DNA of 64,000 nt from Pseudomonas hygromyciniae (lineage in GTDB: Bacteria > Pseudomonadota > Gammaproteobacteria > Pseudomonadales > Pseudomonadaceae). Location of the stretch: assembly GCF_016925675.1 (NCBI RefSeq), contig NZ_CP070506.1, forward strand, positions 5,578,501-5,642,500, in the 5' to 3' direction. The first letter of the stretch is position 1. Each line of letters opens with the position of its first letter. This document shows, one piece after another, positions 1 to 64,000 of the stretch. The notes beneath the pieces are model-generated. The model was not told the origin of the DNA. It saw only the letters and a program-made list of their open reading frames with translations, and did no database searches. A program made the position numbers and the translations under genes.

Positions 1-2
1 CG

Positions 3-689
3 CGCCCGCACAACACTGACCTGGACCTGGTGACCAAGGACGACGAGGTCGAGATCCTGCGGGCGCTGGTGGAGCGTTTCCAGGTCAACCATCTGGTATC
101 GGCCTCCTGGGGAGGCATCTCGACCCTGCTGACCCTGGCGCGCAACCCGCCTTCCATCGAAAGCTCGGTGGTGATGGCCCTGGCACCCAACCTCAACCAG
201 GCAATGCTCGAATACGTGGAGCGGGTGCGGGTGCTGATCGAGGCCGATGACAAGTCCGCCGTCGGCCACCTGCTCAATGAAACCGTCGGCAAATTCCTCT
301 CCAGCCGGCTCAAGCGCAATAACCATCGGCACCTGTCGACCATGGCCACCACCGAATACCGCCAGGCGCGCTTTCATATTCATCAGATGCTGGCCCTGGG
401 CGATGGCAACTACCTGCCGCAATTGCGCCAGATCGAGACGCCGGTGCATTTCCTCAACGGCACCCTGGATGAGTACACCCCGGCCAATGAAGCCCAACTG
501 TTCAAGCACTATGTGGGGCGCAGCAGCTTCTCCAGCGCCGAACACACCGGCCATTTACTCGACCTGGAGTCGCGGGAGGCGGCGCTGGCGGTGCATCGGG
601 CATTGATTGATTTCCTGGTGGGCAAACACGTAGCCATCGCCGATATAGACGAACCGCCAGTGGGAAAACCGGCCGAGGTTGGCGCATAA
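3..689 (+). CDS. rhlA: RhlA-family 3-(3-hydroxyalkanoyloxy)alkanoate (HAA) synthase, 5' end missing
   Basis: This is the C-terminal 228 residues of an alpha/beta hydrolase-fold acyltransferase. The reading frame is open to the left edge, so the start lies outside the window. RhlA joins two 3-hydroxyacyl chains from fatty-acid synthesis into HAA, the lipid part of rhamnolipids. The nucleophile-elbow segment [15 protein letters not shown] (S in SWG) and the upstream TKDDEVEIL are essentially those of P. aeruginosa RhlA as I remember it. GTLDEYT and the late His in [11 protein letters not shown] supply the acid and histidine region. PhaG (3-hydroxyacyl-ACP thioesterase/transacylase) is the related alternative, but these motifs fit RhlA better. 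No rhlB follows; the next gene, 36 bases on, is an MFS exporter. Confidence 0.85.
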
Positions 690-725
690 TCGGCAACACA
701 TAGCCTGCTAACAAAAAGGGATCTC

Positions 726-2153
726 ATGCCGAATCGTGTCGTGCTCGATGCCAAGACCGCCCGTTGGTTACCCTGGGTGGTAGCGATTGCCTTCTTCATG
801 CAGTCGCTCGACGGCACGATTCTCAACACGGCCCTGCCCGCCATGGCCGAGGACCTGGCGGAAAACCCGCTGCGCATGCAAGGCGTGATCATCGCCTACA
901 TGCTCACCGTGGCCTTGCTGATCCCGGCCTCGGGCTGGATCGCCGACCGTTTCGGCACCAAGAAGATTTTCTTCGGCGCGATCATGCTGTTCAGCATCGG
1001 CTCGCTGCTGTGCGCCCTGTCCAGCAGCCTGACCATGTTGGTGGGCGCCCGGGTGATCCAGGGCCTGGGCGGCGCGCTGATGCTGCCCGTCGGCCGGCTG
1101 GTGGTGCTGCGCGCCTACCCGCGCTCGGAGCTGGTGCGGATCATGGGCTTTATCACCATTCCCGGCCTGCTCGGCCCCCTGCTCGGCCCGACCATGGGCG
1201 GCTGGATGGTGCAATACCTGACCTGGCACTGGATTTTCCTGATCAACCTGCCGGTGGGCATGCTCGGCTGTTACGCCGTGTGGAAATTCATCCCCGACCT
1301 GCGCGGCACTGAGCGTACACGCTTCGACAGCCTGGGCTTTTTGCTGTTTGGCGCGGCGATGGTGCTGATCACCATTGCCATGGAAGGCCTGGGCGAGCTG
1401 CACCTGCCGCACTTGCGGGTGATGTTGCTGCTGTTCGGCGGCATGGCTTGCCTGGCGGCCTACTGGCTGCGCGCCGGGCATATCGAAAACCCGCTGTTCT
1501 CGCCGGTGCTGTTCAAGACCCGGACCTTTGCCGTGGGCATTCTCGGCAACCTGTTCGCCCGCCTGGGCAGCGGCGCCCTGCCGTTCCTCGTGCCCTTGCT
1601 GTTGCAGATCGCCCTGGGCTATTCGCCGTCCCAGGCCGGGATGAGCATGTTGCCCCTGGCGGCGGCGGCCATGGTCGCCAAGTCCATCGCCCGGCCGCTG
1701 ATCGAACGCCTGGGCTATCGCATCGTGCTCACCGGCAACACCTTGCTCCTGGGCATGATGCTGGCGAGCATGGGCCTGGTCAGCGAGCAGACGCCGTACC
1801 CGCTGCTACTGGCTATGCTCGCGGTGCTGGGGGCGATCAACTCCCTGCAATTTACCGCGATGAACACCGTGACCCTGATCGACCTCGACGATGCCCAGGC
1901 CAGCAGCGGCAACAGTTTGCTGTCGGTGGTGGCGCAACTGGCCCTGAGCCTGGGGGTGGCCTGCGCCGGTGCCCTGCTCGGCGGGTTTACCGCCGAGGCC
2001 GGTAACGATGTGGTCAATACCGTGCTTGAAGCGTTCCAGTTGACGTTCCTCACGGTGGGCATCATGGCGATGCTAGCGGCGGCGATCTTCCTGCAATTGT
2101 CGCCAAAAGACGGCAAAAGGCTGGTCAGCCGCGAGCACGACATCGAGCATTAA
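726..2153 (+). CDS. MFS exporter, DHA2 (EmrB/QacA, MdtD-like) family
   Basis: A 475-residue inner-membrane proton antiporter of the 14-helix DHA2 type. The N-terminus has the motif LDGTILNTALPAMA typical of this family, followed by the loop motif GWIADRFGTKKIF (motif A) and the glycine/proline-rich GLLGPLLGPTMGGW (motif C) near residues 145-160. Hydrophobic segments continue to about residue 455, and a short charged tail ends the protein. The start ATG is preceded by AAAAAGGGATCTC. It lies 36 bases after rhlA on the same strand, so the two may be co-transcribed, and export of HAA or rhamnolipid is a reasonable guess from context. A general multidrug role cannot be excluded. Confidence 0.85.
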   Translation: MPNRVVLDAKTARWLPWVVAIAFFMQSLDGTILNTALPAMAEDLAENPLRMQGVIIAYMLTVALLIPASGWIADRFGTKKIFFGAIMLFSIGSLLCALSSSLTMLVGARVIQGLGGALMLPVGRLVVLRAYPRSELVRIMGFITIPGLLGPLLGPTMGGWMVQYLTWHWIFLINLPVGMLGCYAVWKFIPDLRGTERTRFDSLGFLLFGAAMVLITIAMEGLGELHLPHLRVMLLLFGGMACLAAYWLRAGHIENPLFSPVLFKTRTFAVGILGNLFARLGSGALPFLVPLLLQIALGYSPSQAGMSMLPLAAAAMVAKSIARPLIERLGYRIVLTGNTLLLGMMLASMGLVSEQTPYPLLLAMLAVLGAINSLQFTAMNTVTLIDLDDAQASSGNSLLSVVAQLALSLGVACAGALLGGFTAEAGNDVVNTVLEAFQLTFLTVGIMAMLAAAIFLQLSPKDGKRLVSREHDIEH

Positions 2154-2236
2154 GCGGCGTCTCGTCTAGAACTTGCAGGGAAATTCCCACGGGGCTGGTA
2201 CACTGCGCGACATTTTGTTTTTGCAGAGCCAGTCCC

Positions 2237-3622
2237 GTGACCACCATCGCCACCGCTTTTAATACTTTGCCGCTCTCCGCCGCCATGCTGGCTAACCTCG
2301 ACTCGCTGGGTTATGCCGAGATGACGCAGATCCAGGCGCAAAGCTTGCCGGTGATCCTCAAGGGGCTGGACCTGATCGCCCAGGCCAAGACCGGCAGCGG
2401 CAAGACCGCCGCCTTCGGCATCGGCCTGTTGAACCCGATCAACCCGCGCTACTTCGGTTGCCAGGCCCTGGTGATGTGCCCGACCCGCGAGCTGGCTGAC
2501 CAGGTGGCCAAGGAAATCCGCCGCCTGGCCCGCGCCGAAGACAACATCAAGGTTCTGACCCTGTGCGGCGGCGTGTCCCTCGGCCCGCAGATCGCTTCCC
2601 TGGAGCATGGTGCCCACGTCATCGTCGGCACTCCGGGCCGCATCCAGCAACACCTGCGCAAGGGTTCGCTGGTGCTGGACGGCTTGAACACACTGATCCT
2701 CGACGAAGCCGACCGCATGCTCGACATGGGTTTCTACGACGCCATCGAAGACATCATCAGCAAGACCCCAGCCCGTCGCCAGACCCTGTTGTTCTCGGCC
2801 ACCTACCCGGTGAGCATCAAGCAACTGGCCTCCAAATTCATGCGCGCGCCGCAGCAGGTCAAAGCCGAAGCGTTCCACTCCGACGAACAGATCGAGCAGC
2901 GTTTCTACGAAATCTCCCCGGAAGAACGCATGGACGCGGTGACCAAGGTGCTGTCGCACTTCCGTCCGGCCTCCTGCGTAGCCTTCTGCTTTACCAAGCA
3001 GCAAGTGCAGGAAACCGTGGATCACCTGACCGCCAAGGGCATTTCTGCAGTCGGCCTGCATGGCGACCTGGAACAGCGCGACCGTGACCAGGTGCTGGCG
3101 ATGTTTGCCAACCGCAGTACTTCGGTGCTGGTAGCCACCGACGTCGCGGCCCGTGGTTTGGACATCGACTCGCTGGACATGGTGATCAACGTCGAACTGG
3201 CCCGCGATTCGGAAATCCACATTCACCGCGTGGGCCGTACCGGTCGCGCTGGCGAAACCGGGATCGCCATCAGCCTGGTAGCGCCGTCCGAAGCGCACCG
3301 CGCCCAGGCCATCGAACTGCTGCAAAAAGCCCCGCTGAACTGGGACCAACTGAGCAACCTCAAATCCCAGGGCGGCGCGCCGCTGCTGCCGGTGATGAGC
3401 ACGCTGTGCATTGCCGCCGGCCGCAAAGACAAGGTTCGCCCAGGCGACATCCTTGGCGCACTGACCGGTGAAGCCGGGATCCCGGGCGCCCAGGTCGGCA
3501 AGATTGCGATCTTTGACTTCCAGGCCTACGTGGCAGTGGAGCGCAGCGTCGCCAAGCAGGCGTTGCAGCGCTTGAACGACGGCAAGATCAAGGGCCGCTC
3601 GTTGCGCGTGCGGATCCTGTAA
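2237..3622 (+). CDS. dbpA: ATP-dependent RNA helicase DbpA
   Basis: A 461-residue DEAD-box helicase acting in 50S ribosome assembly, where the family recognises hairpin 92 of 23S rRNA. The motifs run in order: Q motif (GYAEMTQIQAQSLPVIL), motif [27 protein letters not shown], and HRVGRTGRAG. The last ~75 residues (AAGRKDKVRPGDILGALTGE onward) form the DbpA-type RNA-binding domain, which separates it from other DEAD proteins. The start is GTG; no ATG fits the conserved N-terminus MTTIATAFNTLPLS. Length agrees with E. coli DbpA (457 aa). Confidence 0.95.
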   Translation: MTTIATAFNTLPLSAAMLANLDSLGYAEMTQIQAQSLPVILKGLDLIAQAKTGSGKTAAFGIGLLNPINPRYFGCQALVMCPTRELADQVAKEIRRLARAEDNIKVLTLCGGVSLGPQIASLEHGAHVIVGTPGRIQQHLRKGSLVLDGLNTLILDEADRMLDMGFYDAIEDIISKTPARRQTLLFSATYPVSIKQLASKFMRAPQQVKAEAFHSDEQIEQRFYEISPEERMDAVTKVLSHFRPASCVAFCFTKQQVQETVDHLTAKGISAVGLHGDLEQRDRDQVLAMFANRSTSVLVATDVAARGLDIDSLDMVINVELARDSEIHIHRVGRTGRAGETGIAISLVAPSEAHRAQAIELLQKAPLNWDQLSNLKSQGGAPLLPVMSTLCIAAGRKDKVRPGDILGALTGEAGIPGAQVGKIAIFDFQAYVAVERSVAKQALQRLNDGKIKGRSLRVRIL

Positions 3623-3646
3623 AGCCCTTCGATTCAATGGAGATCC

Positions 3647-3741
3647 AATGTGGGAGCGGGCTTGCTCGCGAATGCGGTGTACCAGTCGCCAGATGGGTTG
3701 GCTGACAGTGCGCATTCGCGAGCAAGCCCGCTCCCACATTT
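3647..3741. repeat. REP doublet (REPIN)
   Basis: Two inverted REP units, atgtgggagcgggcttgctcgcga and its reverse complement, surround a ~45-base variable centre. The pair lies between dbpA and the YhiN-type gene and probably folds as a long hairpin in RNA. Closely related pairs occur throughout the window. Confidence 0.9.
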
Positions 3742-3781
3742 TTGATTGCATTTCAAATTAGGTTTTTGTGAGGACACCGTT

Positions 3782-4960
3782 TTGCGCTCGACCGAAGTTG
3801 TGATCATTGGCGCTGGCGCCGCAGGCTTGATGTGCGCGCTGACCGCCGCCGGGCGTGGGCGCAAGGTGATGTTGATCGACCATGCGAACAAGGCCGGCAA
3901 GAAGATCCTGATGTCCGGCGGTGGCCGCTGTAACTTCACCAATATGTACACCGAGCCTGCCAACTTCCTCTCGCACAACGCGCACTTCTGCAAATCCGCC
4001 CTGGCCCGCTACACCCAGTGGGATTTCATCGGTTTGGTGGCCAAGCATGGCGTGCCCTACCACGAGAAAAAACTCGGCCAGCTGTTCTGCGATAACAAAT
4101 CCAGCGACATCCTCGGCATGCTGCTCGACGAATGCATCCAGACCGGCGTGAGCCTGCACCTGGACACCTCGATCCAGGAGATCACCAAGCTCGACAGCGG
4201 TTATCAGTTGCAGACCACCCTCGGCGAGTTGCGCTGCGAGTCGTTGGTGATTGCCACCGGCGGCCTGTCGATTCCGACCCTGGGCGCCACCGGCTTTGGC
4301 TATCAGGTAGCCAAGCAGTTCGGCCATGAGTTGCTACCGACCCGCGCCGGCCTGGTGCCATTTACCATCACCGATCAGCTCAAGGAGCTGTGTGGCGAGT
4401 TGTCCGGCACCTCGGTCGATTGCCTGGTCAGCTGCAACGACCAGAGCTTTCGCGAGAACATTTTGTTTACCCATCGCGGCCTGAGCGGGCCGGCGATTTT
4501 GCAGATATCCTCGTACTGGGAGCCCGGCGACACGGTTGAGATCAACCTGCTGCCCGACCACGACGCCCACACCTGGCTGCAACAGCAACAGGCCGAGCGC
4601 CCCAACAGCGAGCTCAAGACCCTGCTGGGTGAGATCTTCACCAAGAAGATGGCCAACCTGTTGGCCGAGACGTGGTTTGTGTCCAAGCCGATGAAGCAGT
4701 ACACCCACGCCGAACTGGCGGATATCGCCACTAAACTGGGCAGTTGGCAGTTGGTCCCGGCCGGTACCGAAGGCTACCGCACCGCCGAAGTCACCCTGGG
4801 CGGGGTGGATACGCGGGAGGTGTCGTCCAAGACCATGGAGTCGCTGAAAAGCCCGGGCCTGTACTTTATCGGCGAAGTGCTGGACGTGACCGGGCACTTG
4901 GGTGGGTTCAACTTCCAGTGGGCCTGGGCATCGGGCTATGCGGCGGCGCAGTACGCCTGA
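3782..4960 (+). CDS. NAD(P)/FAD-dependent oxidoreductase, YhiN/HI0933 family
   Basis: A 392-residue flavoprotein. The N-terminus holds the dinucleotide-binding motif VVIIGAGAAGLMCALTAAG, and the C-terminus carries LGGFNFQWAWASGYAAA, a signature of the HI0933/YhiN family. ATGGLSIPTLGATGFGYQVA near residue 165 also fits the family. I choose the TTG at 3782 because AGGA sits 7 bases before it and the Rossmann motif then begins at residue 5; a TTG at 3746 would overlap the REP region and add 12 unlikely residues. The substrate is unknown. Confidence 0.85.
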   Translation: MRSTEVVIIGAGAAGLMCALTAAGRGRKVMLIDHANKAGKKILMSGGGRCNFTNMYTEPANFLSHNAHFCKSALARYTQWDFIGLVAKHGVPYHEKKLGQLFCDNKSSDILGMLLDECIQTGVSLHLDTSIQEITKLDSGYQLQTTLGELRCESLVIATGGLSIPTLGATGFGYQVAKQFGHELLPTRAGLVPFTITDQLKELCGELSGTSVDCLVSCNDQSFRENILFTHRGLSGPAILQISSYWEPGDTVEINLLPDHDAHTWLQQQQAERPNSELKTLLGEIFTKKMANLLAETWFVSKPMKQYTHAELADIATKLGSWQLVPAGTEGYRTAEVTLGGVDTREVSSKTMESLKSPGLYFIGEVLDVTGHLGGFNFQWAWASGYAAAQYA

Positions 4961-4992
4961 GCCCCGCCCTCTAAAACGGTAATGCGATCACC

Positions 4993-5084
4993 TGTGGGAG
5001 CGGGCTTGCTCGCGAATGCGCAGTACCAGTCAACTGATCCGGTGGCTGGCACACCGCATTCGCGAGCAAGCCCGCTCCCACATT
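4993..5084. repeat. REP doublet (REPIN)
   Basis: Inverted pair of REP units (tgtgggagcgggcttgctcg and complement) downstream of the YhiN-type gene. The arms match the copy at 3647 almost exactly, including the gcattcgcgagc extension. Confidence 0.9.
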
Positions 5085-5196
5085 TTGATTGGGGTGTGCC
5101 AAAAACATTTTTTGCTTGTGAATGTGATCGCCACGCTTGCCGTGGCGTCATTACTGGCTCAATTTAGCGGCATCGTCCCGGAAGACCCCAGACTTC

Positions 5197-7380
5197 ATGT
5201 CCTCGACCTCGTTCAAGCAGTCCATGCGGCGCCTTTGGGCACTGGATAAGTTCAGTTACAGCGTACGGGTGTTTATCGCCCTCACCGGCAGCATGGCGCT
5301 GTGCTGGTATCAGGATGAAATGTCGCTGCTGATCCCGCTGTTCCTGGGGATTATCGCCAGCGCCTTGGCCGAGACCGATGACAGTTGGCAAGGCCGCCTC
5401 AACGCCCTGGCGGTGACGCTGGTGTGTTTCAGCGTGGCGGCGCTGTCGGTGGAGCTGCTGTTTCCGTACCCGTGGATTTTCGCCATCGCCATCGCCCTGG
5501 CGAGTTTCTGCCTGACCATGCTCGGCGCCCTCGGCGAGCGCTATGGGGCGATCGCCTCAGCGACTTTGATTCTGTCGGTCTACACCATGATCGGTGTGGA
5601 TCAGCGCGGTGGCGCCGTCACCGACTTCTGGCACGAACCCTTGCTGCTGGTGGCCGGCGCCGCCTGGTATGGCGCGTTGTCGGTGCTGTGGCAGGCGATG
5701 TTTTCCAACCAGCCGGTGCAACAGAGCCTGGCCCGGCTGTTTCGCGAGTTGGGGCGTTACCTCAAGCTCAAGTCATCGCTGTTCGAGCCTATTCGCCAAC
5801 TGGACGTAGAAGCGCGGCGCCTGGAACTGGCCCAACAAAATGGCCGGGTGGTGGCCGCACTCAATGCGGCCAAGGAAATCATCCTGCACCGTGTCGGCAA
5901 TGGCCGGCCGGGGTCCAAGGTCAGCCGCTACCTCAAGCTGTACTTCCTGGCCCAGGACATCCACGAACGCGCCAGCTCCTCCCACTACCCCTACAACGCG
6001 CTGGCCGAGGCGTTCTTCCACAGTGACGTGCTGTTCCGCTGCCAGCGCCTGCTGCGCCAGCAAGGCAAGGCCTGCCAAGCCCTCGCCGAGTCGATCCAGT
6101 TGCGCCAGCCGTTTGTCTACGACGCCAGCTTCGCCGAAGCCCTGGGCGACCTGAATGCATCCCTGGAACACCTGCGTATCCAGAGCAACCCAGCCTGGCG
6201 CGGCCTTCTGCGTTCGCTGCGGGCGCTGGCGGCCAACCTGTCGACCCTCGACCGCCTGCTCAGTGATGCCAGCAACCCCGACAGCCTGGCCGATGCCAGC
6301 GACAGCAGCCTGCTGGACCGTTCGCCGCGCAACCTCAAGGAAATGTGGACGCGCCTGCGCACCCAACTGACCCCGACTTCGCTGCTGTTCCGCCACGCCC
6401 TGCGCCTGCCCCTGGCGCTGAGTGTGGGCTACGGCATGGTGCATTTGATCCATCCGTCCCAAGGCTACTGGATCATCCTCACCACCCTGTTCGTCTGCCA
6501 GCCCAACTACGGCGCGACGCGGCGCAAGCTCGGCCAGCGGATCGTCGGCACGGCCATCGGCCTGACGGTGGCCTGGGCGCTGTTCGATCTGTTCCCCAGC
6601 CCCCTGGTGCAATCGATGTTCGCCATCGCCGCCGGGCTGGTGTTCTTTATCAACCGCACCACCCGCTACACCCTGGCCACCGCCGCCATTACCCTGATGG
6701 TGCTGTTCTGCTTCAATCAGGTGGGCGATGGCTACGGGCTGTTCCTGCCGCGCCTGTTCGATACCCTGCTTGGCAGCCTGATCGCCGGCCTGGCGGTGTT
6801 CCTGTTCCTGCCGGACTGGCAGGGCCGGCGCCTGAACAAGGTGCTGGCCAACACCCTGACCTGCAACAGCATCTACCTGCGCCAGATCATGCAGCAATAT
6901 GCCGCCGGCAAGAGCGACGACCTGGCCTACCGCCTGGCCCGGCGCAATGCGCACAACGCCGACGCCGCGCTGTCCACCACCCTGGCCAACATGCTGATGG
7001 AACCGGGGCATTTCCGTAAGGAAGCCGACGTGGGCTTCCGCTTCCTGGTGCTGTCCCACACCTTGCTCAGCTACCTGTCGGGCCTGGGTGCGCACCGCGA
7101 TACCCAACTGCCGGCCGACATGCGCGAACACCTGATCGAAGGCGCGGGCAAGACCCTCGCCAGCAGCATTGACGAAATTGCCACAGGGCTTGCGAACAAA
7201 CAGCCGATCGCGGTGCAAAGCGATGCCGAGGAAGCGCTGGCGGTAGAGCTGGAGCAAATGCCGGATGAGATCGACGAAGCCCAGCGCCTGGTGCAGACGC
7301 AGTTGGCGTTGATCTGTCGGCAGTTGGGGCCGTTGCGTACGCTGGCGGCGCATTTGATCAAGGAGACTAGCGCGGCTTAG
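5197..7380 (+). CDS. yccS: YccS/FUSC-family inner-membrane transporter-like protein
   Basis: A 727-residue membrane protein with two blocks of transmembrane segments, roughly residues 20-160 and 395-530. Each is followed by a soluble helical region, the two-fold layout of the YccS/YhfK (TIGR01666) and aromatic-acid-exporter-like family. The second block begins RHALRLPLALSVGYGM. The ATG at 5197 gives MSSTSFKQSMRRLWALDKFS and matches the usual family length of about 720 residues. An upstream TTG at 5137 would add 20 residues and is less likely. Function in Pseudomonas is not established. Confidence 0.85.
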   Translation: MSSTSFKQSMRRLWALDKFSYSVRVFIALTGSMALCWYQDEMSLLIPLFLGIIASALAETDDSWQGRLNALAVTLVCFSVAALSVELLFPYPWIFAIAIALASFCLTMLGALGERYGAIASATLILSVYTMIGVDQRGGAVTDFWHEPLLLVAGAAWYGALSVLWQAMFSNQPVQQSLARLFRELGRYLKLKSSLFEPIRQLDVEARRLELAQQNGRVVAALNAAKEIILHRVGNGRPGSKVSRYLKLYFLAQDIHERASSSHYPYNALAEAFFHSDVLFRCQRLLRQQGKACQALAESIQLRQPFVYDASFAEALGDLNASLEHLRIQSNPAWRGLLRSLRALAANLSTLDRLLSDASNPDSLADASDSSLLDRSPRNLKEMWTRLRTQLTPTSLLFRHALRLPLALSVGYGMVHLIHPSQGYWIILTTLFVCQPNYGATRRKLGQRIVGTAIGLTVAWALFDLFPSPLVQSMFAIAAGLVFFINRTTRYTLATAAITLMVLFCFNQVGDGYGLFLPRLFDTLLGSLIAGLAVFLFLPDWQGRRLNKVLANTLTCNSIYLRQIMQQYAAGKSDDLAYRLARRNAHNADAALSTTLANMLMEPGHFRKEADVGFRFLVLSHTLLSYLSGLGAHRDTQLPADMREHLIEGAGKTLASSIDEIATGLANKQPIAVQSDAEEALAVELEQMPDEIDEAQRLVQTQLALICRQLGPLRTLAAHLIKETSAA

Positions 7381-7401
7381 GCCGCCCTCGCATAAATGCT
7401 G

Positions 7402-7551
7402 TTGTGGCGAGCAGGCTTGTCGGAACGCCGCATCGCCCGCGCTGGGCTGCGAAGCAGCCCCGGTAAGCCGAGTGCGGTGTATCAGATAAAACGTAGCGGC
7501 TGGTTTTGGGGCTGCTGCGCAGCCCAACGCGGGGCAAGCCCGCTCGCCACA
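7402..7551. repeat. Long imperfect palindromic repeat, copy 1 (~150 bp)
   Basis: The ends are tgtggcgagcaggctt and aagcccgctcgccaca in inverted orientation. Inside are a second inverted pair, gctgggctgcgaagcagcccc and its near complement, and a central tgcggtgtatcagata. A second copy lies at 29382-29516. This copy contains about 16 extra bases (tcggaacgccgcatcg) near its left arm. It differs from the ordinary REP doublets in arm sequence and size. Confidence 0.8.
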
Positions 7552-7591
7552 GGGGGGAGGCGTTCGTATTGCGATGGGGACCTAGAACCCC

Positions 7592-8329
7592 CTACATCCC
7601 ATGCTGCTTCAGCAACCGCGCATAACTGCCATCGGCCTTCATCTTGCTGATCTCCCGATCAAACCCGGCAACGATCTGCTCGTGCTTGGGGTTTTTCAGG
7701 CTGACCAGAATATGCAGGCTGTTTTCGCTCAAGGGTTTGGGCAGGAACTCCACGGCATTGCGCACCCTGGGCGATTCCCGCGCCAGGTAAAAGCGTGCGA
7801 CATACTCATCCTCAACCGTCAGCCGCACGCGCTGGGCAGCCAGCATGCGCACGGCCATGGCAAAGTTATGCACCGGGACTTTTTGCAGTTTTGGATCAGC
7901 ATCGAAATCTGCCGAATAGGCGTAACCGCGCACCACCGCGACGGGGTAGTCGTGCAGTTGCTGAAGGTTCTGGAACTCGATGGGATCGGCGCGGCGCTTG
8001 ATAAAACGCACACGGTTGAGCAGGTACTCGGCGGAAAACTGCCCCAAGTGCGTGCGCGCCTCGTCGTACCAGGCATTGATCAGCACGTCATAACGCCCAT
8101 CCCCCACGCCCATCAACGCGCGCGCCCACGGCACTTGCTCGAAATCACTGGCATAGCCGGCACGCGCCAGGGCGGTGCTGACGATATCGGTAGCCAGGCC
8201 GCCATTGATCAGGGTCGCATCGGTAAACGGCGGCCACGCATCCGCCACCAGGCGCAAGCGTTCCGCGGCCACTGTAGGGGCCAGCAACAGCAATACGATC
8301 AAAGCAACGGCACGAGATAATCGCAGCAT
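7592..8329 (-). CDS. Periplasmic solute-binding protein, family 3 (amino-acid type)
   Basis: A 245-residue secreted protein. The N-terminus MLRLSRAVALIVLLLLAPTV is a clear signal peptide with cleavage after VAA. The mature part starts RLRLVADAWPPFTD, the usual opening of SBP_bac_3 domains, and the length fits a single PBP-II domain. No permease or ATPase gene is adjacent, so it may be an orphan binding or sensing protein. The gene is monocistronic, convergent with yccS and divergent from the acetyltransferase gene. Confidence 0.85.
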   Translation of the reverse strand: MLRLSRAVALIVLLLLAPTVAAERLRLVADAWPPFTDATLINGGLATDIVSTALARAGYASDFEQVPWARALMGVGDGRYDVLINAWYDEARTHLGQFSAEYLLNRVRFIKRRADPIEFQNLQQLHDYPVAVVRGYAYSADFDADPKLQKVPVHNFAMAVRMLAAQRVRLTVEDEYVARFYLARESPRVRNAVEFLPKPLSENSLHILVSLKNPKHEQIVAGFDREISKMKADGSYARLLKQHGM

Positions 8330-8584
8330 GCTTATTGTCCTTGCACAGCGGGCAGATTCTGGCGGGCGATGACGCTGGCGGGAGTACTTCCAGGTTCTGA
8401 CTGTAGCTTATCGCTCGCGATGTACAGCAGATTACACAAAGAAGCAGGCCGCGAAAGCTCTCAATGATGGCAAATTGACGTCACTCACAAAAAACAGGGT
8501 TTTCCACGTGTTTGCACTATCGCCCAAGACAGTCGCCGGCCAGGGCACTACTATTCGGCTCAGGTCTTTAAGCGAGATGGAACG

Positions 8585-9037
8585 ATGACTGTCGATTGGG
8601 TTTGCAAGCACCACAATGATCTGGGCAAGGAACAGCTCTATGCCATTTTGCGCCTGCGCTCGGAGGTGTTTGTGGTAGAGCAGAAATGCGTCTACCAGGA
8701 CATCGATAACCAGGACCTGGAGGGCGATACCCACCACCTGATGGCCTGGCAGGACAATCAACTGGTGGCCTACCTGCGCCTGCTGGATCCGGAGCTGAAT
8801 GGCGACGACGTGGTCATCGGCCGCGTGCTCGTGGCCGAGGCCGCGCGAGGCACCGGCCTGGGCCACCAGATGCTGGAAGAAGCCCTCAAACAGATCGACG
8901 ATATCTGGCCGCAGATGCCGATCTTTCTCTCAGCCCAGGCGCATTTGCAGGGGTACTACGCAAGATGTGGGTTCAAGGTCGAGGGTGAGGTCTACCTTGA
9001 AGACGACATTCCACATATTGGTATGCGGCGCGCTTGA
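8585..9037 (+). CDS. GNAT N-acetyltransferase, ElaA family
   Basis: A 150-residue GNAT protein. The order LRSEVFVVEQKCVYQDID, DTHHLMAW, RVLVAEAARGTGLGHQML (acetyl-CoA binding R/Q-x-x-G-x-G/A type loop) and AQAHLQGYYARCGF matches the ElaA family. It is cytoplasmic with no signal peptide. The start ATG follows GAGATGGAACG. The substrate of ElaA is not known. Confidence 0.9.
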   Translation: MTVDWVCKHHNDLGKEQLYAILRLRSEVFVVEQKCVYQDIDNQDLEGDTHHLMAWQDNQLVAYLRLLDPELNGDDVVIGRVLVAEAARGTGLGHQMLEEALKQIDDIWPQMPIFLSAQAHLQGYYARCGFKVEGEVYLEDDIPHIGMRRA

Positions 9038-9040
9038 GAT

Positions 9041-9113
9041 CGCTATCGCGGGCAAGCCCGCTCCCACAGGTCGATTGCGATCAAATGTGGGAGCGGGCTT
9101 GCCCGCGATAGCG
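9041..9113. repeat. REP doublet, tail-to-tail orientation
   Basis: The unit cgctatcgcgggcaagcccg with ctcccacag is followed by its inverse, tgtgggagcgggcttgcccg with cgatagcg. The gggag ends face each other across ~15 bases, opposite to most doublets here. It lies between convergent elaA-type and wHTH genes and could double as a transcription stop. Confidence 0.85.
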
Positions 9114-9133
9114 TCAGACCTGCCAGCCCAATT

Positions 9134-9430
9134 TCAGGGGTAACCCAACACCTGCTTGACCTGCACCAGGTTGCGCTCGATCCAGCCCCGGTCAATCGCC
9201 CCCCAGTCGCGAATCCGGTAGTGCCCGGCATGGTTGCGGGCGCCATCTTCCTGCTCGAATTCACAGACGATATCCAGATCCGCCAACGCCGCGATGGTGT
9301 CCTGGGCCGTGCGCCGGGGCATGCCCGTCACCTCGGTCAACGCCGGGACGCTGCTGGCCAATTGGCTGTCGATCAGGTACGCCACATACAGGCGGCGGTA
9401 GAAACTGCTCTTGGTCTTACTCACGTCCAT
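9134..9430 (-). CDS. Small winged helix-turn-helix protein
   Basis: A 98-residue protein with a central HTH-like stretch SSVPALTEVTGMPRRTAQDT and a following AALADLDIVCEFEQ wing. It resembles a short wHTH DNA-binding protein conserved in pseudomonads, but I do not recognise a named family. The ATG at 9430 has AAGG 9 bases before it; the longer frame from 9454 would start in the upstream gene. It begins 17 bases after the metallopeptidase gene on the same strand, so the two are probably one transcript. Confidence 0.75.
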   Translation of the reverse strand: MDVSKTKSSFYRRLYVAYLIDSQLASSVPALTEVTGMPRRTAQDTIAALADLDIVCEFEQEDGARNHAGHYRIRDWGAIDRGWIERNLVQVKQVLGYP

Positions 9431-9447
9431 GATCGGTCGCCTTGTGA

Positions 9448-9948
9448 TTAGCACTTGCCCTGCAAGTCGCGATAAGTCAGGTACACCCGCAGGTCGAACT
9501 CCACCTGATGGTAGCCGGGCATCATGTATTCGCAGAGTTTATAGAACGCCTTGTTGTGGTCCGATTCCTTGAAGTGTGCCAGTTCGTGGACGACGATCAT
9601 TTTCAGGAATTGCGGCGCGGCCTCCTTGAACAACGCGGCGATGCGGATCTCTTTCTTGGACTTGAGATTGCCACCCTGCACCCGCGAGATCGTGGTGTGC
9701 AGGCCAAGGGCGCGGTGGGTCAGGTCCAGGCGGTTGTCGAACAGCACCTTGTCGATGGGCGGCGCGTTGCGCAGGTGCTCCTGCTTCAGAGCCTGGGCGT
9801 AGTTGTACAGCGCCTTGTCACTCTGCACCCCATGGCGCTCGGGGTAACGCTGCTGCAGGTAGTCGCCCAGTTGATCCTTGGCGATCAATTGGCGTACTTG
9901 CTCTTGCAGGGCGGCGGGATAGGCCTGGAGGTATTTCAGCGCAGTCAT
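9448..9948 (-). CDS. YgjP-type zinc metallopeptidase (DUF45/M48-like)
   Basis: A 166-residue cytoplasmic protein carrying VVHELAHFKESDHNKAFYKL. HELAH gives the two histidines and glutamate of a gluzincin-like site, and the downstream HNKAFY with a C-terminal MPGY is typical of the YgjP family. The cellular substrate is unknown. It appears to form a two-gene unit with the small wHTH gene downstream. Confidence 0.85.
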   Translation of the reverse strand: MTALKYLQAYPAALQEQVRQLIAKDQLGDYLQQRYPERHGVQSDKALYNYAQALKQEHLRNAPPIDKVLFDNRLDLTHRALGLHTTISRVQGGNLKSKKEIRIAALFKEAAPQFLKMIVVHELAHFKESDHNKAFYKLCEYMMPGYHQVEFDLRVYLTYRDLQGKC

Positions 9949-9990
9949 GGGTTCGAACGGCAGGGGCTTGAGGCCGCCAGTGTAGCGAAT

Positions 9991-12111
9991 TCAGCAGGGG
10001 CCTGCGCGCAGCGCGAAAGGCTGTGGCCACAGGGAAATCTCTTTGACTGTGAGGGGCAGGGCCACCAGCGGCCCCTGGATAAACTGGCAGCCATTGGCTT
10101 GCAACCAGTGGCACTGCTCAAGGGTCTCTACACCTTCGGCAATCACCAGCAAGCCGAAGTGCCCACACAGTTCGATAATGCTGCGGGCCAGCGCCGCCTC
10201 CCGCGGCGAGCCGAGCACGCGGGCCACCAGGCCGGGGTCGAGTTTGAGGGTGTCGAACTCCAGGTCACGCAGATGGGCCAGGGAGCAGTTGCCCGAACCG
10301 AAGTCATCCAGGGCTATGCGTACCCCCAGGTGTCGTAGCTGCCTGAGCTGCTTGGTGGACTCTTCAATATTGTGCATCAGGCTTTCTTCGGCGATTTCCA
10401 CTTCCAGTTGCCGCCCGTGCAGCCCATGTCGCTCCAGTGCCTGCTGCAGTTGAGGCACCAGGTTGGGCATATTGAACTGGCTGCTGCTCAGGCTCACGCT
10501 GAGCACCCATTCGTCGCTCATGACCGATGCCCAGGTCTGGCGCGCCAATGCCACCTGATGGTAAATCCAACTGCTGAGCTGGCTGATCAGGCGCGCCTCC
10601 TCCAGCAAGGGCATGAACAACCCAGGCGGCACGTCGCCCACACTCGGATGCTGCCAGCGCAACAAGGCTTCGACACCGCGCAGGTGCCCATCCAGCAGGG
10701 ACACCTGGGGCTGGTACACCAACGTCACCTGCTTGTGGTCGATGGCCTCGCGCACACTGCTTTCAAGCATCAGGCGCGAGCGGGCCCGGCCGTTCATTTC
10801 CTGATCGTAATAGCGATATTGCTGACGCCCTGCCCGCTTGGCTTCGTACATGGCGATATCGGCGGCACGCAGCAGGCCGGACAAATCGCGGCCGCAATCG
10901 GGGAACGTGGCGATGCCAATACTGACCCCCAGCATGACCTCCAGGCCATCCACCTGCTGGCAGATCGATACCCGCTCGATCAACTGTTCGGCGAGCTTGG
11001 CGGCCTGTTCCGCGTATTCCAGCTCCAGCAACGCGACGAACTCATCCCCACCAAGGCGGCCAAGAATGTCGCAACTGCGCAGGCACAGTTCCAATTGCTC
11101 CGAGACCCAGCGCAGCACCCGGTCGCCGGCGTCGTGCCCCACCGAATCGTTGACCCGCTTGAAACCGTCCAGGTCCATGTACAGCAGCACCATGGCATGC
11201 TCGCTACGCTCGTTGCGCAGCAGGATCGTCTCCACGGTCTGGTAAAAACCACGCCGGTTGAGCAACCCGGTGAGCGGGTCGGTGACGGCCTGGGACTCCA
11301 GTTGCTGGTGCAGATGGCGCACCTGCGACATGTCTTGCACAGTCACCACCATGGCCCTCTGCTCCGGGGGCAACGGCGCACAGGACATCGCCACCGGCAA
11401 CTGCTGGCCGGGTGCGGTGCGCAGGATTGCATCATGCAGGCGCCAGGTTTCGCCACGCAGGTAGCCGGTATACAGCTCGCAGCTGAACCAGTCAGGCATA
11501 TGGGGTTTTTGCAGGAAGCCCAGGAACGCCTGGCCTTGCAACTCGTCCACCGTGGCATTGAGCAATCGTGAAATGGCCGGATTGGCGTAGCTGACTACCC
11601 CGTCTTCGCCCACCACCAGAATGCCCTCGGCGGCGTTGTCGAGCACCGAGGCATTAAAGGCCCGAGCCGCCTCCAGGTCATGACTCAGACGCTGCAAGGC
11701 CCGGCGGTTACGCTGATGCTCCAGCAAGGCCTGGACCTTGGGCTTGAGAATATTCGGGTCAAAGGGTTTGAACAGGTAGTCGATGGCGCCACTGGCATAG
11801 CCTTCGAGCACGGCGGCGGGCGATTGCTCAGTGGCACTCAGGAAGATGATCGGCGTCATGCGGGTGCGCTGACTGCCGCGCATCAAACGCGCCACTTCGA
11901 AGCCGTCCATGCCCGGCATCCGCACATCCAGCAACACCAGGTCGACATCACGCGCCAGTAGCAGTCCCAGGGCTTCCTCGCCGGAGCCCGCGGTCAACAC
12001 CTGCCAGTCCTCGCACTGTAGGAGCGCGCGCATGCTGATCAGGTTTTCCGGGTAGTCATCGACCACCAGGAGCACTGAAGAGCCTTCGGCCAGGGTTGGA
12101 GCGGATTCCAT
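9991..12111 (-). CDS. Response regulator with PAS, GGDEF and EAL domains (cyclic-di-GMP turnover)
   Basis: A 706-residue cytoplasmic protein. Residues ~12-125 form a receiver domain (VDD acidic pair, phospho-acceptor in LVLLDVRMPGMDG). A PAS domain follows (~150-265), then a GGDEF domain with an intact RLGGDEFVALLE signature. The C-terminal EAL domain has GVEALLRWQHP, EIAEESLMHN, DDFGSGNCSL and IAEGVETLEQC. Both catalytic signatures look intact, so synthesis and hydrolysis of c-di-GMP are both possible. No cognate histidine kinase gene is adjacent. Confidence 0.9.
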   Translation of the reverse strand: MESAPTLAEGSSVLLVVDDYPENLISMRALLQCEDWQVLTAGSGEEALGLLLARDVDLVLLDVRMPGMDGFEVARLMRGSQRTRMTPIIFLSATEQSPAAVLEGYASGAIDYLFKPFDPNILKPKVQALLEHQRNRRALQRLSHDLEAARAFNASVLDNAAEGILVVGEDGVVSYANPAISRLLNATVDELQGQAFLGFLQKPHMPDWFSCELYTGYLRGETWRLHDAILRTAPGQQLPVAMSCAPLPPEQRAMVVTVQDMSQVRHLHQQLESQAVTDPLTGLLNRRGFYQTVETILLRNERSEHAMVLLYMDLDGFKRVNDSVGHDAGDRVLRWVSEQLELCLRSCDILGRLGGDEFVALLELEYAEQAAKLAEQLIERVSICQQVDGLEVMLGVSIGIATFPDCGRDLSGLLRAADIAMYEAKRAGRQQYRYYDQEMNGRARSRLMLESSVREAIDHKQVTLVYQPQVSLLDGHLRGVEALLRWQHPSVGDVPPGLFMPLLEEARLISQLSSWIYHQVALARQTWASVMSDEWVLSVSLSSSQFNMPNLVPQLQQALERHGLHGRQLEVEIAEESLMHNIEESTKQLRQLRHLGVRIALDDFGSGNCSLAHLRDLEFDTLKLDPGLVARVLGSPREAALARSIIELCGHFGLLVIAEGVETLEQCHWLQANGCQFIQGPLVALPLTVKEISLWPQPFALRAGPC

Positions 12112-12337
12112 GCTGCATCTCTTCCTTGAGGGTTCGTTCCGGTCAATTTTGAGACAAAACCAGACACTTAATGTGGAGTCACTCTAGCCTCGGATCCCTT
12201 AAAGCAGAAGGCACGACGGGAGCATCATTGCGCCAAAGCGCACACAACCGACTAACGGTCAGGCGCTACAGCCCCCGGATTACGGGAAAGATGGCTTTTT
12301 GACAGGCTATTGACGCCAATAAACCGCCTGAAAATCA

Positions 12338-12366
12338 TTAACAAACCGTTACCAGCCGCTTATAAA
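12338..12366 (+). promoter_or_regulatory. Candidate sigma70 promoter for the alginate lyase gene
   Basis: A TTAACA -35 and a TATAAA -10 are separated by exactly 17 bases, placing a start near 12373 and a leader of about 57 bases. The rest of the 318-base gap from 12112 shows no ORF and no repeat that I can support. Confidence 0.55.
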
Positions 12367-12429
12367 GAACGCGCCACCCCTCGGGCCAAAGCCTTTTGAC
12401 CCCTCTTTCGTACAACAAAGGCGCACTCC

Positions 12430-13095
12430 ATGATTGATCTGTCCACCTGGAACCTGAGCATCCCTGTTGGCACTCCACCCGCCACCATCGACACGCCTAA
12501 ACTGCTCAGCGGCTTCAAGGGCAAGTACTTCCAGGCCGAAGGCAGCAGCGCGCAATTCTGGTCCCCCGTCACCGGTACCCGCACCGAAAACGCGATCTAC
12601 CCGCGCAGCGAACTGCGCGAAACCTATGCCGATGGCCGGCTGCGCAACTGGACCTATCCCGAAGCCGATAACTACCTGCGCGCCACCCTGGCCATCAATC
12701 AGGTGCCCTCCTCGGGCAAGATTGTCATCGGTCAGATCCACGCCTATGACAGCCAGAAACCACTGGTCAAAGTCGAATACCAGTACAAGGAAAAAACCCA
12801 GACCGGCAACATCGTCGCCAAAGTGCGCATGCGCCCGGATGACAGCAAAGGTCGGGTGATCATCGTGGCCGAGAATGTGCCACTGCAGCGCAACTTCACC
12901 TACGTCATCCACCTGAACAAGGCCGGCCTGCTGAACATTGAAGCCGCCAACGGCCAATGGAACGAACGCCTGGGCGCGGCCTGGGGCAAAAAGCCTTTGT
13001 ACTTCAAGGCCGGTGTGTATGTGCAAGACAACAGCGGCGACAGCAAAGAGGGTGGCAAAGTGACATTTGCCAAACTGGATATCGATCACAACTGA
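12430..13095 (+). CDS. Polysaccharide lyase family 7 (alginate lyase)
   Basis: A 221-residue single-domain PL7 protein that should cleave alginate by beta-elimination. The three PL7 signatures are present in order: RSELRE (substrate-binding arginine and glutamate, ~res 58-63), QIH (~97-99, catalytic His region) and YFKAGVYVQ (~192-200, catalytic Tyr). No signal peptide is visible: the protein starts MIDLSTWNLSIPVG, directly at the lyase fold, so export by the Sec route is not expected. AAAGG precedes the start by 8 bases. Confidence 0.9.
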   Translation: MIDLSTWNLSIPVGTPPATIDTPKLLSGFKGKYFQAEGSSAQFWSPVTGTRTENAIYPRSELRETYADGRLRNWTYPEADNYLRATLAINQVPSSGKIVIGQIHAYDSQKPLVKVEYQYKEKTQTGNIVAKVRMRPDDSKGRVIIVAENVPLQRNFTYVIHLNKAGLLNIEAANGQWNERLGAAWGKKPLYFKAGVYVQDNSGDSKEGGKVTFAKLDIDHN

Positions 13096-13132
13096 CAGTC
13101 CGATCATTCTCACGACGCTTTAGGACAGAACC

Positions 13133-13157
13133 GCGACCCTGGGTCTCGACTTTTTTG
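13133..13157 (+). terminator. Weak candidate terminator after the alginate lyase gene
   Basis: A short gaccc-t-gggtc inverted repeat is followed by tcgactttttt. The stem is short, so this is only a possibility. Confidence 0.35.
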
Positions 13158-13226
13158 TAGGACAATTCGAGTATGGCGCCGCGCACGCGCAATGCTTCCC
13201 TATAAGAAAGTCATGGAGACTCACCA

Positions 13227-14456
13227 ATGCCCTTCACTCGCACCCTACTCGCCCTTTCCATGGGCATGGTTCTGCTGCAAAACCCGGCCTTCGCTGCTCC
13301 GCCGTTGTCGATGACCGACGGGGTGGCCCAGGTCAATATCCAAGACAGCAACGCCTGGGTTGAGATCAGCAAAGCCGCGTTCGAACACAACATCCGCACC
13401 CTGCAAACCAGCCTCGCCGACAAGTCGAAAATCTGCGCCGTGCTCAAAGCGGACGCTTATGGCCACGGTATCGGCCTGCTGATGCCGTCGGTGATCAAGC
13501 TCGGCGTACCTTGCGTGGGCGTGGCCAGCAATGAAGAAGCCCGCGTCGTACGTGAAAGCGGCTTCAAGGGCCAACTGATCCGCGTACGCACCGCCGCGTT
13601 GAGCGAGCTGGAAGCGGCGCTGCCATACAACGTCGAAGAGCTGGTGGGCAACCTCGACTTCGCCGTGCGCGCCAGCCTGATCGCCGAACATCATGGCCGC
13701 CCTTTGGTGGTCCACCTGGGCCTGAACTCCAGCGGCATGAGCCGCAACGGCGTAGAAATGACCACCGCCCAAGGCCGGCGCGATGCCGTGGCCATCACCA
13801 AGGTACCGAACCTGGAAGTGAAGGCGATCATGACCCACTTCGCCGTCGAAGACGCCGCCGACGTGCGCGCCGGCCTCAAGGCCTTCAACGAGCAGGCCAA
13901 CTGGCTGATCAACGTCGCCCAACTGGACCGCAGCAAAATCACCCTGCACGCCGCCAACTCCTTCGCCACCCTGGAAGTGCCCGAGTCCCGCCTGGACATG
14001 GTGCGCCCCGGCGGCCTGCTGTTCGGCGACACCGTGCCATCGTTCACCGAGTACAAGCGGGTGATGCAGTTCAAGTCCCACGTGGCCTCGGTCAACAGCT
14101 ACCCCAAGGGCAACACCGTCGGCTACGACCGCACCTACACCCTGGCGCGGGATTCGAAACTGGCCAACATCACCGTGGGCTATTCCGACGGCTATCGCCG
14201 AGCGTTCACCAATAAAGGCATCGTGCTGATCAATGGGCATCGGGTGCCGGTGGTGGGCAAGGTGTCGATGAACACCTTGATGGTGGATGTGACCGATGTG
14301 CCGAGCGTGAAGAGTGGGGATGAGGTGGTGCTGTTTGGCAAGCAGGGGAATGTGCAGACGAGCCAGGCCGAGGTTGAGGATATCAATGGGGCGTTGTTGG
14401 CGGATCTCTACACCGTCTGGGGCAACTCGAACCCCAAAGTGCTGGTTGATCAATAA
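13227..14456 (+). CDS. alr: Periplasmic broad-specificity amino-acid racemase (Alr/Bsr type)
   Basis: A 409-residue PLP-dependent racemase of the alanine racemase fold. The signal peptide MPFTRTLLALSMGMVLLQNP ends AFA before APPLS, so the enzyme should be periplasmic. The PLP lysine is in CAVLKADAYGHG (~K74), and the second-domain tyrosine segment is NTVGYDRTY. The exported form corresponds to the broad-specificity racemases of P. putida, which act on Lys, Arg, Ala and others, and not to the cytoplasmic alr/dadX. GGAG lies 8 bases before the ATG. The IS110 element downstream may have separated it from former neighbours. Confidence 0.85.
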   Translation: MPFTRTLLALSMGMVLLQNPAFAAPPLSMTDGVAQVNIQDSNAWVEISKAAFEHNIRTLQTSLADKSKICAVLKADAYGHGIGLLMPSVIKLGVPCVGVASNEEARVVRESGFKGQLIRVRTAALSELEAALPYNVEELVGNLDFAVRASLIAEHHGRPLVVHLGLNSSGMSRNGVEMTTAQGRRDAVAITKVPNLEVKAIMTHFAVEDAADVRAGLKAFNEQANWLINVAQLDRSKITLHAANSFATLEVPESRLDMVRPGGLLFGDTVPSFTEYKRVMQFKSHVASVNSYPKGNTVGYDRTYTLARDSKLANITVGYSDGYRRAFTNKGIVLINGHRVPVVGKVSMNTLMVDVTDVPSVKSGDEVVLFGKQGNVQTSQAEVEDINGALLADLYTVWGNSNPKVLVDQ

Positions 14457-14468
14457 GCACCGCAAATC

Positions 14469-14555
14469 AAATGTGGGAGCGGGCTTGCCCGCGATGGCGG
14501 TGGGTCAGGCAACAAATGTATTGGCTGAACCACCGCAATCGCGAGCAAGCCCGCT
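14469..14555. repeat. REP doublet, right arm split by the IS110 element
   Basis: The left REP is intact (tgtgggagcgggcttgcccgcg). The inverted right REP reads gcgagcaagcccgct and then stops at 14555; its remaining ctcccacatt is found at 15724-15733 beyond the insertion sequence. Joining the two pieces restores the standard REP end. Confidence 0.9.
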
Positions 14556-14570
14556 TGTATGTTTAGACTT

Positions 14571-14750
14571 GAAGGGGTGGGCGGCGACTAAAAGCCCGAT
14601 TCCGACTCTAGCCAGTACGGACCGTGGGAGACTTCTCGTCCCGCCCTTTCTACCCTAAGCGCCGATAAGGAATTCATCGGGAAAACCGACAATAGAGGCA
14701 AGCCAGCGCTGGGATAGACCCCGACAAGCCCTTAAACCCTAGCTCCGAGG
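14571..14750 (+). ncRNA. Candidate IS110 bridge RNA in the left end of the element
   Basis: gggcgg (14579-14584) plus gac (14586-14588) can pair with gtcccgccc (14638-14646). Inside, tccg (14601-14604) pairs with cgga (14618-14621), leaving an internal loop. Its 5' side contains aagcccg (14592-14598), identical to the 7 bases left of the CT core in the target REP. Its 3' side contains gtgggag (14624-14630), the reverse complement of the CT core plus 5 bases to the right. A second, weaker region has ataga (14692-14696) and acaag (14724-14728), which may read the element ends. The exact RNA ends are not determined. Confidence 0.65.
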
Positions 14751-14757
14751 ATTAGTT

Positions 14758-15720
14758 ATGACAATCCTTACTTCACCAACGGTTGTGGGTATCGATGTGG
14801 CCAAGGCCGAAATCGTTGCCTACCGCGAAGACCTCAACGCCACTCAAGCCATTGCCAACGACCGCGATGCTCTTGGTCGCTGGCTCAACACATTACCTGC
14901 CAACAGCTCAATTGCCCTGGAAGCCACCAGCACTTACCACTTGGACACAGCTGAACTCGCCCATGAAATAGGACATCGGGTTTACGTTGTAGACGCTTAT
15001 CGGTTGAGCCATTACCGCGAAAGCATTGGCCAGCGGGCGAAAACCGACCCTTGTGATGCACGTTTATTAGCGCGCTACCTGAGCAGCGAGCAGAAACGGC
15101 TACGGCTCTGGAGTCCACCTCCGCAGGCTTACAAGTTATTGAAAAGCTTGCTACACCGACGTGCAGAGCTTATCAACTTGCGTGTAAGCCTTACACTGAG
15201 CTGGTCAGGCGAACCGCTTTTGAAAGACGAGTTGGCCCAGCAGTTAAAGTCCTTCAAACAAGCTGAGCAGGTCATTCAGAAGTTGCTGCACAAGGTCAGT
15301 AAAGAGGCGGGCATCACCGAAAATATCAAGCGCTGCAAAGCCATTGAGGGAGTGGGTGATCTTACGGCTACTGGTCTAGCGACAGCCTTCATGCGCGGTC
15401 AGTTCGCCAATGGCGATGCATTCATCGCTTTCTTGGGGATGGATCTGAGACCAAAAGATTCCGGAAAAAAGGCCGGCCCTCGGCACTTGAGTAAAAAGGG
15501 CGATTCAGAGTTGCGGCGCCTTGCTCACAACGCAGCGATGGCCGCTAGCCGATCTGCGACCTGGAAACCGTACTACGAGTCTTACCTGGCCCGGGGACTG
15601 GCAAAGACCCAAGCCCTGGTGATCCTCGCCCGCAAGCTCTGCCGGGTGGCATTCGCGCTGATGAAAAACCAGAGCGAATACCAGCCGAACTTAAAGTTGC
15701 AGGGTTTACCTGCAACATAG
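14758..15720 (+). CDS. IS110-family transposase (DEDD recombinase)
   Basis: A 320-residue transposase. The N-terminal RuvC-like domain carries the four acidic residues: D13 (GIDVAK), E55 (ALEATS), D97 and D100 (TDPCDARLLARY). A predicted helical linker follows, then a C-terminal domain with AIEGVGDLTATGLA, FLGMDLRPKDSGKK (candidate nucleophile S235) and SKKGDSELRRLAHNAAMAA. Length and motifs are intact, so the enzyme may be active. GAGG lies 9 bases before the ATG. The stop TAG is part of a TAGAAT box next to the right end. Confidence 0.93.
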   Translation: MTILTSPTVVGIDVAKAEIVAYREDLNATQAIANDRDALGRWLNTLPANSSIALEATSTYHLDTAELAHEIGHRVYVVDAYRLSHYRESIGQRAKTDPCDARLLARYLSSEQKRLRLWSPPPQAYKLLKSLLHRRAELINLRVSLTLSWSGEPLLKDELAQQLKSFKQAEQVIQKLLHKVSKEAGITENIKRCKAIEGVGDLTATGLATAFMRGQFANGDAFIAFLGMDLRPKDSGKKAGPRHLSKKGDSELRRLAHNAAMAASRSATWKPYYESYLARGLAKTQALVILARKLCRVAFALMKNQSEYQPNLKLQGLPAT

Positions 15721-15775
15721 AATCTCCCACATTATTTTTCAGCGTTTGGAAGGTCGGGCTCGGCTATAAGCCGCT

Positions 15776-15812
15776 CATAAAAAACCCGCATCGCTGCGGG
15801 TTTCTTTTTAAA
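15776..15812 (-). terminator. Rho-independent terminator after fba
   Basis: The stem acccgca/tgcgggt has a tcgc loop and T-runs on both strands, so it can act in both directions. It lies between the IS110 element and the 3' end of fba. Confidence 0.85.
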
Positions 15813-15822
15813 CGCTTTAGGC

Positions 15823-16887
15823 TTAGTTCACCTTGGCGTTCAACTCACCTTTCAGATACCGCTGGTACATCGCTTCCAACGACACCGGCTTGATCTTCGA
15901 AGCATTGCCGGCAGTGCCGAACGCTTCATAACGTGCGATACACACATCACGCATCGCAGTCACGGTAGCGCCGAAGAATTTACGCGGGTCGAACTCGCTC
16001 GGGTTGGTGGCCATCAGGCGACGCATTGCACCGGTGGACGCCAGGCGCAGGTCGGTGTCGATGTTGACCTTGCGTACGCCGTGCTTGATGCCTTCGACGA
16101 TTTCTTCAACCGGTACGCCGTAGGTTTCTTTGATGTCGCCGCCGTACTGGTTGATGATCGCCAGCCACTCTTGCGGTACCGAGGAAGAACCGTGCATCAC
16201 CAGGTGGGTGTTGGGGATGCGCTTGTGGATTTCCTTGATGCGGTCGATCGCCAGCACGTCGCCGGTAGGTGGCTTGGTGAACTTGTAGGCACCGTGGCTG
16301 GTGCCGATGGCGATGGCCAGGGCGTCGACCTGGGTGCGCTTGACGAAGTCAGCGGCTTCTTCAGGGTCGGTCAGCATCTGGCTGTGATCCAGCACGCCTT
16401 CGGCGCCGATGCCGTCTTCTTCACCGGCCATGCCGGTTTCCAACGAACCCAGGCAGCCTAGCTCGCCTTCTACCGACACACCACAGGCGTGAGCCAGGGC
16501 TACGGTCTGTTGGGTGACGCGTACGTTGTAGTCGTAGTCGGTCGGGGTCTTGCCGTCTTCGCCGAGGGAGCCGTCCATCATCACCGAGCTGAAGCCCAGT
16601 TGGATCGAGCGCTGGCACACGTCAGGGCTGGTGCCGTGGTCCTGGTGCATGCACACCGGGATGTGTGGGAATTCTTCGATTGCCGCGAGGATCAGGTGAC
16701 GCAGGAACGGGGCACCGGCGTATTTGCGCGCACCGGCCGAAGCCTGGACGATCACTGGGGAGTCGGTCTTGTCAGCGGCTTCCATGATGGCGCGCATCTG
16801 CTCAAGGTTGTTGACGTTAAAGGCTGGGACGCCGTAGCCGAACTCGGCTGCGTGGTCCAGCATTTGACGCATGCTGATAAGTGCCAT
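15823..16887 (-). CDS. fba: Class II fructose-1,6-bisphosphate aldolase (Calvin subtype)
   Basis: A 354-residue zinc-dependent aldolase that splits fructose-1,6-bisphosphate into dihydroxyacetone phosphate and glyceraldehyde-3-phosphate. [12 protein letters not shown] contains the catalytic Asp and a zinc-binding His. [18 protein letters not shown] and the C-terminal [14 protein letters not shown] fit the Calvin-type subfamily. It is the last gene of the tkt-epd-pgk-(two lipoproteins)-fba series on this strand, although a ~270-base gap with a REP doublet separates it from the MliC gene. Confidence 0.95.
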
Positions 16888-17041
16888 TGTGTTGTCTCTC
16901 CCGGTCGAGGGTCGTTAATCGTGCAAGCCTGCCGTAGCGGCGGCTGCTATTCAAGTTATTGCAGATCAAGGGGTTGAGCCTTGGTCTGCTGAATCGTTAT
17001 TGCTACTGGGGCTGACCCAAATTCCAATCTGGAACCGAATC

Positions 17042-17133
17042 ATGTAGGAGCTGGCTTGCCTGCGAAAGCGGTGTGCCAGGCACCGAATTCGCCAACTGAC
17101 CCACCGCTTTCGCGGGCAAGCCCGCTCCTACAT
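17042..17133. repeat. REP doublet (taggagc variant)
   Basis: Inverted units beginning tgtaggagctggcttgcctgcg and ending cgggcaagcccgctcctaca. This is the 'gtaggagc' subtype, distinct from the 'gtgggagc' units. Confidence 0.85.
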
Positions 17134-17153
17134 GAGATCTTCAGTGTTCTGTA

Positions 17154-17489
17154 TTACTGGGCCTTACAGCCCCGGCCGATCAAATCGTCGGTGGCGACCC
17201 AATACACCAGGCCTTCCTCACCCTTTGTGTGAAATGCCAACTGCTCATTGCTATACAGCGCGCCGGAGGCCGCCACGTCTTCCTTGAGGCGATACACCTG
17301 GTCGGAGCCGCCAAGGCGCACATCTACCTGCTTGCGGTCGCTATCGACAAACCGCCAGTTCACCTGGGCCTGGCTGTCGCACACCCAGGTGGTCCATGTG
17401 TCTTGCTGGGGCTCTGCCTTGTTGAACATGTTCAGGTTGGCGCAACCGGCTAATAAAGCCAGCGCTGCCAGGGCGATAACGCCTTTCAT
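17154..17489 (-). CDS. MliC-like C-type lysozyme inhibitor lipoprotein
   Basis: A 111-residue lipoprotein with signal MKGVIALAALALLAGC (lipobox LAGC). The mature part contains WVCDSQAQVNWRF, RLGGSDQVYRL and AASGALYSNEQLAFHTKG, and ends in GRGC. The paired cysteines and the small beta-rich domain fit the MliC/PliC family, which protects peptidoglycan from host lysozyme. GAGGAT lies before the ATG at 17489. It lies between pgk and fba, an unusual place for a lysozyme inhibitor. Confidence 0.8.
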   Translation of the reverse strand: MKGVIALAALALLAGCANLNMFNKAEPQQDTWTTWVCDSQAQVNWRFVDSDRKQVDVRLGGSDQVYRLKEDVAASGALYSNEQLAFHTKGEEGLVYWVATDDLIGRGCKAQ

Positions 17490-17548
17490 TGCCAATCCTC
17501 GAACGGCGGCCTGGGCCGCCAGTGCTGTCGGTTAGTGAATCAGACCCA

Positions 17549-17770
17549 TCAAGGGCAACCCTGTTCCTTACCTTTGGGCGGGGAATCGTACTTCTCCAGC
17601 CCGTCGGGCCCTATGCGCTTGCTGATCACCGGCATGGTCTCCGCCTGCCAGTCGGCCTGGTAGCAGCCCGTGTGCGGCGCAGCCCCTGGGGCCTCTGGCG
17701 ACTCCTTGGGCGCGCTGCCGCAGCCGGCCAACAGGCCTGCCGCAATCACCAGCGCGAATGGCTTGATCAT
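17549..17770 (-). CDS. Small hypothetical lipoprotein
   Basis: A 73-residue protein with signal MIKPFALVIAAGLLAGCG and lipobox LAGC. The mature ~55 residues are Pro- and Gly-rich with two further cysteines (TGCYQADWQAE and a C-terminal GCP). AAAGGAGC sits just before the ATG. It follows pgk by 29 bases and is probably co-transcribed with it. I recognise no functional family. Confidence 0.7.
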   Translation of the reverse strand: MIKPFALVIAAGLLAGCGSAPKESPEAPGAAPHTGCYQADWQAETMPVISKRIGPDGLEKYDSPPKGKEQGCP

Positions 17771-17799
17771 GGGAATGCTCCTTTTCCAGACCCTGGGCC

Positions 17800-18963
17800 T
17801 CAGCCCTTGGCTCGGCTTTCCAGCACTTCAACGGCTGGCAGTACCTTGCCTTCGACAAACTCAAGGAATGCGCCACCACCGGTAGAAATGTAGGAGATCT
17901 GCTCAGCAACGCCATATTTATCGATGGCCGCCAGGGTGTCGCCACCACCGGCAATCGAGAAGGCCGAGCTTTCGGCAATCGCCTTGGCCAGCACTTTGGT
18001 GCCGTTGCCAAACTGGTCGAACTCGAACACACCGACCGGGCCGTTCCACAGGATGGTCTGGGAGGCTTTCAACAGTTCAGCGAAGTTCGCAGCAGTTTGC
18101 GGGCCGATATCCAGGATCATGTCGTCAGCCGCCACGTCAGCAATCAGCTTGACGGTGGCTTCGGCGCTTTCGGCGAATTCCTTGGCCACCACCACGTCCA
18201 CCGGCAGCGGCACGCTGACCTTGGCGGCGATGGCGCGGGCGGTGTCCAGCAGGTCCGGCTCATACAGGGACTTGCCGACCGGGTGGCCAGCAGCGGCCAG
18301 GAAGGTGTTGGCAATGCCGCCGCCAACGATCAGTTGGTTGCAGATCTGGCTCAGGCTGTTGAGCACGTCCAGCTTGGTCGACACCTTGGAGCCCGCCACG
18401 ATGGCGGCCATTGGCTGGGCCGGTGCGCCCAGGGCCTTGCCCAGTGCATCCAGCTCGGCAGCCAGTAGCGGGCCAGCAGCGGCCACCTTGGCAAACTTGG
18501 CCACGCCATGGGTTGAACCCTCGGCGCGGTGAGCGGTGCCAAAAGCATCCATCACAAACACGTCGCACAGCGCCGCATATTGCTGGGCCAGTTCGTCGCT
18601 GTTCTTTTTCTCGCCCTTGTTGAAGCGCACGTTCTCGAACAACACGATGTCGCCGGCCGCAACAGAGACGCCGCCCAGGTAGTCGGCCACCAACGGCACT
18701 TCGCGGCCCAGGGCCTTGCTCAGGTAATCGGCTACAGGCTTGAGGCTGTTTTCGGCAGAGAACTCACCTTCGGTCGGACGACCCAGGTGGGAGCAGACCA
18801 TCACGGCCGCGCCTTTTTCCAGGGCCAGCTTGATGGTCGGCAGCGAGGCCAGGATTCGCGCATCGCTGGTGACTACACCGTCCTTGACTGGGACGTTGAG
18901 GTCTTCGCGGATCAGTACGCGCTTACCTTGCAGATCGAGGTCGGTCATCTTCAACACGGTCAT
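17800..18963 (-). CDS. pgk: Phosphoglycerate kinase
   Basis: A 387-residue glycolytic enzyme that transfers phosphate from 1,3-bisphosphoglycerate to ADP. The N-terminal [12 protein letters not shown] corresponds to the substrate-binding loop, followed by [22 protein letters not shown] and the C-terminal [15 protein letters not shown] that closes over the nucleotide. Length is standard. It starts 18 bases after epd on the same strand. Confidence 0.97.
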
Positions 18964-18980
18964 GGGTCGCAGTTCCTGAA

Positions 18981-20036
18981 TTACTGTTGAGGTTGTTTAG
19001 TAGCGATGTGCAGATAGTGCTCTGCTACGTCGAGCATGCGGTTGGCAAAGCCCCATTCGTTATCGAACCAGGCCAGGATATTCACCAGCCTTGGTCCGGA
19101 AACACGGGTCTGGCTGGCATCCACGATGGCCGAATGCGGGTCGTGGTTGAAATCACAACTGGCGTGCGGCAGCTCGGTGTAGGCCAGCAAGCCTTTGAGC
19201 GGGCCGCTGGTGGCGGCGTCACGCAGGATCCGGTTGACCTCGGCGGCATCGGTATCGCTGACGGTTTGCATGGTGATATCCAGGCACGACACGTTCACCG
19301 TCGGCACGCGCACTGCTTTGGCCTGGATTCGCCCGGCAAGTTCCGGCAGCAGGCGTTCGATACCGCGGGCCAGGCCGGTGGACACCGGAATCACCGACTG
19401 AAACGCCGAACGGGTGCGGCGCAAGTCTTCATGGTGATAGGCGTCGATCACCGGCTGGTCGTTCATCGCCGAGTGAATGGTGGTAATCGACACGTACTCC
19501 AGGCCAATCGCCTGGTCCAGCAGGCGCAACAGCGGCACACCGCAGTTGGTGGTGCAGGAGGCGTTGGACACCAGCAACTCGTCACCGGTCAGGCAGTCCT
19601 GGTTGACACCGTAGACGATGGTGGCGTCGACATCCGCCTCGCTGGCCATCGGCTGGGAAAACAGCACGCGTGGTGCGCCGGCGTCGAGGAAGCGCTGGCC
19701 ATCAGCACGGGTGTTATAGGCACCAGAGCATTCCAACACCAGGTCGACGCCCAGCGCCGCCCAGTCGATGCCCTCGGGCGCGGCACTGCGCAAAACCTTC
19801 ACGCAGTTGCCATTGATATGCAGACAATCGCCGTCGACCCGCACTTCGCCGGGAAACCGGCCGTGGGTGGAGTCGAAGCGTGTCAGGTATTCGATGCTGG
19901 CCATATCAGCCAGATCGTTGATCGCAACAATTTCAAACCCGGCCGTCGCCCCTCGCTCGAACAGAGCACGCAAGACGCAACGACCAATTCGGCCGTAGCC
20001 GTTGAGTGCAACTTTGTAGGGAAGGGGTTGAGGCAT
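18981..20036 (-). CDS. epd: Erythrose-4-phosphate dehydrogenase
   Basis: A 351-residue GAPDH-fold enzyme. [14 protein letters not shown] is the NAD-binding motif and SNASCTTNC holds the catalytic cysteine. The position between tkt and pgk, and divergence from housekeeping Gap, point to Epd, which makes 4-phosphoerythronate for pyridoxal-phosphate synthesis. GapB-like GAPDH activity is the alternative. I start at the ATG at 20036; the frame is open further up but would run through the REP doublet. Confidence 0.88.
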
Positions 20037-20078
20037 GGGGTTCTCGATTACCTTGGGTAATGGGGTGAATGTGCCGCC

Positions 20079-20151
20079 GCCTTCGCGAGCAAGCCCGCTC
20101 CCACAGTTGAAATGCATTCCAAATGTGGGAGCGGGCTTGCTCGCGAAGGCG
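20079..20151. repeat. REP doublet, tail-to-tail
   Basis: cgccttcgcgagcaagcccg with ctcccacag is followed by tgtgggagcgggcttgctcgcgaaggcg. It lies between tkt and epd, and both arms are perfect complements over 28 bases. Confidence 0.9.
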
Positions 20152-20178
20152 TCAGTACAGCTACCCCAATCTACAGCC

Positions 20179-22176
20179 TTAGTCTTCCAGCAGCTCTTCA
20201 GCCTGACCCAGGATGTTTTCCAGGGTGAAACCGAACTCTTCGAACAACGCTGGCGCCGGCGCCGACTCACCGTAGGTGGTCATGCCGATCACGCGGCCTT
20301 CCAGGCCCACGTACTTGTACCAGTAGTCGGCGTGAGCCGCTTCGATGGCGATACGCGCACTGACCTGCAACGGCAGGACCGATTGCTTGTAGTCCGCGTC
20401 CTGGGCTTCGAACACGCTGGTGCACGGCATGGACACAACACGTACGTTGCGGCCTTGGGCGGTCAGCTTGTCGTAGGCCTGAACGGTCAGGCCCACTTCG
20501 GAACCGGTGGAGATCAGGATCAGCTCCGGCTCGCCGATGCAGTCCTTGAGCACGTAGCCGCCACGGCTGATAGCGGCGATCTGCGCGTCGGTACGCACTT
20601 GGTGCTGCAGGTTCTGACGCGAGAAGATCAGCGCCGAAGGGCCGTCCTTGCGCTCGATCGCGTGTTTCCAGGCCACGGCCGATTCGACCGCGTCCGATGG
20701 GCGCCAGCAGTCCAGGTTCGGCGTAGTACGCAGGCTGGTCAGTTGCTCGACCGGCTGGTGCGTCGGGCCGTCTTCGCCCAGGCCGATGGAGTCGTGGGTG
20801 TACACGTGGATCACACGCTTCTTCATCAGCGCAGCCATGCGCACGGCATTACGTGCGTATTCCATGAACATCAGGAAGGTCGCGCCGTACGGCACCAGGC
20901 CGCCGTGCAGGGCAACGCCGTTCATGATAGCGCTCATGCCGAACTCGCGTACGCCGTAGTACATGTAGTTGCCGCTGGCGTCTTCAGCCGAGACCCCTTT
21001 GCAACCTTTCCACAGGGTCAGGTTGGAACCGGCCAGGTCAGCCGAACCGCCAAGCAGCTCAGGCAGCAGTGGACCATAGGCATTCAGGGCGTTCTGGCTG
21101 GCTTTGCGGCTGGCAATGGTTTCGCCCTTGGCGGCCACTTCAGCGATGTACTCGTCGGCCTTGGCCGAGAAGTCCAGCGGCAGGTCACCGTTGAGGCGGC
21201 TCTTGAGCTCAATGGCCAATGCCGGGAATTCAGCGGCGTAGGCTTCAAAACGCTGGTCCCACTCGGCTTCTGCAGCGCGACCGGCTTCCTTGGCGTCCCA
21301 CTCGGCGTAGATATCAGCCGGGATTTCGAACGGGCCATGGTTCCACTTCAGCGCTTCACGGGTCAGGGCGATTTCCGCGTCACCCAATGGGGCGCCGTGG
21401 CAGTCTTCCTTGCCTTGCTTGTTCGGCGAACCGAAACCGATGGTGGTCTTGCAGCAGATCAGGGTCGGCTGCTCGCTTTTACGCGCGGTTTCGATGGCGG
21501 TCTTGATCTCTTCCGGATCGTGGCCGTCGACGTTGCGGATCACCTGCCAGTTGTAGGCTTCGAAACGCTTTGGCGTGTCGTCGGTGAACCAGCCTTCGAC
21601 TTCGCCGTCGATGGAGATGCCGTTGTCATCGTAGAAGGCAATCAGCTTGCCCAGGCCCAGGGTACCGGCCAGGGAGCTGACTTCGTGGGAAATGCCTTCC
21701 ATCATGCAGCCATCACCCAGGAACACGTAGGTGTGGTGGTCGACAACGTTGTGACCGGGCCGGTTGAACTGCGCCGCCAGGACTTTTTCTGCCAGGGCAA
21801 AACCCACGGCATTGGCCAGGCCTTGGCCCAGGGGACCGGTGGTGGTCTCCACGCCTGGGGTGTAGCCGAATTCCGGGTGGCCCGGGGTGCGGCTGTGCAG
21901 TTGGCGGAACTGCTTGAGATCGTCGATGGACAGGTCATAGCCGGTCAGGTGCAGCAACGAATAGATCAGCATCGAGCCATGGCCGTTGGACAGCACGAAA
22001 CGGTCACGGTCGGCGAACGATGGGTTGCTCGGGTTGTGTTTCAGGTAGTCACGCCAAAGTACCTCGGCGATATCCGCCATGCCCATCGGGGCACCGGGAT
22101 GGCCGCTGTTGGCTTTTTGCACGGCATCCATGCTGAGGGCACGAATGGCGTTGGCACGCTCACGACGGCTGGGCAT
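20179..22176 (-). CDS. tkt: Transketolase
   Basis: A 665-residue thiamine-diphosphate enzyme of the non-oxidative pentose phosphate pathway. The N-terminus [20 protein letters not shown] is followed by [18 protein letters not shown]. The ThDP/Mg motif is [12 protein letters not shown], and [20 protein letters not shown] is in the pyrimidine domain. The ATG at 22176 has AGGAG 7 bases before it. It heads the tkt-epd-pgk series and is divergent from the ArsR-methyltransferase gene. Confidence 0.97.
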
Positions 22177-22334
22177 CGCTGATCTCCTGGGGTTGAATAA
22201 AAGAAACGGAAAAAAGGACCGGCATTTTCCCTCAGCCAAGGCCTCAGGGGCAATGACAGATACCGACTTATGTGGGTTTTTCCTGTGGTTTGGACTGCAT
22301 TGACAGCAAGAACACTTCCCGCCGTTCGTCTAAA

Positions 22335-22357
22335 GGTTATAGCGCCTGCTTATAACC
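22335..22357. promoter_or_regulatory. Inverted repeat in the tkt/regulator intergenic region
   Basis: ggttata and tataacc are separated by 9 bases. It lies in the divergent promoter region, closer to tkt than the larger palindrome at 22370. It could be an operator; no regulator can be assigned. Confidence 0.4.
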
Positions 22358-22369
22358 ACCGATTATCGA

Positions 22370-22395
22370 CCAATATCAAAACTTTTTGATATTGG
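22370..22395. promoter_or_regulatory. Perfect 12-bp palindrome, probable operator of the ArsR-type regulator
   Basis: ccaatatcaaaa and its exact complement are separated by 2 bases, 40 bases before the regulator's ATG. ArsR-family dimers bind AT-rich palindromes like this close to their own promoters. Confidence 0.6.
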
Positions 22396-22435
22396 CCTTG
22401 CGAGGATTTGACCTCATCACTAGACTGCTGGCCTT

Positions 22436-23431
22436 ATGAACTTACCTGCGCCTTCCATTCGCCCCGACGATTGCGATGAGCTGGCGGCCTTGTGCAAGGC
22501 CGGCGGCGATCCGCTGCGCCTGAATGTACTGCGCGCCCTGGCCAACGACTCGTTTGGCGTGCTGGAACTGGCGCGGATCTTTGCCATCGGCCAATCCGGC
22601 ATGAGCCACCATTTGAAGGTGTTGGCCCAGGCCGACCTGGTAGCCACCCGCCGTGAAGGCAATGCGATTTTTTACCGTCGCGCCCTGCCCCACACTGATT
22701 TGTTGGGTGGCAAGCTGCACGCGGCATTGCTCGAAGAAGTAGACAACCTGGCCCTGCCGGCTGACGTGCAATCGCGCATCGCTCAGGTCCATGGGCAACG
22801 CGCCGCCGCCAGCCAGGACTTTTTCTCACGGGTGGCGGACAAGTTTCGCGCCCAGCAGGACCTGATTGCCGGGCTGCCTCAATACCGCGAAAGCGTGCTG
22901 GCGCTGCTCGACAAACTGGGCTTCAACCAGGGCGCCACGGCGCTGGAAGTCGGGCCGGGCGATGGCGGGTTCCTGCCGGACCTGGCACGCCGCTTCCACC
23001 AGGTGACGGCGCTGGACAACAGCCCGGCCATGCTGGAACTGGCGCGCCAGCTGTGCGAGCGCGAGCACTTGGGCAACGTCAGCCTACGGCTGGCCGATGC
23101 CTTGAATGATGTAGGGCTGCAAGCCGATTGCGTGGTGCTGAACATGGTCTTGCACCATTTTGCCGCGCCGGCCGATGCCCTCAAGCAAATGGCCGGTTTG
23201 CTGCAACCGGGCGGCAGCCTGCTGGTAACTGATTTATGCAGCCACAACCAGAGTTGGGCCAGGGAGGCCTGCGGTGATCTATGGTTGGGGTTTGAACAGG
23301 ACGATCTGGCCCGTTGGGCCACCGCTGCGGGACTCGTTCCCGGGGAAAGCCTGTATGTAGGCTTACGTAATGGTTTCCAGATTCAGGTCCGCCACTTTCA
23401 GCGGCCATCTGGCGACACTCACCATCGGTAA
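22436..23431 (+). CDS. ArsR-family regulator fused to a SAM-dependent methyltransferase-like domain
   Basis: A 331-residue two-domain protein. Residues ~10-95 form an ArsR wHTH ([16 protein letters not shown], then [22 protein letters not shown] as recognition helix and wing). Residues ~150-300 form a class I methyltransferase fold with [16 protein letters not shown] as the SAM-binding motif I and [15 protein letters not shown]. It sits 19 bases before metK on the same strand. Regulators of this layout have been described in proteobacteria as sensors of S-adenosylhomocysteine controlling the SAM cycle (SahR). Location beside metK supports that role, but methyltransferase activity is also possible. 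Confidence 0.85.
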
Positions 23432-23450
23432 ATATCAGGAAAACATCGAG

Positions 23451-24641
<1,191 letters not shown>

Positions 24642-24660
24642 TCGCAGCACGTAGCACCCA

Positions 24661-24696
24661 AGGCCCTGCCCGGCTCGCCCGGCAGGGCTTTTTATT
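24661..24696 (+). terminator. Rho-independent terminator after metK
   Basis: gccctgcc pairs with ggcagggc around cggctcgcc and is followed by ttttta. Confidence 0.85.
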
Positions 24697-24705
24697 GCCT
24701 TAAAT

Positions 24706-24806
24706 TGTAGGAGCGAGCTTGCTCGCGAAAATCTCCAGAACTCCACGGGGCATCAGGCTTCCCGCGTTATTGTCGACGCCCTCGCGAACAAGCTCGCCCC
24801 CTACAA
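24706..24806. repeat. REP doublet (gtaggagcgagc variant), degenerate right arm
   Basis: The left arm is tgtaggagcgagcttgctcg. The right arm reads cgaacaagctcgccccctaca, with changes from the consensus in its last part. Confidence 0.8.
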
Positions 24807-24830
24807 GTTCACATTAATTGGATCCAACCC

Positions 24831-24859
24831 TTGCAGGCCAAATGATGGCCTACTAGAAT
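24831..24859 (+). promoter_or_regulatory. Candidate sigma70 promoter for the first DUF1090 gene
   Basis: TTGCAG and TAGAAT are separated by 17 bases. The predicted RNA would begin near 24866 with cccgagcg (24869-24876) able to pair with cgctcggg (24906-24913), giving a 5' hairpin ahead of the ribosome site. Confidence 0.6.
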
Positions 24860-24952
24860 CCGCGCCCTCCCGAGCGTTCAACCACACTGGATATTGCATT
24901 GCGCCCGCTCGGGACAGCCAAGTGCGCAGGCAATCGAACATTGAGGTTTTTC

Positions 24953-25288
24953 ATGCGTATTTCCACGTTCGCCCCTGCTGCCGTCCTGTTCAGCCTGTTC
25001 GCCCTGCCAGTGCAAGCCGCTGACCTGAGCGCCCTGACTTCCCAACTGGGCGGCGCAACCGGCAACTGCGAAAAACAGAGCCAGGAACTGCAAGCCAAGG
25101 TCGATGCCGCCAAAGCCAATGGCGAAGACATGAAAGTGAAGGCCATGCAGGCTGCACTGGACCAGGTAAACAAAGGTTGCAAAAAAGTCGGCGAGTCCCA
25201 AGGCAAGCTCGACGAAGCCTCACAAAAGCAGCAGGCCAAGGCTGACAGCAACGACACCGTGAAAGCCCTGGGCGGTCTGTTCAAGTAA
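24953..25288 (+). CDS. DUF1090 family periplasmic protein (short paralogue)
   Basis: A 111-residue secreted protein. The signal peptide MRISTFAPAAVLFSLFALPV is cleaved after QAA or nearby. The mature part is charged and helical: GNCEKQSQELQAKVDAAKAN, ALDQVNKGCKKVGESQGKLD. The two cysteines and coiled-coil character fit DUF1090 (YqjC-like). A related protein is encoded at 27149, beyond ligB. Function is unknown; YqjC has been linked to stress responses in enterobacteria. Confidence 0.75.
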   Translation: MRISTFAPAAVLFSLFALPVQAADLSALTSQLGGATGNCEKQSQELQAKVDAAKANGEDMKVKAMQAALDQVNKGCKKVGESQGKLDEASQKQQAKADSNDTVKALGGLFK

Positions 25289-27067
<1,779 letters not shown>

Positions 27068-27148
27068 TCCCGGGCCCGCTACATTAACCGGTGCCGGCAG
27101 AAATCATCCTGCCCACCTGACAACGATCTTGTTTACTTTGGAGTTTCC

Positions 27149-27544
27149 ATGAAGTTTCTTGCACCGCTTGCCCTGCTGACCGTCACCAGCTTACTGAGCA
27201 CGCCATTGCTGGCTGCCGAGACTGCCCCGCAACTGACCGGCTGCGCCGCCAAGCGCCAGGCCATCAGCGTGCAGATCGAACAAGCCAAGGCCCACGGCAA
27301 CAGCGAACAACAAGCCGGCCTGGAAAAAGCCTTGAGCGAAGTCACCGCCCACTGCACCGACGCCTCCCTGAAAAAGGAACGCGAGAACAAAGTGCTGGAT
27401 GCCAAGCACGAAGTCAGCCGCCGTCAGGCCGACCTCGACAAGGCCATGAAAAAGGGCGACTCCGAGAAGATCAACAAGCGTAAGGACAAGCTCGCCGAAT
27501 CGCGCAAAGAGTTGCAGCAAGCCCTCGACGACCTGGACAAGTAA
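27149..27544 (+). CDS. DUF1090 family periplasmic protein (YqjC-like)
   Basis: A 131-residue protein with signal MKFLAPLALLTVTSLLSTPL and cleavage after LAA. The mature part has GCAAKRQAISVQIEQAKAHG, a second Cys in VTAHCTDASLKKERE and a highly charged coiled coil to the C-terminus. This order is the standard DUF1090 layout. Function is unknown. It lies downstream of ligB on the same strand and is a longer paralogue of the gene at 24953. Confidence 0.85.
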   Translation: MKFLAPLALLTVTSLLSTPLLAAETAPQLTGCAAKRQAISVQIEQAKAHGNSEQQAGLEKALSEVTAHCTDASLKKERENKVLDAKHEVSRRQADLDKAMKKGDSEKINKRKDKLAESRKELQQALDDLDK

Positions 27545-27574
27545 GGCGTATTCGACTTTCTTGCCCGATCAGGC

Positions 27575-28024
27575 TCAATGGTCGCGAAACTGCTTATGAC
27601 AGGCGCTGCAGGCATCTTCGACTTTCTGCACGGCCGGCCCCAGGTTACTGGCCTTATAAGGCTGTACCTGGCTGGCGATCACCAATTCACCGGTGGCCGC
27701 CTCAAGGTTGCGCGCCAGTTCCTGGAACTGCGCCTGTTTTTGCCATACATCGTCCTTGGCGCTGGTGTGATCTTCTTCGCGCACCGTTGGAAAATGCTTC
27801 CACGGCTCATGGGACAGGGCGTCGAGCTTGACCGCACCTTCGGCAAATTTCGCCCCGTCGAACGGGATGCGACCGCGCAGCATGCCACCCAGGTCTTCGC
27901 CGGTCTTGAGCATCTGCTTGAAAATGGCCTTGCGCTGGCCCAGTGGCGAGTTCGGATCAACGCCACCGCAAGCAGTCAGCGTCAGGCAGGCCAGCAATAC
28001 AACAGTCAGTTTTTTAAAAGTCAT
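27575..28024 (-). CDS. Cytochrome c' family lipoprotein
   Basis: A 149-residue protein. The signal MTFKKLTVVLLACLTLTAC ends in a lipobox, so it is probably membrane-anchored on the periplasmic side. The four-helix cytochrome c' character is seen in RKAIFKQMLKTGEDLGGML and the C-terminal haem motif CSACH with KQFR close to the end. Role is unknown; it is convergent with the second DUF1090 gene and divergent from mltA. Confidence 0.88.
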   Translation of the reverse strand: MTFKKLTVVLLACLTLTACGGVDPNSPLGQRKAIFKQMLKTGEDLGGMLRGRIPFDGAKFAEGAVKLDALSHEPWKHFPTVREEDHTSAKDDVWQKQAQFQELARNLEAATGELVIASQVQPYKASNLGPAVQKVEDACSACHKQFRDH

Positions 28025-28152
28025 GGTGGCTCAGGGTCACGGGAAACGGCGGCCAGTATCCTCGCCCCGCCCGCAAAGACCAATAGCCCTATTAATAATA
28101 TGGATGCTTGCGCCATAACCTGCGCGGGCAATCGCCTTGGGAATTTACTTGT

Positions 28153-29334
28153 ATGAATAACCTGTTGACCCCCTGGAACCGCCGACTGGCGTGGGCGCTG
28201 CCGATGATCGCGCTGCTCGCCGGATGCGACGGCGGCAACGCCCCTGCCCCCACGCCTGCGCCCGAAAAACCCCACGCCGTAGCGACCTATGTCAGCGCCC
28301 CCTGGGACGCCCTGCCAGTGGTTTCGGACAGCGACCTGCAAGCCGGTTTCGAATCCTGGCGCAGTGCCTGCCAGCGCCTGAAGAACGATCCGATATGGGG
28401 CACCACCTGTGCTGCAGCGGCCAATGTGCCGGGCAATGCCGGCGATATCCGCGGCTTTCTCAAGCAACAGTTGGACGTCTACGGCTTGCGCTCGGCGGAC
28501 AACACGCCCAATGGCCTGATCACTGGCTACTACGAGCCGGTCTACCCAGGCAGCCTCACCGAAACCAAAACCGCCCATGTCCCCGTGTTTGGCGTGCCGG
28601 ACGACCTGATCATCGTCAACCTCGAAAGCATCTACCCCGAACTCAAGGGCAAACGCCTGCGCGGGCGTCTGGAAGGCCGGGTCCTCAAGCCCTATGACGA
28701 TGCTGGCACCATTAACCAACAAGGTTCCAGTGCCAAACCGATTGCCTGGCTGACCCACCCGATGGACCTGCAATTCCTGCAGATCCAGGGCTCTGGCCGC
28801 ATCCAGCTGGCTGATGGTCGCCAATTGCGTGTGGGCTATGCCGACCAGAACGGGTTCCCTTATCGCCCGATCGGCCGCTGGCTGGTGGAACAAGGCGAAT
28901 TGAAGAAAGAAGAGGTCAGCATGGGCGCAATCAGCACCTGGGCCAAGGCAAACCCGCAGCGGATCCCGGAACTGTTGGCGAGCAACCCCAGTTACGTTTT
29001 CTTCAGCACCCGGCCCGACAGCAATGAAGGCCCGCGCGGCTCGCTGAACGTGCCGCTGACCGCAGGCTACAGCGTGGCGGTAGACCGCAAGGTCATCCCC
29101 CTGGGCAGCCTGTTGTGGTTATCGACCACCCGCCCCGATGGCACGCCGGTCGTACGGCCTGTAGCGGCCCAGGACACAGGGGGTGCGATTGTCGGTGAGG
29201 TGCGTGCGGACCTGTTCTGGGGCACGGGTGATGCTGCGGGCGAGTTAGCCGGGAATATGAAGCAGCAGGGCCAGATCTGGATGCTGTGGCCCAAGGGCGC
29301 AGCGCTACCCAAAGTGCCGGATACCCCCCTGTAG
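28153..29334 (+). CDS. mltA: Membrane-bound lytic murein transglycosylase A
   Basis: A 393-residue outer-membrane lipoprotein (lipobox LLAGC near residue 25) that cleaves peptidoglycan glycan strands. GLITGYYEPVYPGS, LQIQGSGRIQLADG and the C-terminal AAQDTGGAIVGEVRADLFWG, with the catalytic Asp region, are MltA signatures. The ATG at 28153 starts the signal peptide cleanly; the open frame begins earlier at 28108. Confidence 0.95.
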   Translation: MNNLLTPWNRRLAWALPMIALLAGCDGGNAPAPTPAPEKPHAVATYVSAPWDALPVVSDSDLQAGFESWRSACQRLKNDPIWGTTCAAAANVPGNAGDIRGFLKQQLDVYGLRSADNTPNGLITGYYEPVYPGSLTETKTAHVPVFGVPDDLIIVNLESIYPELKGKRLRGRLEGRVLKPYDDAGTINQQGSSAKPIAWLTHPMDLQFLQIQGSGRIQLADGRQLRVGYADQNGFPYRPIGRWLVEQGELKKEEVSMGAISTWAKANPQRIPELLASNPSYVFFSTRPDSNEGPRGSLNVPLTAGYSVAVDRKVIPLGSLLWLSTTRPDGTPVVRPVAAQDTGGAIVGEVRADLFWGTGDAAGELAGNMKQQGQIWMLWPKGAALPKVPDTPL

Positions 29335-29381
29335 GAGCCGGCCTGCTATGACAAGCAGCCTTACTGTGGCAAGCGGGCTTC

Positions 29382-29516
29382 TGTGGCGAGCGGGCTTGCC
29401 CCGCGCTGGGCTGCGAAGCAGCCCCAGTAAGTCAAATGCGGTGTATCAGATACTCCATAGCGGTTAGTTTTGGGGCTGCTTCGCAGCCCAGCGCGGGGCA
29501 AGCCCGCTCGCCACAA
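29382..29516. repeat. Long imperfect palindromic repeat, copy 2 (~135 bp)
   Basis: Same family as 7402-7551: tgtggcgagcgggcttgccc and its complement at the ends, an inner gctgggctgcgaagcagccc pair and the central tgcggtgtatcagata. This copy is more symmetric. It is followed by three shorter fragments of the end sequence (gcctgctcaccacag and similar, to 29562). Confidence 0.85.
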
Positions 29517-29575
29517 CAAGCCTGCTCACCACAGTAAGCCCGCTCGCCACAGCAAGCAGGCACTGCCTGCGCGCC

Positions 29576-29965
29576 TTAGATCGAGACGAAGAAGAAGCTG
29601 GCAATCAACGCCATGCCCACGAACCACACCAGCGAACGCAAGATCGCCCAGTCCGCCAGGTAGCAGATGATGTACAGCAGGCGGCTGGTGATAAACAGCA
29701 CAGCCAGTACGTTGATGGTCACCAGTTCCGCGTTGCCCGCCAGGTGGGCAATAATCACCGCCGCCGCAAACGCCGGGGTCACTTCGAAGCTGTTGAGCTG
29801 TGCGCTGTGGGCGCGCTTGGCAAACCCTTCCAGGGTCTCCAGGAAGGCCCGAGGGTCATGGTTCTGCCGAGGCCCGAATTTGCCGCCACTGAACTTGGCC
29901 ACGCCGGTACACAGGTAAGGCAGAAAAATTGCGATCAACACACACCAGAAAGCGACAGTCATCAC
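29576..29965 (-). CDS. MAPEG family membrane protein
   Basis: A 129-residue integral membrane protein with four hydrophobic segments. HDPRAFLETLEGFAKRAHSAQLNSFE in the first loop and AVLFITSRLLYIICYLADWAILRS near the end match the MAPEG superfamily (microsomal-type glutathione-linked enzymes). Substrate is unknown in bacteria. Confidence 0.85.
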   Translation of the reverse strand: MMTVAFWCVLIAIFLPYLCTGVAKFSGGKFGPRQNHDPRAFLETLEGFAKRAHSAQLNSFEVTPAFAAAVIIAHLAGNAELVTINVLAVLFITSRLLYIICYLADWAILRSLVWFVGMALIASFFFVSI

Positions 29966-29993
29966 TCATTCCTTTTTTGGTTTTATCCGCTGG

Positions 29994-30827
29994 TTAGAGT
30001 TTCATCACGAGCATGCCGATCAACACCAACCCACAGGCTAAGAGCCGGGACCGGCCGAAAGGTTCTTTCAGGTAGCGCATACCGAACAACACCACCAGGA
30101 TCACGCTGACTTCCCGCAGCGCGGCGGCCTCGGCAATCGAGCCCAACTGCATGGCCCAAAGCACCAAAGCGTAGCTCAACAACACGCACAATCCCACGCT
30201 CAGCCCCAACCGCCATTGAGTGCGCCAGAACAGGCTGAACGCCGCACGCTTGCGCACCATGGCCAGTAATGGAAAGGGCCAGGCGCTGAGCAGCGTCAGC
30301 CAGACCAGGTAGTCCAAAGGGTGCGACCAACGCCGCAGCGCCTGCCCATCGAGGAAGGTGTAGCAGCCAATGCACAGGCCGATCAGCGCCACCACCGGCA
30401 ACATCGACCACGGCAACCGATCCCCACCACCGCCCTGCCACAACAGGCACAGCATGCCGAACGGGATGAGCAGGATGCCGACAATCTGCTGCGTACTCAG
30501 CACTTCCCCGGCAAACACCAGGGTCAACGCCAGCACAACCAAGGGTGATAGACCACGCATCAGCGGGTACACCAACCCCAGGTCGCCGACGCGATAGGCC
30601 TGGATCAGCAAGTAGCGGTAAAGCAACTCGAACAGCGCCGAAGCGATGATCCACGGCCAGATTTCCAGGGGCGGCAGCGACACAAATCCCACCGCTAGTA
30701 GGACAAACAGCAGCGCGACGCTGTCCATGCAGGCGATCACCAACAGGCGCTCGCCGCTGAATTTGATCAAGGTGTTCCACGTCGCATGCAACAGCGCCGC
30801 TACCAGAACAAGGGCCGTCGCCAGCAA
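29994..30827 (-). CDS. EamA/DMT family transporter
   Basis: A 277-residue inner-membrane protein with ten hydrophobic segments in two repeats, the first starting ATALVLVAALLHATWNTLIK and the second around LPVVALIGLCIGCYTFLDG. It starts with TTG: an excellent GGAGGT lies 4 bases upstream and no ATG is close. Its substrate is not predictable. It lies 28 bases before the MAPEG gene on the same strand, so the two are probably co-transcribed. Confidence 0.85.
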   Translation of the reverse strand: MLATALVLVAALLHATWNTLIKFSGERLLVIACMDSVALLFVLLAVGFVSLPPLEIWPWIIASALFELLYRYLLIQAYRVGDLGLVYPLMRGLSPLVVLALTLVFAGEVLSTQQIVGILLIPFGMLCLLWQGGGGDRLPWSMLPVVALIGLCIGCYTFLDGQALRRWSHPLDYLVWLTLLSAWPFPLLAMVRKRAAFSLFWRTQWRLGLSVGLCVLLSYALVLWAMQLGSIAEAAALREVSVILVVLFGMRYLKEPFGRSRLLACGLVLIGMLVMKL

Positions 30828-30910
30828 TGGAACCTCCTTAAAGTGATTCGCGATGTATCAGCACCTATTTATACGAAATATCGTGCGGATGCACCCGCGA
30901 AACCTGGGCC

Positions 30911-31798
30911 TCACTGATCCTTGTCGATCTGCTGCGGATGCCTCGGGTCCGCAGCCTTCTTGCCTGGCAGGCTGCCTTCGCTGCGAATCTGCGCATGACT
31001 GATCAACGCGAAGATAAAACTGCCGCCGATGATATTGCCCGCCAGGGTCGGTCCGGCAAACACCAGCCAGAAGTCCCGCCACGGCAACTCGCCGGCAAAT
31101 ACCAGATAGGACACCTCGGCCGAACCGACGACGATGTGGGTGAAATCGCCCAGGGCCATGAGGTAGGTGATCAGAATAATGATCCACATCTTGGCGCTTT
31201 CCATGGACGGGATCATCCATACCATAGTGGCAATCATCCAACCGGACACAATGCCCTTGGCGAACATCTGGCCGGTGTCGTTTTCCATGACCTTGCGCCC
31301 TATTTCAAGAAAGGCCAGGTCGGTCTTGGTGTCGAAGATCGGCAGGTGCAACATCGCATAGGCCACCAGCAAGGTGCCACACAGGTTGCCCACCAGCACC
31401 ACCGTCCACAACCGCAACAGGCGCCCGGCATTGCCCAAAGTGGGCTTGCTCATCACCGGCAGCACGGCGGTCAGGGTGTTTTCGGTGAACAGTTGCTGGC
31501 GCGCGAGGATCACCGCGAGAAAGCCTGCACAGTAGCCAAAGCTGGCGATTACCTTGAAGGCTTCGCCATCGGGCAGACGTGAGTTGAGCAGCCCCATGGC
31601 CATCAGCGACAAGCCCATGGTCAGGCCGGCGGCAAGCGCCGACCACCACAGTGCCGCTACGCTGCGCTCCAGCTCCTGGTCGCCCTGGGTGCGGATGATT
31701 TCATGCAGCACCGCCGCCCGGGGTGGTTGGTTCTTGTCCACATCCTGCTGCTCTTCCTGCGACAGGTTGGGAGTTTTGCCGTCTTTGTTGGTGGCCAT
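30911..31798 (-). CDS. Formate/nitrite transporter (FNT) family channel
   Basis: A 295-residue protein with a ~60-residue charged cytoplasmic N-terminus and six transmembrane segments. LGNAGRLLRLWTVVLVGNLCGTL carries the FNT signature, and the later ALGDFTHIVVGSAEV corresponds to the second half. Family members conduct formate, nitrite or similar small anions. The ATG at 31798 is preferred over a TTG at 31807. Confidence 0.88.
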   Translation of the reverse strand: MATNKDGKTPNLSQEEQQDVDKNQPPRAAVLHEIIRTQGDQELERSVAALWWSALAAGLTMGLSLMAMGLLNSRLPDGEAFKVIASFGYCAGFLAVILARQQLFTENTLTAVLPVMSKPTLGNAGRLLRLWTVVLVGNLCGTLLVAYAMLHLPIFDTKTDLAFLEIGRKVMENDTGQMFAKGIVSGWMIATMVWMIPSMESAKMWIIILITYLMALGDFTHIVVGSAEVSYLVFAGELPWRDFWLVFAGPTLAGNIIGGSFIFALISHAQIRSEGSLPGKKAADPRHPQQIDKDQ

Positions 31799-31869
31799 GA
31801 TGCTCAAGTGTCCAAGGGAAGCCTGTAGCTACGACACGCCGGCGCCATGGCTGTTCAGTGGCCCGGCAA

Positions 31870-33801
31870 CTAAAGCGGTAGGCGCCAGGCCTTGGCCATT
31901 TCTACTGTGGTCGAGCGCAATGGCTTGGACCAGGGTTTATTACGCGCGCCATAGTGTTCAATGATGTCGTTCAGCACCCGATTGAACTCGGCCGGCGTCG
32001 TCGCCTCGGCCAGGTCGCGCGCGGCCCGTTGCAGAAGTTCGACGTTGGCGGCCGGCTGGCCCGCACGGTAGAGGGAGGGGTAAATGACTTCGCGAATGAA
32101 GTTGTCGGCCTTTACGGCGATATCCCGCCGCTGCATTTCAGCCAGCGCACTGGCCATGACCTTGGAGGTTGGCGTGGCAGCCCCCTGATTGCGCCTGGCA
32201 ACCACCTGCAACAATTGCTGGAAATTATGCTGCCCAGGGGCATTAAGCCGCCGCCCCAGCCACTCGATATGCTGGGGCCGAGTCACGAGCGCATCCAGGT
32301 TACGCAGCACAGAAAGCAAACCAGGCGTGAAGCCCAAGGTATTGCCTGCCTTGTTGGCCTCGGTAATTGCCGCGTCCAGAGCTTGCAACGCCTGCTGTGC
32401 CTGCTTGCGAAAGCGCAACACATTCGCCGCGGCGGGATCCTTTTGGAGCGCCGCTTGCACACTGGCAAGCATTGCATCGTCCATCGCCAGTACCGCGTCG
32501 TCCAATGACCCGAACAAATGCTGCTCACGCACCTTGCTGCGCTGCTCCTGGTGTTGCATCACCGCTTGCCGGGCCTGGACCTGCAAATGCTTTTTCTGCT
32601 CGGCGGTCATGGTGAAGTTGACCGTGCCACTGAGCAGTTCACGAAAGTCACCTTTGTCGGACTTGAGCGGCAGCACCACGGTCTGCTGATCAAATTCCTT
32701 GAGTCGTTGCTGCTGATAGGCGCCTGCGGCCGTATGAGCAGTGCCTGTCAGTTTGTCGGCAATGTTGCTCATGACGCTGCCACTCTTCTTCTGCGCCGCT
32801 GGAGCCTGGGACTCAAATTTGACGATCAACGACTCCTGCTGGCTCAGCGGGCTCTCGGGAAAGGAGCGCTCGATCACCCCGGGCGCCGGGGTGTTGAGTA
32901 ACAAACCACCGTCCTGGAAAAAAGTGACTTCACCCCGCGCCTGGAATCCATGGCCTTGCTCGGCAGGGCTTTTGAACAGCACCGGCAAGGAGCCGGAGAT
33001 GTGCGCGGCACGGGCAATGTCCATATCCGGAGTCAGGCTGGCGTTGAACACCACCAACTGCGGGCGGCCATCGAACATGCCGGTTCCCGTGATGTTCAGT
33101 TGCTTGATCGCCGGGATATGCCTGCTCAGCACCTCAAGATCACCAAAGGTAGGCGCCCCTCCGGCGCTCAGCCTGTCGGCGATTTTCATCACTTCACCGG
33201 GGCGGCTTGCCCTGGGCATGTCGGCAATATGGGCCAGGATCGACTTGCGTGACTCATTACGGATCATGTCTTCAAGCGAGTGCGCCTGGGTTTGCAGGCG
33301 CGGCATCATGGTCAGCAGCAATTGGGAAATATTGCCCGCCGGGCCTGGCAGCCGCCCGGCAAGTTTGCCGAGGCTTGCCCCGGCATTTTGCAGCCAGGCC
33401 GTCACAGGGTCTTGGCTGTTGAGCAGGCTGGGCAGGTCAATGCCATTTGAGAGCGTGCCAAAGGCCTTGGCCCCCATGCCACTGGCCAGCAGCGCTGCAG
33501 AAATCGCACCGGCAGATGAGCCAGAAATCGCGTTGATGCCTGGCAGCCTCACGGTTTCTTCAAGCGCCTGCACCATCCCAGGAAAGGCGATGCCCTTGGC
33601 CCCACCGCCACTGAGCACCAGATGGCTGACCGCAGGTGGTGACAGCACCACCTCCACCTGGCCATTACTGTCTCGGAACAGGCTCAGCCTTCGGGGGCCG
33701 ACGCCCTCGACCAAGGGGGTCTTGATGCCTTGGGCGGGGGGCGGCGGCAGTAGCTGCGATGACGACTGCGCGTTGGCAGCCGGGTTGGCGGTCACTTTCA
33801 T
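31870..33801 (-). CDS. ExoU-family patatin-like phospholipase (putative type III effector)
   Basis: A 643-residue protein whose similarity to P. aeruginosa ExoU runs over nearly its whole length. The patatin domain has the oxyanion loop LVLSGGGAKGIAFPG (~61-75), the nucleophile in GSSAG (S96) and the acid in FQDGG (D297), giving the Ser-Asp dyad at the spacing of ExoU S142/D344. FGDLEVLSRHIP, LNITGTGMF and RPQLVVFNASLTPD are near-identical blocks. The C-terminal region has FIREVIYPSLYRAGQPAANV and ends STTVEMAKAWR, as the ExoU membrane-localisation domain does. The N-terminus is about 46 residues shorter than in ExoU. No spcU-like chaperone gene adjoins it: the FNT gene starts 71 bases downstream. 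Confidence 0.88.
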   Translation of the reverse strand: MKVTANPAANAQSSSQLLPPPPAQGIKTPLVEGVGPRRLSLFRDSNGQVEVVLSPPAVSHLVLSGGGAKGIAFPGMVQALEETVRLPGINAISGSSAGAISAALLASGMGAKAFGTLSNGIDLPSLLNSQDPVTAWLQNAGASLGKLAGRLPGPAGNISQLLLTMMPRLQTQAHSLEDMIRNESRKSILAHIADMPRASRPGEVMKIADRLSAGGAPTFGDLEVLSRHIPAIKQLNITGTGMFDGRPQLVVFNASLTPDMDIARAAHISGSLPVLFKSPAEQGHGFQARGEVTFFQDGGLLLNTPAPGVIERSFPESPLSQQESLIVKFESQAPAAQKKSGSVMSNIADKLTGTAHTAAGAYQQQRLKEFDQQTVVLPLKSDKGDFRELLSGTVNFTMTAEQKKHLQVQARQAVMQHQEQRSKVREQHLFGSLDDAVLAMDDAMLASVQAALQKDPAAANVLRFRKQAQQALQALDAAITEANKAGNTLGFTPGLLSVLRNLDALVTRPQHIEWLGRRLNAPGQHNFQQLLQVVARRNQGAATPTSKVMASALAEMQRRDIAVKADNFIREVIYPSLYRAGQPAANVELLQRAARDLAEATTPAEFNRVLNDIIEHYGARNKPWSKPLRSTTVEMAKAWRLPL

Positions 33802-33899
33802 TGCGTGCTCTCTCTACAGGATGTGGCCCTGAGTGCAGAGAAAGCCTGGAAGCGATCCGCCCGGACAGATTTGGTAAATCAAATCAGGCCGGGCCGAGG

Positions 33900-34304
33900 T
33901 TATTCAGACAGGTTGTCGTCCTGGAACTGATCCTTCACGTACTTGATCTCGGTGCGTCCGTGGGGGGCTGGCAGGCCGTCCTCGCCGAGGTTGACGAAGA
34001 CCATTTTTTCCACGGTCAGGATGCTTTTGCGGGTGATTTTGTTGCGCACTTCACAGGTCAGGGTGATGGAGGTGCGGCCGAATTCGGTGGCGGTGATGCC
34101 CAGTTCGATGATGTCGCCCTGACGCGAGGCGCTGACAAAATTGATCTCGGAGATGTACTTGGTCACCACGCGCTGGTTACCCAGCTGAACAATGGCGTAG
34201 ATCGCCGCTTCTTCGTCGATCCAGCGCAGCAGGCTGCCACCGAACAGGGTGCCGTTGGGGTTGAGGTCTTCGGGTTTTACCCATTTGCGGGTGTGGAAGT
34301 TCAT
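33900..34304 (-). CDS. Acyl-CoA thioesterase, hotdog fold (YciA-like)
   Basis: A 134-residue hotdog protein that should hydrolyse acyl-CoA. NPNGTLFGGSLLRWIDEEAAIYA is the hotdog helix with the family Asp/Glu, and TKYISEINFVSASRQGDIIEL follows. The ATG at 34304 has TGGAGTG 4 bases before it; the longer frame from 34439 lacks support and would overlap the ahcY promoter. It is divergent from ahcY. Confidence 0.9.
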   Translation of the reverse strand: MNFHTRKWVKPEDLNPNGTLFGGSLLRWIDEEAAIYAIVQLGNQRVVTKYISEINFVSASRQGDIIELGITATEFGRTSITLTCEVRNKITRKSILTVEKMVFVNLGEDGLPAPHGRTEIKYVKDQFQDDNLSE

Positions 34305-34423
34305 GTTCACTCCAAAGCGTCTTGCCGAATGATGGGCGCCATCATGGCAGAGCGCCGGCCCAAGCTCTATGCGCCATTGCCTATCACGGCCATGAGCGAT
34401 CTTCATGAGCCCGACAGAAAGGC

Positions 34424-36041
<1,618 letters not shown>

Positions 36042-36074
36042 GTAACCGGCTCTCTCCCTGCTGGAGCGGGCTTG

Positions 36075-36165
36075 TGTGGGAGCGGGCTTGCTCGCGAATG
36101 CGCAGTGTCAGTCAAAGCAGTAACGACTGGCACACCGCATTCGCGAGCAAGCCCGCTCCCACATT
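36075..36165. repeat. REP doublet (REPIN)
   Basis: tgtgggagcgggcttgctcgcg with its inverse, gcattcgcgagcaagcccg plus ctcccaca, between ahcY and metF. A partial unit (ggagcgggcttg) also lies just before it at 36063. Confidence 0.9.
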
Positions 36166-36210
36166 GACGGTGTATGTCTTCCGGTTTTATGAGTTTTCAA
36201 GGGTATTACC

Positions 36211-37056
36211 ATGTCCCAAGACCGTCGCTACAGCTTCGAGTTCTTCCCGACCAAGACCGATGCTGGGCATGAAAAACTAATGGCGACTGCCAAGCAGTTG
36301 GCCAGCTACAACCCCGATTTTTTCTCCTGCACCTACGGCGCAGGCGGCTCGACCCGTGATCGTACGATCAACACCGTGCTACAGCTGGAAAGCGAGGCCA
36401 AGGTGCCCGCCGCTCCGCACCTGTCCTGCGTGGGCGACAGCAAAGACGACCTGCGTGGCCTGCTGACCCAGTACAAGGCCGCCGGCATCAAGCGTATCGT
36501 CGCCCTGCGCGGTGACCTGCCATCCGGCATGGGCATGGCCAGCGGCGAACTGCGCTACGCCAATGACCTGGTGAGCTTCATTCGTGAAGAAACCGGTGAT
36601 CACTTCCATATCGAAGTGGCCGCTTACCCGGAAATGCACCCGCAGGCGCGTAATTTCGAAGACGATCTCAACAACTTCGTCCGCAAGGCCAATGCTGGCG
36701 CCAACAGCGCGATCACCCAGTACTTCTTCAACGCCGACAGCTACTTCTACTTTGTCGAGCGCGTGCAGGCCCTGGGCGTGAATATCCCGATCGTGCCGGG
36801 CATCATGCCAATCACCAACTACAGCAAGCTGGCGCGCTTCTCTGACGCCTGCGGTGCAGAAATCCCACGCTGGGTACGCAAGCAGCTGGAAGCCTACGGC
36901 GATGACGTCAAAAGCATCCAGGCCTTCGGCGAGCAGGTCATCAGTGAAATGTGCGAGACCTTGCTGCAAGGTGGCGCACCGGGGCTGCACTTCTACACCC
37001 TGAACCAGGCCGACCCAAGCCTGGCGATCTGGAACAACCTCAAGCTGCCACGCTGA
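36211..37056 (+). CDS. metF: 5,10-methylenetetrahydrofolate reductase
   Basis: A 281-residue FAD enzyme that reduces methylene-THF to methyl-THF for methionine synthesis. The start MSQDRRYSFEFFPTKTDAGH contains the catalytic Glu region. SCTYGAGGSTRDRT, RIVALRGDLP and VPGIMPITNYSKLARF are MetF signatures. It follows ahcY on the same strand across a REP doublet and completes the methyl cycle genes here with metK and ahcY. Confidence 0.96.
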   Translation: MSQDRRYSFEFFPTKTDAGHEKLMATAKQLASYNPDFFSCTYGAGGSTRDRTINTVLQLESEAKVPAAPHLSCVGDSKDDLRGLLTQYKAAGIKRIVALRGDLPSGMGMASGELRYANDLVSFIREETGDHFHIEVAAYPEMHPQARNFEDDLNNFVRKANAGANSAITQYFFNADSYFYFVERVQALGVNIPIVPGIMPITNYSKLARFSDACGAEIPRWVRKQLEAYGDDVKSIQAFGEQVISEMCETLLQGGAPGLHFYTLNQADPSLAIWNNLKLPR

Positions 37057-37183
37057 GGCTGCACCTTGTACCGCCGCCCCGGATTCCTTGCGGGTCGGCG
37101 GCACAATAAAAGTTCAGGTTTGCCGCCCGCAGATCCCCGATCCAGAGCTTCTCTTTAACCTGAGACAGTCGTAACCTCAGGGT

Positions 37184-37987
37184 ATGCCCGCCATTCTCCA
37201 GTTGTTGAGCGCTATTCTTTTCACTTGCCTGAGCCTGACCGCCCATGGCGAGAAACTGCGCATTGTCACCGAACCCTGGGCACCTTACGTCTACGAAGAA
37301 AACGGCCAGATGCGCGGGCTCGACTACGAGACCACCGTTATCGTGTTCCAGCGCCTGGGGATCGAGGTGCAATGGCAGTTCCTGCCCTGGAAACGTTGCC
37401 TGGCCATGCTCGACCAGGGCCTGGCCGATGGCGCGCTGGATATTTTTCACAGCCATGAACGCGACGCCGCACTGCTTTACCCCAGCGAACCGCTATCCCA
37501 GGTTGAGTTTGTGATGTTCTACGCCAACGAGCGCCCGCATCCGTTCCAGACCCTCAATGACCTGAAAGGGCTGACCATCGGCACCTCCCCCGGCTACCTG
37601 TATAGCGCCGGGTTCAGCGAATCCAGCCTGTTTATCCGCGAGCCGGCCCCCAGCCACGAGGCCAACTTCGGCAAGCTGGCCCGTGGCCGGATTGATCTGG
37701 TGATCACCGACCGCAGGGTCGGCCAGCATGTGATCAAGGAACTGGGCCTGGAACACCAGGTCACCCAGGCCTCGCCGGTGATCAGCAGCCAGAAGCAATT
37801 CCTCGCCGTGCGCCGGGGCGCGGGCATGGACCTGCTGGTGCAGCGCTTTGCTGCCGAGCTCAAGCGCTTCAAGCAAGAGCCCGGCTATGCGGCCCTGAGT
37901 GCGAAATATACCGGCGCCAGCGTACAAATACCCCCGGCGCCGCGGCTGGACGACACCGTTGAGCAGCAGGAAAGCAGCGCGCAGTGA
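37184..37987 (+). CDS. Periplasmic solute-binding protein, family 3
   Basis: A 267-residue protein with signal MPAILQLLSAILFTCLSLTA and cleavage after HG. The mature part begins KLRIVTEPWAPYVYEENGQM, then GLDYETTVIVFQRLGIEVQW, typical of PBP-II amino-acid binding proteins. No ABC transporter genes are adjacent. The C-terminal ~20 residues are Gln/Glu-rich. Confidence 0.85.
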   Translation: MPAILQLLSAILFTCLSLTAHGEKLRIVTEPWAPYVYEENGQMRGLDYETTVIVFQRLGIEVQWQFLPWKRCLAMLDQGLADGALDIFHSHERDAALLYPSEPLSQVEFVMFYANERPHPFQTLNDLKGLTIGTSPGYLYSAGFSESSLFIREPAPSHEANFGKLARGRIDLVITDRRVGQHVIKELGLEHQVTQASPVISSQKQFLAVRRGAGMDLLVQRFAAELKRFKQEPGYAALSAKYTGASVQIPPAPRLDDTVEQQESSAQ

Positions 37988-37996
37988 TTGCTCTGT

Positions 37997-38210
37997 TATA
38001 CTCCGGCCTTTCCGCCAGGCTTACGCCCGGCCGCTGTGGTCGTATCACAGGCATCCAACCCCGCTACTGCGCAGCTTTGCAGCCCGCGCGAGCCGTTGGA
38101 GTGCCTGCCAGCCCCAGCAGGACCGGACGGGATTGCGTTCCTCTAAACGCCATTCGCGCCCGGCAAGATTATCCCTTTGGGCCAAGCCCTAACTACAAAC
38201 AGGATTACTC
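37997..38210 (+). other. Long 5' leader of rhlE
   Basis: A tatact box at 37997 could be a -10, giving an untranslated leader of about 200 bases before rhlE. The leader is GC-rich with several short inverted repeats (for example cctgccagccccagcagg near 38103) and lacks a convincing ORF. Long leaders are common before cold-inducible DEAD-box helicase genes. Confidence 0.4.
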
Positions 38211-40091
38211 ATGTCCTTTGCTTCCCTCGGTCTCTCCGAGGCTTTAGTCCGCGCCATCGAGGCAGCGGGCTATACCGAGCCTACTCCGGTGCAACAGCGG
38301 GCTATTCCCGCCGTGTTGCAAGGTCGCGACCTGATGGTCGCGGCTCAGACAGGTACTGGTAAAACCGGCGGCTTCGCCCTCCCGATTCTGGAGCGGTTGT
38401 TCCCCAACGGTCACCCGGACAAATCCCAGCGTCACGGCCCGCGCCAACCCCGCGTACTGGTCCTGACCCCTACCCGCGAACTCGCCGCACAGGTGCATGA
38501 CAGCTTCAAGCTGTACGCCCGTGACCTGAAGTTCGTCAGCGCCTGCATCTTCGGCGGCGTCGGCATGAACCCACAGGTTCAGGCCATGTCCCGTGGGGTT
38601 GACGTGCTGGTCGCCTGCCCTGGTCGTTTGCTCGACCTGTGCGGCCAAGGCAGCGTCGATCTGTCCCACGTGGAAATCCTCGTGCTGGACGAAGCCGACC
38701 GCATGCTCGACATGGGCTTTGTCCATGACGTGAAGAAAGTCCTCGCGCGCCTGCCGGCCAAGCGTCAGAACCTGCTGTTCTCGGCAACGTTCTCCAACGA
38801 CATCACCGCCCTCGCCGGCAAGCTGCTGCACAACCCCGAGCGCATCGAAGTCACGCCGCCCAACACCACGGTCGAGCGTATCGAGCAACGGGTGTTCCGC
38901 CTGCCTGCCAGCCACAAGCGCTCGCTGCTGGCCCACCTGATCACCGCCGGCGCCTGGGAACAGGTGCTGGTGTTCACCCGCACCAAGCACGGCGCCAACC
39001 GCCTGGCCGAGTACCTGGACAAGCATGGCCTCACCGCTGTCGCCATCCACGGCAACAAGAGCCAGAACGCGCGGACCAAGGCCCTGGCCGACTTCAAGGC
39101 CGGCTCCGTACGGATCCTGGTCGCCACCGATATCGCCGCCCGCGGCCTGGATATCGACCAACTGCCACACGTGGTCAACTTCGAGCTGCCAAACGTCGAT
39201 GAAGACTACGTGCACCGTATCGGCCGTACTGGCCGTGCCGGTCGTTCGGGCGAGGCCATTTCCCTGGTCGCCCCGGATGAAGAAAAACTGCTGAAAAGCA
39301 TCGAGCGCATGACCAAGCAGAAAATCGCCGACGGCGACCTGATGGGCTTCGATGCCAGCACCGTAGAAGCCGAAAAGCCGGAAGTGCGCGAGCGTCCGGA
39401 TGTGCGTAACCCGCGCAACCCACGTGGTCCCAAGGGCGATGGCCCGAACGGCGGCGGTGGTGGCGGTGGTCGTCGCGACAAAGGCAAGGACAAGGGCGGC
39501 AAGGACAAGGCGCCTACCAACGGCCGTGGCGAACGCCCAGCCCGCGAGCAAAAGCCCCGTGAAGGCACCCCGGCCCGCGAACAGCGCCAGCCGAGCCAGC
39601 CGCCACGCGCCGCAGCCGACCGCGCACCGGACGAGTTCCTCGACGATGATGTGGATAACTTCGGTAACCGCGTTGACTACGTGCCCCAAGCCAAACCGGC
39701 CCAAGGCCGTGGCCGCCGCCCAGGTGCCCCGGCACAGGGCGCCGCCGCAGGTGCTCCGCGCACCGGTGGCCAGCCGCAGGGTCGCCAGAACGGTCCACGC
39801 AGCAGCAACGGCGCCACCACTGGCACCCCGCCTGCCAAGCGCAATGGTCCGCGTAACGGCGCTCCGCGTGATGGCCAGGCCCGTCGCGAAGAGTCGCGCA
39901 ACCGCCGCCCTGCCCGTGATGAGCAGCCACGCGCCTCCGAGCCGGCTGTGCAGAACCCGCGCAGCGGCACTACGCCGAAGATCATCCACAAGGAGTCGAA
40001 AAGCGATCGCTTCCCGACACCTGAACAGTTGGATCAACTGCCAGGCCGCCCTCGTGGTGAAAAACCAGCGTTGCTGACTCGCAACCGCTAG
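38211..40091 (+). CDS. rhlE: DEAD-box RNA helicase RhlE (RhlE2-like, long basic tail)
   Basis: A 626-residue helicase. Residues 1-380 hold the core: [19 protein letters not shown] (Q motif), [27 protein letters not shown] and [10 protein letters not shown]. From ~390 on the protein is a disordered tail rich in Arg, Gly, Pro and Asn ([20 protein letters not shown] and repeats), likely for RNA binding. Length and the metF/ahcY neighbourhood match P. aeruginosa RhlE2. It likely acts in RNA decay or ribosome work. Confidence 0.92.
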
Positions 40092-40105
40092 GTTGTCAAA
40101 AGCAT

Positions 40106-40145
40106 AAAAAACGCCCCGTATCCTGCGATACGGGGCGTTTTTTTA
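40106..40145 (+). terminator. Rho-independent terminator after rhlE
   Basis: aacgccccgtatc and gatacggggcgtt form a long perfect stem with a cctgc loop, flanked by A6 and T7. Confidence 0.95.
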
Positions 40146-40159
40146 TGCCTTCAAACTAC

Positions 40160-40260
40160 TGTAGGAGCGAGCTTGCTCGCGAAGATCGTCAACGATGACG
40201 CAGACCTGCTGAACGCACGCGGCGCTCATGCGTTCTTCGCGAGCGAGCTCGCTCCTACAG
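40160..40260. repeat. REP doublet (gtaggagcgagc variant)
   Basis: tgtaggagcgagcttgctcg and the inverse cgagcgagctcgctcctaca, between the rhlE terminator and the YceI gene. Confidence 0.88.
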
Positions 40261-40268
40261 ACGAAGGA

Positions 40269-40868
40269 TTACTTCGCTTTTACACCTTCAAAGGTGATGT
40301 ACAACTCAACTTTGTCGGACTGTGGACCAACGTCCATGCCGTCTTTATGGAAATCTTTGCGACTGATGCTGGTGGTGCCTTCAAAGCCTGCACGGTAGCC
40401 GCCCCATGGATCCTTGCCTTCACCCAGGAAAGTAGCCTTGACCACGATTGGCTTGGTGACGCCGTGGAAAGTCAGGTCACCGGTCACATCGGCGGTCAGC
40501 TTGCCATCAGCATTTTTGCCGGTTGGCTTAACGCTGGTGGAGACAAACTTGGCGTCAGGGAATTTGCCCGCCTCCAGAAAGTCCTTGCTGGTCACGTGCT
40601 TGTCACGCTCAGCATGGTTACTGAAAACACTGGCGGTACGCACATTCACTTCGATTTTGGCATCTTCAGGCTTGGCAGCGTCGAAGCTGAACTTGCCATC
40701 CAGATCCTTGAAGGTACCGGTGATGTAGCTGTAGCCCAAGTGGCTGATCTTGAAGTCGACGAAGGCGTGCTGGCCTTCCTTGTCGATCACGTAGTCAGCA
40801 GCCATCACCTGACCAGCAGACAGCAGAGCAGTACCGATTGCCAGAGCGGCGAGAGTTTTTTTCAACAT
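40269..40868 (-). CDS. YceI family periplasmic protein
   Basis: A 199-residue lipocalin-like protein. The signal peptide [20 protein letters not shown] is cleaved after VMA. The mature [20 protein letters not shown] and [20 protein letters not shown] fit the YceI domain, which binds an isoprenoid such as polyprenyl or quinone-type lipid. AAGGA precedes the ATG at 40868. It begins 32 bases after the cytochrome b561 gene, the usual partner of yceI. Confidence 0.93.
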
Positions 40869-40900
40869 ACTTTCTATTCCTTGTGAGTCGAGGTTGAACA

Positions 40901-41452
40901 TCAGGCTTTGCGCCCCAGCATACGAACCAGGGTCGCGTCACGATCGATAAAGTGGTGCTTCAAGGCGGCCACGCCATGCAGGCCGGCAAACACCACCAGC
41001 ACCCAGGCCAGGTAAAAGTGCACCAGGCCGGCTACGTCTGCCTGGTCCGGTAGACCGGAAACCACGGCAGGAATTTCAAACAGGCCAAACACCGGGATCC
41101 CGACACCGTCTGCGGTGGAAATCAGGTAGCCGGCAATCATCACGGCAAACAGCCCGAGATACAGGAACGCGTGACCAAACGCCGCGCCGATACGGGTCAT
41201 GCGGCTATAACTGGCCAACGCTGGCGGCGGTGGGCTGAGCAGACGCCAGACAATGCGCACCAGCATCACCGCGAACAGCGTAATGCCGATGCTTTTGTGC
41301 AGGTCCGGCGCGTCTTTGCGCCACATGCTGTAGTAGTCGAGGCCGACCATCCACAGGCCCAGCGCAAACAGACCGAACACCACCAGTGCCACACTCCAGT
41401 GGATAACAATGCTGACCCAGCCGTAGCGGGTCGATGTGTTTCGTAGTTGCAT
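40901..41452 (-). CDS. Cytochrome b561 family protein
   Basis: A 183-residue inner-membrane di-haem cytochrome with four transmembrane segments. [57 protein letters not shown] and [20 protein letters not shown] each provide haem-ligating histidines. It probably moves electrons between quinol and a periplasmic partner, and YceI is co-encoded. Confidence 0.93.
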
Positions 41453-41726
41453 TCCCCAAATCCCGTAAGAGCCGTGCCCAAGACTAGCGCTTTACCTATC
41501 GATATAAAGCGGAAAATTTTGCTGTGAAATATCGATTTATCCGATGTTGAGCCTATGAACACTAAATTAACCAGGGATTAAGGACTATTGAGCACAAACG
41601 TGACAGACCGTCCTGCATTTACTGCCAATTCACCGTTCATGGGTTGTGACACAGCCCGCCATTGCATAGGCTTGCGCGATTGTTTTGCCTGCGCAGGTCG
41701 TGGCAGCGCTTCGAGGAGACGCAAAG

Positions 41727-43133
41727 ATGGGCTTGAATAACCAGTGGATGCAACGCGATCTCGCCGTGTTGTGGCACCCCTGCACCCAGATGAAAGACCA
41801 CCAGCAACTGCCGCTGGTACCGATCAAGCGCGGTGAAGGCGTATGGCTGGAAGACTTCGAAGGCAAGCGTTACCTCGATGCCGTCAGCTCGTGGTGGGTC
41901 AATGTGTTCGGCCACGCCAACCCGCGCATCAACCAGCGCATCAAGGATCAGGTGGACCAACTGGAACACGTGATCCTCGCCGGCTTCAGCCACCAACCGG
42001 TGATCGAGCTGTCCGAGCGCCTGGTGAAGATCACCCCCGAAGGCCTGACCCGGTGCTTCTATGCCGATAACGGTTCGTCGTGTATCGAAGTCGCATTGAA
42101 GATGAGCTTTCATTACTGGCTCAACCGCGGCCAGCCGAACAAAAAGCGCTTTGTCACCCTGACCAACAGCTACCACGGCGAAACCATCGCCGCGATGTCG
42201 GTCGGCGATGTGCCGCTGTTCACTGAAACCTACAAGGCCTTGCTGCTGGACACCATCAAGGTGCCAAGCCCGGACTGCTACCTGCGCCCCGACGGCATGA
42301 GTTGGGAAGAACACTCGCGCAACATGTTCCAGGCCATGGAACAGACTCTGGCAGACAACCACGACAGCGTCGCCGCCGTGATCGTCGAACCGCTGATCCA
42401 GGGCGCCGGCGGCATGCGCATGTACCACCCGGTTTACCTCAAGCTGCTGCGCGAAGCCTGCGATCGCTATGGCGTACACCTGATCCACGACGAAATCGCC
42501 GTCGGCTTCGGCCGTACCGGCAGCATGTTCGCCTGTGAGCAGGCGGGCATCCGCCCGGACTTCCTGTGCCTGTCCAAGGCCCTGACCGGTGGCTACCTGC
42601 CGCTGGCCGCTGTGGTCACCACCGAAGATGTGTACAGCGCCTTCTACGACGACTACCCGACCCTGCGCGCCTTCCTGCATTCCCACAGCTACACCGGCAA
42701 CCCGCTGGCGTGTGCCGCGGCCCTGGCGACCCTGGATATTTTCGAAGAAGACAACGTCATCGAGAACAACAAGGCCCTGGCCCAGCGCATGGCCACGGCC
42801 ACCGCGCACTTGGTGGATCACCCCCATGTCTCGGAAGTGCGCCAGACCGGCATGGTGCTGGCCATCGAGATGGTGCAGGACAAAGCCACCAAGACCGCCT
42901 ACCCCTGGCAGGAACGGCGCGGCCTGAAAGTGTTCGAACACGCTCTGGAACGCGGTGCATTGCTGCGGCCCCTGGGCAGCGTGGTGTATTTCCTGCCGCC
43001 GTATGTGATCACCCCGGAGCAGATCGACTTCCTCGCTGAAGTGGCCACTGAAGGCATTGATATCGCCACCAACAGCACAGTCAGCGTGGCCGTACCGAAA
43101 GACTTTCACCCAGGCTTTCGCGACCCCGGCTGA
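41727..43133 (+). CDS. bioA: Adenosylmethionine-8-amino-7-oxononanoate aminotransferase
   Basis: A 468-residue class III PLP aminotransferase of biotin synthesis that uses SAM as amino donor to make 7,8-diaminopelargonate. The N-terminal LWHPCTQMKDHQQLPLVPIK is diagnostic of BioA. SSWWVNVFGHANPRIN, LIHDEIAVGFGRTGSMFACE and the PLP lysine in CLSKALTGGYLPLA follow. GAGGAG lies 10 bases before the ATG at 41727. It stands alone, away from other bio genes. Confidence 0.95.
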   Translation: MGLNNQWMQRDLAVLWHPCTQMKDHQQLPLVPIKRGEGVWLEDFEGKRYLDAVSSWWVNVFGHANPRINQRIKDQVDQLEHVILAGFSHQPVIELSERLVKITPEGLTRCFYADNGSSCIEVALKMSFHYWLNRGQPNKKRFVTLTNSYHGETIAAMSVGDVPLFTETYKALLLDTIKVPSPDCYLRPDGMSWEEHSRNMFQAMEQTLADNHDSVAAVIVEPLIQGAGGMRMYHPVYLKLLREACDRYGVHLIHDEIAVGFGRTGSMFACEQAGIRPDFLCLSKALTGGYLPLAAVVTTEDVYSAFYDDYPTLRAFLHSHSYTGNPLACAAALATLDIFEEDNVIENNKALAQRMATATAHLVDHPHVSEVRQTGMVLAIEMVQDKATKTAYPWQERRGLKVFEHALERGALLRPLGSVVYFLPPYVITPEQIDFLAEVATEGIDIATNSTVSVAVPKDFHPGFRDPG

Positions 43134-43168
43134 TTGAACCCACCCCATTAATCTGGCGCCTGGCCTGC

Positions 43169-43198
43169 CGCATCGCGGGCAAGCCCGGCTCCCACAGG
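43169..43198. repeat. Single REP unit
   Basis: gcatcgcgggcaagcccgg and ctcccacag, one unit only, between bioA and rsmE. One extra g interrupts the consensus cccgctccc. Confidence 0.7.
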
Positions 43199-43222
43199 TT
43201 TTGCATTTTCCCGAGAACAGAA

Positions 43223-43942
43223 ATGAGACTGTCCCGTTTTTTCACCGATACCCCGCTAAGCCTTGGCGACCACGAGTTGCCCGAAGCCCAGGCGCATTAC
43301 ATCAGCCGCGTGCTGCGCATGAACGAAGGCGATGCCGTGCAACTGTTCGACGGTTCTGGCCAGGAATTTCGCGGCAGCCTGCTGGAAGTCGGAAAAAAAC
43401 GCGTGACCGTGCAACTGACCGAAGCCTTCTCCGGCCAGGTGGAATCGCCTTTGCACATTCATCTGGGTCAGGGCTTGTCCCGTGGCGAGCGCATGGACTG
43501 GGCAATCCAGAAAGCCACCGAGCTTGGGGTCAACGCCATCACGCCGATTTTCAGCGAGCGCTGCGAAGTGCGCCTCAAGGACGAGCGCGCCGACAAACGC
43601 CTGCTGCACTGGCGCCAGGTTGCAATCAGCGCTTGCGAGCAATGCGGGCGCTCCACGGTGCCGGTGATTCACCCACCGCTGTTGCTGGCCGATTGGTTGA
43701 AACAGGCCGAGGCGGATTTAAAGCTGGTGCTGCACCCGGTGGCCGAGCCGCTGGTGAGCCATGCCAAGCCGTCGAGCCTGGCGTTTTTGATCGGGCCGGA
43801 GGGTGGCTTGACCGATGGCGAAGTCCAGGCCGCGCAAGGCGCTGGCTTCCACGCCGCAAGGTTGGGGCCGCGGGTACTGCGCACCGAGACCGCGCCCGTA
43901 GTCGCGTTATCAGTCGCTCAACAACTCTGGGGCGACTTCTAA
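43223..43942 (+). CDS. rsmE: 16S rRNA m3U1498 methyltransferase RsmE
   Basis: A 239-residue SPOUT methyltransferase. MRLSRFFTDTPLSLGDHELP starts the PUA-like N-domain. LGQGLSRGERMDWAIQKATELGV, FLIGPEGGLTDGEV and LGPRVLRTETAPVVAL form the SAM-binding knot. It methylates U1498 of 16S rRNA in assembled 30S subunits. Position after bioA is as in other pseudomonads. Confidence 0.95.
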   Translation: MRLSRFFTDTPLSLGDHELPEAQAHYISRVLRMNEGDAVQLFDGSGQEFRGSLLEVGKKRVTVQLTEAFSGQVESPLHIHLGQGLSRGERMDWAIQKATELGVNAITPIFSERCEVRLKDERADKRLLHWRQVAISACEQCGRSTVPVIHPPLLLADWLKQAEADLKLVLHPVAEPLVSHAKPSSLAFLIGPEGGLTDGEVQAAQGAGFHAARLGPRVLRTETAPVVALSVAQQLWGDF

Positions 43943-43967
43943 CCCCACCATGCAAACCCAATCAAAC

Positions 43968-44052
43968 TGTAGGAGCTGGCTTGCCTGCGATGAGGCCCGC
44001 AAGTCTTGCGCAGACCTTGATGCCGCCATCGCAGGCAAGCCAGCTCCTACAG
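43968..44052. repeat. REP doublet (gtaggagctggc variant)
   Basis: tgtaggagctggcttgcctgcgatg and the inverse catcgcaggcaagccagctcctacag, near-perfect arms, between rsmE and dguC. Confidence 0.9.
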
Positions 44053-44074
44053 TTTTGATCGGGTGCTCGCCTGT

Positions 44075-44977
44075 TTACTCCACCGGATCGCTGACCGGCT
44101 TGGCAATAATCGCCTTCAGCTCGCTGGTCATGGGGAACTCCAGGTTCAAGCCCTTCGGCGGAATCGGCTGTTCAAACCAGCGCTGGTAAATCCCGTTGAT
44201 TTCCCCCGAGCTGTACAGCTCGCCCAGGGTCTCGTTGACCACCGCCAGAAACTGCGGGTCGTCCTTGCGCACCATGCAGCTGTAGATTTCCCGCGACTGC
44301 TCCTCGCCCACGACCACCCACTTGTGCGGGTCCTTGGCCTTGGCGCGCTCGCCATAGAGCAACGCGTCATCCATATAGAACGCCACGGCTCGACCCGACT
44401 GCAGCATCTGGAACGCCTCGCCGTGGTCCTTGGCGCTGATCACTGCCATATCCAGCTTGTGCTCATGGTTGTAGCTCTTGAGGAACCGCTCGTTGGTGGT
44501 GCCGGCGGTGGTCACTACGTTCTTGCCGCGCAGGTCGGCAAAGCGCTGGATACCGCTGTCGTTGGCGGTGAGCAACTGGCCCTTCACGTAGATAAAGCCG
44601 TAGGAAAACGCCACCTGCTTCTGCCGCTCGGCCGTCACCCCGGTGGAACCGCACTCCAGGTCCACGGTGCCGTTGATCACCAGCGGAATACGCGTCTGCG
44701 AGGTGACCAGGTTGTACTTCACGTTGAGCTGGGGCACGCCCGTCTTCTGCTGGATGCGCTCGACAATCTTGCTCGCCAGGTCCACCGAATAGCCCATGGG
44801 TTTGCCGGTGTTGTCACCGACATAGGAAAACGGCACCGACGCATCGCGATAACCCAGGGTGATGCTCTTGGCATTCGCGACCTTGGCCAGGGTGCCCGTC
44901 AGTGGCGTTTCATTGGCCTGAGCCTGGGCCGTCAACAACAGCCCCAGCGCAGTGCCGATCAACGTGATTTTTTGCAT
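44075..44977 (-). CDS. dguC: Periplasmic binding protein for D-glutamate/D-glutamine (DguC-like)
   Basis: A 300-residue family 3 solute-binding protein with signal MQKITLIGTALGLLLTAQAQ before ANETP. SITLGYRDASVPFSYVGDN and VDLECGSTGVTAERQKQVAF are typical of glutamate/aspartate binding proteins. The gene follows ridA- and D-amino-acid dehydrogenase-type genes with a divergent LysR gene, the arrangement of the dguRABC locus of P. aeruginosa as I recall it. It likely supplies the substrate or an inducer signal; no permease is present. Confidence 0.8.
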   Translation of the reverse strand: MQKITLIGTALGLLLTAQAQANETPLTGTLAKVANAKSITLGYRDASVPFSYVGDNTGKPMGYSVDLASKIVERIQQKTGVPQLNVKYNLVTSQTRIPLVINGTVDLECGSTGVTAERQKQVAFSYGFIYVKGQLLTANDSGIQRFADLRGKNVVTTAGTTNERFLKSYNHEHKLDMAVISAKDHGEAFQMLQSGRAVAFYMDDALLYGERAKAKDPHKWVVVGEEQSREIYSCMVRKDDPQFLAVVNETLGELYSSGEINGIYQRWFEQPIPPKGLNLEFPMTSELKAIIAKPVSDPVE

Positions 44978-45001
44978 TGTTATTCTCCGTTGGTGTTTTT
45001 G

Positions 45002-45355
45002 TTATGGGCGGCGGACAGCGATAACGCTGATTTCCACCAGCACGTTCGGACGTGCCAGCTCCGCCTGCAGGGTGGTGCGGGTCGGTGCCTGGCCGGGCGT
45101 CAGCCAGGCGGACCAGACATCATTCATCGGCGCAAAGCCCTCCTGGATGTTCTTCAGGTAAATGGTCGCGTTGAGCAGATGATCCTTGTCGCTGCCGGCT
45201 TGCGCCAGCAGCGCGTCAATCTTGGCCAGCACCTCGTGGGTCTGGGTGGTGACGTCCTGGCCTTCGTCCGGCACTTGGCCGGAGAGGAATACCAGGTCCT
45301 GGAAGGTCACGGCGCCCGACAGGCGACTATTACTGTTGATCCGGGTGATGGTCAT
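45002..45355 (-). CDS. dguB: RidA-family enamine/imine deaminase (DguB-like)
   Basis: A 117-residue RidA/YjgF protein that would hydrolyse the reactive imine released by the neighbouring D-amino-acid dehydrogenase. NSRLSGAVTFQDLVFLSGQV is the RidA N-terminal strand, and LARPNVLVEISVIAVRR near the end carries the conserved Arg/Glu region. It starts 9 bases after the dehydrogenase gene, so both are translated from one message. Confidence 0.85.
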   Translation of the reverse strand: MTITRINSNSRLSGAVTFQDLVFLSGQVPDEGQDVTTQTHEVLAKIDALLAQAGSDKDHLLNATIYLKNIQEGFAPMNDVWSAWLTPGQAPTRTTLQAELARPNVLVEISVIAVRRP

Positions 45356-45364
45356 TGCACTGTC

Positions 45365-46606
45365 CTATGCGGCGCGGGGCGCGAGGCCCTGCATATCAAT
45401 GGAAGGGGGATGCTGGCCGATCAGTTCGGCCAATACCTGGCCGCTGCCACAGGCCAGGGTGAAACCCAAGGCACCGTGGCCAAGGTTGAGCCACAGGTTG
45501 CGGTAGACGCTGGCGCCAATCAGCGGCACACCGCTGGGGGTGGCCGGGCGCATGCCGGCCCATTCGATGGCCTGGCTGTAATCACCGGCCAAGGGGAACG
45601 TCTCACAGGCCTGGCGCTTGATCAGGGCCAGGCGCTTGGGCTCAAGGCCCGTATCAAAGCCGACGATGTCGACCATCGCCGCCACCCGCAATTGCTCGCC
45701 GATCTTTGCGTAAACGATCTTGCGGTCATAGTCAGTGATACTGATTTTCGGCGCGGCGTGCTGCTCGCCAATCGGCACGCTCAGGCTGTAGCCCTTGAGC
45801 GGGTACAGCGGCAGTGCGATCCCAGGCAAAGCCAGCTCAGGGCTGCGCACCCCCGCCGCCAACACCAGGTGCTCAACCGGCATCACCTCCTCGCCCAGCT
45901 CGATTGCCTGCACCGTGCCGTTGGCATGGCGGATACCCGTGACCTTGCGCCCCAGCACAAACCGACAACGGCCCGACGCTTCGAGGCGTGCTGCCAACTG
46001 CTGGCAGAAGCGGTGACAGTCCGCCACTTCTTCATTGGGCGTGTAGATCCCGCCGACAAAATCCTTCGCGCCCAGGGTCGGTTCCAGGCGCGTGCAATCG
46101 GCCGCCGACAGGACCTGTTGCTGCAGGCGATCCAGCACCTTATTGCGAGCGTGTTCAAAGGTGTGATGGCTGCGAAATGTCACCAGTTTGCCGTTGCGCT
46201 GCCAGTCGAAACCGTCCAGCCCATCTTCTTCGCGCCATTGCTGCAAGATGCCTTGGCTCAACGTGGCCAGGCGCAACAGGTGGCCGGCGTTGCGTTTGTT
46301 CACCGAGGCCCGGCAAGCGCCGAGGAACGCGGCCATCCAGCGCCATTGCGCCGGATCCAGGCGCGGGCGCAGCCTCAACGGCGAATCACCGCGCAGCAGC
46401 CAGCCAATGGCTTGCAACGGCACGCCCTTGTCCGCCAGCGGCGCGACGTAGCGATAGGACAACTGGCCGCCATTGGCAAAACTGGTCTCGCTGCCCAGGC
46501 TGTCGCGGGCCTCGACCACCGTCACGTCCATACCGGCGCGCACCAGGGCATAGGCGCTCGCCAGACCGATGACCCCACCGCCAATGATGCAAACCTGCTG
46601 AGCCAT
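45365..46606 (-). CDS. dguA: FAD-dependent D-amino-acid dehydrogenase (DguA, D-glutamate type)
   Basis: A 413-residue flavoprotein of the DadA family. VCIIGGGVIGLASAYALVRA is the FAD motif at the N-terminus, SFANGGQLSYRYVAPLADKG follows, and GARMRPATPS-like WAGMRPATPSGVPLIG and LNLGHGALGFTLACGSGQ are at the C-terminus. Context with ridA, a binding protein and a divergent LysR gene points to D-glutamate oxidation. DadA for D-alanine is the alternative. The ATG at 46606 fits the family start. Confidence 0.83.
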   Translation of the reverse strand: MAQQVCIIGGGVIGLASAYALVRAGMDVTVVEARDSLGSETSFANGGQLSYRYVAPLADKGVPLQAIGWLLRGDSPLRLRPRLDPAQWRWMAAFLGACRASVNKRNAGHLLRLATLSQGILQQWREEDGLDGFDWQRNGKLVTFRSHHTFEHARNKVLDRLQQQVLSAADCTRLEPTLGAKDFVGGIYTPNEEVADCHRFCQQLAARLEASGRCRFVLGRKVTGIRHANGTVQAIELGEEVMPVEHLVLAAGVRSPELALPGIALPLYPLKGYSLSVPIGEQHAAPKISITDYDRKIVYAKIGEQLRVAAMVDIVGFDTGLEPKRLALIKRQACETFPLAGDYSQAIEWAGMRPATPSGVPLIGASVYRNLWLNLGHGALGFTLACGSGQVLAELIGQHPPSIDMQGLAPRAA

Positions 46607-46712
46607 GTCGATTCCCGAACCTTGTAATGAGTGTCCAAGGTTAGGGGCAGGTGACAGGCGCCGGACAATGAATAAAGATGGGCCACCTATAAACAAAGGT
46701 TATGGACTCGTC

Positions 46713-47615
46713 ATGCGCTTGCGTCATATCGAAATCTTCCAGGCCATCCGCCAGACCGGCTCGGTCAGCGCCGCCGCGCAGTTGCTGCATGTCTCGCAGC
46801 CAGCGGTGACCAAAGTGTTGCAACACGCCGAACTGCAACTGGGCTTCCCGCTGTTCCTGCGTATACGCGGCAAGCTGCAGCCGACCCCGGAAGCCCTGGC
46901 CCTGGAGCGTGAAGTCGATAAGGTCAGCGAAAGCCTGCAAGGCGTGCGGCGCCTTGCCCAGAACCTGCGCCGCGCACCCGGCCAAAGCCTGCGCATCGGC
47001 GCTACGCCGGCCCTGGCCTTGTCATTGTTGCCGCCGGCAATTGGCGAGTGGACCCAGCGCTATCCGGACATCGCCTGCGAGCTGTCCAGTGCCCACAGCC
47101 GCGAGCTGGTGCAAAACCTGTTGATGCGCGAGATGGATGTGGCGCTGACCCTCAAGTCCCCGGACCATCCAGGGCTCAAAGCCCAGGCGTTGGCCCACGG
47201 CGTACTGGTAGCGCTGGCGCCACAGGGCTTCTGGCCTGCGGCGGAGCGGGGCAAGCCCCTGCCGTTGATGGCCCTGGCAGGCGCGCCGTTGATTGGCCTG
47301 TCGAGTGCCGACCCGCTGTCGGCGCGGCTCGACAGCTACCTCGAAGCGGTCGAACCGCCGCCCAAGGTGCGGATCTCGGTGCAGACCTATTCCCTGGCCC
47401 GGGCCATGGTGGAGTCCGGCGCCGGCCTAGCGGTGATCGATCCCTTCACCGCCCTGGGCGCGTCCACCGACAGCACCTGCATCCGCCCATTGGCGCCACC
47501 GCTGCCCATCACCTTGTATGCCCTGACCCGCGCCGATGAACCGCCGCCGCATATGCTGGCGAGCCTGCTGGAGATCTTTGGCAGTCGTGCCCAAGAGCAG
47601 CTAGACCGCCTCTAA
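46713..47615 (+). CDS. dguR: LysR-type regulator of the dgu genes
   Basis: A 300-residue LysR protein with N-terminal wHTH (MRLRHIEIFQAIRQTGSVSA, LLHVSQPAVTKVLQHAELQL) and a C-terminal substrate-binding domain. It is divergent from dguA across ~106 bases, the standard place for a LysR activator. The inducer would be D-glutamate or D-glutamine by analogy. Start at 46713 gives the normal LysR length. Confidence 0.8.
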   Translation: MRLRHIEIFQAIRQTGSVSAAAQLLHVSQPAVTKVLQHAELQLGFPLFLRIRGKLQPTPEALALEREVDKVSESLQGVRRLAQNLRRAPGQSLRIGATPALALSLLPPAIGEWTQRYPDIACELSSAHSRELVQNLLMREMDVALTLKSPDHPGLKAQALAHGVLVALAPQGFWPAAERGKPLPLMALAGAPLIGLSSADPLSARLDSYLEAVEPPPKVRISVQTYSLARAMVESGAGLAVIDPFTALGASTDSTCIRPLAPPLPITLYALTRADEPPPHMLASLLEIFGSRAQEQLDRL

Positions 47616-47629
47616 AACACCACAGAACC

Positions 47630-47654
47630 CTGTAGGAGCCAGCTCCCACATTCA
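47630..47654. repeat. Collapsed REP remnant
   Basis: ctgtaggagccagctcccaca joins the two outer ends of a doublet with nothing between them, suggesting deletion of the middle. Confidence 0.5.
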
Positions 47655-48269
47655 GAGCACGTAGCCCATGATCGCCACAAAGTGCAGCAGGCTGCCGCCG
47701 ATCACGAACAGATGCCAGATCCCATGGGAGTGCCGCAAACGGTGTTCCAAGGCAAAAAAGATAATCCCCACCGTGTACAACACCCCGCCCGACGCCAGCC
47801 AGATAAACCCATCCGTACCCAGCGCGGCAATCAATGGCTTGACCGCCACCAACACAATCCAGCCCATCACCGCATAAATCACAATCGACAAGATACGCGC
47901 CTCGGAGCGCGGCTTGATCTCCTGCAAGATCCCGATCACCGCCAGGCCCCAGACAATCCCGAACAACGTCCAGCCCCAAGGCCCGTTCAGGGTCACCAGG
48001 CAAAACGGGGTGTAGCTGCCGGCGATCAGCAGGTAGATCGAAAAGTGATCGACCTTCTGCATGATCGCTTTCTTGCGCCCGCGCACGCTGTGATAAACCG
48101 TCGAGGCGCTGTACAGCACCAGCAGCGTAAAACCGTAGATCGCCACGCTGACGATTTTCCACGGGCTGCCATCCATGCTCGCCACCACCAGCATCCACAC
48201 CGCGCCGATAAAGGCCGCCACGGCGCCGAGCAAATGGCTCCAGGCGTTGAATCGTTCTCCGTGATACAT
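47652..48269 (-). CDS. Hemolysin III / YqfA family membrane protein
   Basis: A 205-residue protein with seven hydrophobic segments. YHGERFNAWSHLLGAVAAF at the start, YHSVRGRKKAIMQKVDHFSIYLLI in the middle and HRLRHSHGIWHLFVIGGSLLHF at the end carry the Ser/His/Asp residues of the TrhA/YqfA (PAQR-like) family. Role is likely in membrane lipid homeostasis; haemolysis is not implied. Confidence 0.9.
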   Translation of the reverse strand: MYHGERFNAWSHLLGAVAAFIGAVWMLVVASMDGSPWKIVSVAIYGFTLLVLYSASTVYHSVRGRKKAIMQKVDHFSIYLLIAGSYTPFCLVTLNGPWGWTLFGIVWGLAVIGILQEIKPRSEARILSIVIYAVMGWIVLVAVKPLIAALGTDGFIWLASGGVLYTVGIIFFALEHRLRHSHGIWHLFVIGGSLLHFVAIMGYVL

Positions 48270-48401
48270 ATATCGCCAACCTCCAAAACTGCTGCATCGA
48301 CCCCGTAAGGCTCAGGCCTGACAGGCCAGAGTGCAAGACCGTTATGACGGTTGCGACGCTTTAAGGGCACAATCGAACGCATTCGAATAAGAGTCATCGC
48401 C

Positions 48402-49316
48402 ATGCTGATCGACGAAGAGTTCACCCTCAAGAAGCTGGAAATCTTCCTGGCCTTCATGCGCACCGGCAACCTGGCCCGCGCCGCCGCCGAGTTGCAGACC
48501 AGCAATGTCAGCGTGCACCGGGCCATCCACTCCCTGGAAAACGCCCTGCGCTGCCCACTGTTCAAGCACGAAGGGCGCAACCTCACGCCCCTGGAAAGCG
48601 CCTACGTACTCGAAGAACGCGCGCAAAAGCTGGTACAGGACGTGGTCGACAGCGTGCGCCTGACCCGCGAAGCCGCCGGTTTCTCCGCCGAACGCTTCAA
48701 GCTCGGCGCCCTGTATTCGCTGACGGTCAAGACCGTACCGCAACTGATCATGGGCCTGAAAATCCGCCGCAGCGAGCTCAATATCGACCTGATCCTGGGC
48801 TCCAACGTCGACCTGATGTACAAGCTCAAGAACATGGAAGTCGACGCGATCCTGATCTCCCTCGACGACCAGGCGGTGGAGCCGGACTGCGCGCAGATCC
48901 AGCTGTTTTCCGATGATATCTACCTCGCCACCCCCGCCGACTCGCCCTTGGACCGCGAACAGGAAATCGACCTGGCCCAAGTGCGCGACGCTACCTTCAT
49001 CACCCTGACCCAAGGCTTCGCCACCCACCAGGACGGCGAACGAGTGTTCAAGCAGGCAGGGTTCGAACCGAAGGTGGCGATGCAGGTCAACGACATCTTC
49101 ACCCTGCTGAGCATGGTCAGCTCGGGGGTGGGATATGCATTGCTGCCGGGAAGGATTGCGGCGGTGTATGAGAACCGGGTCAAGCTGATCCCGTTGCAGG
49201 CGCGCTACCGGCTGCAGCAGCACATTGGCGTGGTGTTCTTGAAGGCCAAAGAGCGTGATCCGAACTTGCTGGCGTTGTTGGCGGAGTGTCGGATGTACGC
49301 CAATCGGCAGGGTTGA
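48402..49316 (+). CDS. mdcR: LysR-type regulator of malonate use
   Basis: A 304-residue LysR protein. The HTH is LEIFLAFMRTGNLARAAAEL with SNVSVHRAIHSLENALRC. It lies at the madM end of the mdc cluster and is convergent with it, the position of mdcR in P. aeruginosa. It should activate mdc transcription in response to malonate. The ATG at 48402 gives the standard length; the earlier frame start at 48351 does not. Confidence 0.85.
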   Translation: MLIDEEFTLKKLEIFLAFMRTGNLARAAAELQTSNVSVHRAIHSLENALRCPLFKHEGRNLTPLESAYVLEERAQKLVQDVVDSVRLTREAAGFSAERFKLGALYSLTVKTVPQLIMGLKIRRSELNIDLILGSNVDLMYKLKNMEVDAILISLDDQAVEPDCAQIQLFSDDIYLATPADSPLDREQEIDLAQVRDATFITLTQGFATHQDGERVFKQAGFEPKVAMQVNDIFTLLSMVSSGVGYALLPGRIAAVYENRVKLIPLQARYRLQQHIGVVFLKAKERDPNLLALLAECRMYANRQG

Positions 49317-49318
49317 AA

Positions 49319-49404
49319 CCGCCATCGCAGCAAACCAGCTCCCACATTTGAAATGCATTCCAATGTGGGAGCTGCGGTGCGACGATTCGACTTGCCTGCG
49401 ATGA
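49319..49404. repeat. Degenerate REP units
   Basis: accagctcccacatttgaaa and aatgtgggagctgcggtgc face each other, followed by cttgcctgcgatgaggc. Arms are broken by changes, between mdcR and madM. Confidence 0.65.
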
Positions 49405-49433
49405 GGCCCGAACATTCAATCGAGATTAGCGAA

Positions 49434-50207
49434 TCAGCCCACCAACCCCCGCATCATCAAAAACAACAACGAAGGCCCCAACAAACACCCCAGCGCCGTA
49501 TAAAACGCCGCCGTCAGGCAGCCATAGGGCACCAGCTTCGGATCGGTCGCCGCCAAACCGCCGGCCACGCCGCTGGAGGTGCCCATCAGGCCGCCGAAGA
49601 TCACCGCACTGCGCGGGCTGTTCAGGCCAATCAACGGCGCCACGAACGGGGTCATTACCATCACCAAAATGGCCTTGATCAACCCCGCTGCGATGGACAG
49701 CGCCATCACCTCGGAACTGGCCCCAATCGCCGCCCCGGTCACCGGCCCGACGATATAGGTCACGGCGCCGGCACCGATGGTGGTCAGGCTCACCGCATCG
49801 GTGTAGCCAAACGCCATGGCCACGCCCACGCCGGCAATAAATGACGAGCCAACCCCCACAAACAGTGCGAGCACACCCACATATCCGGCACGCTTGAGCT
49901 CATCGACACTCACCCCAAACGCGGTCGCCACAATGGCAAAGTCGCGCAGCATCGCCCCGCCCAGCAGGCCGATGCCCGACAGCAGCGGGATATCCACCAC
50001 GCCCTTGGAGCCGCCGGTAAACGCACCGCCCACATAGGACAGCAGCAGCCCCAGCAGGATCGCGATGGCTGAACCATGCAAGCGGCCTTTGGTGAAGGTG
50101 TCGCTGATCCAGTAGGACACCCACATGGTCAGGCCGATCACCGCAAAACCACTGATCAGGCCGTAACCGGTGATGACTTTCATCAAGGATTCGTACATGG
50201 CGCTCAC
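49434..50207 (-). CDS. madM: Malonate transporter subunit MadM
   Basis: A 257-residue membrane protein with many hydrophobic segments (ISGFAVIGLTMWVSYWISDT, GVVDIPLLSGIGLLGGAMLR, GAGAVTYIVGPVTGAAIG). With MadL it forms a sodium-linked malonate importer. The ATG overlaps the madL stop by 4 bases (ATGA), so translation is coupled. It is the last gene of the mdc operon. Confidence 0.92.
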   Translation of the reverse strand: MSAMYESLMKVITGYGLISGFAVIGLTMWVSYWISDTFTKGRLHGSAIAILLGLLLSYVGGAFTGGSKGVVDIPLLSGIGLLGGAMLRDFAIVATAFGVSVDELKRAGYVGVLALFVGVGSSFIAGVGVAMAFGYTDAVSLTTIGAGAVTYIVGPVTGAAIGASSEVMALSIAAGLIKAILVMVMTPFVAPLIGLNSPRSAVIFGGLMGTSSGVAGGLAATDPKLVPYGCLTAAFYTALGCLLGPSLLFLMMRGLVG

Positions 50208-50596
50208 CCTGCCGACTTGGTAGTGACGACTGCATCCGGCTCACGGTTGCCGATGCGTACCAGCACCGGCACCAGGGCAAATGCCACCACTACCGCACAG
50301 GTGCCGGCGAGGATCGCCATGGGGCCGCCACTGATGGCGCCATAAACGTTTTGCTGGGCGGCCATGGCCACCACAATCGGGATATACACCGCCGCCCAGA
50401 AGCTCACACCCTGCTCCGACTTGCCGGTAAACAGGCCACGCTTGCCCAGGTAACTACCCAGGCCGATGAGCAGCAACATCGCAATCCCCACCCCACCGAC
50501 GTTGGCCGGGATGCCCATCCATTTGCCCAGCAGCTCGCCGACAAACAGGCCCGCCAAGGTACACAAGGCCAGAAACGCCACACCGTAAATAATCAT
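50204..50596 (-). CDS. madL: Malonate transporter subunit MadL
   Basis: A 130-residue membrane protein of four hydrophobic segments starting MIIYGVAFLALCTLAGLFVG, and including GVSFWAAVYIPIVVAMAAQQ. It is the small partner of MadM. The ATG at 50596 is preceded by GAGGACTACCAAC. It follows mdcH after 66 bases. Confidence 0.92.
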   Translation of the reverse strand: MIIYGVAFLALCTLAGLFVGELLGKWMGIPANVGGVGIAMLLLIGLGSYLGKRGLFTGKSEQGVSFWAAVYIPIVVAMAAQQNVYGAISGGPMAILAGTCAVVVAFALVPVLVRIGNREPDAVVTTKSAG

Positions 50597-50662
50597 GTTG
50601 GTAGTCCTCTTGATGCTTGATCGAAATTGTTGTTTTTGTGCTTCGAAAGCCAAGGTCATGCT

Positions 50663-51568
50663 TTATCGGTGATGGCGGCCCTCCTGTTCCAGCAAGGCCT
50701 GCAAGGTGTCCAGGCGCGCACCTTCGAAGGCGATCACGGTGCCCTGTTCAAACACCCGCCGTGCCAGGCCGGTAAGCACCGCGCCGGGAGGCAGTTCGAT
50801 CTGCAGGCGCACGCCACGCTCATAGGCGCTTTGCACGGTGCCGCGCCAATCGACGACACGGCACATGTTGAAGGCCAGGTCGTCGCGCAACTGTGCGGGA
50901 TCGCGAATCGGCCGCGCCCGGGTGCTGCTCAGGTAGGTGATGGCCGGCGCCTTGAGCGTGACCTTGGCGAACGCCTCGGCCAGCGTTTGCGCAGGCGTAT
51001 CCAGCAACGCGCAATGGGACGGCACGCTGACGGCCAGGCGCTTGGCCACGCCCTGGCCTTTGACGCGATCCGCGACCCGTTGCATAGCTGAGTCGCTGCC
51101 GGCAATCACGCACTGGTTGTCGGCATTGATATTGGCCAGGTACACCGGTGAATCGGGGCCGTGGATCTCGGCCAGCACATGTTCGACGGTGGATAACTCC
51201 ACACCGATCAGCGCGGTCATGCCGTAGCCCTGTGGATAAGCGCACTGCATCAGCTCACCGCGCAGGCTGACCAGGCGCAGTGCATCGGCAAACCCCAGGG
51301 CGCCGGCGATCACCGCCGCCGGGTAAGCGCCGATGGACAGGCCCGCCACGTAGTCCGGCGTGTGCTGCAACTGACGAGCGTGGGCCACGCCTGCAATCAG
51401 CAAGCACAGTTGCACGGCGCGGGTACTGGCCAGGGCCTGTGCCGAATCGAGCTGGCGCACGTCTTGCGCCAAGGCCTCGCTGGCTTCGTCGAGGACGCTG
51501 ACGGGCAACTGCTGGAGCATGCCCGGGCGCTGGGCGCCTTGCCCTGGGAACACCAAAAGGCTGCTCAT
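50663..51568 (-). CDS. mdcH: Malonate decarboxylase epsilon subunit (malonyl-CoA:ACP transacylase)
   Basis: A 301-residue FabD-like acyltransferase. VFPGQGAQRPGML and the nucleophile motif in YVAGLSIGAYPAAV (GLSIG, Ser) are clear, and the His is in VPSHCALLDTP. It loads malonyl onto the MdcC carrier to start the catalytic cycle. Its ATG overlaps the mdcG stop by 4 bases. Confidence 0.93.
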   Translation of the reverse strand: MSSLLVFPGQGAQRPGMLQQLPVSVLDEASEALAQDVRQLDSAQALASTRAVQLCLLIAGVAHARQLQHTPDYVAGLSIGAYPAAVIAGALGFADALRLVSLRGELMQCAYPQGYGMTALIGVELSTVEHVLAEIHGPDSPVYLANINADNQCVIAGSDSAMQRVADRVKGQGVAKRLAVSVPSHCALLDTPAQTLAEAFAKVTLKAPAITYLSSTRARPIRDPAQLRDDLAFNMCRVVDWRGTVQSAYERGVRLQIELPPGAVLTGLARRVFEQGTVIAFEGARLDTLQALLEQEGRHHR

Positions 51569-52161
51569 GCCACCGCCTGCCAAGGGTCGCTGACCAGGTG
51601 CGCGCCGCTGGCGCTTTTCAGCAGCACCCGCGGCGATGGGCCGGCCCATTCGCGCAAGGCCACCGCGCCATACGGCGTTTGCAGTTGCAGGTCCACGGCA
51701 CACGGCGCGGTGTCCAGCAGCGCCAGCAGATCCTTGGCATCGCCGCGATCAAGAGGCTCGAAAGTGCGCAACAACAAATCCAGATCGCTCTGGGCATGCA
51801 GCGCTTCAATGCCGGTGGCCAATTCGAAACCCGCGCTGCCAGTCACGCCCCACACCTCTTGCGCCAGCACCGGCCGCAATTGATCGAGGGCGCGCAACGC
51901 CGGCAGATCCCGAGGCGAGATCACCCCGCGCAGCGCTTCCGGGACGACTCGTCGTTGTACCGCTGCTACGGGCATCAATGCGCCAAAGCGCTGCTCACGC
52001 TGACGCCCGCGCACACCCACCGCCACATAGCCAGGTTCGGCCAGCGCCCGGCGCACCACCACCGGCTGCCCGGCACCGATCACCGCCAGTACCCAGTCCG
52101 GTGCATCAACAGGCAGGTGCGCCGGAGTCATGCCCCAGAGCAAGTCGTGAGCGTTCACCAT
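51565..52161 (-). CDS. mdcG: Phosphoribosyl-dephospho-CoA transferase (malonate decarboxylase holo-ACP synthase)
   Basis: A 198-residue nucleotidyltransferase-type protein that attaches the phosphoribosyl-dephospho-CoA prosthetic group to MdcC. MVNAHDLLWGMTPAHLPVDA starts the protein, VVVRRALAEPGYVAVGVRG follows, and EALHAQSDLDLLLR contains the paired Asp of the active site. Start overlaps the mdcE stop by 7 bases. Confidence 0.9.
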   Translation of the reverse strand: MVNAHDLLWGMTPAHLPVDAPDWVLAVIGAGQPVVVRRALAEPGYVAVGVRGRQREQRFGALMPVAAVQRRVVPEALRGVISPRDLPALRALDQLRPVLAQEVWGVTGSAGFELATGIEALHAQSDLDLLLRTFEPLDRGDAKDLLALLDTAPCAVDLQLQTPYGAVALREWAGPSPRVLLKSASGAHLVSDPWQAVA

Positions 52162-52934
52162 TGCTCCCGCAGCAGCTCGCGTACATGGCTGGACGCCGCA
52201 CGGTTGGCGGCGCCCAGGCGCCCGCGCAAATCCCGCACGCCACTGTTCTGTACGTCCTTGATCGCCTGCACCAGGCAATCACTGACCCGCGCCAGATCGT
52301 CGGCCGTCGGTTGTTCAATCTGGCTGACCGTCAGGGTTTCCCAGAGCAGACCGAGGCTGGCATAGCTGTCGATGTCATAGGCCATGGGCGGCACGCTGGC
52401 GGCCAGGGCTTCCAATTCTTCGACGCTGCGCAGGGTCACCCGCGCCGCCGAGGCCTTGCCCATGGCGTGCACCATCACCCCAGGGTCGCGCAGGGCAATC
52501 AGGCGATTGGCTTGGTAGCCATGGGCAAGAAACGCCCCGGACATGGCCTTGCCCACCAGCAACCCGATCACCGGGTGCCCGGCCAGGCGCGCACGGGCAT
52601 AACTGTCCGCCGCCGCCGCCAGGGCTTGATGAATTCCCAACGCTTCTTCGCGGCGGCCATAGGCCTGGCTCGGCACGTCGACAATGGCAATGATCGGGCG
52701 CTGATCGCCCCTGGCGATGGCTTCATCCACCGCCTTGGCCAAGCCCCAACCTTCCAGCAGACCGACCTCGCCCTGGCGTGCGCGGGGGAAGCGGTTGGCA
52801 GCATCCGGCACCACCGCGATAAACCTTACGGCCTGCTCGCCGAGCACGCCATCGGCCACTTTCAACGAAGCCGGTAAACCCGCCACCGGCGCCGCATCCG
52901 CGCTCAATGCGTTGAACCACTGCAAGCCTCTCAT
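52155..52934 (-). CDS. mdcE: Malonate decarboxylase gamma subunit
   Basis: A 259-residue crotonase/carboxyltransferase-fold subunit. IAIVDVPSQAYGRREEALGI and GHPVIGLLVGKAMSGAFLAHG are conserved in MdcE. Together with MdcD it decarboxylates malonyl-ACP to acetyl-ACP without biotin. Its ATG overlaps the mdcD stop by 4 bases. Confidence 0.93.
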   Translation of the reverse strand: MRGLQWFNALSADAAPVAGLPASLKVADGVLGEQAVRFIAVVPDAANRFPRARQGEVGLLEGWGLAKAVDEAIARGDQRPIIAIVDVPSQAYGRREEALGIHQALAAAADSYARARLAGHPVIGLLVGKAMSGAFLAHGYQANRLIALRDPGVMVHAMGKASAARVTLRSVEELEALAASVPPMAYDIDSYASLGLLWETLTVSQIEQPTADDLARVSDCLVQAIKDVQNSGVRDLRGRLGAANRAASSHVRELLREQW

Positions 52935-53773
52935 GGGCGTTCTCCCTGATACAGGTCACGAACCGTGGCCGGCTCGATCTGCGGTACGGCGTCCAGCGCA
53001 GCCAGGCGCGCCAGGTAATAATCGGCCTGGCGGCTGCGTTGCGCGGCCGGCAAACCTTGCTGCAACAGTTCACTGATCTGCTGGCGGATCTGCGCCACAT
53101 CGTCCGCCACATAACGGTCGGCCAAGCCGCTGTTGAAGCGCTGCTCGCCACCGGTCAGGCTCCAGATAAAGGGCCGATCACGGGAGTCGTATTCTTCAAG
53201 GCCAGCTTCCTGCTCGATCACTTGCGGGCCGTTCAGGCCCAGGCGTGCCTCGCGGGTCACCAGCAGGTAGCTGCACAGGCCAGCGGCAATCGACATGCCG
53301 CCAAAGCAGCCAACGCTGCCGGCCACCACGCCGATCACTGGCTGGTACTGGCGCAGGTCGACAATCGCCGCGTGGATATCGGCAATTGCCGCCAGCCCCA
53401 AGTTGGCCTCCTGCAAGCGCACACCGCCGGTTTCCAGCAGCAGCACCGCACGCGTCGGGACGCCGTTGCGGTTGTCCTCGGCGGCCAGTTCCAGGGCCCC
53501 GGCGATTTTTGCCCCGCCCACTTCACCGAGGCTGCCGCCCTGGAAGTTGCCCTCGATGGCGGCGATCACCAGCGGCAGGCCGTCGAGAGTGCCCTTGGCG
53601 ATCACCACGCCATCGTCGGCCTGGGGGACCACGCCCTGGCGGCTCAGCCACGGCGACATTACGCGCTGGAACGGGTCGATCAGTTCCCGATAGCTGCCGG
53701 CATCCAGTAACGCCTTGGCCCGCTGGCGGGCGCCGAGCTCGACGAAGCTGTGTCGGTTGAGTAAGTCAGTCAT
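52931..53773 (-). CDS. mdcD: Malonate decarboxylase beta subunit
   Basis: A 280-residue carboxyltransferase-type subunit. NRHSFVELGARQRAKALLD starts it, and VLLLETGGVRLQEANLGLAA, GVVAGSVGCFGGMSIAAGLC and the C-terminal IEPATVRDLYQGERP fit MdcD. The ATG overlaps the end of mdcC by 8 bases (53766-53773). Confidence 0.93.
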   Translation of the reverse strand: MTDLLNRHSFVELGARQRAKALLDAGSYRELIDPFQRVMSPWLSRQGVVPQADDGVVIAKGTLDGLPLVIAAIEGNFQGGSLGEVGGAKIAGALELAAEDNRNGVPTRAVLLLETGGVRLQEANLGLAAIADIHAAIVDLRQYQPVIGVVAGSVGCFGGMSIAAGLCSYLLVTREARLGLNGPQVIEQEAGLEEYDSRDRPFIWSLTGGEQRFNSGLADRYVADDVAQIRQQISELLQQGLPAAQRSRQADYYLARLAALDAVPQIEPATVRDLYQGERP

Positions 53774-54065
53774 GGCCAAGCTCCTCGAAACCTTGCTCCA
53801 GGCGCAAGCGCACCACGCCGGGGGTGGCGCCAAAATCGTGGATCTGAATGTTCAAGGCCGGCGGTGTCTGTTCCTGGAAAAGCCGCTGGAACAGATGCTG
53901 CCAACGTTGCTCGGCGCCGTTGACCGAGGTTTGCACCTGGATGTTCAAGGTGCCCGCCGTGCCCGGCTCCAGCAGCACTTCAAGGTCGCCGGAACCGACG
54001 CAACCCACCAGCGCACGGCCTTTGGGCGGCTGCCCGGCAGGGAATTCAAAGGATAGGGTTTCCAT
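53766..54065 (-). CDS. mdcC: Malonate decarboxylase acyl carrier protein (delta subunit)
   Basis: A 99-residue carrier. The serine in LVGCVGSGDLEVLLEPG is the expected attachment site for the phosphoribosyl-dephospho-CoA arm. The fold is unlike normal ACP: no DSL motif is present, as known for MdcC. It starts with ATG at 54065, sharing one base with the mdcB stop (TGATG). Confidence 0.92.
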   Translation of the reverse strand: METLSFEFPAGQPPKGRALVGCVGSGDLEVLLEPGTAGTLNIQVQTSVNGAEQRWQHLFQRLFQEQTPPALNIQIHDFGATPGVVRLRLEQGFEELGHD

Positions 54066-54922
54066 CAAAACGCTCCGTCGCAAGACTCGATGCGGTCGAT
54101 AAACAAGCAGGCGGCCAACAGGTCGGCGGCGCCACCGGGGGAGGCATTGAGTGCCAGCAGTTGTTGGTCCAATTCATTCAGACGACGGCGCCCGGCCAGG
54201 CTCGCGCTGCCGCCTGCGTCCAGTACGGCCTGGGCCCCCAGTTGCATGGCCTGCAGGCCATTGGTGCCGGCGCGGTAGAGCACGCAGGTATCGGCCAATT
54301 GGGTCATGATCGCCAGCAGCGCATCGAGGCGTGCGTTCTGCTCGCCGTGTTGTTGCGCGCGGCTTGCGTGCAGTTGCGGCAGGCCCCGTTGCAGCACCGA
54401 GGGGAAGCCCAGTTGCGCTTCTTCGCGGGCGCCGCGTGCGCCGTAGCGTTGGGCGACTTGTACGCCATGGCTCAACGGTTGCGGCGCATAGCGGTCGTTG
54501 AGCAAGGCCAGGCGCGCGGCGCGCAGGCTAACGGCACTGGCGTTGCGGGAGGTGGGATCCAGCGCGGTGGCAGCCACCAGCAGGCCGAGGGCCCAGATCG
54601 CGCCGCGATGGGTGTTCACGCCTTGGGTGGTGATCAGCATCGCTTGCTCACCCTCGCGCCCGATACGACCCAGGGCTTCGCGCAGTGGCAGGCCGACTTC
54701 ACCTAACTCGATCGCCGCCTCGGCCATTTCCTTGAACGCCGGCCACAGGGACAGTGCCGAGGCATGCATCAAACCCAGGTGCAGATCGTTGTGGGCGCCG
54801 TTGCCGCGCCGGTCCACCAGCGCCGGTTTGGGCGACAGGTCCGCTTCGTCGATCAGCGCGTCGACCGCCAGGTCCGCCAGTTGCTCGGCCAGGGTCAGTG
54901 TGTGCAGTTTGAGTGCGTGCAT
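54065..54922 (-). CDS. mdcB: Triphosphoribosyl-dephospho-CoA synthase
   Basis: A 285-residue CitG/MdcB family protein that makes the precursor of the MdcC prosthetic group from dephospho-CoA and [23 protein letters not shown] and [20 protein letters not shown] hold the family motif; [18 protein letters not shown] is the second. It starts directly after the mdcA stop codon with no gap. Confidence 0.92.
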
Positions 54923-56593
54923 TTACCAGCTCCTGAACTTGGCGGGCGGGTTGTACAGGCCACCGGACCAGTCCACCAGGTCGGCCACGCTTTTGGCCGC
55001 CAGCAGTTCGCGGGTCGCGTCGGTGCGGCGGATGCCGAGGTCTTCGGGCAAGGCGATCAGGCCTTCACGGCGCATGCGTGCGGTGTCCTTGGGGTTGTGG
55101 CGCAGGCCGATGGCGGTCACCCCGGCCACCGCAGCGATCATCGCCTGGCGTTCTTCCAGGGAGCGCGCCTTGTACAGGTAGGCGATGCCTTCTTCGGTGA
55201 GCAAGTGGGTCACGTCGTCGCCGTAGATCATGATCGGCGCCAGGGGCATGCCGCTTTTGCGCGCCACTTCCACCGCATCCAGGGTTTCGACGAAGGTCGG
55301 TTTGCCGCCCTCCTGGAAGGTCTCGACCATCTGCACCACCAGCTTCTTGCCGCGCTCCAGCAGGGCTTCGGGGGCATCGTCGTGGCGCATATCGAGCCAG
55401 GCCGGGGTGCCGTGGCGGCGCCCGCGCGGGTCGTGGCCCATGTTCGGCGCGCCACCAAACCCGGCCAGCCGGCCACGGGTCACGGTGGAGGAATGACCGT
55501 CGCCATCTACCTGCAAGGTGGCGCCGATAAACAGGTCCACCGCGTATTGGCCGGCCAGTTGGCAGAACATGCGGTTGGAGCGCAACGAGCCGTCGCGGCC
55601 GGTGAAGAACACATCCGGGCGGGCGGCGATGTAGTGTTCCATGCCCAACTCGGTACCAAAGCAATGCACGCTCTCGACCCAGCCACTTTCGATGGCGGGA
55701 ATCAGCGTCGGGTGCGGGTTGAGGGTCCAGTTGCGGCAGATTTTGCCTTTGAGGCCCAGGGACTCGCCGTAGGTCGGCAGGATCAGTTCGATGGCGGCGG
55801 TGTTGAAACCAATGCCATGGTTCAGCGACTGCACGTTGTGTTTTTCGTAGATGCCACGGATCGCCATCATCGCCATCAACACATGCACCGGCTTGATATG
55901 CCGGGGGTCGCGGGTGAACAGCGGTTCGATATAGAAGGGCTTGTCGGCCACCACTACAAAATCCACCCAACTGGCCGGGATGTCTACGCGGGGCAAGTCG
56001 CTGACGTCGTCCACCAACTGGTTGACCTGGACGATGACGATGCCATCGCTGAAGGCCGCCGGTTCGATCAGCGCCGGGGTGTCTTCGGTACTGGGGCCGG
56101 TGTAGATATTGCCGGCGCGGTCGGCCATGAAGCCGGCGGACAGCACCACGTTGGGGATCAGGTCGACAACCAGCCGTGCATACAATTCGATGTAGGTGTG
56201 GATCGCGCCGACTTCCAGCAGGCCGTCTTCGAGCAACTGGCTGATGCGCAGGGATTGGGTGCCGGCGAAGGAAAAGTCGAGCTTGCGCGCGATGCCCTTT
56301 TCAAACAGGTCCAGGTGCTCGGAGCGCCCGACGCTGGGCATGATCATGTGCAAGTCATGGAGCACTGCCGGATCGGCCTTGGCCAGGGAGCGCGAGAGAA
56401 AGTCGGCCTGCTTCTGGTTATTGCCCTCCAGCACCACACGGTCGCCGGGCAGGATCAGGGCTTGCAGGGCCTCGACGATCCTGTCGCTGGGCAGCACGGC
56501 CCCGTCGGCAAACGCCTGGACCAGCCCGAGGCGCCGCTGCTTCTCGTCGCGGCGCCGCGTCCAGCGCGAGTCGGGGGTTATTGTTGTTGTCAT
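54923..56593 (-). CDS. mdcA: Malonate decarboxylase alpha subunit (acetyl-S-ACP:malonate ACP transferase)
   Basis: A 556-residue CoA-transferase-like subunit, first gene of the operon. The N-terminus has VLPSDRIVEALQALILPGDR and VVLEGNNQKQADFLSRSLAK; the middle has NVVLSAGFMADRAGNIYTGP and RLAGFGGAPNMGHDPRGRRH. It swaps acetyl for malonyl on the carrier each cycle. The order mdcABCDEGH-madLM is complete here. Confidence 0.95.
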   Translation of the reverse strand: MTTTITPDSRWTRRRDEKQRRLGLVQAFADGAVLPSDRIVEALQALILPGDRVVLEGNNQKQADFLSRSLAKADPAVLHDLHMIMPSVGRSEHLDLFEKGIARKLDFSFAGTQSLRISQLLEDGLLEVGAIHTYIELYARLVVDLIPNVVLSAGFMADRAGNIYTGPSTEDTPALIEPAAFSDGIVIVQVNQLVDDVSDLPRVDIPASWVDFVVVADKPFYIEPLFTRDPRHIKPVHVLMAMMAIRGIYEKHNVQSLNHGIGFNTAAIELILPTYGESLGLKGKICRNWTLNPHPTLIPAIESGWVESVHCFGTELGMEHYIAARPDVFFTGRDGSLRSNRMFCQLAGQYAVDLFIGATLQVDGDGHSSTVTRGRLAGFGGAPNMGHDPRGRRHGTPAWLDMRHDDAPEALLERGKKLVVQMVETFQEGGKPTFVETLDAVEVARKSGMPLAPIMIYGDDVTHLLTEEGIAYLYKARSLEERQAMIAAVAGVTAIGLRHNPKDTARMRREGLIALPEDLGIRRTDATRELLAAKSVADLVDWSGGLYNPPAKFRSW

Positions 56594-56698
56594 GATCGCT
56601 CCACGGGTTCGCTGTCGTGGGGCTCACCATAGGAGTGAATCGGGGGGGTATCAATCAAGCTCGGCGGCGAACCGTTACGGCTGGAGTAACGATCCCCC

Positions 56699-56800
56699 TG
56701 TAGGAGCGAGCTTGCTCGCGAAAAACGTCAACGCTAACGCAGCGCTATCAGGTAACGCGCGGCGCCTATGCGTCCTTCGCGAGCAAGCTCGCTCCTACAA
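56699..56800. repeat. REP doublet (gtaggagcgagc variant) overlapping a gene end
   Basis: tgtaggagcgagcttgctcg and the inverse cgagcaagctcgctcctaca. The last six bases include the TAG stop codon of the minus-strand gene at 56795. Confidence 0.9.
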
Positions 56801-57511
56801 CCATTCCAGGCGCTGGCGCCACACGGTCCAGCCCATGGCGATGCCTGCCACAGTATGAAATCCCAGCACCGCCGCCAGGCTCCAGCTCACCAGCCCCCCA
56901 ATCGCCTGCACATACACCGGCAGCAGAAACAGCAATAGCCCAAACAACAGGCCCACGCCCCACTGCTCCCACTTCATTAACCGACGCAGGTAGGAAATGA
57001 ACGCGCAACCCATCGCCGCGACCAGGAACACCAGCAACAGGCCCGACACCGTATGCCCCGTCACCACAGGCCAGTCGAAGAACCACAAGAGCAGGCAGAG
57101 CGCAGACAAGACGAGTGAGCACATGAGGATAAACACCAACAGGTATTCAAAGACCGTCAGGCCCCAGCCGCGGATGAAGTTGCGGGTCTTTTGGATCTCG
57201 GCCTTGCTCGGCCCTTTCGAGATAGCCACCGCCAGCAGGCCCGAGCCCAGGCCTCCCAGGGTCATGACTACAAAGTTGGTCACAACCCCTTTGATTTCTT
57301 TGCCGGTGGCGCTGAGCGTCAGCAGTTCCAGGTACCCCAGAATCAACACCGCACCTACGGTCGTGATCCCGAATCCCAAGAGCTTGCCGCGCCTGGTCGG
57401 GTATTTCATCGTCACGCTGGCGGTGATTACCAGCACCACAAGCCACATTATGAAAGCGAAGGTAAACGGGTTGAGGTTATACAGCCGGGCAAATACGTCG
57501 AATAGCCACAT
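56795..57511 (-). CDS. Unknown multi-pass membrane protein
   Basis: A 238-residue protein with about seven hydrophobic segments: PFTFAFIMWLVVLVITASV, LLGFGITTVGAVLILGYLEL, VVTNFVVMTLGGLGSGLLAV, VFEYLLVFILMCSLVLSALC, a Val/Leu-rich pair near 160-180, LLFGLLLFLLPVYVQAIGGL, and a final hydrophobic stretch. A cytoplasmic KGPSKAEIQKTRNFIRG loop is basic. I recognise no family. Its stop codon (TAG) is part of the adjoining REP, so the insertion or spread of that repeat may have set the present C-terminus. Confidence 0.7.
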   Translation of the reverse strand: MWLFDVFARLYNLNPFTFAFIMWLVVLVITASVTMKYPTRRGKLLGFGITTVGAVLILGYLELLTLSATGKEIKGVVTNFVVMTLGGLGSGLLAVAISKGPSKAEIQKTRNFIRGWGLTVFEYLLVFILMCSLVLSALCLLLWFFDWPVVTGHTVSGLLLVFLVAAMGCAFISYLRRLMKWEQWGVGLLFGLLLFLLPVYVQAIGGLVSWSLAAVLGFHTVAGIAMGWTVWRQRLEWL

Positions 57512-57568
57512 TGTGTCGTTGCTTCCACCGAAAGACTCCTAGGGTTATCGGCGGGTTTACGTGGGGCT

Positions 57569-58000
57569 TTATCCGAGAAAGCATTTGAGCTGCGCATCCA
57601 CATCACTCAACAACGCTTGTGTACTGTCGATAAGTTGCTTTAGCAGCGCCTCATCCTCATCCATATACCCTTCGTATTCCGCCAGGTTTCGCCGCTCATG
57701 ACACAACGCAAACAGTCGAACCTGAACCTTTGTGGTATCGGTGGTATGAGTCAGGCATTGGAAGACCAGATAGCGCTTGTCAGAGCGGTAACCTTGCAAG
57801 CGCAAGGCAGTCAGTGCGATGGCATGGGCGGCGTTGTAAGCCAGGTCAAAGCGACTCGAAAAGGATAACTGCGCAGTACCCGCGTCCCTTAACCGATCCT
57901 TGCCCGAGCGCATCAAACCTTCACATTCCGTGCAATCCGGCGGCTCGGCCTTCAAGCCACCACTACGGAGCAGATTCTCCAGATTGGTTTTGCTGTCCAT
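57569..58000 (-). CDS. HEPN-like protein, partner of the nucleotidyltransferase
   Basis: A 143-residue helical protein. FDLAYNAAHAIALTALRLQG and QCLTHT are typical of HEPN helices, and ALCHERRNLAEYEGYMDEDE near the end resembles the RN-x-x-E-Y variant of the HEPN RNase motif, not the classical R-x4-6-H (an RLFALCH also gives an R-x5-H spacing). Its start overlaps the end of the NTase gene by 38 bases. A toxin role in an MNT/HEPN type module is inferred from pairing and order. Confidence 0.7.
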   Translation of the reverse strand: MDSKTNLENLLRSGGLKAEPPDCTECEGLMRSGKDRLRDAGTAQLSFSSRFDLAYNAAHAIALTALRLQGYRSDKRYLVFQCLTHTTDTTKVQVRLFALCHERRNLAEYEGYMDEDEALLKQLIDSTQALLSDVDAQLKCFLG

Positions 58001-58592
58001 CCTTGGACTCCACGGGGTTCACCCCAATGAGATTGATCTTGTCTTGCTCCGCGACCCGCCGCACAAAACTGTTCCCGGCAGTCCATTTGCCAATCCAGTC
58101 CTCAGGGGTGTAGAGCGTTGGGTTGATGGTGCGGCCCAATTGTTCTTCCAGCGGCATGAGCTGCGCCATGACTTCACTGTAGTCGAGGCTTTCACCGATC
58201 AGCATCAGATCTATGTCACTGGATGAGTGCGCCTGCCCCTTGGCAATCGAGCCGTAGATAAAGGCCCAGATCAACTGCTTGGCGAATGGCGCCAATGCGT
58301 TGCGCAGAGGTTCATCCAGGCTCAGGGTCTTACGCACGATGCTCAGCAACTCAGCGTAAATCGGGCATTGCGGGTTGGCTTGGTAGTGGGTCTGGTTGCC
58401 CTGACGGGTCATGCTCAGGACACCCGCTCGTTGCAGACGCTCCAGCTCACGGGTCAGGCTGCCCTTGCCCACTTGGGCCCAGCGGGCTATTTCATTGGTA
58501 AAAAAGCTCTGCTCAGGTTTGCCAAAAAGCAGGCCCAGGACTTTTTGCTGGGTCACGGTAAACAGGGCTGTGCTGAGGGGCAGGGTTTGCAT
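57963..58592 (-). CDS. wHTH-nucleotidyltransferase fusion protein (putative antitoxin/regulator)
   Basis: A 209-residue protein. Residues ~12-70 form a winged helix (NEIARWAQVGKGSLTRELER, LQRAGVLSMTRQGN). Residues ~105-180 form a minimal nucleotidyltransferase with an exact GS-x10-D-x-D motif (G114, S115, D126, D128). This is the active-site pattern of MntA antitoxins that adenylylate HEPN toxins. The N-terminal DNA-binding domain makes it a likely autorepressor, and a large inverted repeat lies just upstream. The HEPN gene follows with a 38-base overlap. Confidence 0.82.
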   Translation of the reverse strand: MQTLPLSTALFTVTQQKVLGLLFGKPEQSFFTNEIARWAQVGKGSLTRELERLQRAGVLSMTRQGNQTHYQANPQCPIYAELLSIVRKTLSLDEPLRNALAPFAKQLIWAFIYGSIAKGQAHSSSDIDLMLIGESLDYSEVMAQLMPLEEQLGRTINPTLYTPEDWIGKWTAGNSFVRRVAEQDKINLIGVNPVESKDGQQNQSGESAP

Positions 58593-58607
58593 GGCGACGA
58601 CCAAAGA

Positions 58608-58643
58608 GTCCCAAAAAGGGAACGATAGGTCCCTTTTTGGGAC
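58608..58643. promoter_or_regulatory. Perfect 14-bp inverted repeat, probable operator
   Basis: gtcccaaaaaggga (58608-58621) and its exact complement (58630-58643) with 8 bases between, ending 15 bases before the NTase start codon. Its size and position fit binding by the wHTH dimer encoded just downstream. Confidence 0.7.
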
Positions 58644-58653
58644 CGATCAAGTT

Positions 58654-58782
58654 TTACGCAGCGGCCGCTGGCGATATCTGCTCCAGCGAGTACTCGATCA
58701 GCAGTTGGCCCCGTTCGACCATTTGTGGGATGGCGCGAAAATTTCGCGGGAAAAATCTGAAGACTGCATCCCCATCAATCAT
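58654..58782 (-). CDS. Possible small protein (42 aa)
   Basis: The frame starts MIDGDAVFRFFPRNFRAIPQ and ends LEQISPAAAA. AAAGG lies 8 bases before the ATG. It sits upstream of, and on the same strand as, the NTase/HEPN pair, just before the 14-bp palindrome. I recognise no family; it may be a chance frame or the remnant of a gene. The rest of 58783-58929 shows nothing I can support beyond a short acaacc/ggttgt hairpin. Confidence 0.25.
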   Translation of the reverse strand: MIDGDAVFRFFPRNFRAIPQMVERGQLLIEYSLEQISPAAAA

Positions 58783-58929
58783 TCCTACAACCTTTTAGGG
58801 TTGTTGCTCGGATGCCACCTCACTAGCCTTTTGGATTTGAATCATCTCACCTGCAGAACATCATGAATCTGACCCTAAACCCGATACAAGGCCATTGCAG
58901 AGCCTGATGTATCACGTCACAACCCATCC

Positions 58930-58963
58930 ATGATCGTCAGCTGGAAACACAAGGGGCACGCAC
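58930..58963 (+). pseudogene. higB: Remnant of higB (first ~9 codons)
   Basis: ATG ATC GTC AGC TGG AAA CAC AAG GGG reads MIVSWKHKG, the usual start of RelE/ParE-type HigB toxins (M-I-x-S-F-K-H-K-G). The frame then departs from the family and runs into the higA start. The body of the toxin gene (~270 bases expected) is missing. Confidence 0.6.
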
Positions 58964-59251
58964 ATGGGTATGCACAACCCACCACATCCCGGCGAAATCC
59001 TGCTTGAGGATGTGATGCCCAGCCTGGGCATCACCATTACCGAAATGGCCCGGCGGCTCGGCTTTGCCAGGGAAACATTCTCCAGGATCCTGCATGGTCA
59101 CGCGCCAGTCAGCCCGGACCTTGCCGTGAGGCTGGAGCGGGCAGGTATCAGCAAAGCGCGGTTATGGTTGTCGATGCAAAGTACCGACGATCGTTGGCAA
59201 GCAGAGCACCGTGAACAACCGGTCATTGAGCGTTTTGCGCAGATTGAGTAA
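58964..59251 (+). CDS. higA: HigA-family antitoxin (orphan)
   Basis: A 95-residue Xre-type HTH protein. MHNPPHPGEILLEDVMPSLG is the HigA signature, followed by the HTH ITEMARRLGFARETFSRILH and a helical C-terminus. The family represses its own promoter and neutralises HigB. No complete higB is present; the Shine-Dalgarno sequence AAGGGG is formed by the last codons of the higB remnant. It may survive as a regulator or an anti-addiction module. Confidence 0.88.
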   Translation: MGMHNPPHPGEILLEDVMPSLGITITEMARRLGFARETFSRILHGHAPVSPDLAVRLERAGISKARLWLSMQSTDDRWQAEHREQPVIERFAQIE

Positions 59252-59274
59252 GGCTTGGCGCCAAGCACAATCCA

Positions 59275-59361
59275 ATGTGGGAGCTGGCTTGCCTGCGATG
59301 CAGACGCTTTGGTGTGTCAGTTAAACCGAGGGGATGCTATCGCAGGCAAGCCAGCTCCCAC
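59275..59361. repeat. REP doublet (gtgggagctggc variant)
   Basis: tgtgggagctggcttgcctgcgat and the inverse atcgcaggcaagccagctcccac, between higA and chpC. Confidence 0.88.
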
Positions 59362-59392
59362 CTTTGATCTCCATTGGCCGCCGAGATTTTGT

Positions 59393-59848
59393 TCAGGCCA
59401 GGCCAGCCTCGACCAGCAGCGCTTCCAATTTCAACAGGTCCGGCACTTTCGCCACCTGCTCGCCGACCTGTACCGCCGCCAGTTCCAGCAGCGACAGAGG
59501 TACGTCCACATAACTCAACTGGCTATCGAGCTTGTAAGAGCGGGGAATGCCCTGGATCACCAGCGCAATAAACTTCAATGTGGGCCGCCCGCCCAGGGCG
59601 TTGAGCACCACAATCCGCGCGCGTTCGCTGACAACACTGGCGCCACCGCACGCCGCTTCAAAGCTGATCAGCGGCAGGTGCTGGTCACGCCAGGTCACTT
59701 GGCGCAGGTACCACGGCGGCGCGTCGCTGGCCGGTTCGCCGCGCTGGAAGTCGATCAGCTCGGCCACCGCGACGTTGGGCAGCAACAGGTGGCGGTCGGC
59801 CAGGGGCAGTAGCAAGCCGGTGAGTTGACTGGTGCGGTGGTCAAGCAT
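59393..59848 (-). CDS. chpC: CheW-like adaptor ChpC
   Basis: A 151-residue CheW-domain protein. LTGLLLPLADRHLLLPNVAV is the first CheW strand pair, ERARIVVLNALGG and FIALVIQGIPRSYKL follow. It lies directly downstream of the chpA-type gene with an 8-base overlap, the place of chpC in Pseudomonas, and would link an extra receptor input to ChpA in control of type IV pili or surface sensing. Confidence 0.85.
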   Translation of the reverse strand: MLDHRTSQLTGLLLPLADRHLLLPNVAVAELIDFQRGEPASDAPPWYLRQVTWRDQHLPLISFEAACGGASVVSERARIVVLNALGGRPTLKFIALVIQGIPRSYKLDSQLSYVDVPLSLLELAAVQVGEQVAKVPDLLKLEALLVEAGLA

Positions 59849-62800
59849 GTTTCGGGCTCCAGTAGGCGATGCTTTCGAGCAACACCGACTCTTGATAGGG
59901 CTTGCCGAGGTAGTCGTTGACGCCAATCGCCATGGCCCGGTCGCGGTGTTTCTGGCCGGTGCGGGAGGTGATCATGATGATCGGCAGGCGCTTGAGTCGC
60001 GGATCGTTGCGCACCTGGATCGCCACTTCAAAGCCATCCATGCGCGGCATTTCGATATCCAGCAACATCAGGTCCGGGGTGTGTTCTTCGAGCAAGGCGA
60101 TGGCGTCGATGCCGTCCTTGGCGGTCAGCACGTTCATGCCATTGCGCTCCAGCAGACGGCTGGTGACTTTGCGCACGGTCACCGAGTCATCCACCACCAG
60201 CACCAGCAAGCGCTGTTTTTTCTGCGGCTCGTTGACTGCCAGCACACTGTCTGCCGCCTGGGCCGGCAAGGCTGGGGCCAGGGCGCGGATATGCGCCAGC
60301 AGGTCGATGATCAACACCACCCGGCCATCGCCCAGGATGGTCGCCCCGGACAATCCTTGCACCGCCGCAAACTGCGGCCCCAGGCCTTTGACCACGATTT
60401 CCCGGGTGCCGGCCATGTCGTCCACCTGCACCGCAATATGCCGCTCGTTGCACTGCATCAGCAGCACCGGCAGCGGCTGGTTTTGCCCCAGCAACTTGGG
60501 ACGAGCCACGGTGTGCAGCAACTCGCCCAGGTAATACAACTCGTAGCGCTGGCCCGCGTATTCATACACCGGCGGATCCAGTTGGTAGTGCCCCTCCAGC
60601 TCATTGGGCAATACACGCACCAGGCCCTGGATGGTGTTCAACGGAATCGCGTATTGGTCCTCCGCACACTGCACCATCAACGCTCGGTTGACCGACACGG
60701 TAAACGGCAGGCGAATGCGAAAATGCACGCCCAGCCCCGGCGTGGAGTCGATCACCATGCTGCCACCCAGCTGGCGCACTTCTTCGTGCACCACGTCCAT
60801 GCCCACGCCACGCCCGGAAATCTGGGTGATTTTTTCGGCGGTGGAGAACCCTGGCTGCAAGATGAACTGCAACACGTCGCGGTCGCTGATCTCCATATCC
60901 GGGTCCAGCAGGCCCCGCTTGATCGCCTTGCGCCGCACCGCATCCAGTGGCACACCGGCGCCGTCGTCGCGCATATCGAAGATGATGTCGCCGCCTTCGT
61001 GGCTCAGGTCCAGGGTGATCCGGCCCTTCTCCGGCTTACCCGCCAACAGCCGCGCATCCCGCGACTCCAGGCCATGGTCAACGGCGTTGCGCAGCATATG
61101 CTCCAGGGGCGCGGCCATGCGTTCCAGCACGTTGCGGTCCATCTCGCCCTCGGCATTGCCGACGACGAATTCCACATCCTTGCCCAACTCACCGGCCACT
61201 TGCCGCACGATGCGCTTGAGGCGCGGCAGCATGCGCTCGAACGGCACCATGCGCGTGCGCATCAGGCCTTCTTGCAGTTCGGTGTTGATCCGCGCCTGTT
61301 GCTGCAACAGGTTCTGCGCGTCCTGGTTACGCTGGTCGAGGGTTTCCTTGAGGTCCAGCAAGTCCGAGGCCGACTCGGACAACGCACGGGACAATTGTTG
61401 CAACTGGGAATGGCGATCCATTTCCAGCGGGTCGAACTCTTCGTAGCCCAGGCGCTCGGTTTCGGCGTGCTGGCGACTGACGAGCCGCCCCTGGGTCTCG
61501 GTTTCGAGGCGACGCAGTTGGTCACGCATGCGCTCGATGGTGGTTTGCACCTCGGTAAGGGCGCTGCGGGCGTCGTTGACCTGCTGCTCGATACGCCCCC
61601 GGAAAATCGAGGTTTCACCGGCGAGGTTGACCAGATCATCCAGCAGCTCGGCGGATATTTTCACCATGTCCGCGCCCGGCTCGCTGGCCGCCGGCGCTTC
61701 GGGTTTGCCGGTGGGCATCGCGACCGGGGCAACCTGGGTTTCGGTGGGCTGGACCAGGCTCTTGATGCGTTCGATCAGACGCTCTACCGAGCCGACCGGC
61801 AACCCCGCCGCCACCGCCTCGACCATCTGTGCCAGGCGGTCATGGCAGCCTTGCAACAACGCAAACAGCTCAGCCGTGGGCGCCAGCAGGCCCGCCGAAA
61901 GGCCTTCGTAGAGAAACTCCAGTTCGTGGGCCAGGTCGCCGATCGGCCCAATTTCGACCATGCGCGCACCGCCCTTGAGGGTATGCAGGTCGCGCAGCAG
62001 GGTCTCGACCTCCTGGCGGTTCTGCGGCTCGGCCTGCCAACGCAACAGCGCCGCGCCGGAGCTGTCGAGGATATCGGCCGCTTCTTCGAGGAAGATATCC
62101 AGCAGTTCGGGATCGCTGCCTGCACCCTGCGCCTCAGGCGCTACGGGCACAGTTACTGGCGCCGCGTTCTGGCGCACATCGCGCAAACGGTTGATCAAGG
62201 CGCTGGAATCACTCAACGGTTGCTGCTCTTGCAACTGCTCCAGTTGCAAGGCCAGGTGTTCATGGCTGTCCATCAACACTTGGGCCATTTCACCGGAGTA
62301 ACTGTAGCGCCGGTCCACCAACCCTTCGTAAAGGCTTTCCAGTTCCTGGGCCAGATCGCCCACCGGGCCGATTTCGGCCATGCGCGCGCCGCCGCGCAGG
62401 GTGTGCAGGTCACGTTGCAGGGACGACAGCGGTGCCACGCCGTCGGGTTCCAGCAACCAGCGCTTGAGGGACTGCCCGGCGCTGTCGAGGATATCGACCG
62501 CTTCTTCAAGGAAGATCTCGACGATCTCATCGTCCACCGCCCAGTCTTGTTGCAACTGTGTGGTGGCCGCGCCCAATTCGGCAATGCTCAGGGCGCGACT
62601 GCCATCGCTTTTGATCAGGCCGGTGGCGCTGGGATCGAGCCCTTCATCGAGTAGCTCGCGCAAGGCTTTCATGCGTGCCGGCGCCGGGCTGACTTCCTGG
62701 CCGGCGGCCAGTTGGTCGAGCATGTTGATCAGCGCTTCATGGGCCAGTTCGGCCTCATGGAAAAACCGCTCGCTGACGGCCAGGCTGCTCTCTTCCACCG

Positions 62801-64000
62801 CGCCATACAGGTCGAGCAACGCTTCGCACAGCTCATCCATCGGGTGCAGGTCGGCCAGGTGCGCGCCCTCGCCCAGGGTGGTCAACTCGTCCAGCAGCGC
62901 ACTGAGCTCCTGGCGCTCGCCAGGGTGTTGTTGCCAGCGCCGCAAGAGGCTTTCGACGTCGAGCAGGATATCCATGCCCTGGGCCAGGAAGTTGCTGATC
63001 AACTGGGGGTCGCGCTTGATCCGCAGGCCCTCGCTCGGGGCGTTGAGGAAGGCTTCGAGCTGGCTGTCGAGACGCGCCTGGGTGCGCTCGATCAAGGACT
63101 GCGCGCCGTCGATGGGGGCCAGCGGATTACTGTCCAACTGGCGCAAGCCGCGCTGGAACAGGGCTTCGCCCTCCAGCAGCAGGTCGATTTCATCCAGGTC
63201 CAGCGCCAGGCGATGGGCCTTGTACTCGCGGGTCAGGTGGTCCAGCGGCCGCGCCAGTTCGGCGATGGGCAAGACCCCCGCCATGTAGGCACTGCCCTTG
63301 AGGGTATGCAGGGCACGTTGCAACTCATCGCTGACGGGCAGCGGCATCTGTTCGGTGGCCTGGTGCAAAAACCGATTGAGGCTGTCCAAGTGGCTCAACG
63401 CTTCGTTGCGGAAGATCTCCAGCAGCAGCGGGTCGAGCGCGCTGTCATCCTGCTCCACGGCTGGCGGTAACGGCGCGCCACTGGCCAGGGCATGGGCACG
63501 TGCGGCAAGCAGGTCGACATCATCGCGCTGGCGCTGGGCGTCGGCGGCAAATTCGGCGATCAAGGTCGGCAACAGCAACAGCACGTCATCGAGCACGACC
63601 TGGACCTCGGCGCCCGGCGCGACCACCCGTTCCAGCACGCGGTTAAGCAGGTTTTCCACGGCCCACGCCAGTTCCGCCAACACCAGGGCACGCACCATGC
63701 GCCCGCTGCCCTTGAGGGTATGGAACGCGCGGCGCATGTCGCTCAGGGTGCTCTTGTCTTCGAGGCTGGCGGCGCCTTGGGGTATCAGGCGCTGCAGCAC
63801 TTCCAGTACTTCGGCGGTTTCTTCCAGGAACACTTCGCGCAGTTCGTCGTCCACCGACTCTTCGTCGGCCGGTGGCGGCAGCAAGCTGCCCGGGCGTTGC
63901 AGCGCGGGCGGGTTGAGACGTGGGGTCGGGCTGGCCAGGGCCTGCGCCAAGGTGTTGTCCGTTGATTCTTCGCTCGACGCCGACCGTTCCTGGCGCCAAG
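59841..64000 (-). CDS. chpA: ChpA-type hybrid chemosensory kinase, N-terminal part missing
   Basis: At least 1,386 residues are in the window and the frame is open to the right edge, so the start lies beyond it. At least four Hpt domains are visible, each with H-T-L-K/R-G (AFHTLKGSGRM ~63710, ALHTLKGSAYM ~63300, DLHTLRGGARM ~62400, DLHTLKGGARM ~61980). Then come the dimerisation helices, HATPase (LRNAVDHGLESRDARL, ~61090), CheW-like region and a C-terminal receiver (DLMLLDIEMPRMDG, ~60060). ChpA is the kinase of the Pil-Chp system controlling type IV pili twitching and cAMP. Confidence 0.9.
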   Translation of the reverse strand, partial: WRQERSASSEESTDNTLAQALASPTPRLNPPALQRPGSLLPPPADEESVDDELREVFLEETAEVLEVLQRLIPQGAASLEDKSTLSDMRRAFHTLKGSGRMVRALVLAELAWAVENLLNRVLERVVAPGAEVQVVLDDVLLLLPTLIAEFAADAQRQRDDVDLLAARAHALASGAPLPPAVEQDDSALDPLLLEIFRNEALSHLDSLNRFLHQATEQMPLPVSDELQRALHTLKGSAYMAGVLPIAELARPLDHLTREYKAHRLALDLDEIDLLLEGEALFQRGLRQLDSNPLAPIDGAQSLIERTQARLDSQLEAFLNAPSEGLRIKRDPQLISNFLAQGMDILLDVESLLRRWQQHPGERQELSALLDELTTLGEGAHLADLHPMDELCEALLDLYGAVEESSLAVSERFFHEAELAHEALINMLDQLAAGQEVSPAPARMKALRELLDEGLDPSATGLIKSDGSRALSIAELGAATTQLQQDWAVDDEIVEIFLEEAVDILDSAGQSLKRWLLEPDGVAPLSSLQRDLHTLRGGARMAEIGPVGDLAQELESLYEGLVDRRYSYSGEMAQVLMDSHEHLALQLEQLQEQQPLSDSSALINRLRDVRQNAAPVTVPVAPEAQGAGSDPELLDIFLEEAADILDSSGAALLRWQAEPQNRQEVETLLRDLHTLKGGARMVEIGPIGDLAHELEFLYEGLSAGLLAPTAELFALLQGCHDRLAQMVEAVAAGLPVGSVERLIERIKSLVQPTETQVAPVAMPTGKPEAPAASEPGADMVKISAELLDDLVNLAGETSIFRGRIEQQVNDARSALTEVQTTIERMRDQLRRLETETQGRLVSRQHAETERLGYEEFDPLEMDRHSQLQQLSRALSESASDLLDLKETLDQRNQDAQNLLQQQARINTELQEGLMRTRMVPFERMLPRLKRIVRQVAGELGKDVEFVVGNAEGEMDRNVLERMAAPLEHMLRNAVDHGLESRDARLLAGKPEKGRITLDLSHEGGDIIFDMRDDGAGVPLDAVRRKAIKRGLLDPDMEISDRDVLQFILQPGFSTAEKITQISGRGVGMDVVHEEVRQLGGSMVIDSTPGLGVHFRIRLPFTVSVNRALMVQCAEDQYAIPLNTIQGLVRVLPNELEGHYQLDPPVYEYAGQRYELYYLGELLHTVARPKLLGQNQPLPVLLMQCNERHIAVQVDDMAGTREIVVKGLGPQFAAVQGLSGATILGDGRVVLIIDLLAHIRALAPALPAQAADSVLAVNEPQKKQRLLVLVVDDSVTVRKVTSRLLERNGMNVLTAKDGIDAIALLEEHTPDLMLLDIEMPRMDGFEVAIQVRNDPRLKRLPIIMITSRTGQKHRDRAMAIGVNDYLGKPYQESVLLESIAYWSPKHA

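Follow-up and report, generated by a model that had tools for sequence, protein, structure and literature searches.

In a 64,000-nucleotide stretch of the Pseudomonas hygromyciniae genome (NZ_CP070506.1; hereafter the window) an IS110 element interrupts a REP sequence, and this locus raises the question of what directs the element to that position in the repeat. IS110 elements in Pseudomonas REPs have been known since 2006 (PMC1525189). All copies of ISPpu10 and ISPpu9 in P. putida KT2440 were reported to lie in REPs, at the same REP position and with a 2-bp repeat (PMC1525189), and for ISPpu9 a long, structured 5'-UTR has been described along with two small RNAs, Asr9 and Ssr9, presented as regulators (PMC8450116). 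The bridge RNA (PMC11208160, PMC11208158) and the seekRNA (PMC11187229) were described in 2024; no guides for ISPpu9 or ISPpu10 are described in the portions available to us of PMC1525189, PMC8450116, PMC11208160 and PMC11187229.

We report that guides and insertion sites change together across 45 genomes and that the insertions of a given genome are found preferentially in the guide's own REP class. The element is an IS110-family insertion sequence, and its upstream non-coding end almost certainly encodes a bridge RNA aimed at REP. Moreover, the target guide of this Pseudomonas lineage is probably fast-evolving and has been rewritten repeatedly toward the most abundant REP class of the host, in what would be a reduced bridge RNA that lacks a 5' stem-loop and in which the left target guide (LTG) is seldom fully paired with the core.

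Collection of insertions and definition of guides

A scan of the genus identified relatives with E values of 1e-20 or below in 76 of 398 genomes, with at most five matches scored per genome, and 127 stretches (up to five copies per genome) were fetched from among the matches listed. Before row selection, 176 left ends were found by pattern in 217 loci. Loci from named records (L006-L023), some of which duplicate counted genomes, were left out of the counts except for the copies of G079. Loci refetched after a first look were counted once and 12 duplicate rows were dropped, which merged distinct G079 copies into two rows; the right half-target of these two was entered from a separate reading without the right-end pattern. 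No left end matching the pattern was present in genome G355 or in a few stretches, L191 and L213 among them, and these were not counted. The covariation set thus defined comprises 142 distinct insertions in 45 genomes. Guides were defined by position, as the nine letters preceding the U and the hairpin motif, and hence blind to the target. The structure alignment consisted of 49 distinct left ends with L087 omitted. REP classes were counted in 46 genomes as GCCCG, GCTCG, GCCAG or GCCGG before CTCCCAC.

The element, its transposase and the split REP

The element occupies window positions 14556..15723 without its two flanking CT cores, as judged from its copy count in the genome, its ends and its flanks (features here and below lie on the forward strand, except for the REP pair, which has no strand assigned). 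It starts with TGTATG at 14556, and its right end, ACATAGAAT, runs to 15723. Five copies are present in the 6.29-Mb genome, and a 320-aa reading frame is complete in three of them; the own-genome copies L004 and L005 each carry one additional base, with the frame broken or altered.

The gene for this transposase/recombinase (14758..15720; 320 aa) matches PF01548 (69.5 bits, cutoff 29) and PF02371 (55.1 bits, cutoff 21.3), and its product aligns with the transposases of ISCro4 (9t56; E 7.9e-24) and IS621 (8wt6; E 2.8e-23), which are the only solved structures that it matched by sequence. In this alignment the DEDD tetrad and the serine of IS621 appear to be matched by D13, E55, D97, D100 and S235. 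D102 and S241 are catalytic residues of IS621 (PMC11208158). Among 120 listed relatives of the transposase two are named ISPpu10 by their sources (74% and 62% identity), and the element is ISPpu10-like in the sense of these names, as distinct from a comparison with the ISPpu10 reference sequence; what it shares with ISPpu10 and ISPpu9 is an IS110 transposase and insertion into REPs. Non-coding DNA amounts to 202 bp upstream of the gene and 3 bp downstream of the stop codon, the latter being the right end AAT (15721..15723) as read from the junction. In the plasmid collection 1781 records carry IS110 relatives, every one of them below 60% identity, where records close to the element's own genome were perhaps excluded.

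The preliminary description had the REP sequence AAGCCCG-CT-CCCAC split at its CT by a 1,170-bp IS110 element, and both the letters and the CT-to-CT length of 1170 bp agree. The left half-target AAGCCCG, which is the left part of the split REP, lies at 14547..14553 and is followed by the left copy of the CT core (14554..14555); on the other side of the element the right copy of the core (15724-15725) and the right half-target CCCAC (15726-15730) together span 15724..15730. An intact inverted REP begins at 14473 and, jointly with the element-split REP, forms a pair (14473..14555) that we take to be REPIN-like. The name REPIN follows PMC8450116. The wild-type target of the element reads AAGCCCGCTCCCAC. 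All five copies in the genome are inserted in the split site GCAAGCCCG/CT/CCCACA, and the exact 12-mer GCCCGCTCCCAC has 496 sites in the genome vs four for a reversed control pattern. The CT core on both ends and the site-specific insertion agree with membership in the IS110 bridge-RNA group.

Target loop and its guides

A stem in the 5' non-coding end (GGGCGG/CCGCCC), enclosing a loop capped by a TCCG/CGGA hairpin, had been noticed in the sequence, and it is present as described (14579-14584 with 14641-14646, and 14601-14604 with 14618-14621). In its full length the target-loop stem has GGGCGG c GAC (14579..14588) as its 5' strand, which was delimited from the fold and from paired changes among relatives, by eye; its 3' strand, GTCCCGCCC (14638..14646), was delimited from the fold and paired changes. 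The linker U and the capping hairpin (helix 2), which has one bulged A on its 3' arm, span 14601..14621. The two 7-mers that the loop had been said to hold are likewise there: AAGCCCG, identical to the left half-target, at 14592..14598, and GTGGGAG, the reverse complement of CT plus the right half CCCAC, at 14624..14630. The former is the LTG as defined by position, which covaries with the left half-target; the latter is the right target guide (RTG) as read across the 142 insertions. The two guides are opposite in sense, the LTG corresponding to the top strand and the RTG to the bottom strand of the target. This order, with the LTG before and the RTG after the hairpin in the target loop, is that of IS621 (PMC11208160, PMC11208158). 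When the left end was dinucleotide-shuffled 100000 times, AAGCCCG turned up in 5019 shuffles, GTGGGAG in 974, and AAGCCCG followed by GTGGGAG within 50 nt in nine.

In the first IS621 structure four bases of the RTG pair with the target (PMC11208158) vs seven, including CT, here, and longer RTGs have been noted for other orthologues (PMC11208160). A second difference concerns the core. Every guide pairing of IS621 includes the core (PMC11208160), whereas the two core-facing letters after the LTG are AT in the window (14599-14600) and, over the 45 genomes, AT in 32, CA in nine, CT in three and AA in one. The CT core is therefore part of the left-guide pairing in 3/45 genomes; we treated its inclusion as a detail of IS621 and not as a criterion for the IS110 family. 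Positions 14631..14632 correspond to the handshake guide of IS621, and the first of them is A in 142/142 insertions. With the role taken from PMC11208158, this A could pair with the T immediately left of the donor CT.

The LTG and the RTG partly pair with each other in the minimum-energy fold, as is to be expected from a target that forms one half of a palindrome. Such mutual pairing (window 14592-14630) might be a form of self-inhibition of the free RNA.

Guides and insertion sites change together

If the left-end RNA is the guide and REP its programmed target, as had been proposed, guide and target bases should co-vary in Pseudomonas relatives, and they do. The 142 insertions in 45 genomes carry 17 different left 7-mers, and these follow their left half-targets. 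On average the LTG matches its own left half-target at 6.09 of 7 positions in the better of two registers, compared with 5.12 after permutation, and at 5.77 vs 4.79 in a fixed register; in both cases 0/50000 permutations were as high. When the target was slid by -6 to +2 bases, the mean match fell from 5.87 to 3.02 or less. In the better register 65 of the 142 insertions match at 7/7, 54 at 6/7, 17 at 5/7 and six at 4/7 or fewer.

The right side varies less: GTGGGAG is found with CTCCCAC in 130/142 insertions, and another seven have one mismatch of seven. Genome G093 has the RTG GTAGGAG, and its sites read CTCCTAC in 5/5, i.e. guide and target have changed together; covariation of the right guide refers to this one changed genome. 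A target loop whose guides covary with the insertion site is expected of the IS110 bridge-RNA group, and the programmed-target reading is supported by this covariation as well as by the paired changes in the stem and the hairpin.

It was stated beforehand that relatives which keep the same guide and are inserted at other sites would speak against this reading. Such cases are rare: in 6/142 insertions four or fewer of the seven left bases match, and one of these, in G185, lies off the REP left half. The poorly fitting guides are those of G185 (2/7), G090 (3/7), G212 (4-5/7) and G065, G244 and G300 (5/7 each), and in G213 the left guide matches at 4/7 and 2/7 at two of four sites. The G185 element (L083) sits at TTTGGTAG/CT, and the last 16 bp of its left flank (CTCCCACATTTGGTAG) are identical to the first 16 bp of its right flank, a pattern that recombination of a former neighbouring copy might leave.

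On the transposase tree, which covers the 44 of 45 genomes with a usable protein, a minimum of 21 changes is required for the left 7-mer and a minimum of 20 for the majority target. Five kinship-free pairs differ in guide class; the target follows the guide in 4.8 of them and opposes it in none, with a median P of 0.06, too few pairs for significance.

Could the transposase alone recognise the folded or palindromic REP, such that the guide-like letters are a relic of a REP captured at insertion? An earlier proposal had the transposase recognise REPs (PMC1525189), and nearly all sites are indeed palindromic REP halves. The guides are nevertheless opposite in sense, flank a covarying hairpin at constant positions and track the targets in 45 genomes, and a relic would not set GTAGGAG exactly at the place of GTGGGAG in the genome with CTCCTAC at 5/5 sites. 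We consider a captured relic so improbable as to be nearly negligible and favour a guide that names its target.

Choice of REP class within genomes

The agreement could also arise from a host having one type of REP only, so that the guide matches the site and yet does not choose it. We compared the REP class of each insertion with the REP counts of its own genome. Among the 142 insertions 93 were testable; excluded were 38 with guides outside the four classes, nine with targets outside them and two with another right half. A fifth REP pattern, GTTCGCTCCTAC, has 147 sites in G093 and at most 15 in any other genome. One class does dominate many genomes, and the match expected from the per-genome REP abundance is as high as 60.9/93. 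The observed number of insertions in the guide-named class is 84/93 (P 2e-10, with insertions treated as independent and each genome's REP counts as background), and this argues against a guide without choice.

In 27/32 genomes whose guide names one of the four REP classes, that class is also the most abundant of the four, compared with a mean of 12.7 and a maximum of 24 after permutation; the exceptions are G099, G204, G213, G295 and G366. Two of them point in different directions. In G099 the guide class makes up 20% of the counted REPs and 1/3 insertions is in that class, as might be expected where a guide does not choose. In G366 the guide class makes up 2.3% of the counted REPs and was nonetheless hit in 1/3 tested insertions and in 3/5 of all insertions. 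Moreover, a mere preponderance of one REP type leaves unexplained why letters of the host REP are present in the RNA at all, and we regard it as extremely unlikely to be the whole explanation. In the five kinship-free pairs the commoner REP of the host follows the guide in 4.0, opposes it in none and is the same in 1.0, again too few for significance. The data are consistent with a guide that selects the REP class, and small guide changes would be retained if they suit the REP type that prevails in the host; in this way the element would follow an abundant landing site.

Structure of the left end

Folding of the left end with covariance from relatives had been suggested as a check, and the outcome is divided: the stem and the hairpin show paired changes among relatives, but the stability of the fold of this element's left end is ordinary. 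Folded alone, the left end of the element in the window has no unusual stability (z -0.95; 36/200 shuffles as stable). In the 49 aligned left ends the capping hairpin (helix 2) is paired in 99.7% of cells and shows two-sided changes in two of its six pairs; for a central hairpin before the donor guides (14677..14689; helix 4) the figures are 89.3% and two of four pairs. The outer part of the target-loop stem changes in pairs between sub-groups, as seen by eye (GGGCGGGAC/GTCCCGCCC, GGGTGGGAC/GTCCCACCC and GGAGGAGGG/CCCTCCTCC). A possible long-range closing helix (helix 1) would join CTTGAAGGGG (14568..14577) and CCCCGACAAG (14719-14728); this CTTG..GGG / CCC..CAAG pairing is present in 87.8% of cells, and 7/10 of its pairs are invariant. 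Jointly the four named helices are paired in 93.0% of cells vs at most 39.1% with slid partners, a score that is favoured by the structure having been derived from the same sequences and the helices having been named by hand.

The distance from the core to the target-loop stem is 21-23 nt in 49/49 left ends. A 5' stem-loop of the IS621 type was not found in these ends: the first 22 nt past the core are unfolded in 46/49 and reach -1.7 kcal/mol in three. Thus, unlike IS621, the predicted RNA has no 5' stem-loop, and the possible closing helix would link the 5' leader to the region of the right donor guide (RDG). We did not take the 5' stem-loop as family-defining, because the published IS110 structures are diverse (PMC11208160).

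A search of the left-end region against Rfam gave no bridge-RNA match; five hits far below the cut-offs were treated as chance. An RNAalifold consensus of the 49 left ends gave a poor structure, which we ascribe to the offset of two stem variants, and it was not used. In L087, the sole match for genome G090 among the matches listed, the donor half of the RNA is deleted between the target loop and CAAG and the target loop is retained (by eye), which makes L087 a natural example of a copy that has lost its donor loop.

Structured 5' ends of this kind may have another role. The 5'-UTR of ISPpu9 is structured and accompanied by Asr9 and Ssr9 (PMC8450116), and by this precedent the left end could serve chiefly to regulate the transposase mRNA, as its 5' leader and together with antisense RNAs. 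Letters that track the insertion site are not required in a leader, and we find it very unlikely that regulation is the main role; leader and guide roles are mutually compatible. The bridge RNA reading, which accounts for the tracking letters, is retained below.

Relation to IS621, seekRNAs and other IS110 elements

The element shares with IS621 a DEDD and serine recombinase, a left-end non-coding region, a CT core and a REP target (PMC11208160, PMC11208158), and differs in having approximately 28% identity to IS621-named transposases. By analogy with IS621, the element would excise as a circle and the bridge RNA would bind the DEDD/serine recombinase; the target loop would then pair with both REP strands and the donor loop with the joined ends, with strand exchange at CT. 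The RNA also resembles the seekRNA of IS1111/IS110 elements in being a non-coding-end RNA that matches both target strands (PMC11187229). ISPa11 of P. aeruginosa likewise targets REP, but it is of the IS1111 type, its non-coding region is downstream and its guide order is reversed (PMC11187229).

At most the guide RNA of this particular element may be undescribed, as had been suggested: the mechanism, the targeting of Pseudomonas REPs by IS110 elements and single redirections are in print, the latter for ISEc11/ISXne4 and for a relative of ISEc21 (PMC11187229). The lineage may also be part of the published IS621 covariation set, given the 20% identity cut-off used there (PMC11208160). In a literature search of titles and abstract openings, among the matches listed and with few subscription journals or preprints covered, we found no paper on a bridge RNA of the ISPpu9/ISPpu10 type or on REP-tracking guides. 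The mechanism is thus already known from IS621 and the seekRNAs; less ordinary are the apparent repeated rewriting of the guide in step with the host's REPs, the seldom complete pairing of the LTG with the core and the missing 5' stem-loop.

IS110 recombinases are under development for programmable insertion into genomes, and pairs of guide and target found in nature show which pairings work. On related proteins this lineage offers 17 different left 7-mers of natural origin, guides in two registers, a single rewritten RTG and tolerated mismatches, and guide evolution can here be read against the abundance of repeats in the host.

Element ends, junction and donor guides

In 50/50 distinct junctions of the joined ends the joint is preceded by CATAGAAT and followed by CTTGTATG; these junctions were collected using those motifs as the pattern, and the G079 element, found without the right-end motif, carries the same right end. 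As in IS621, the left end may have, judged by position, an 8-nt left donor guide (LDG) and a CAAG-type RDG. The putative LDG, ATAGAGGC (14692..14699, from the alignment columns), is 6/8 like the right-end donor ATAGAATC. At these fixed columns the match to the donor is 7/8 in 17, 6/8 in 28 and 5/8 in four of the 49 left ends, with a mean of 6.27 vs 4.16 or less for slid columns. Its placement depends on the relatives, since a nearby 8-mer of the window, ATAGACCC, matches equally well. The putative RDG, CAAG (14725..14728), is the complement of the left-end donor CTTG and invariant in 49/49, and doubles as the 3' side of the possible closing helix. When the donor was scored anywhere in the left end, its own donor ATAGAATC matched at 6-7/8 in 48/49 left ends vs 5-6/8 for the donor of another clade, a modest edge.

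This other clade consists of distant IS110 elements of the same genus (L229-L234 and L236), i.e. the seven of eight loci that fit the pattern, L235 being the one that does not. They share the left end CTTGTAT with the element in the window, and differ from it in protein (26-30% identity), in their donor (ACGGTATC vs ATAGAATC) and in having a predicted 5' stem-loop in 7/7 (-8.5 to -17.4 kcal/mol). In all seven an 8-mer identical to the donor ACGGTATC is present in the left end (8/8 in 7/7). This supports the assignment of donor guides and falls short of proof for the element's own family.

A scan for a promoter across the junction gave at best 8/12 consensus letters, at a site that the integrated right end also has. 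By eye, TTTACC in the right end resembles a -35 element and precedes TATGTT of the left end by 17 nt; the scan prefers the other weak site, and we do not claim a junction promoter.

Finally, some features of individual copies are recorded. In L012-L017, L085 (G079), L218 (G009) and L219 (G389) approximately 150-250 bp of additional DNA follow the transposase match and precede the right end. In G065 (L011/L081/L150) two copies of the element lie near each other in the same orientation. A palindrome (e.g. TTGCAGG...CCTGCAA) at the 3' end of the gene, before the right end (window 15680-15723), was seen by eye in many of the 50 junctions.
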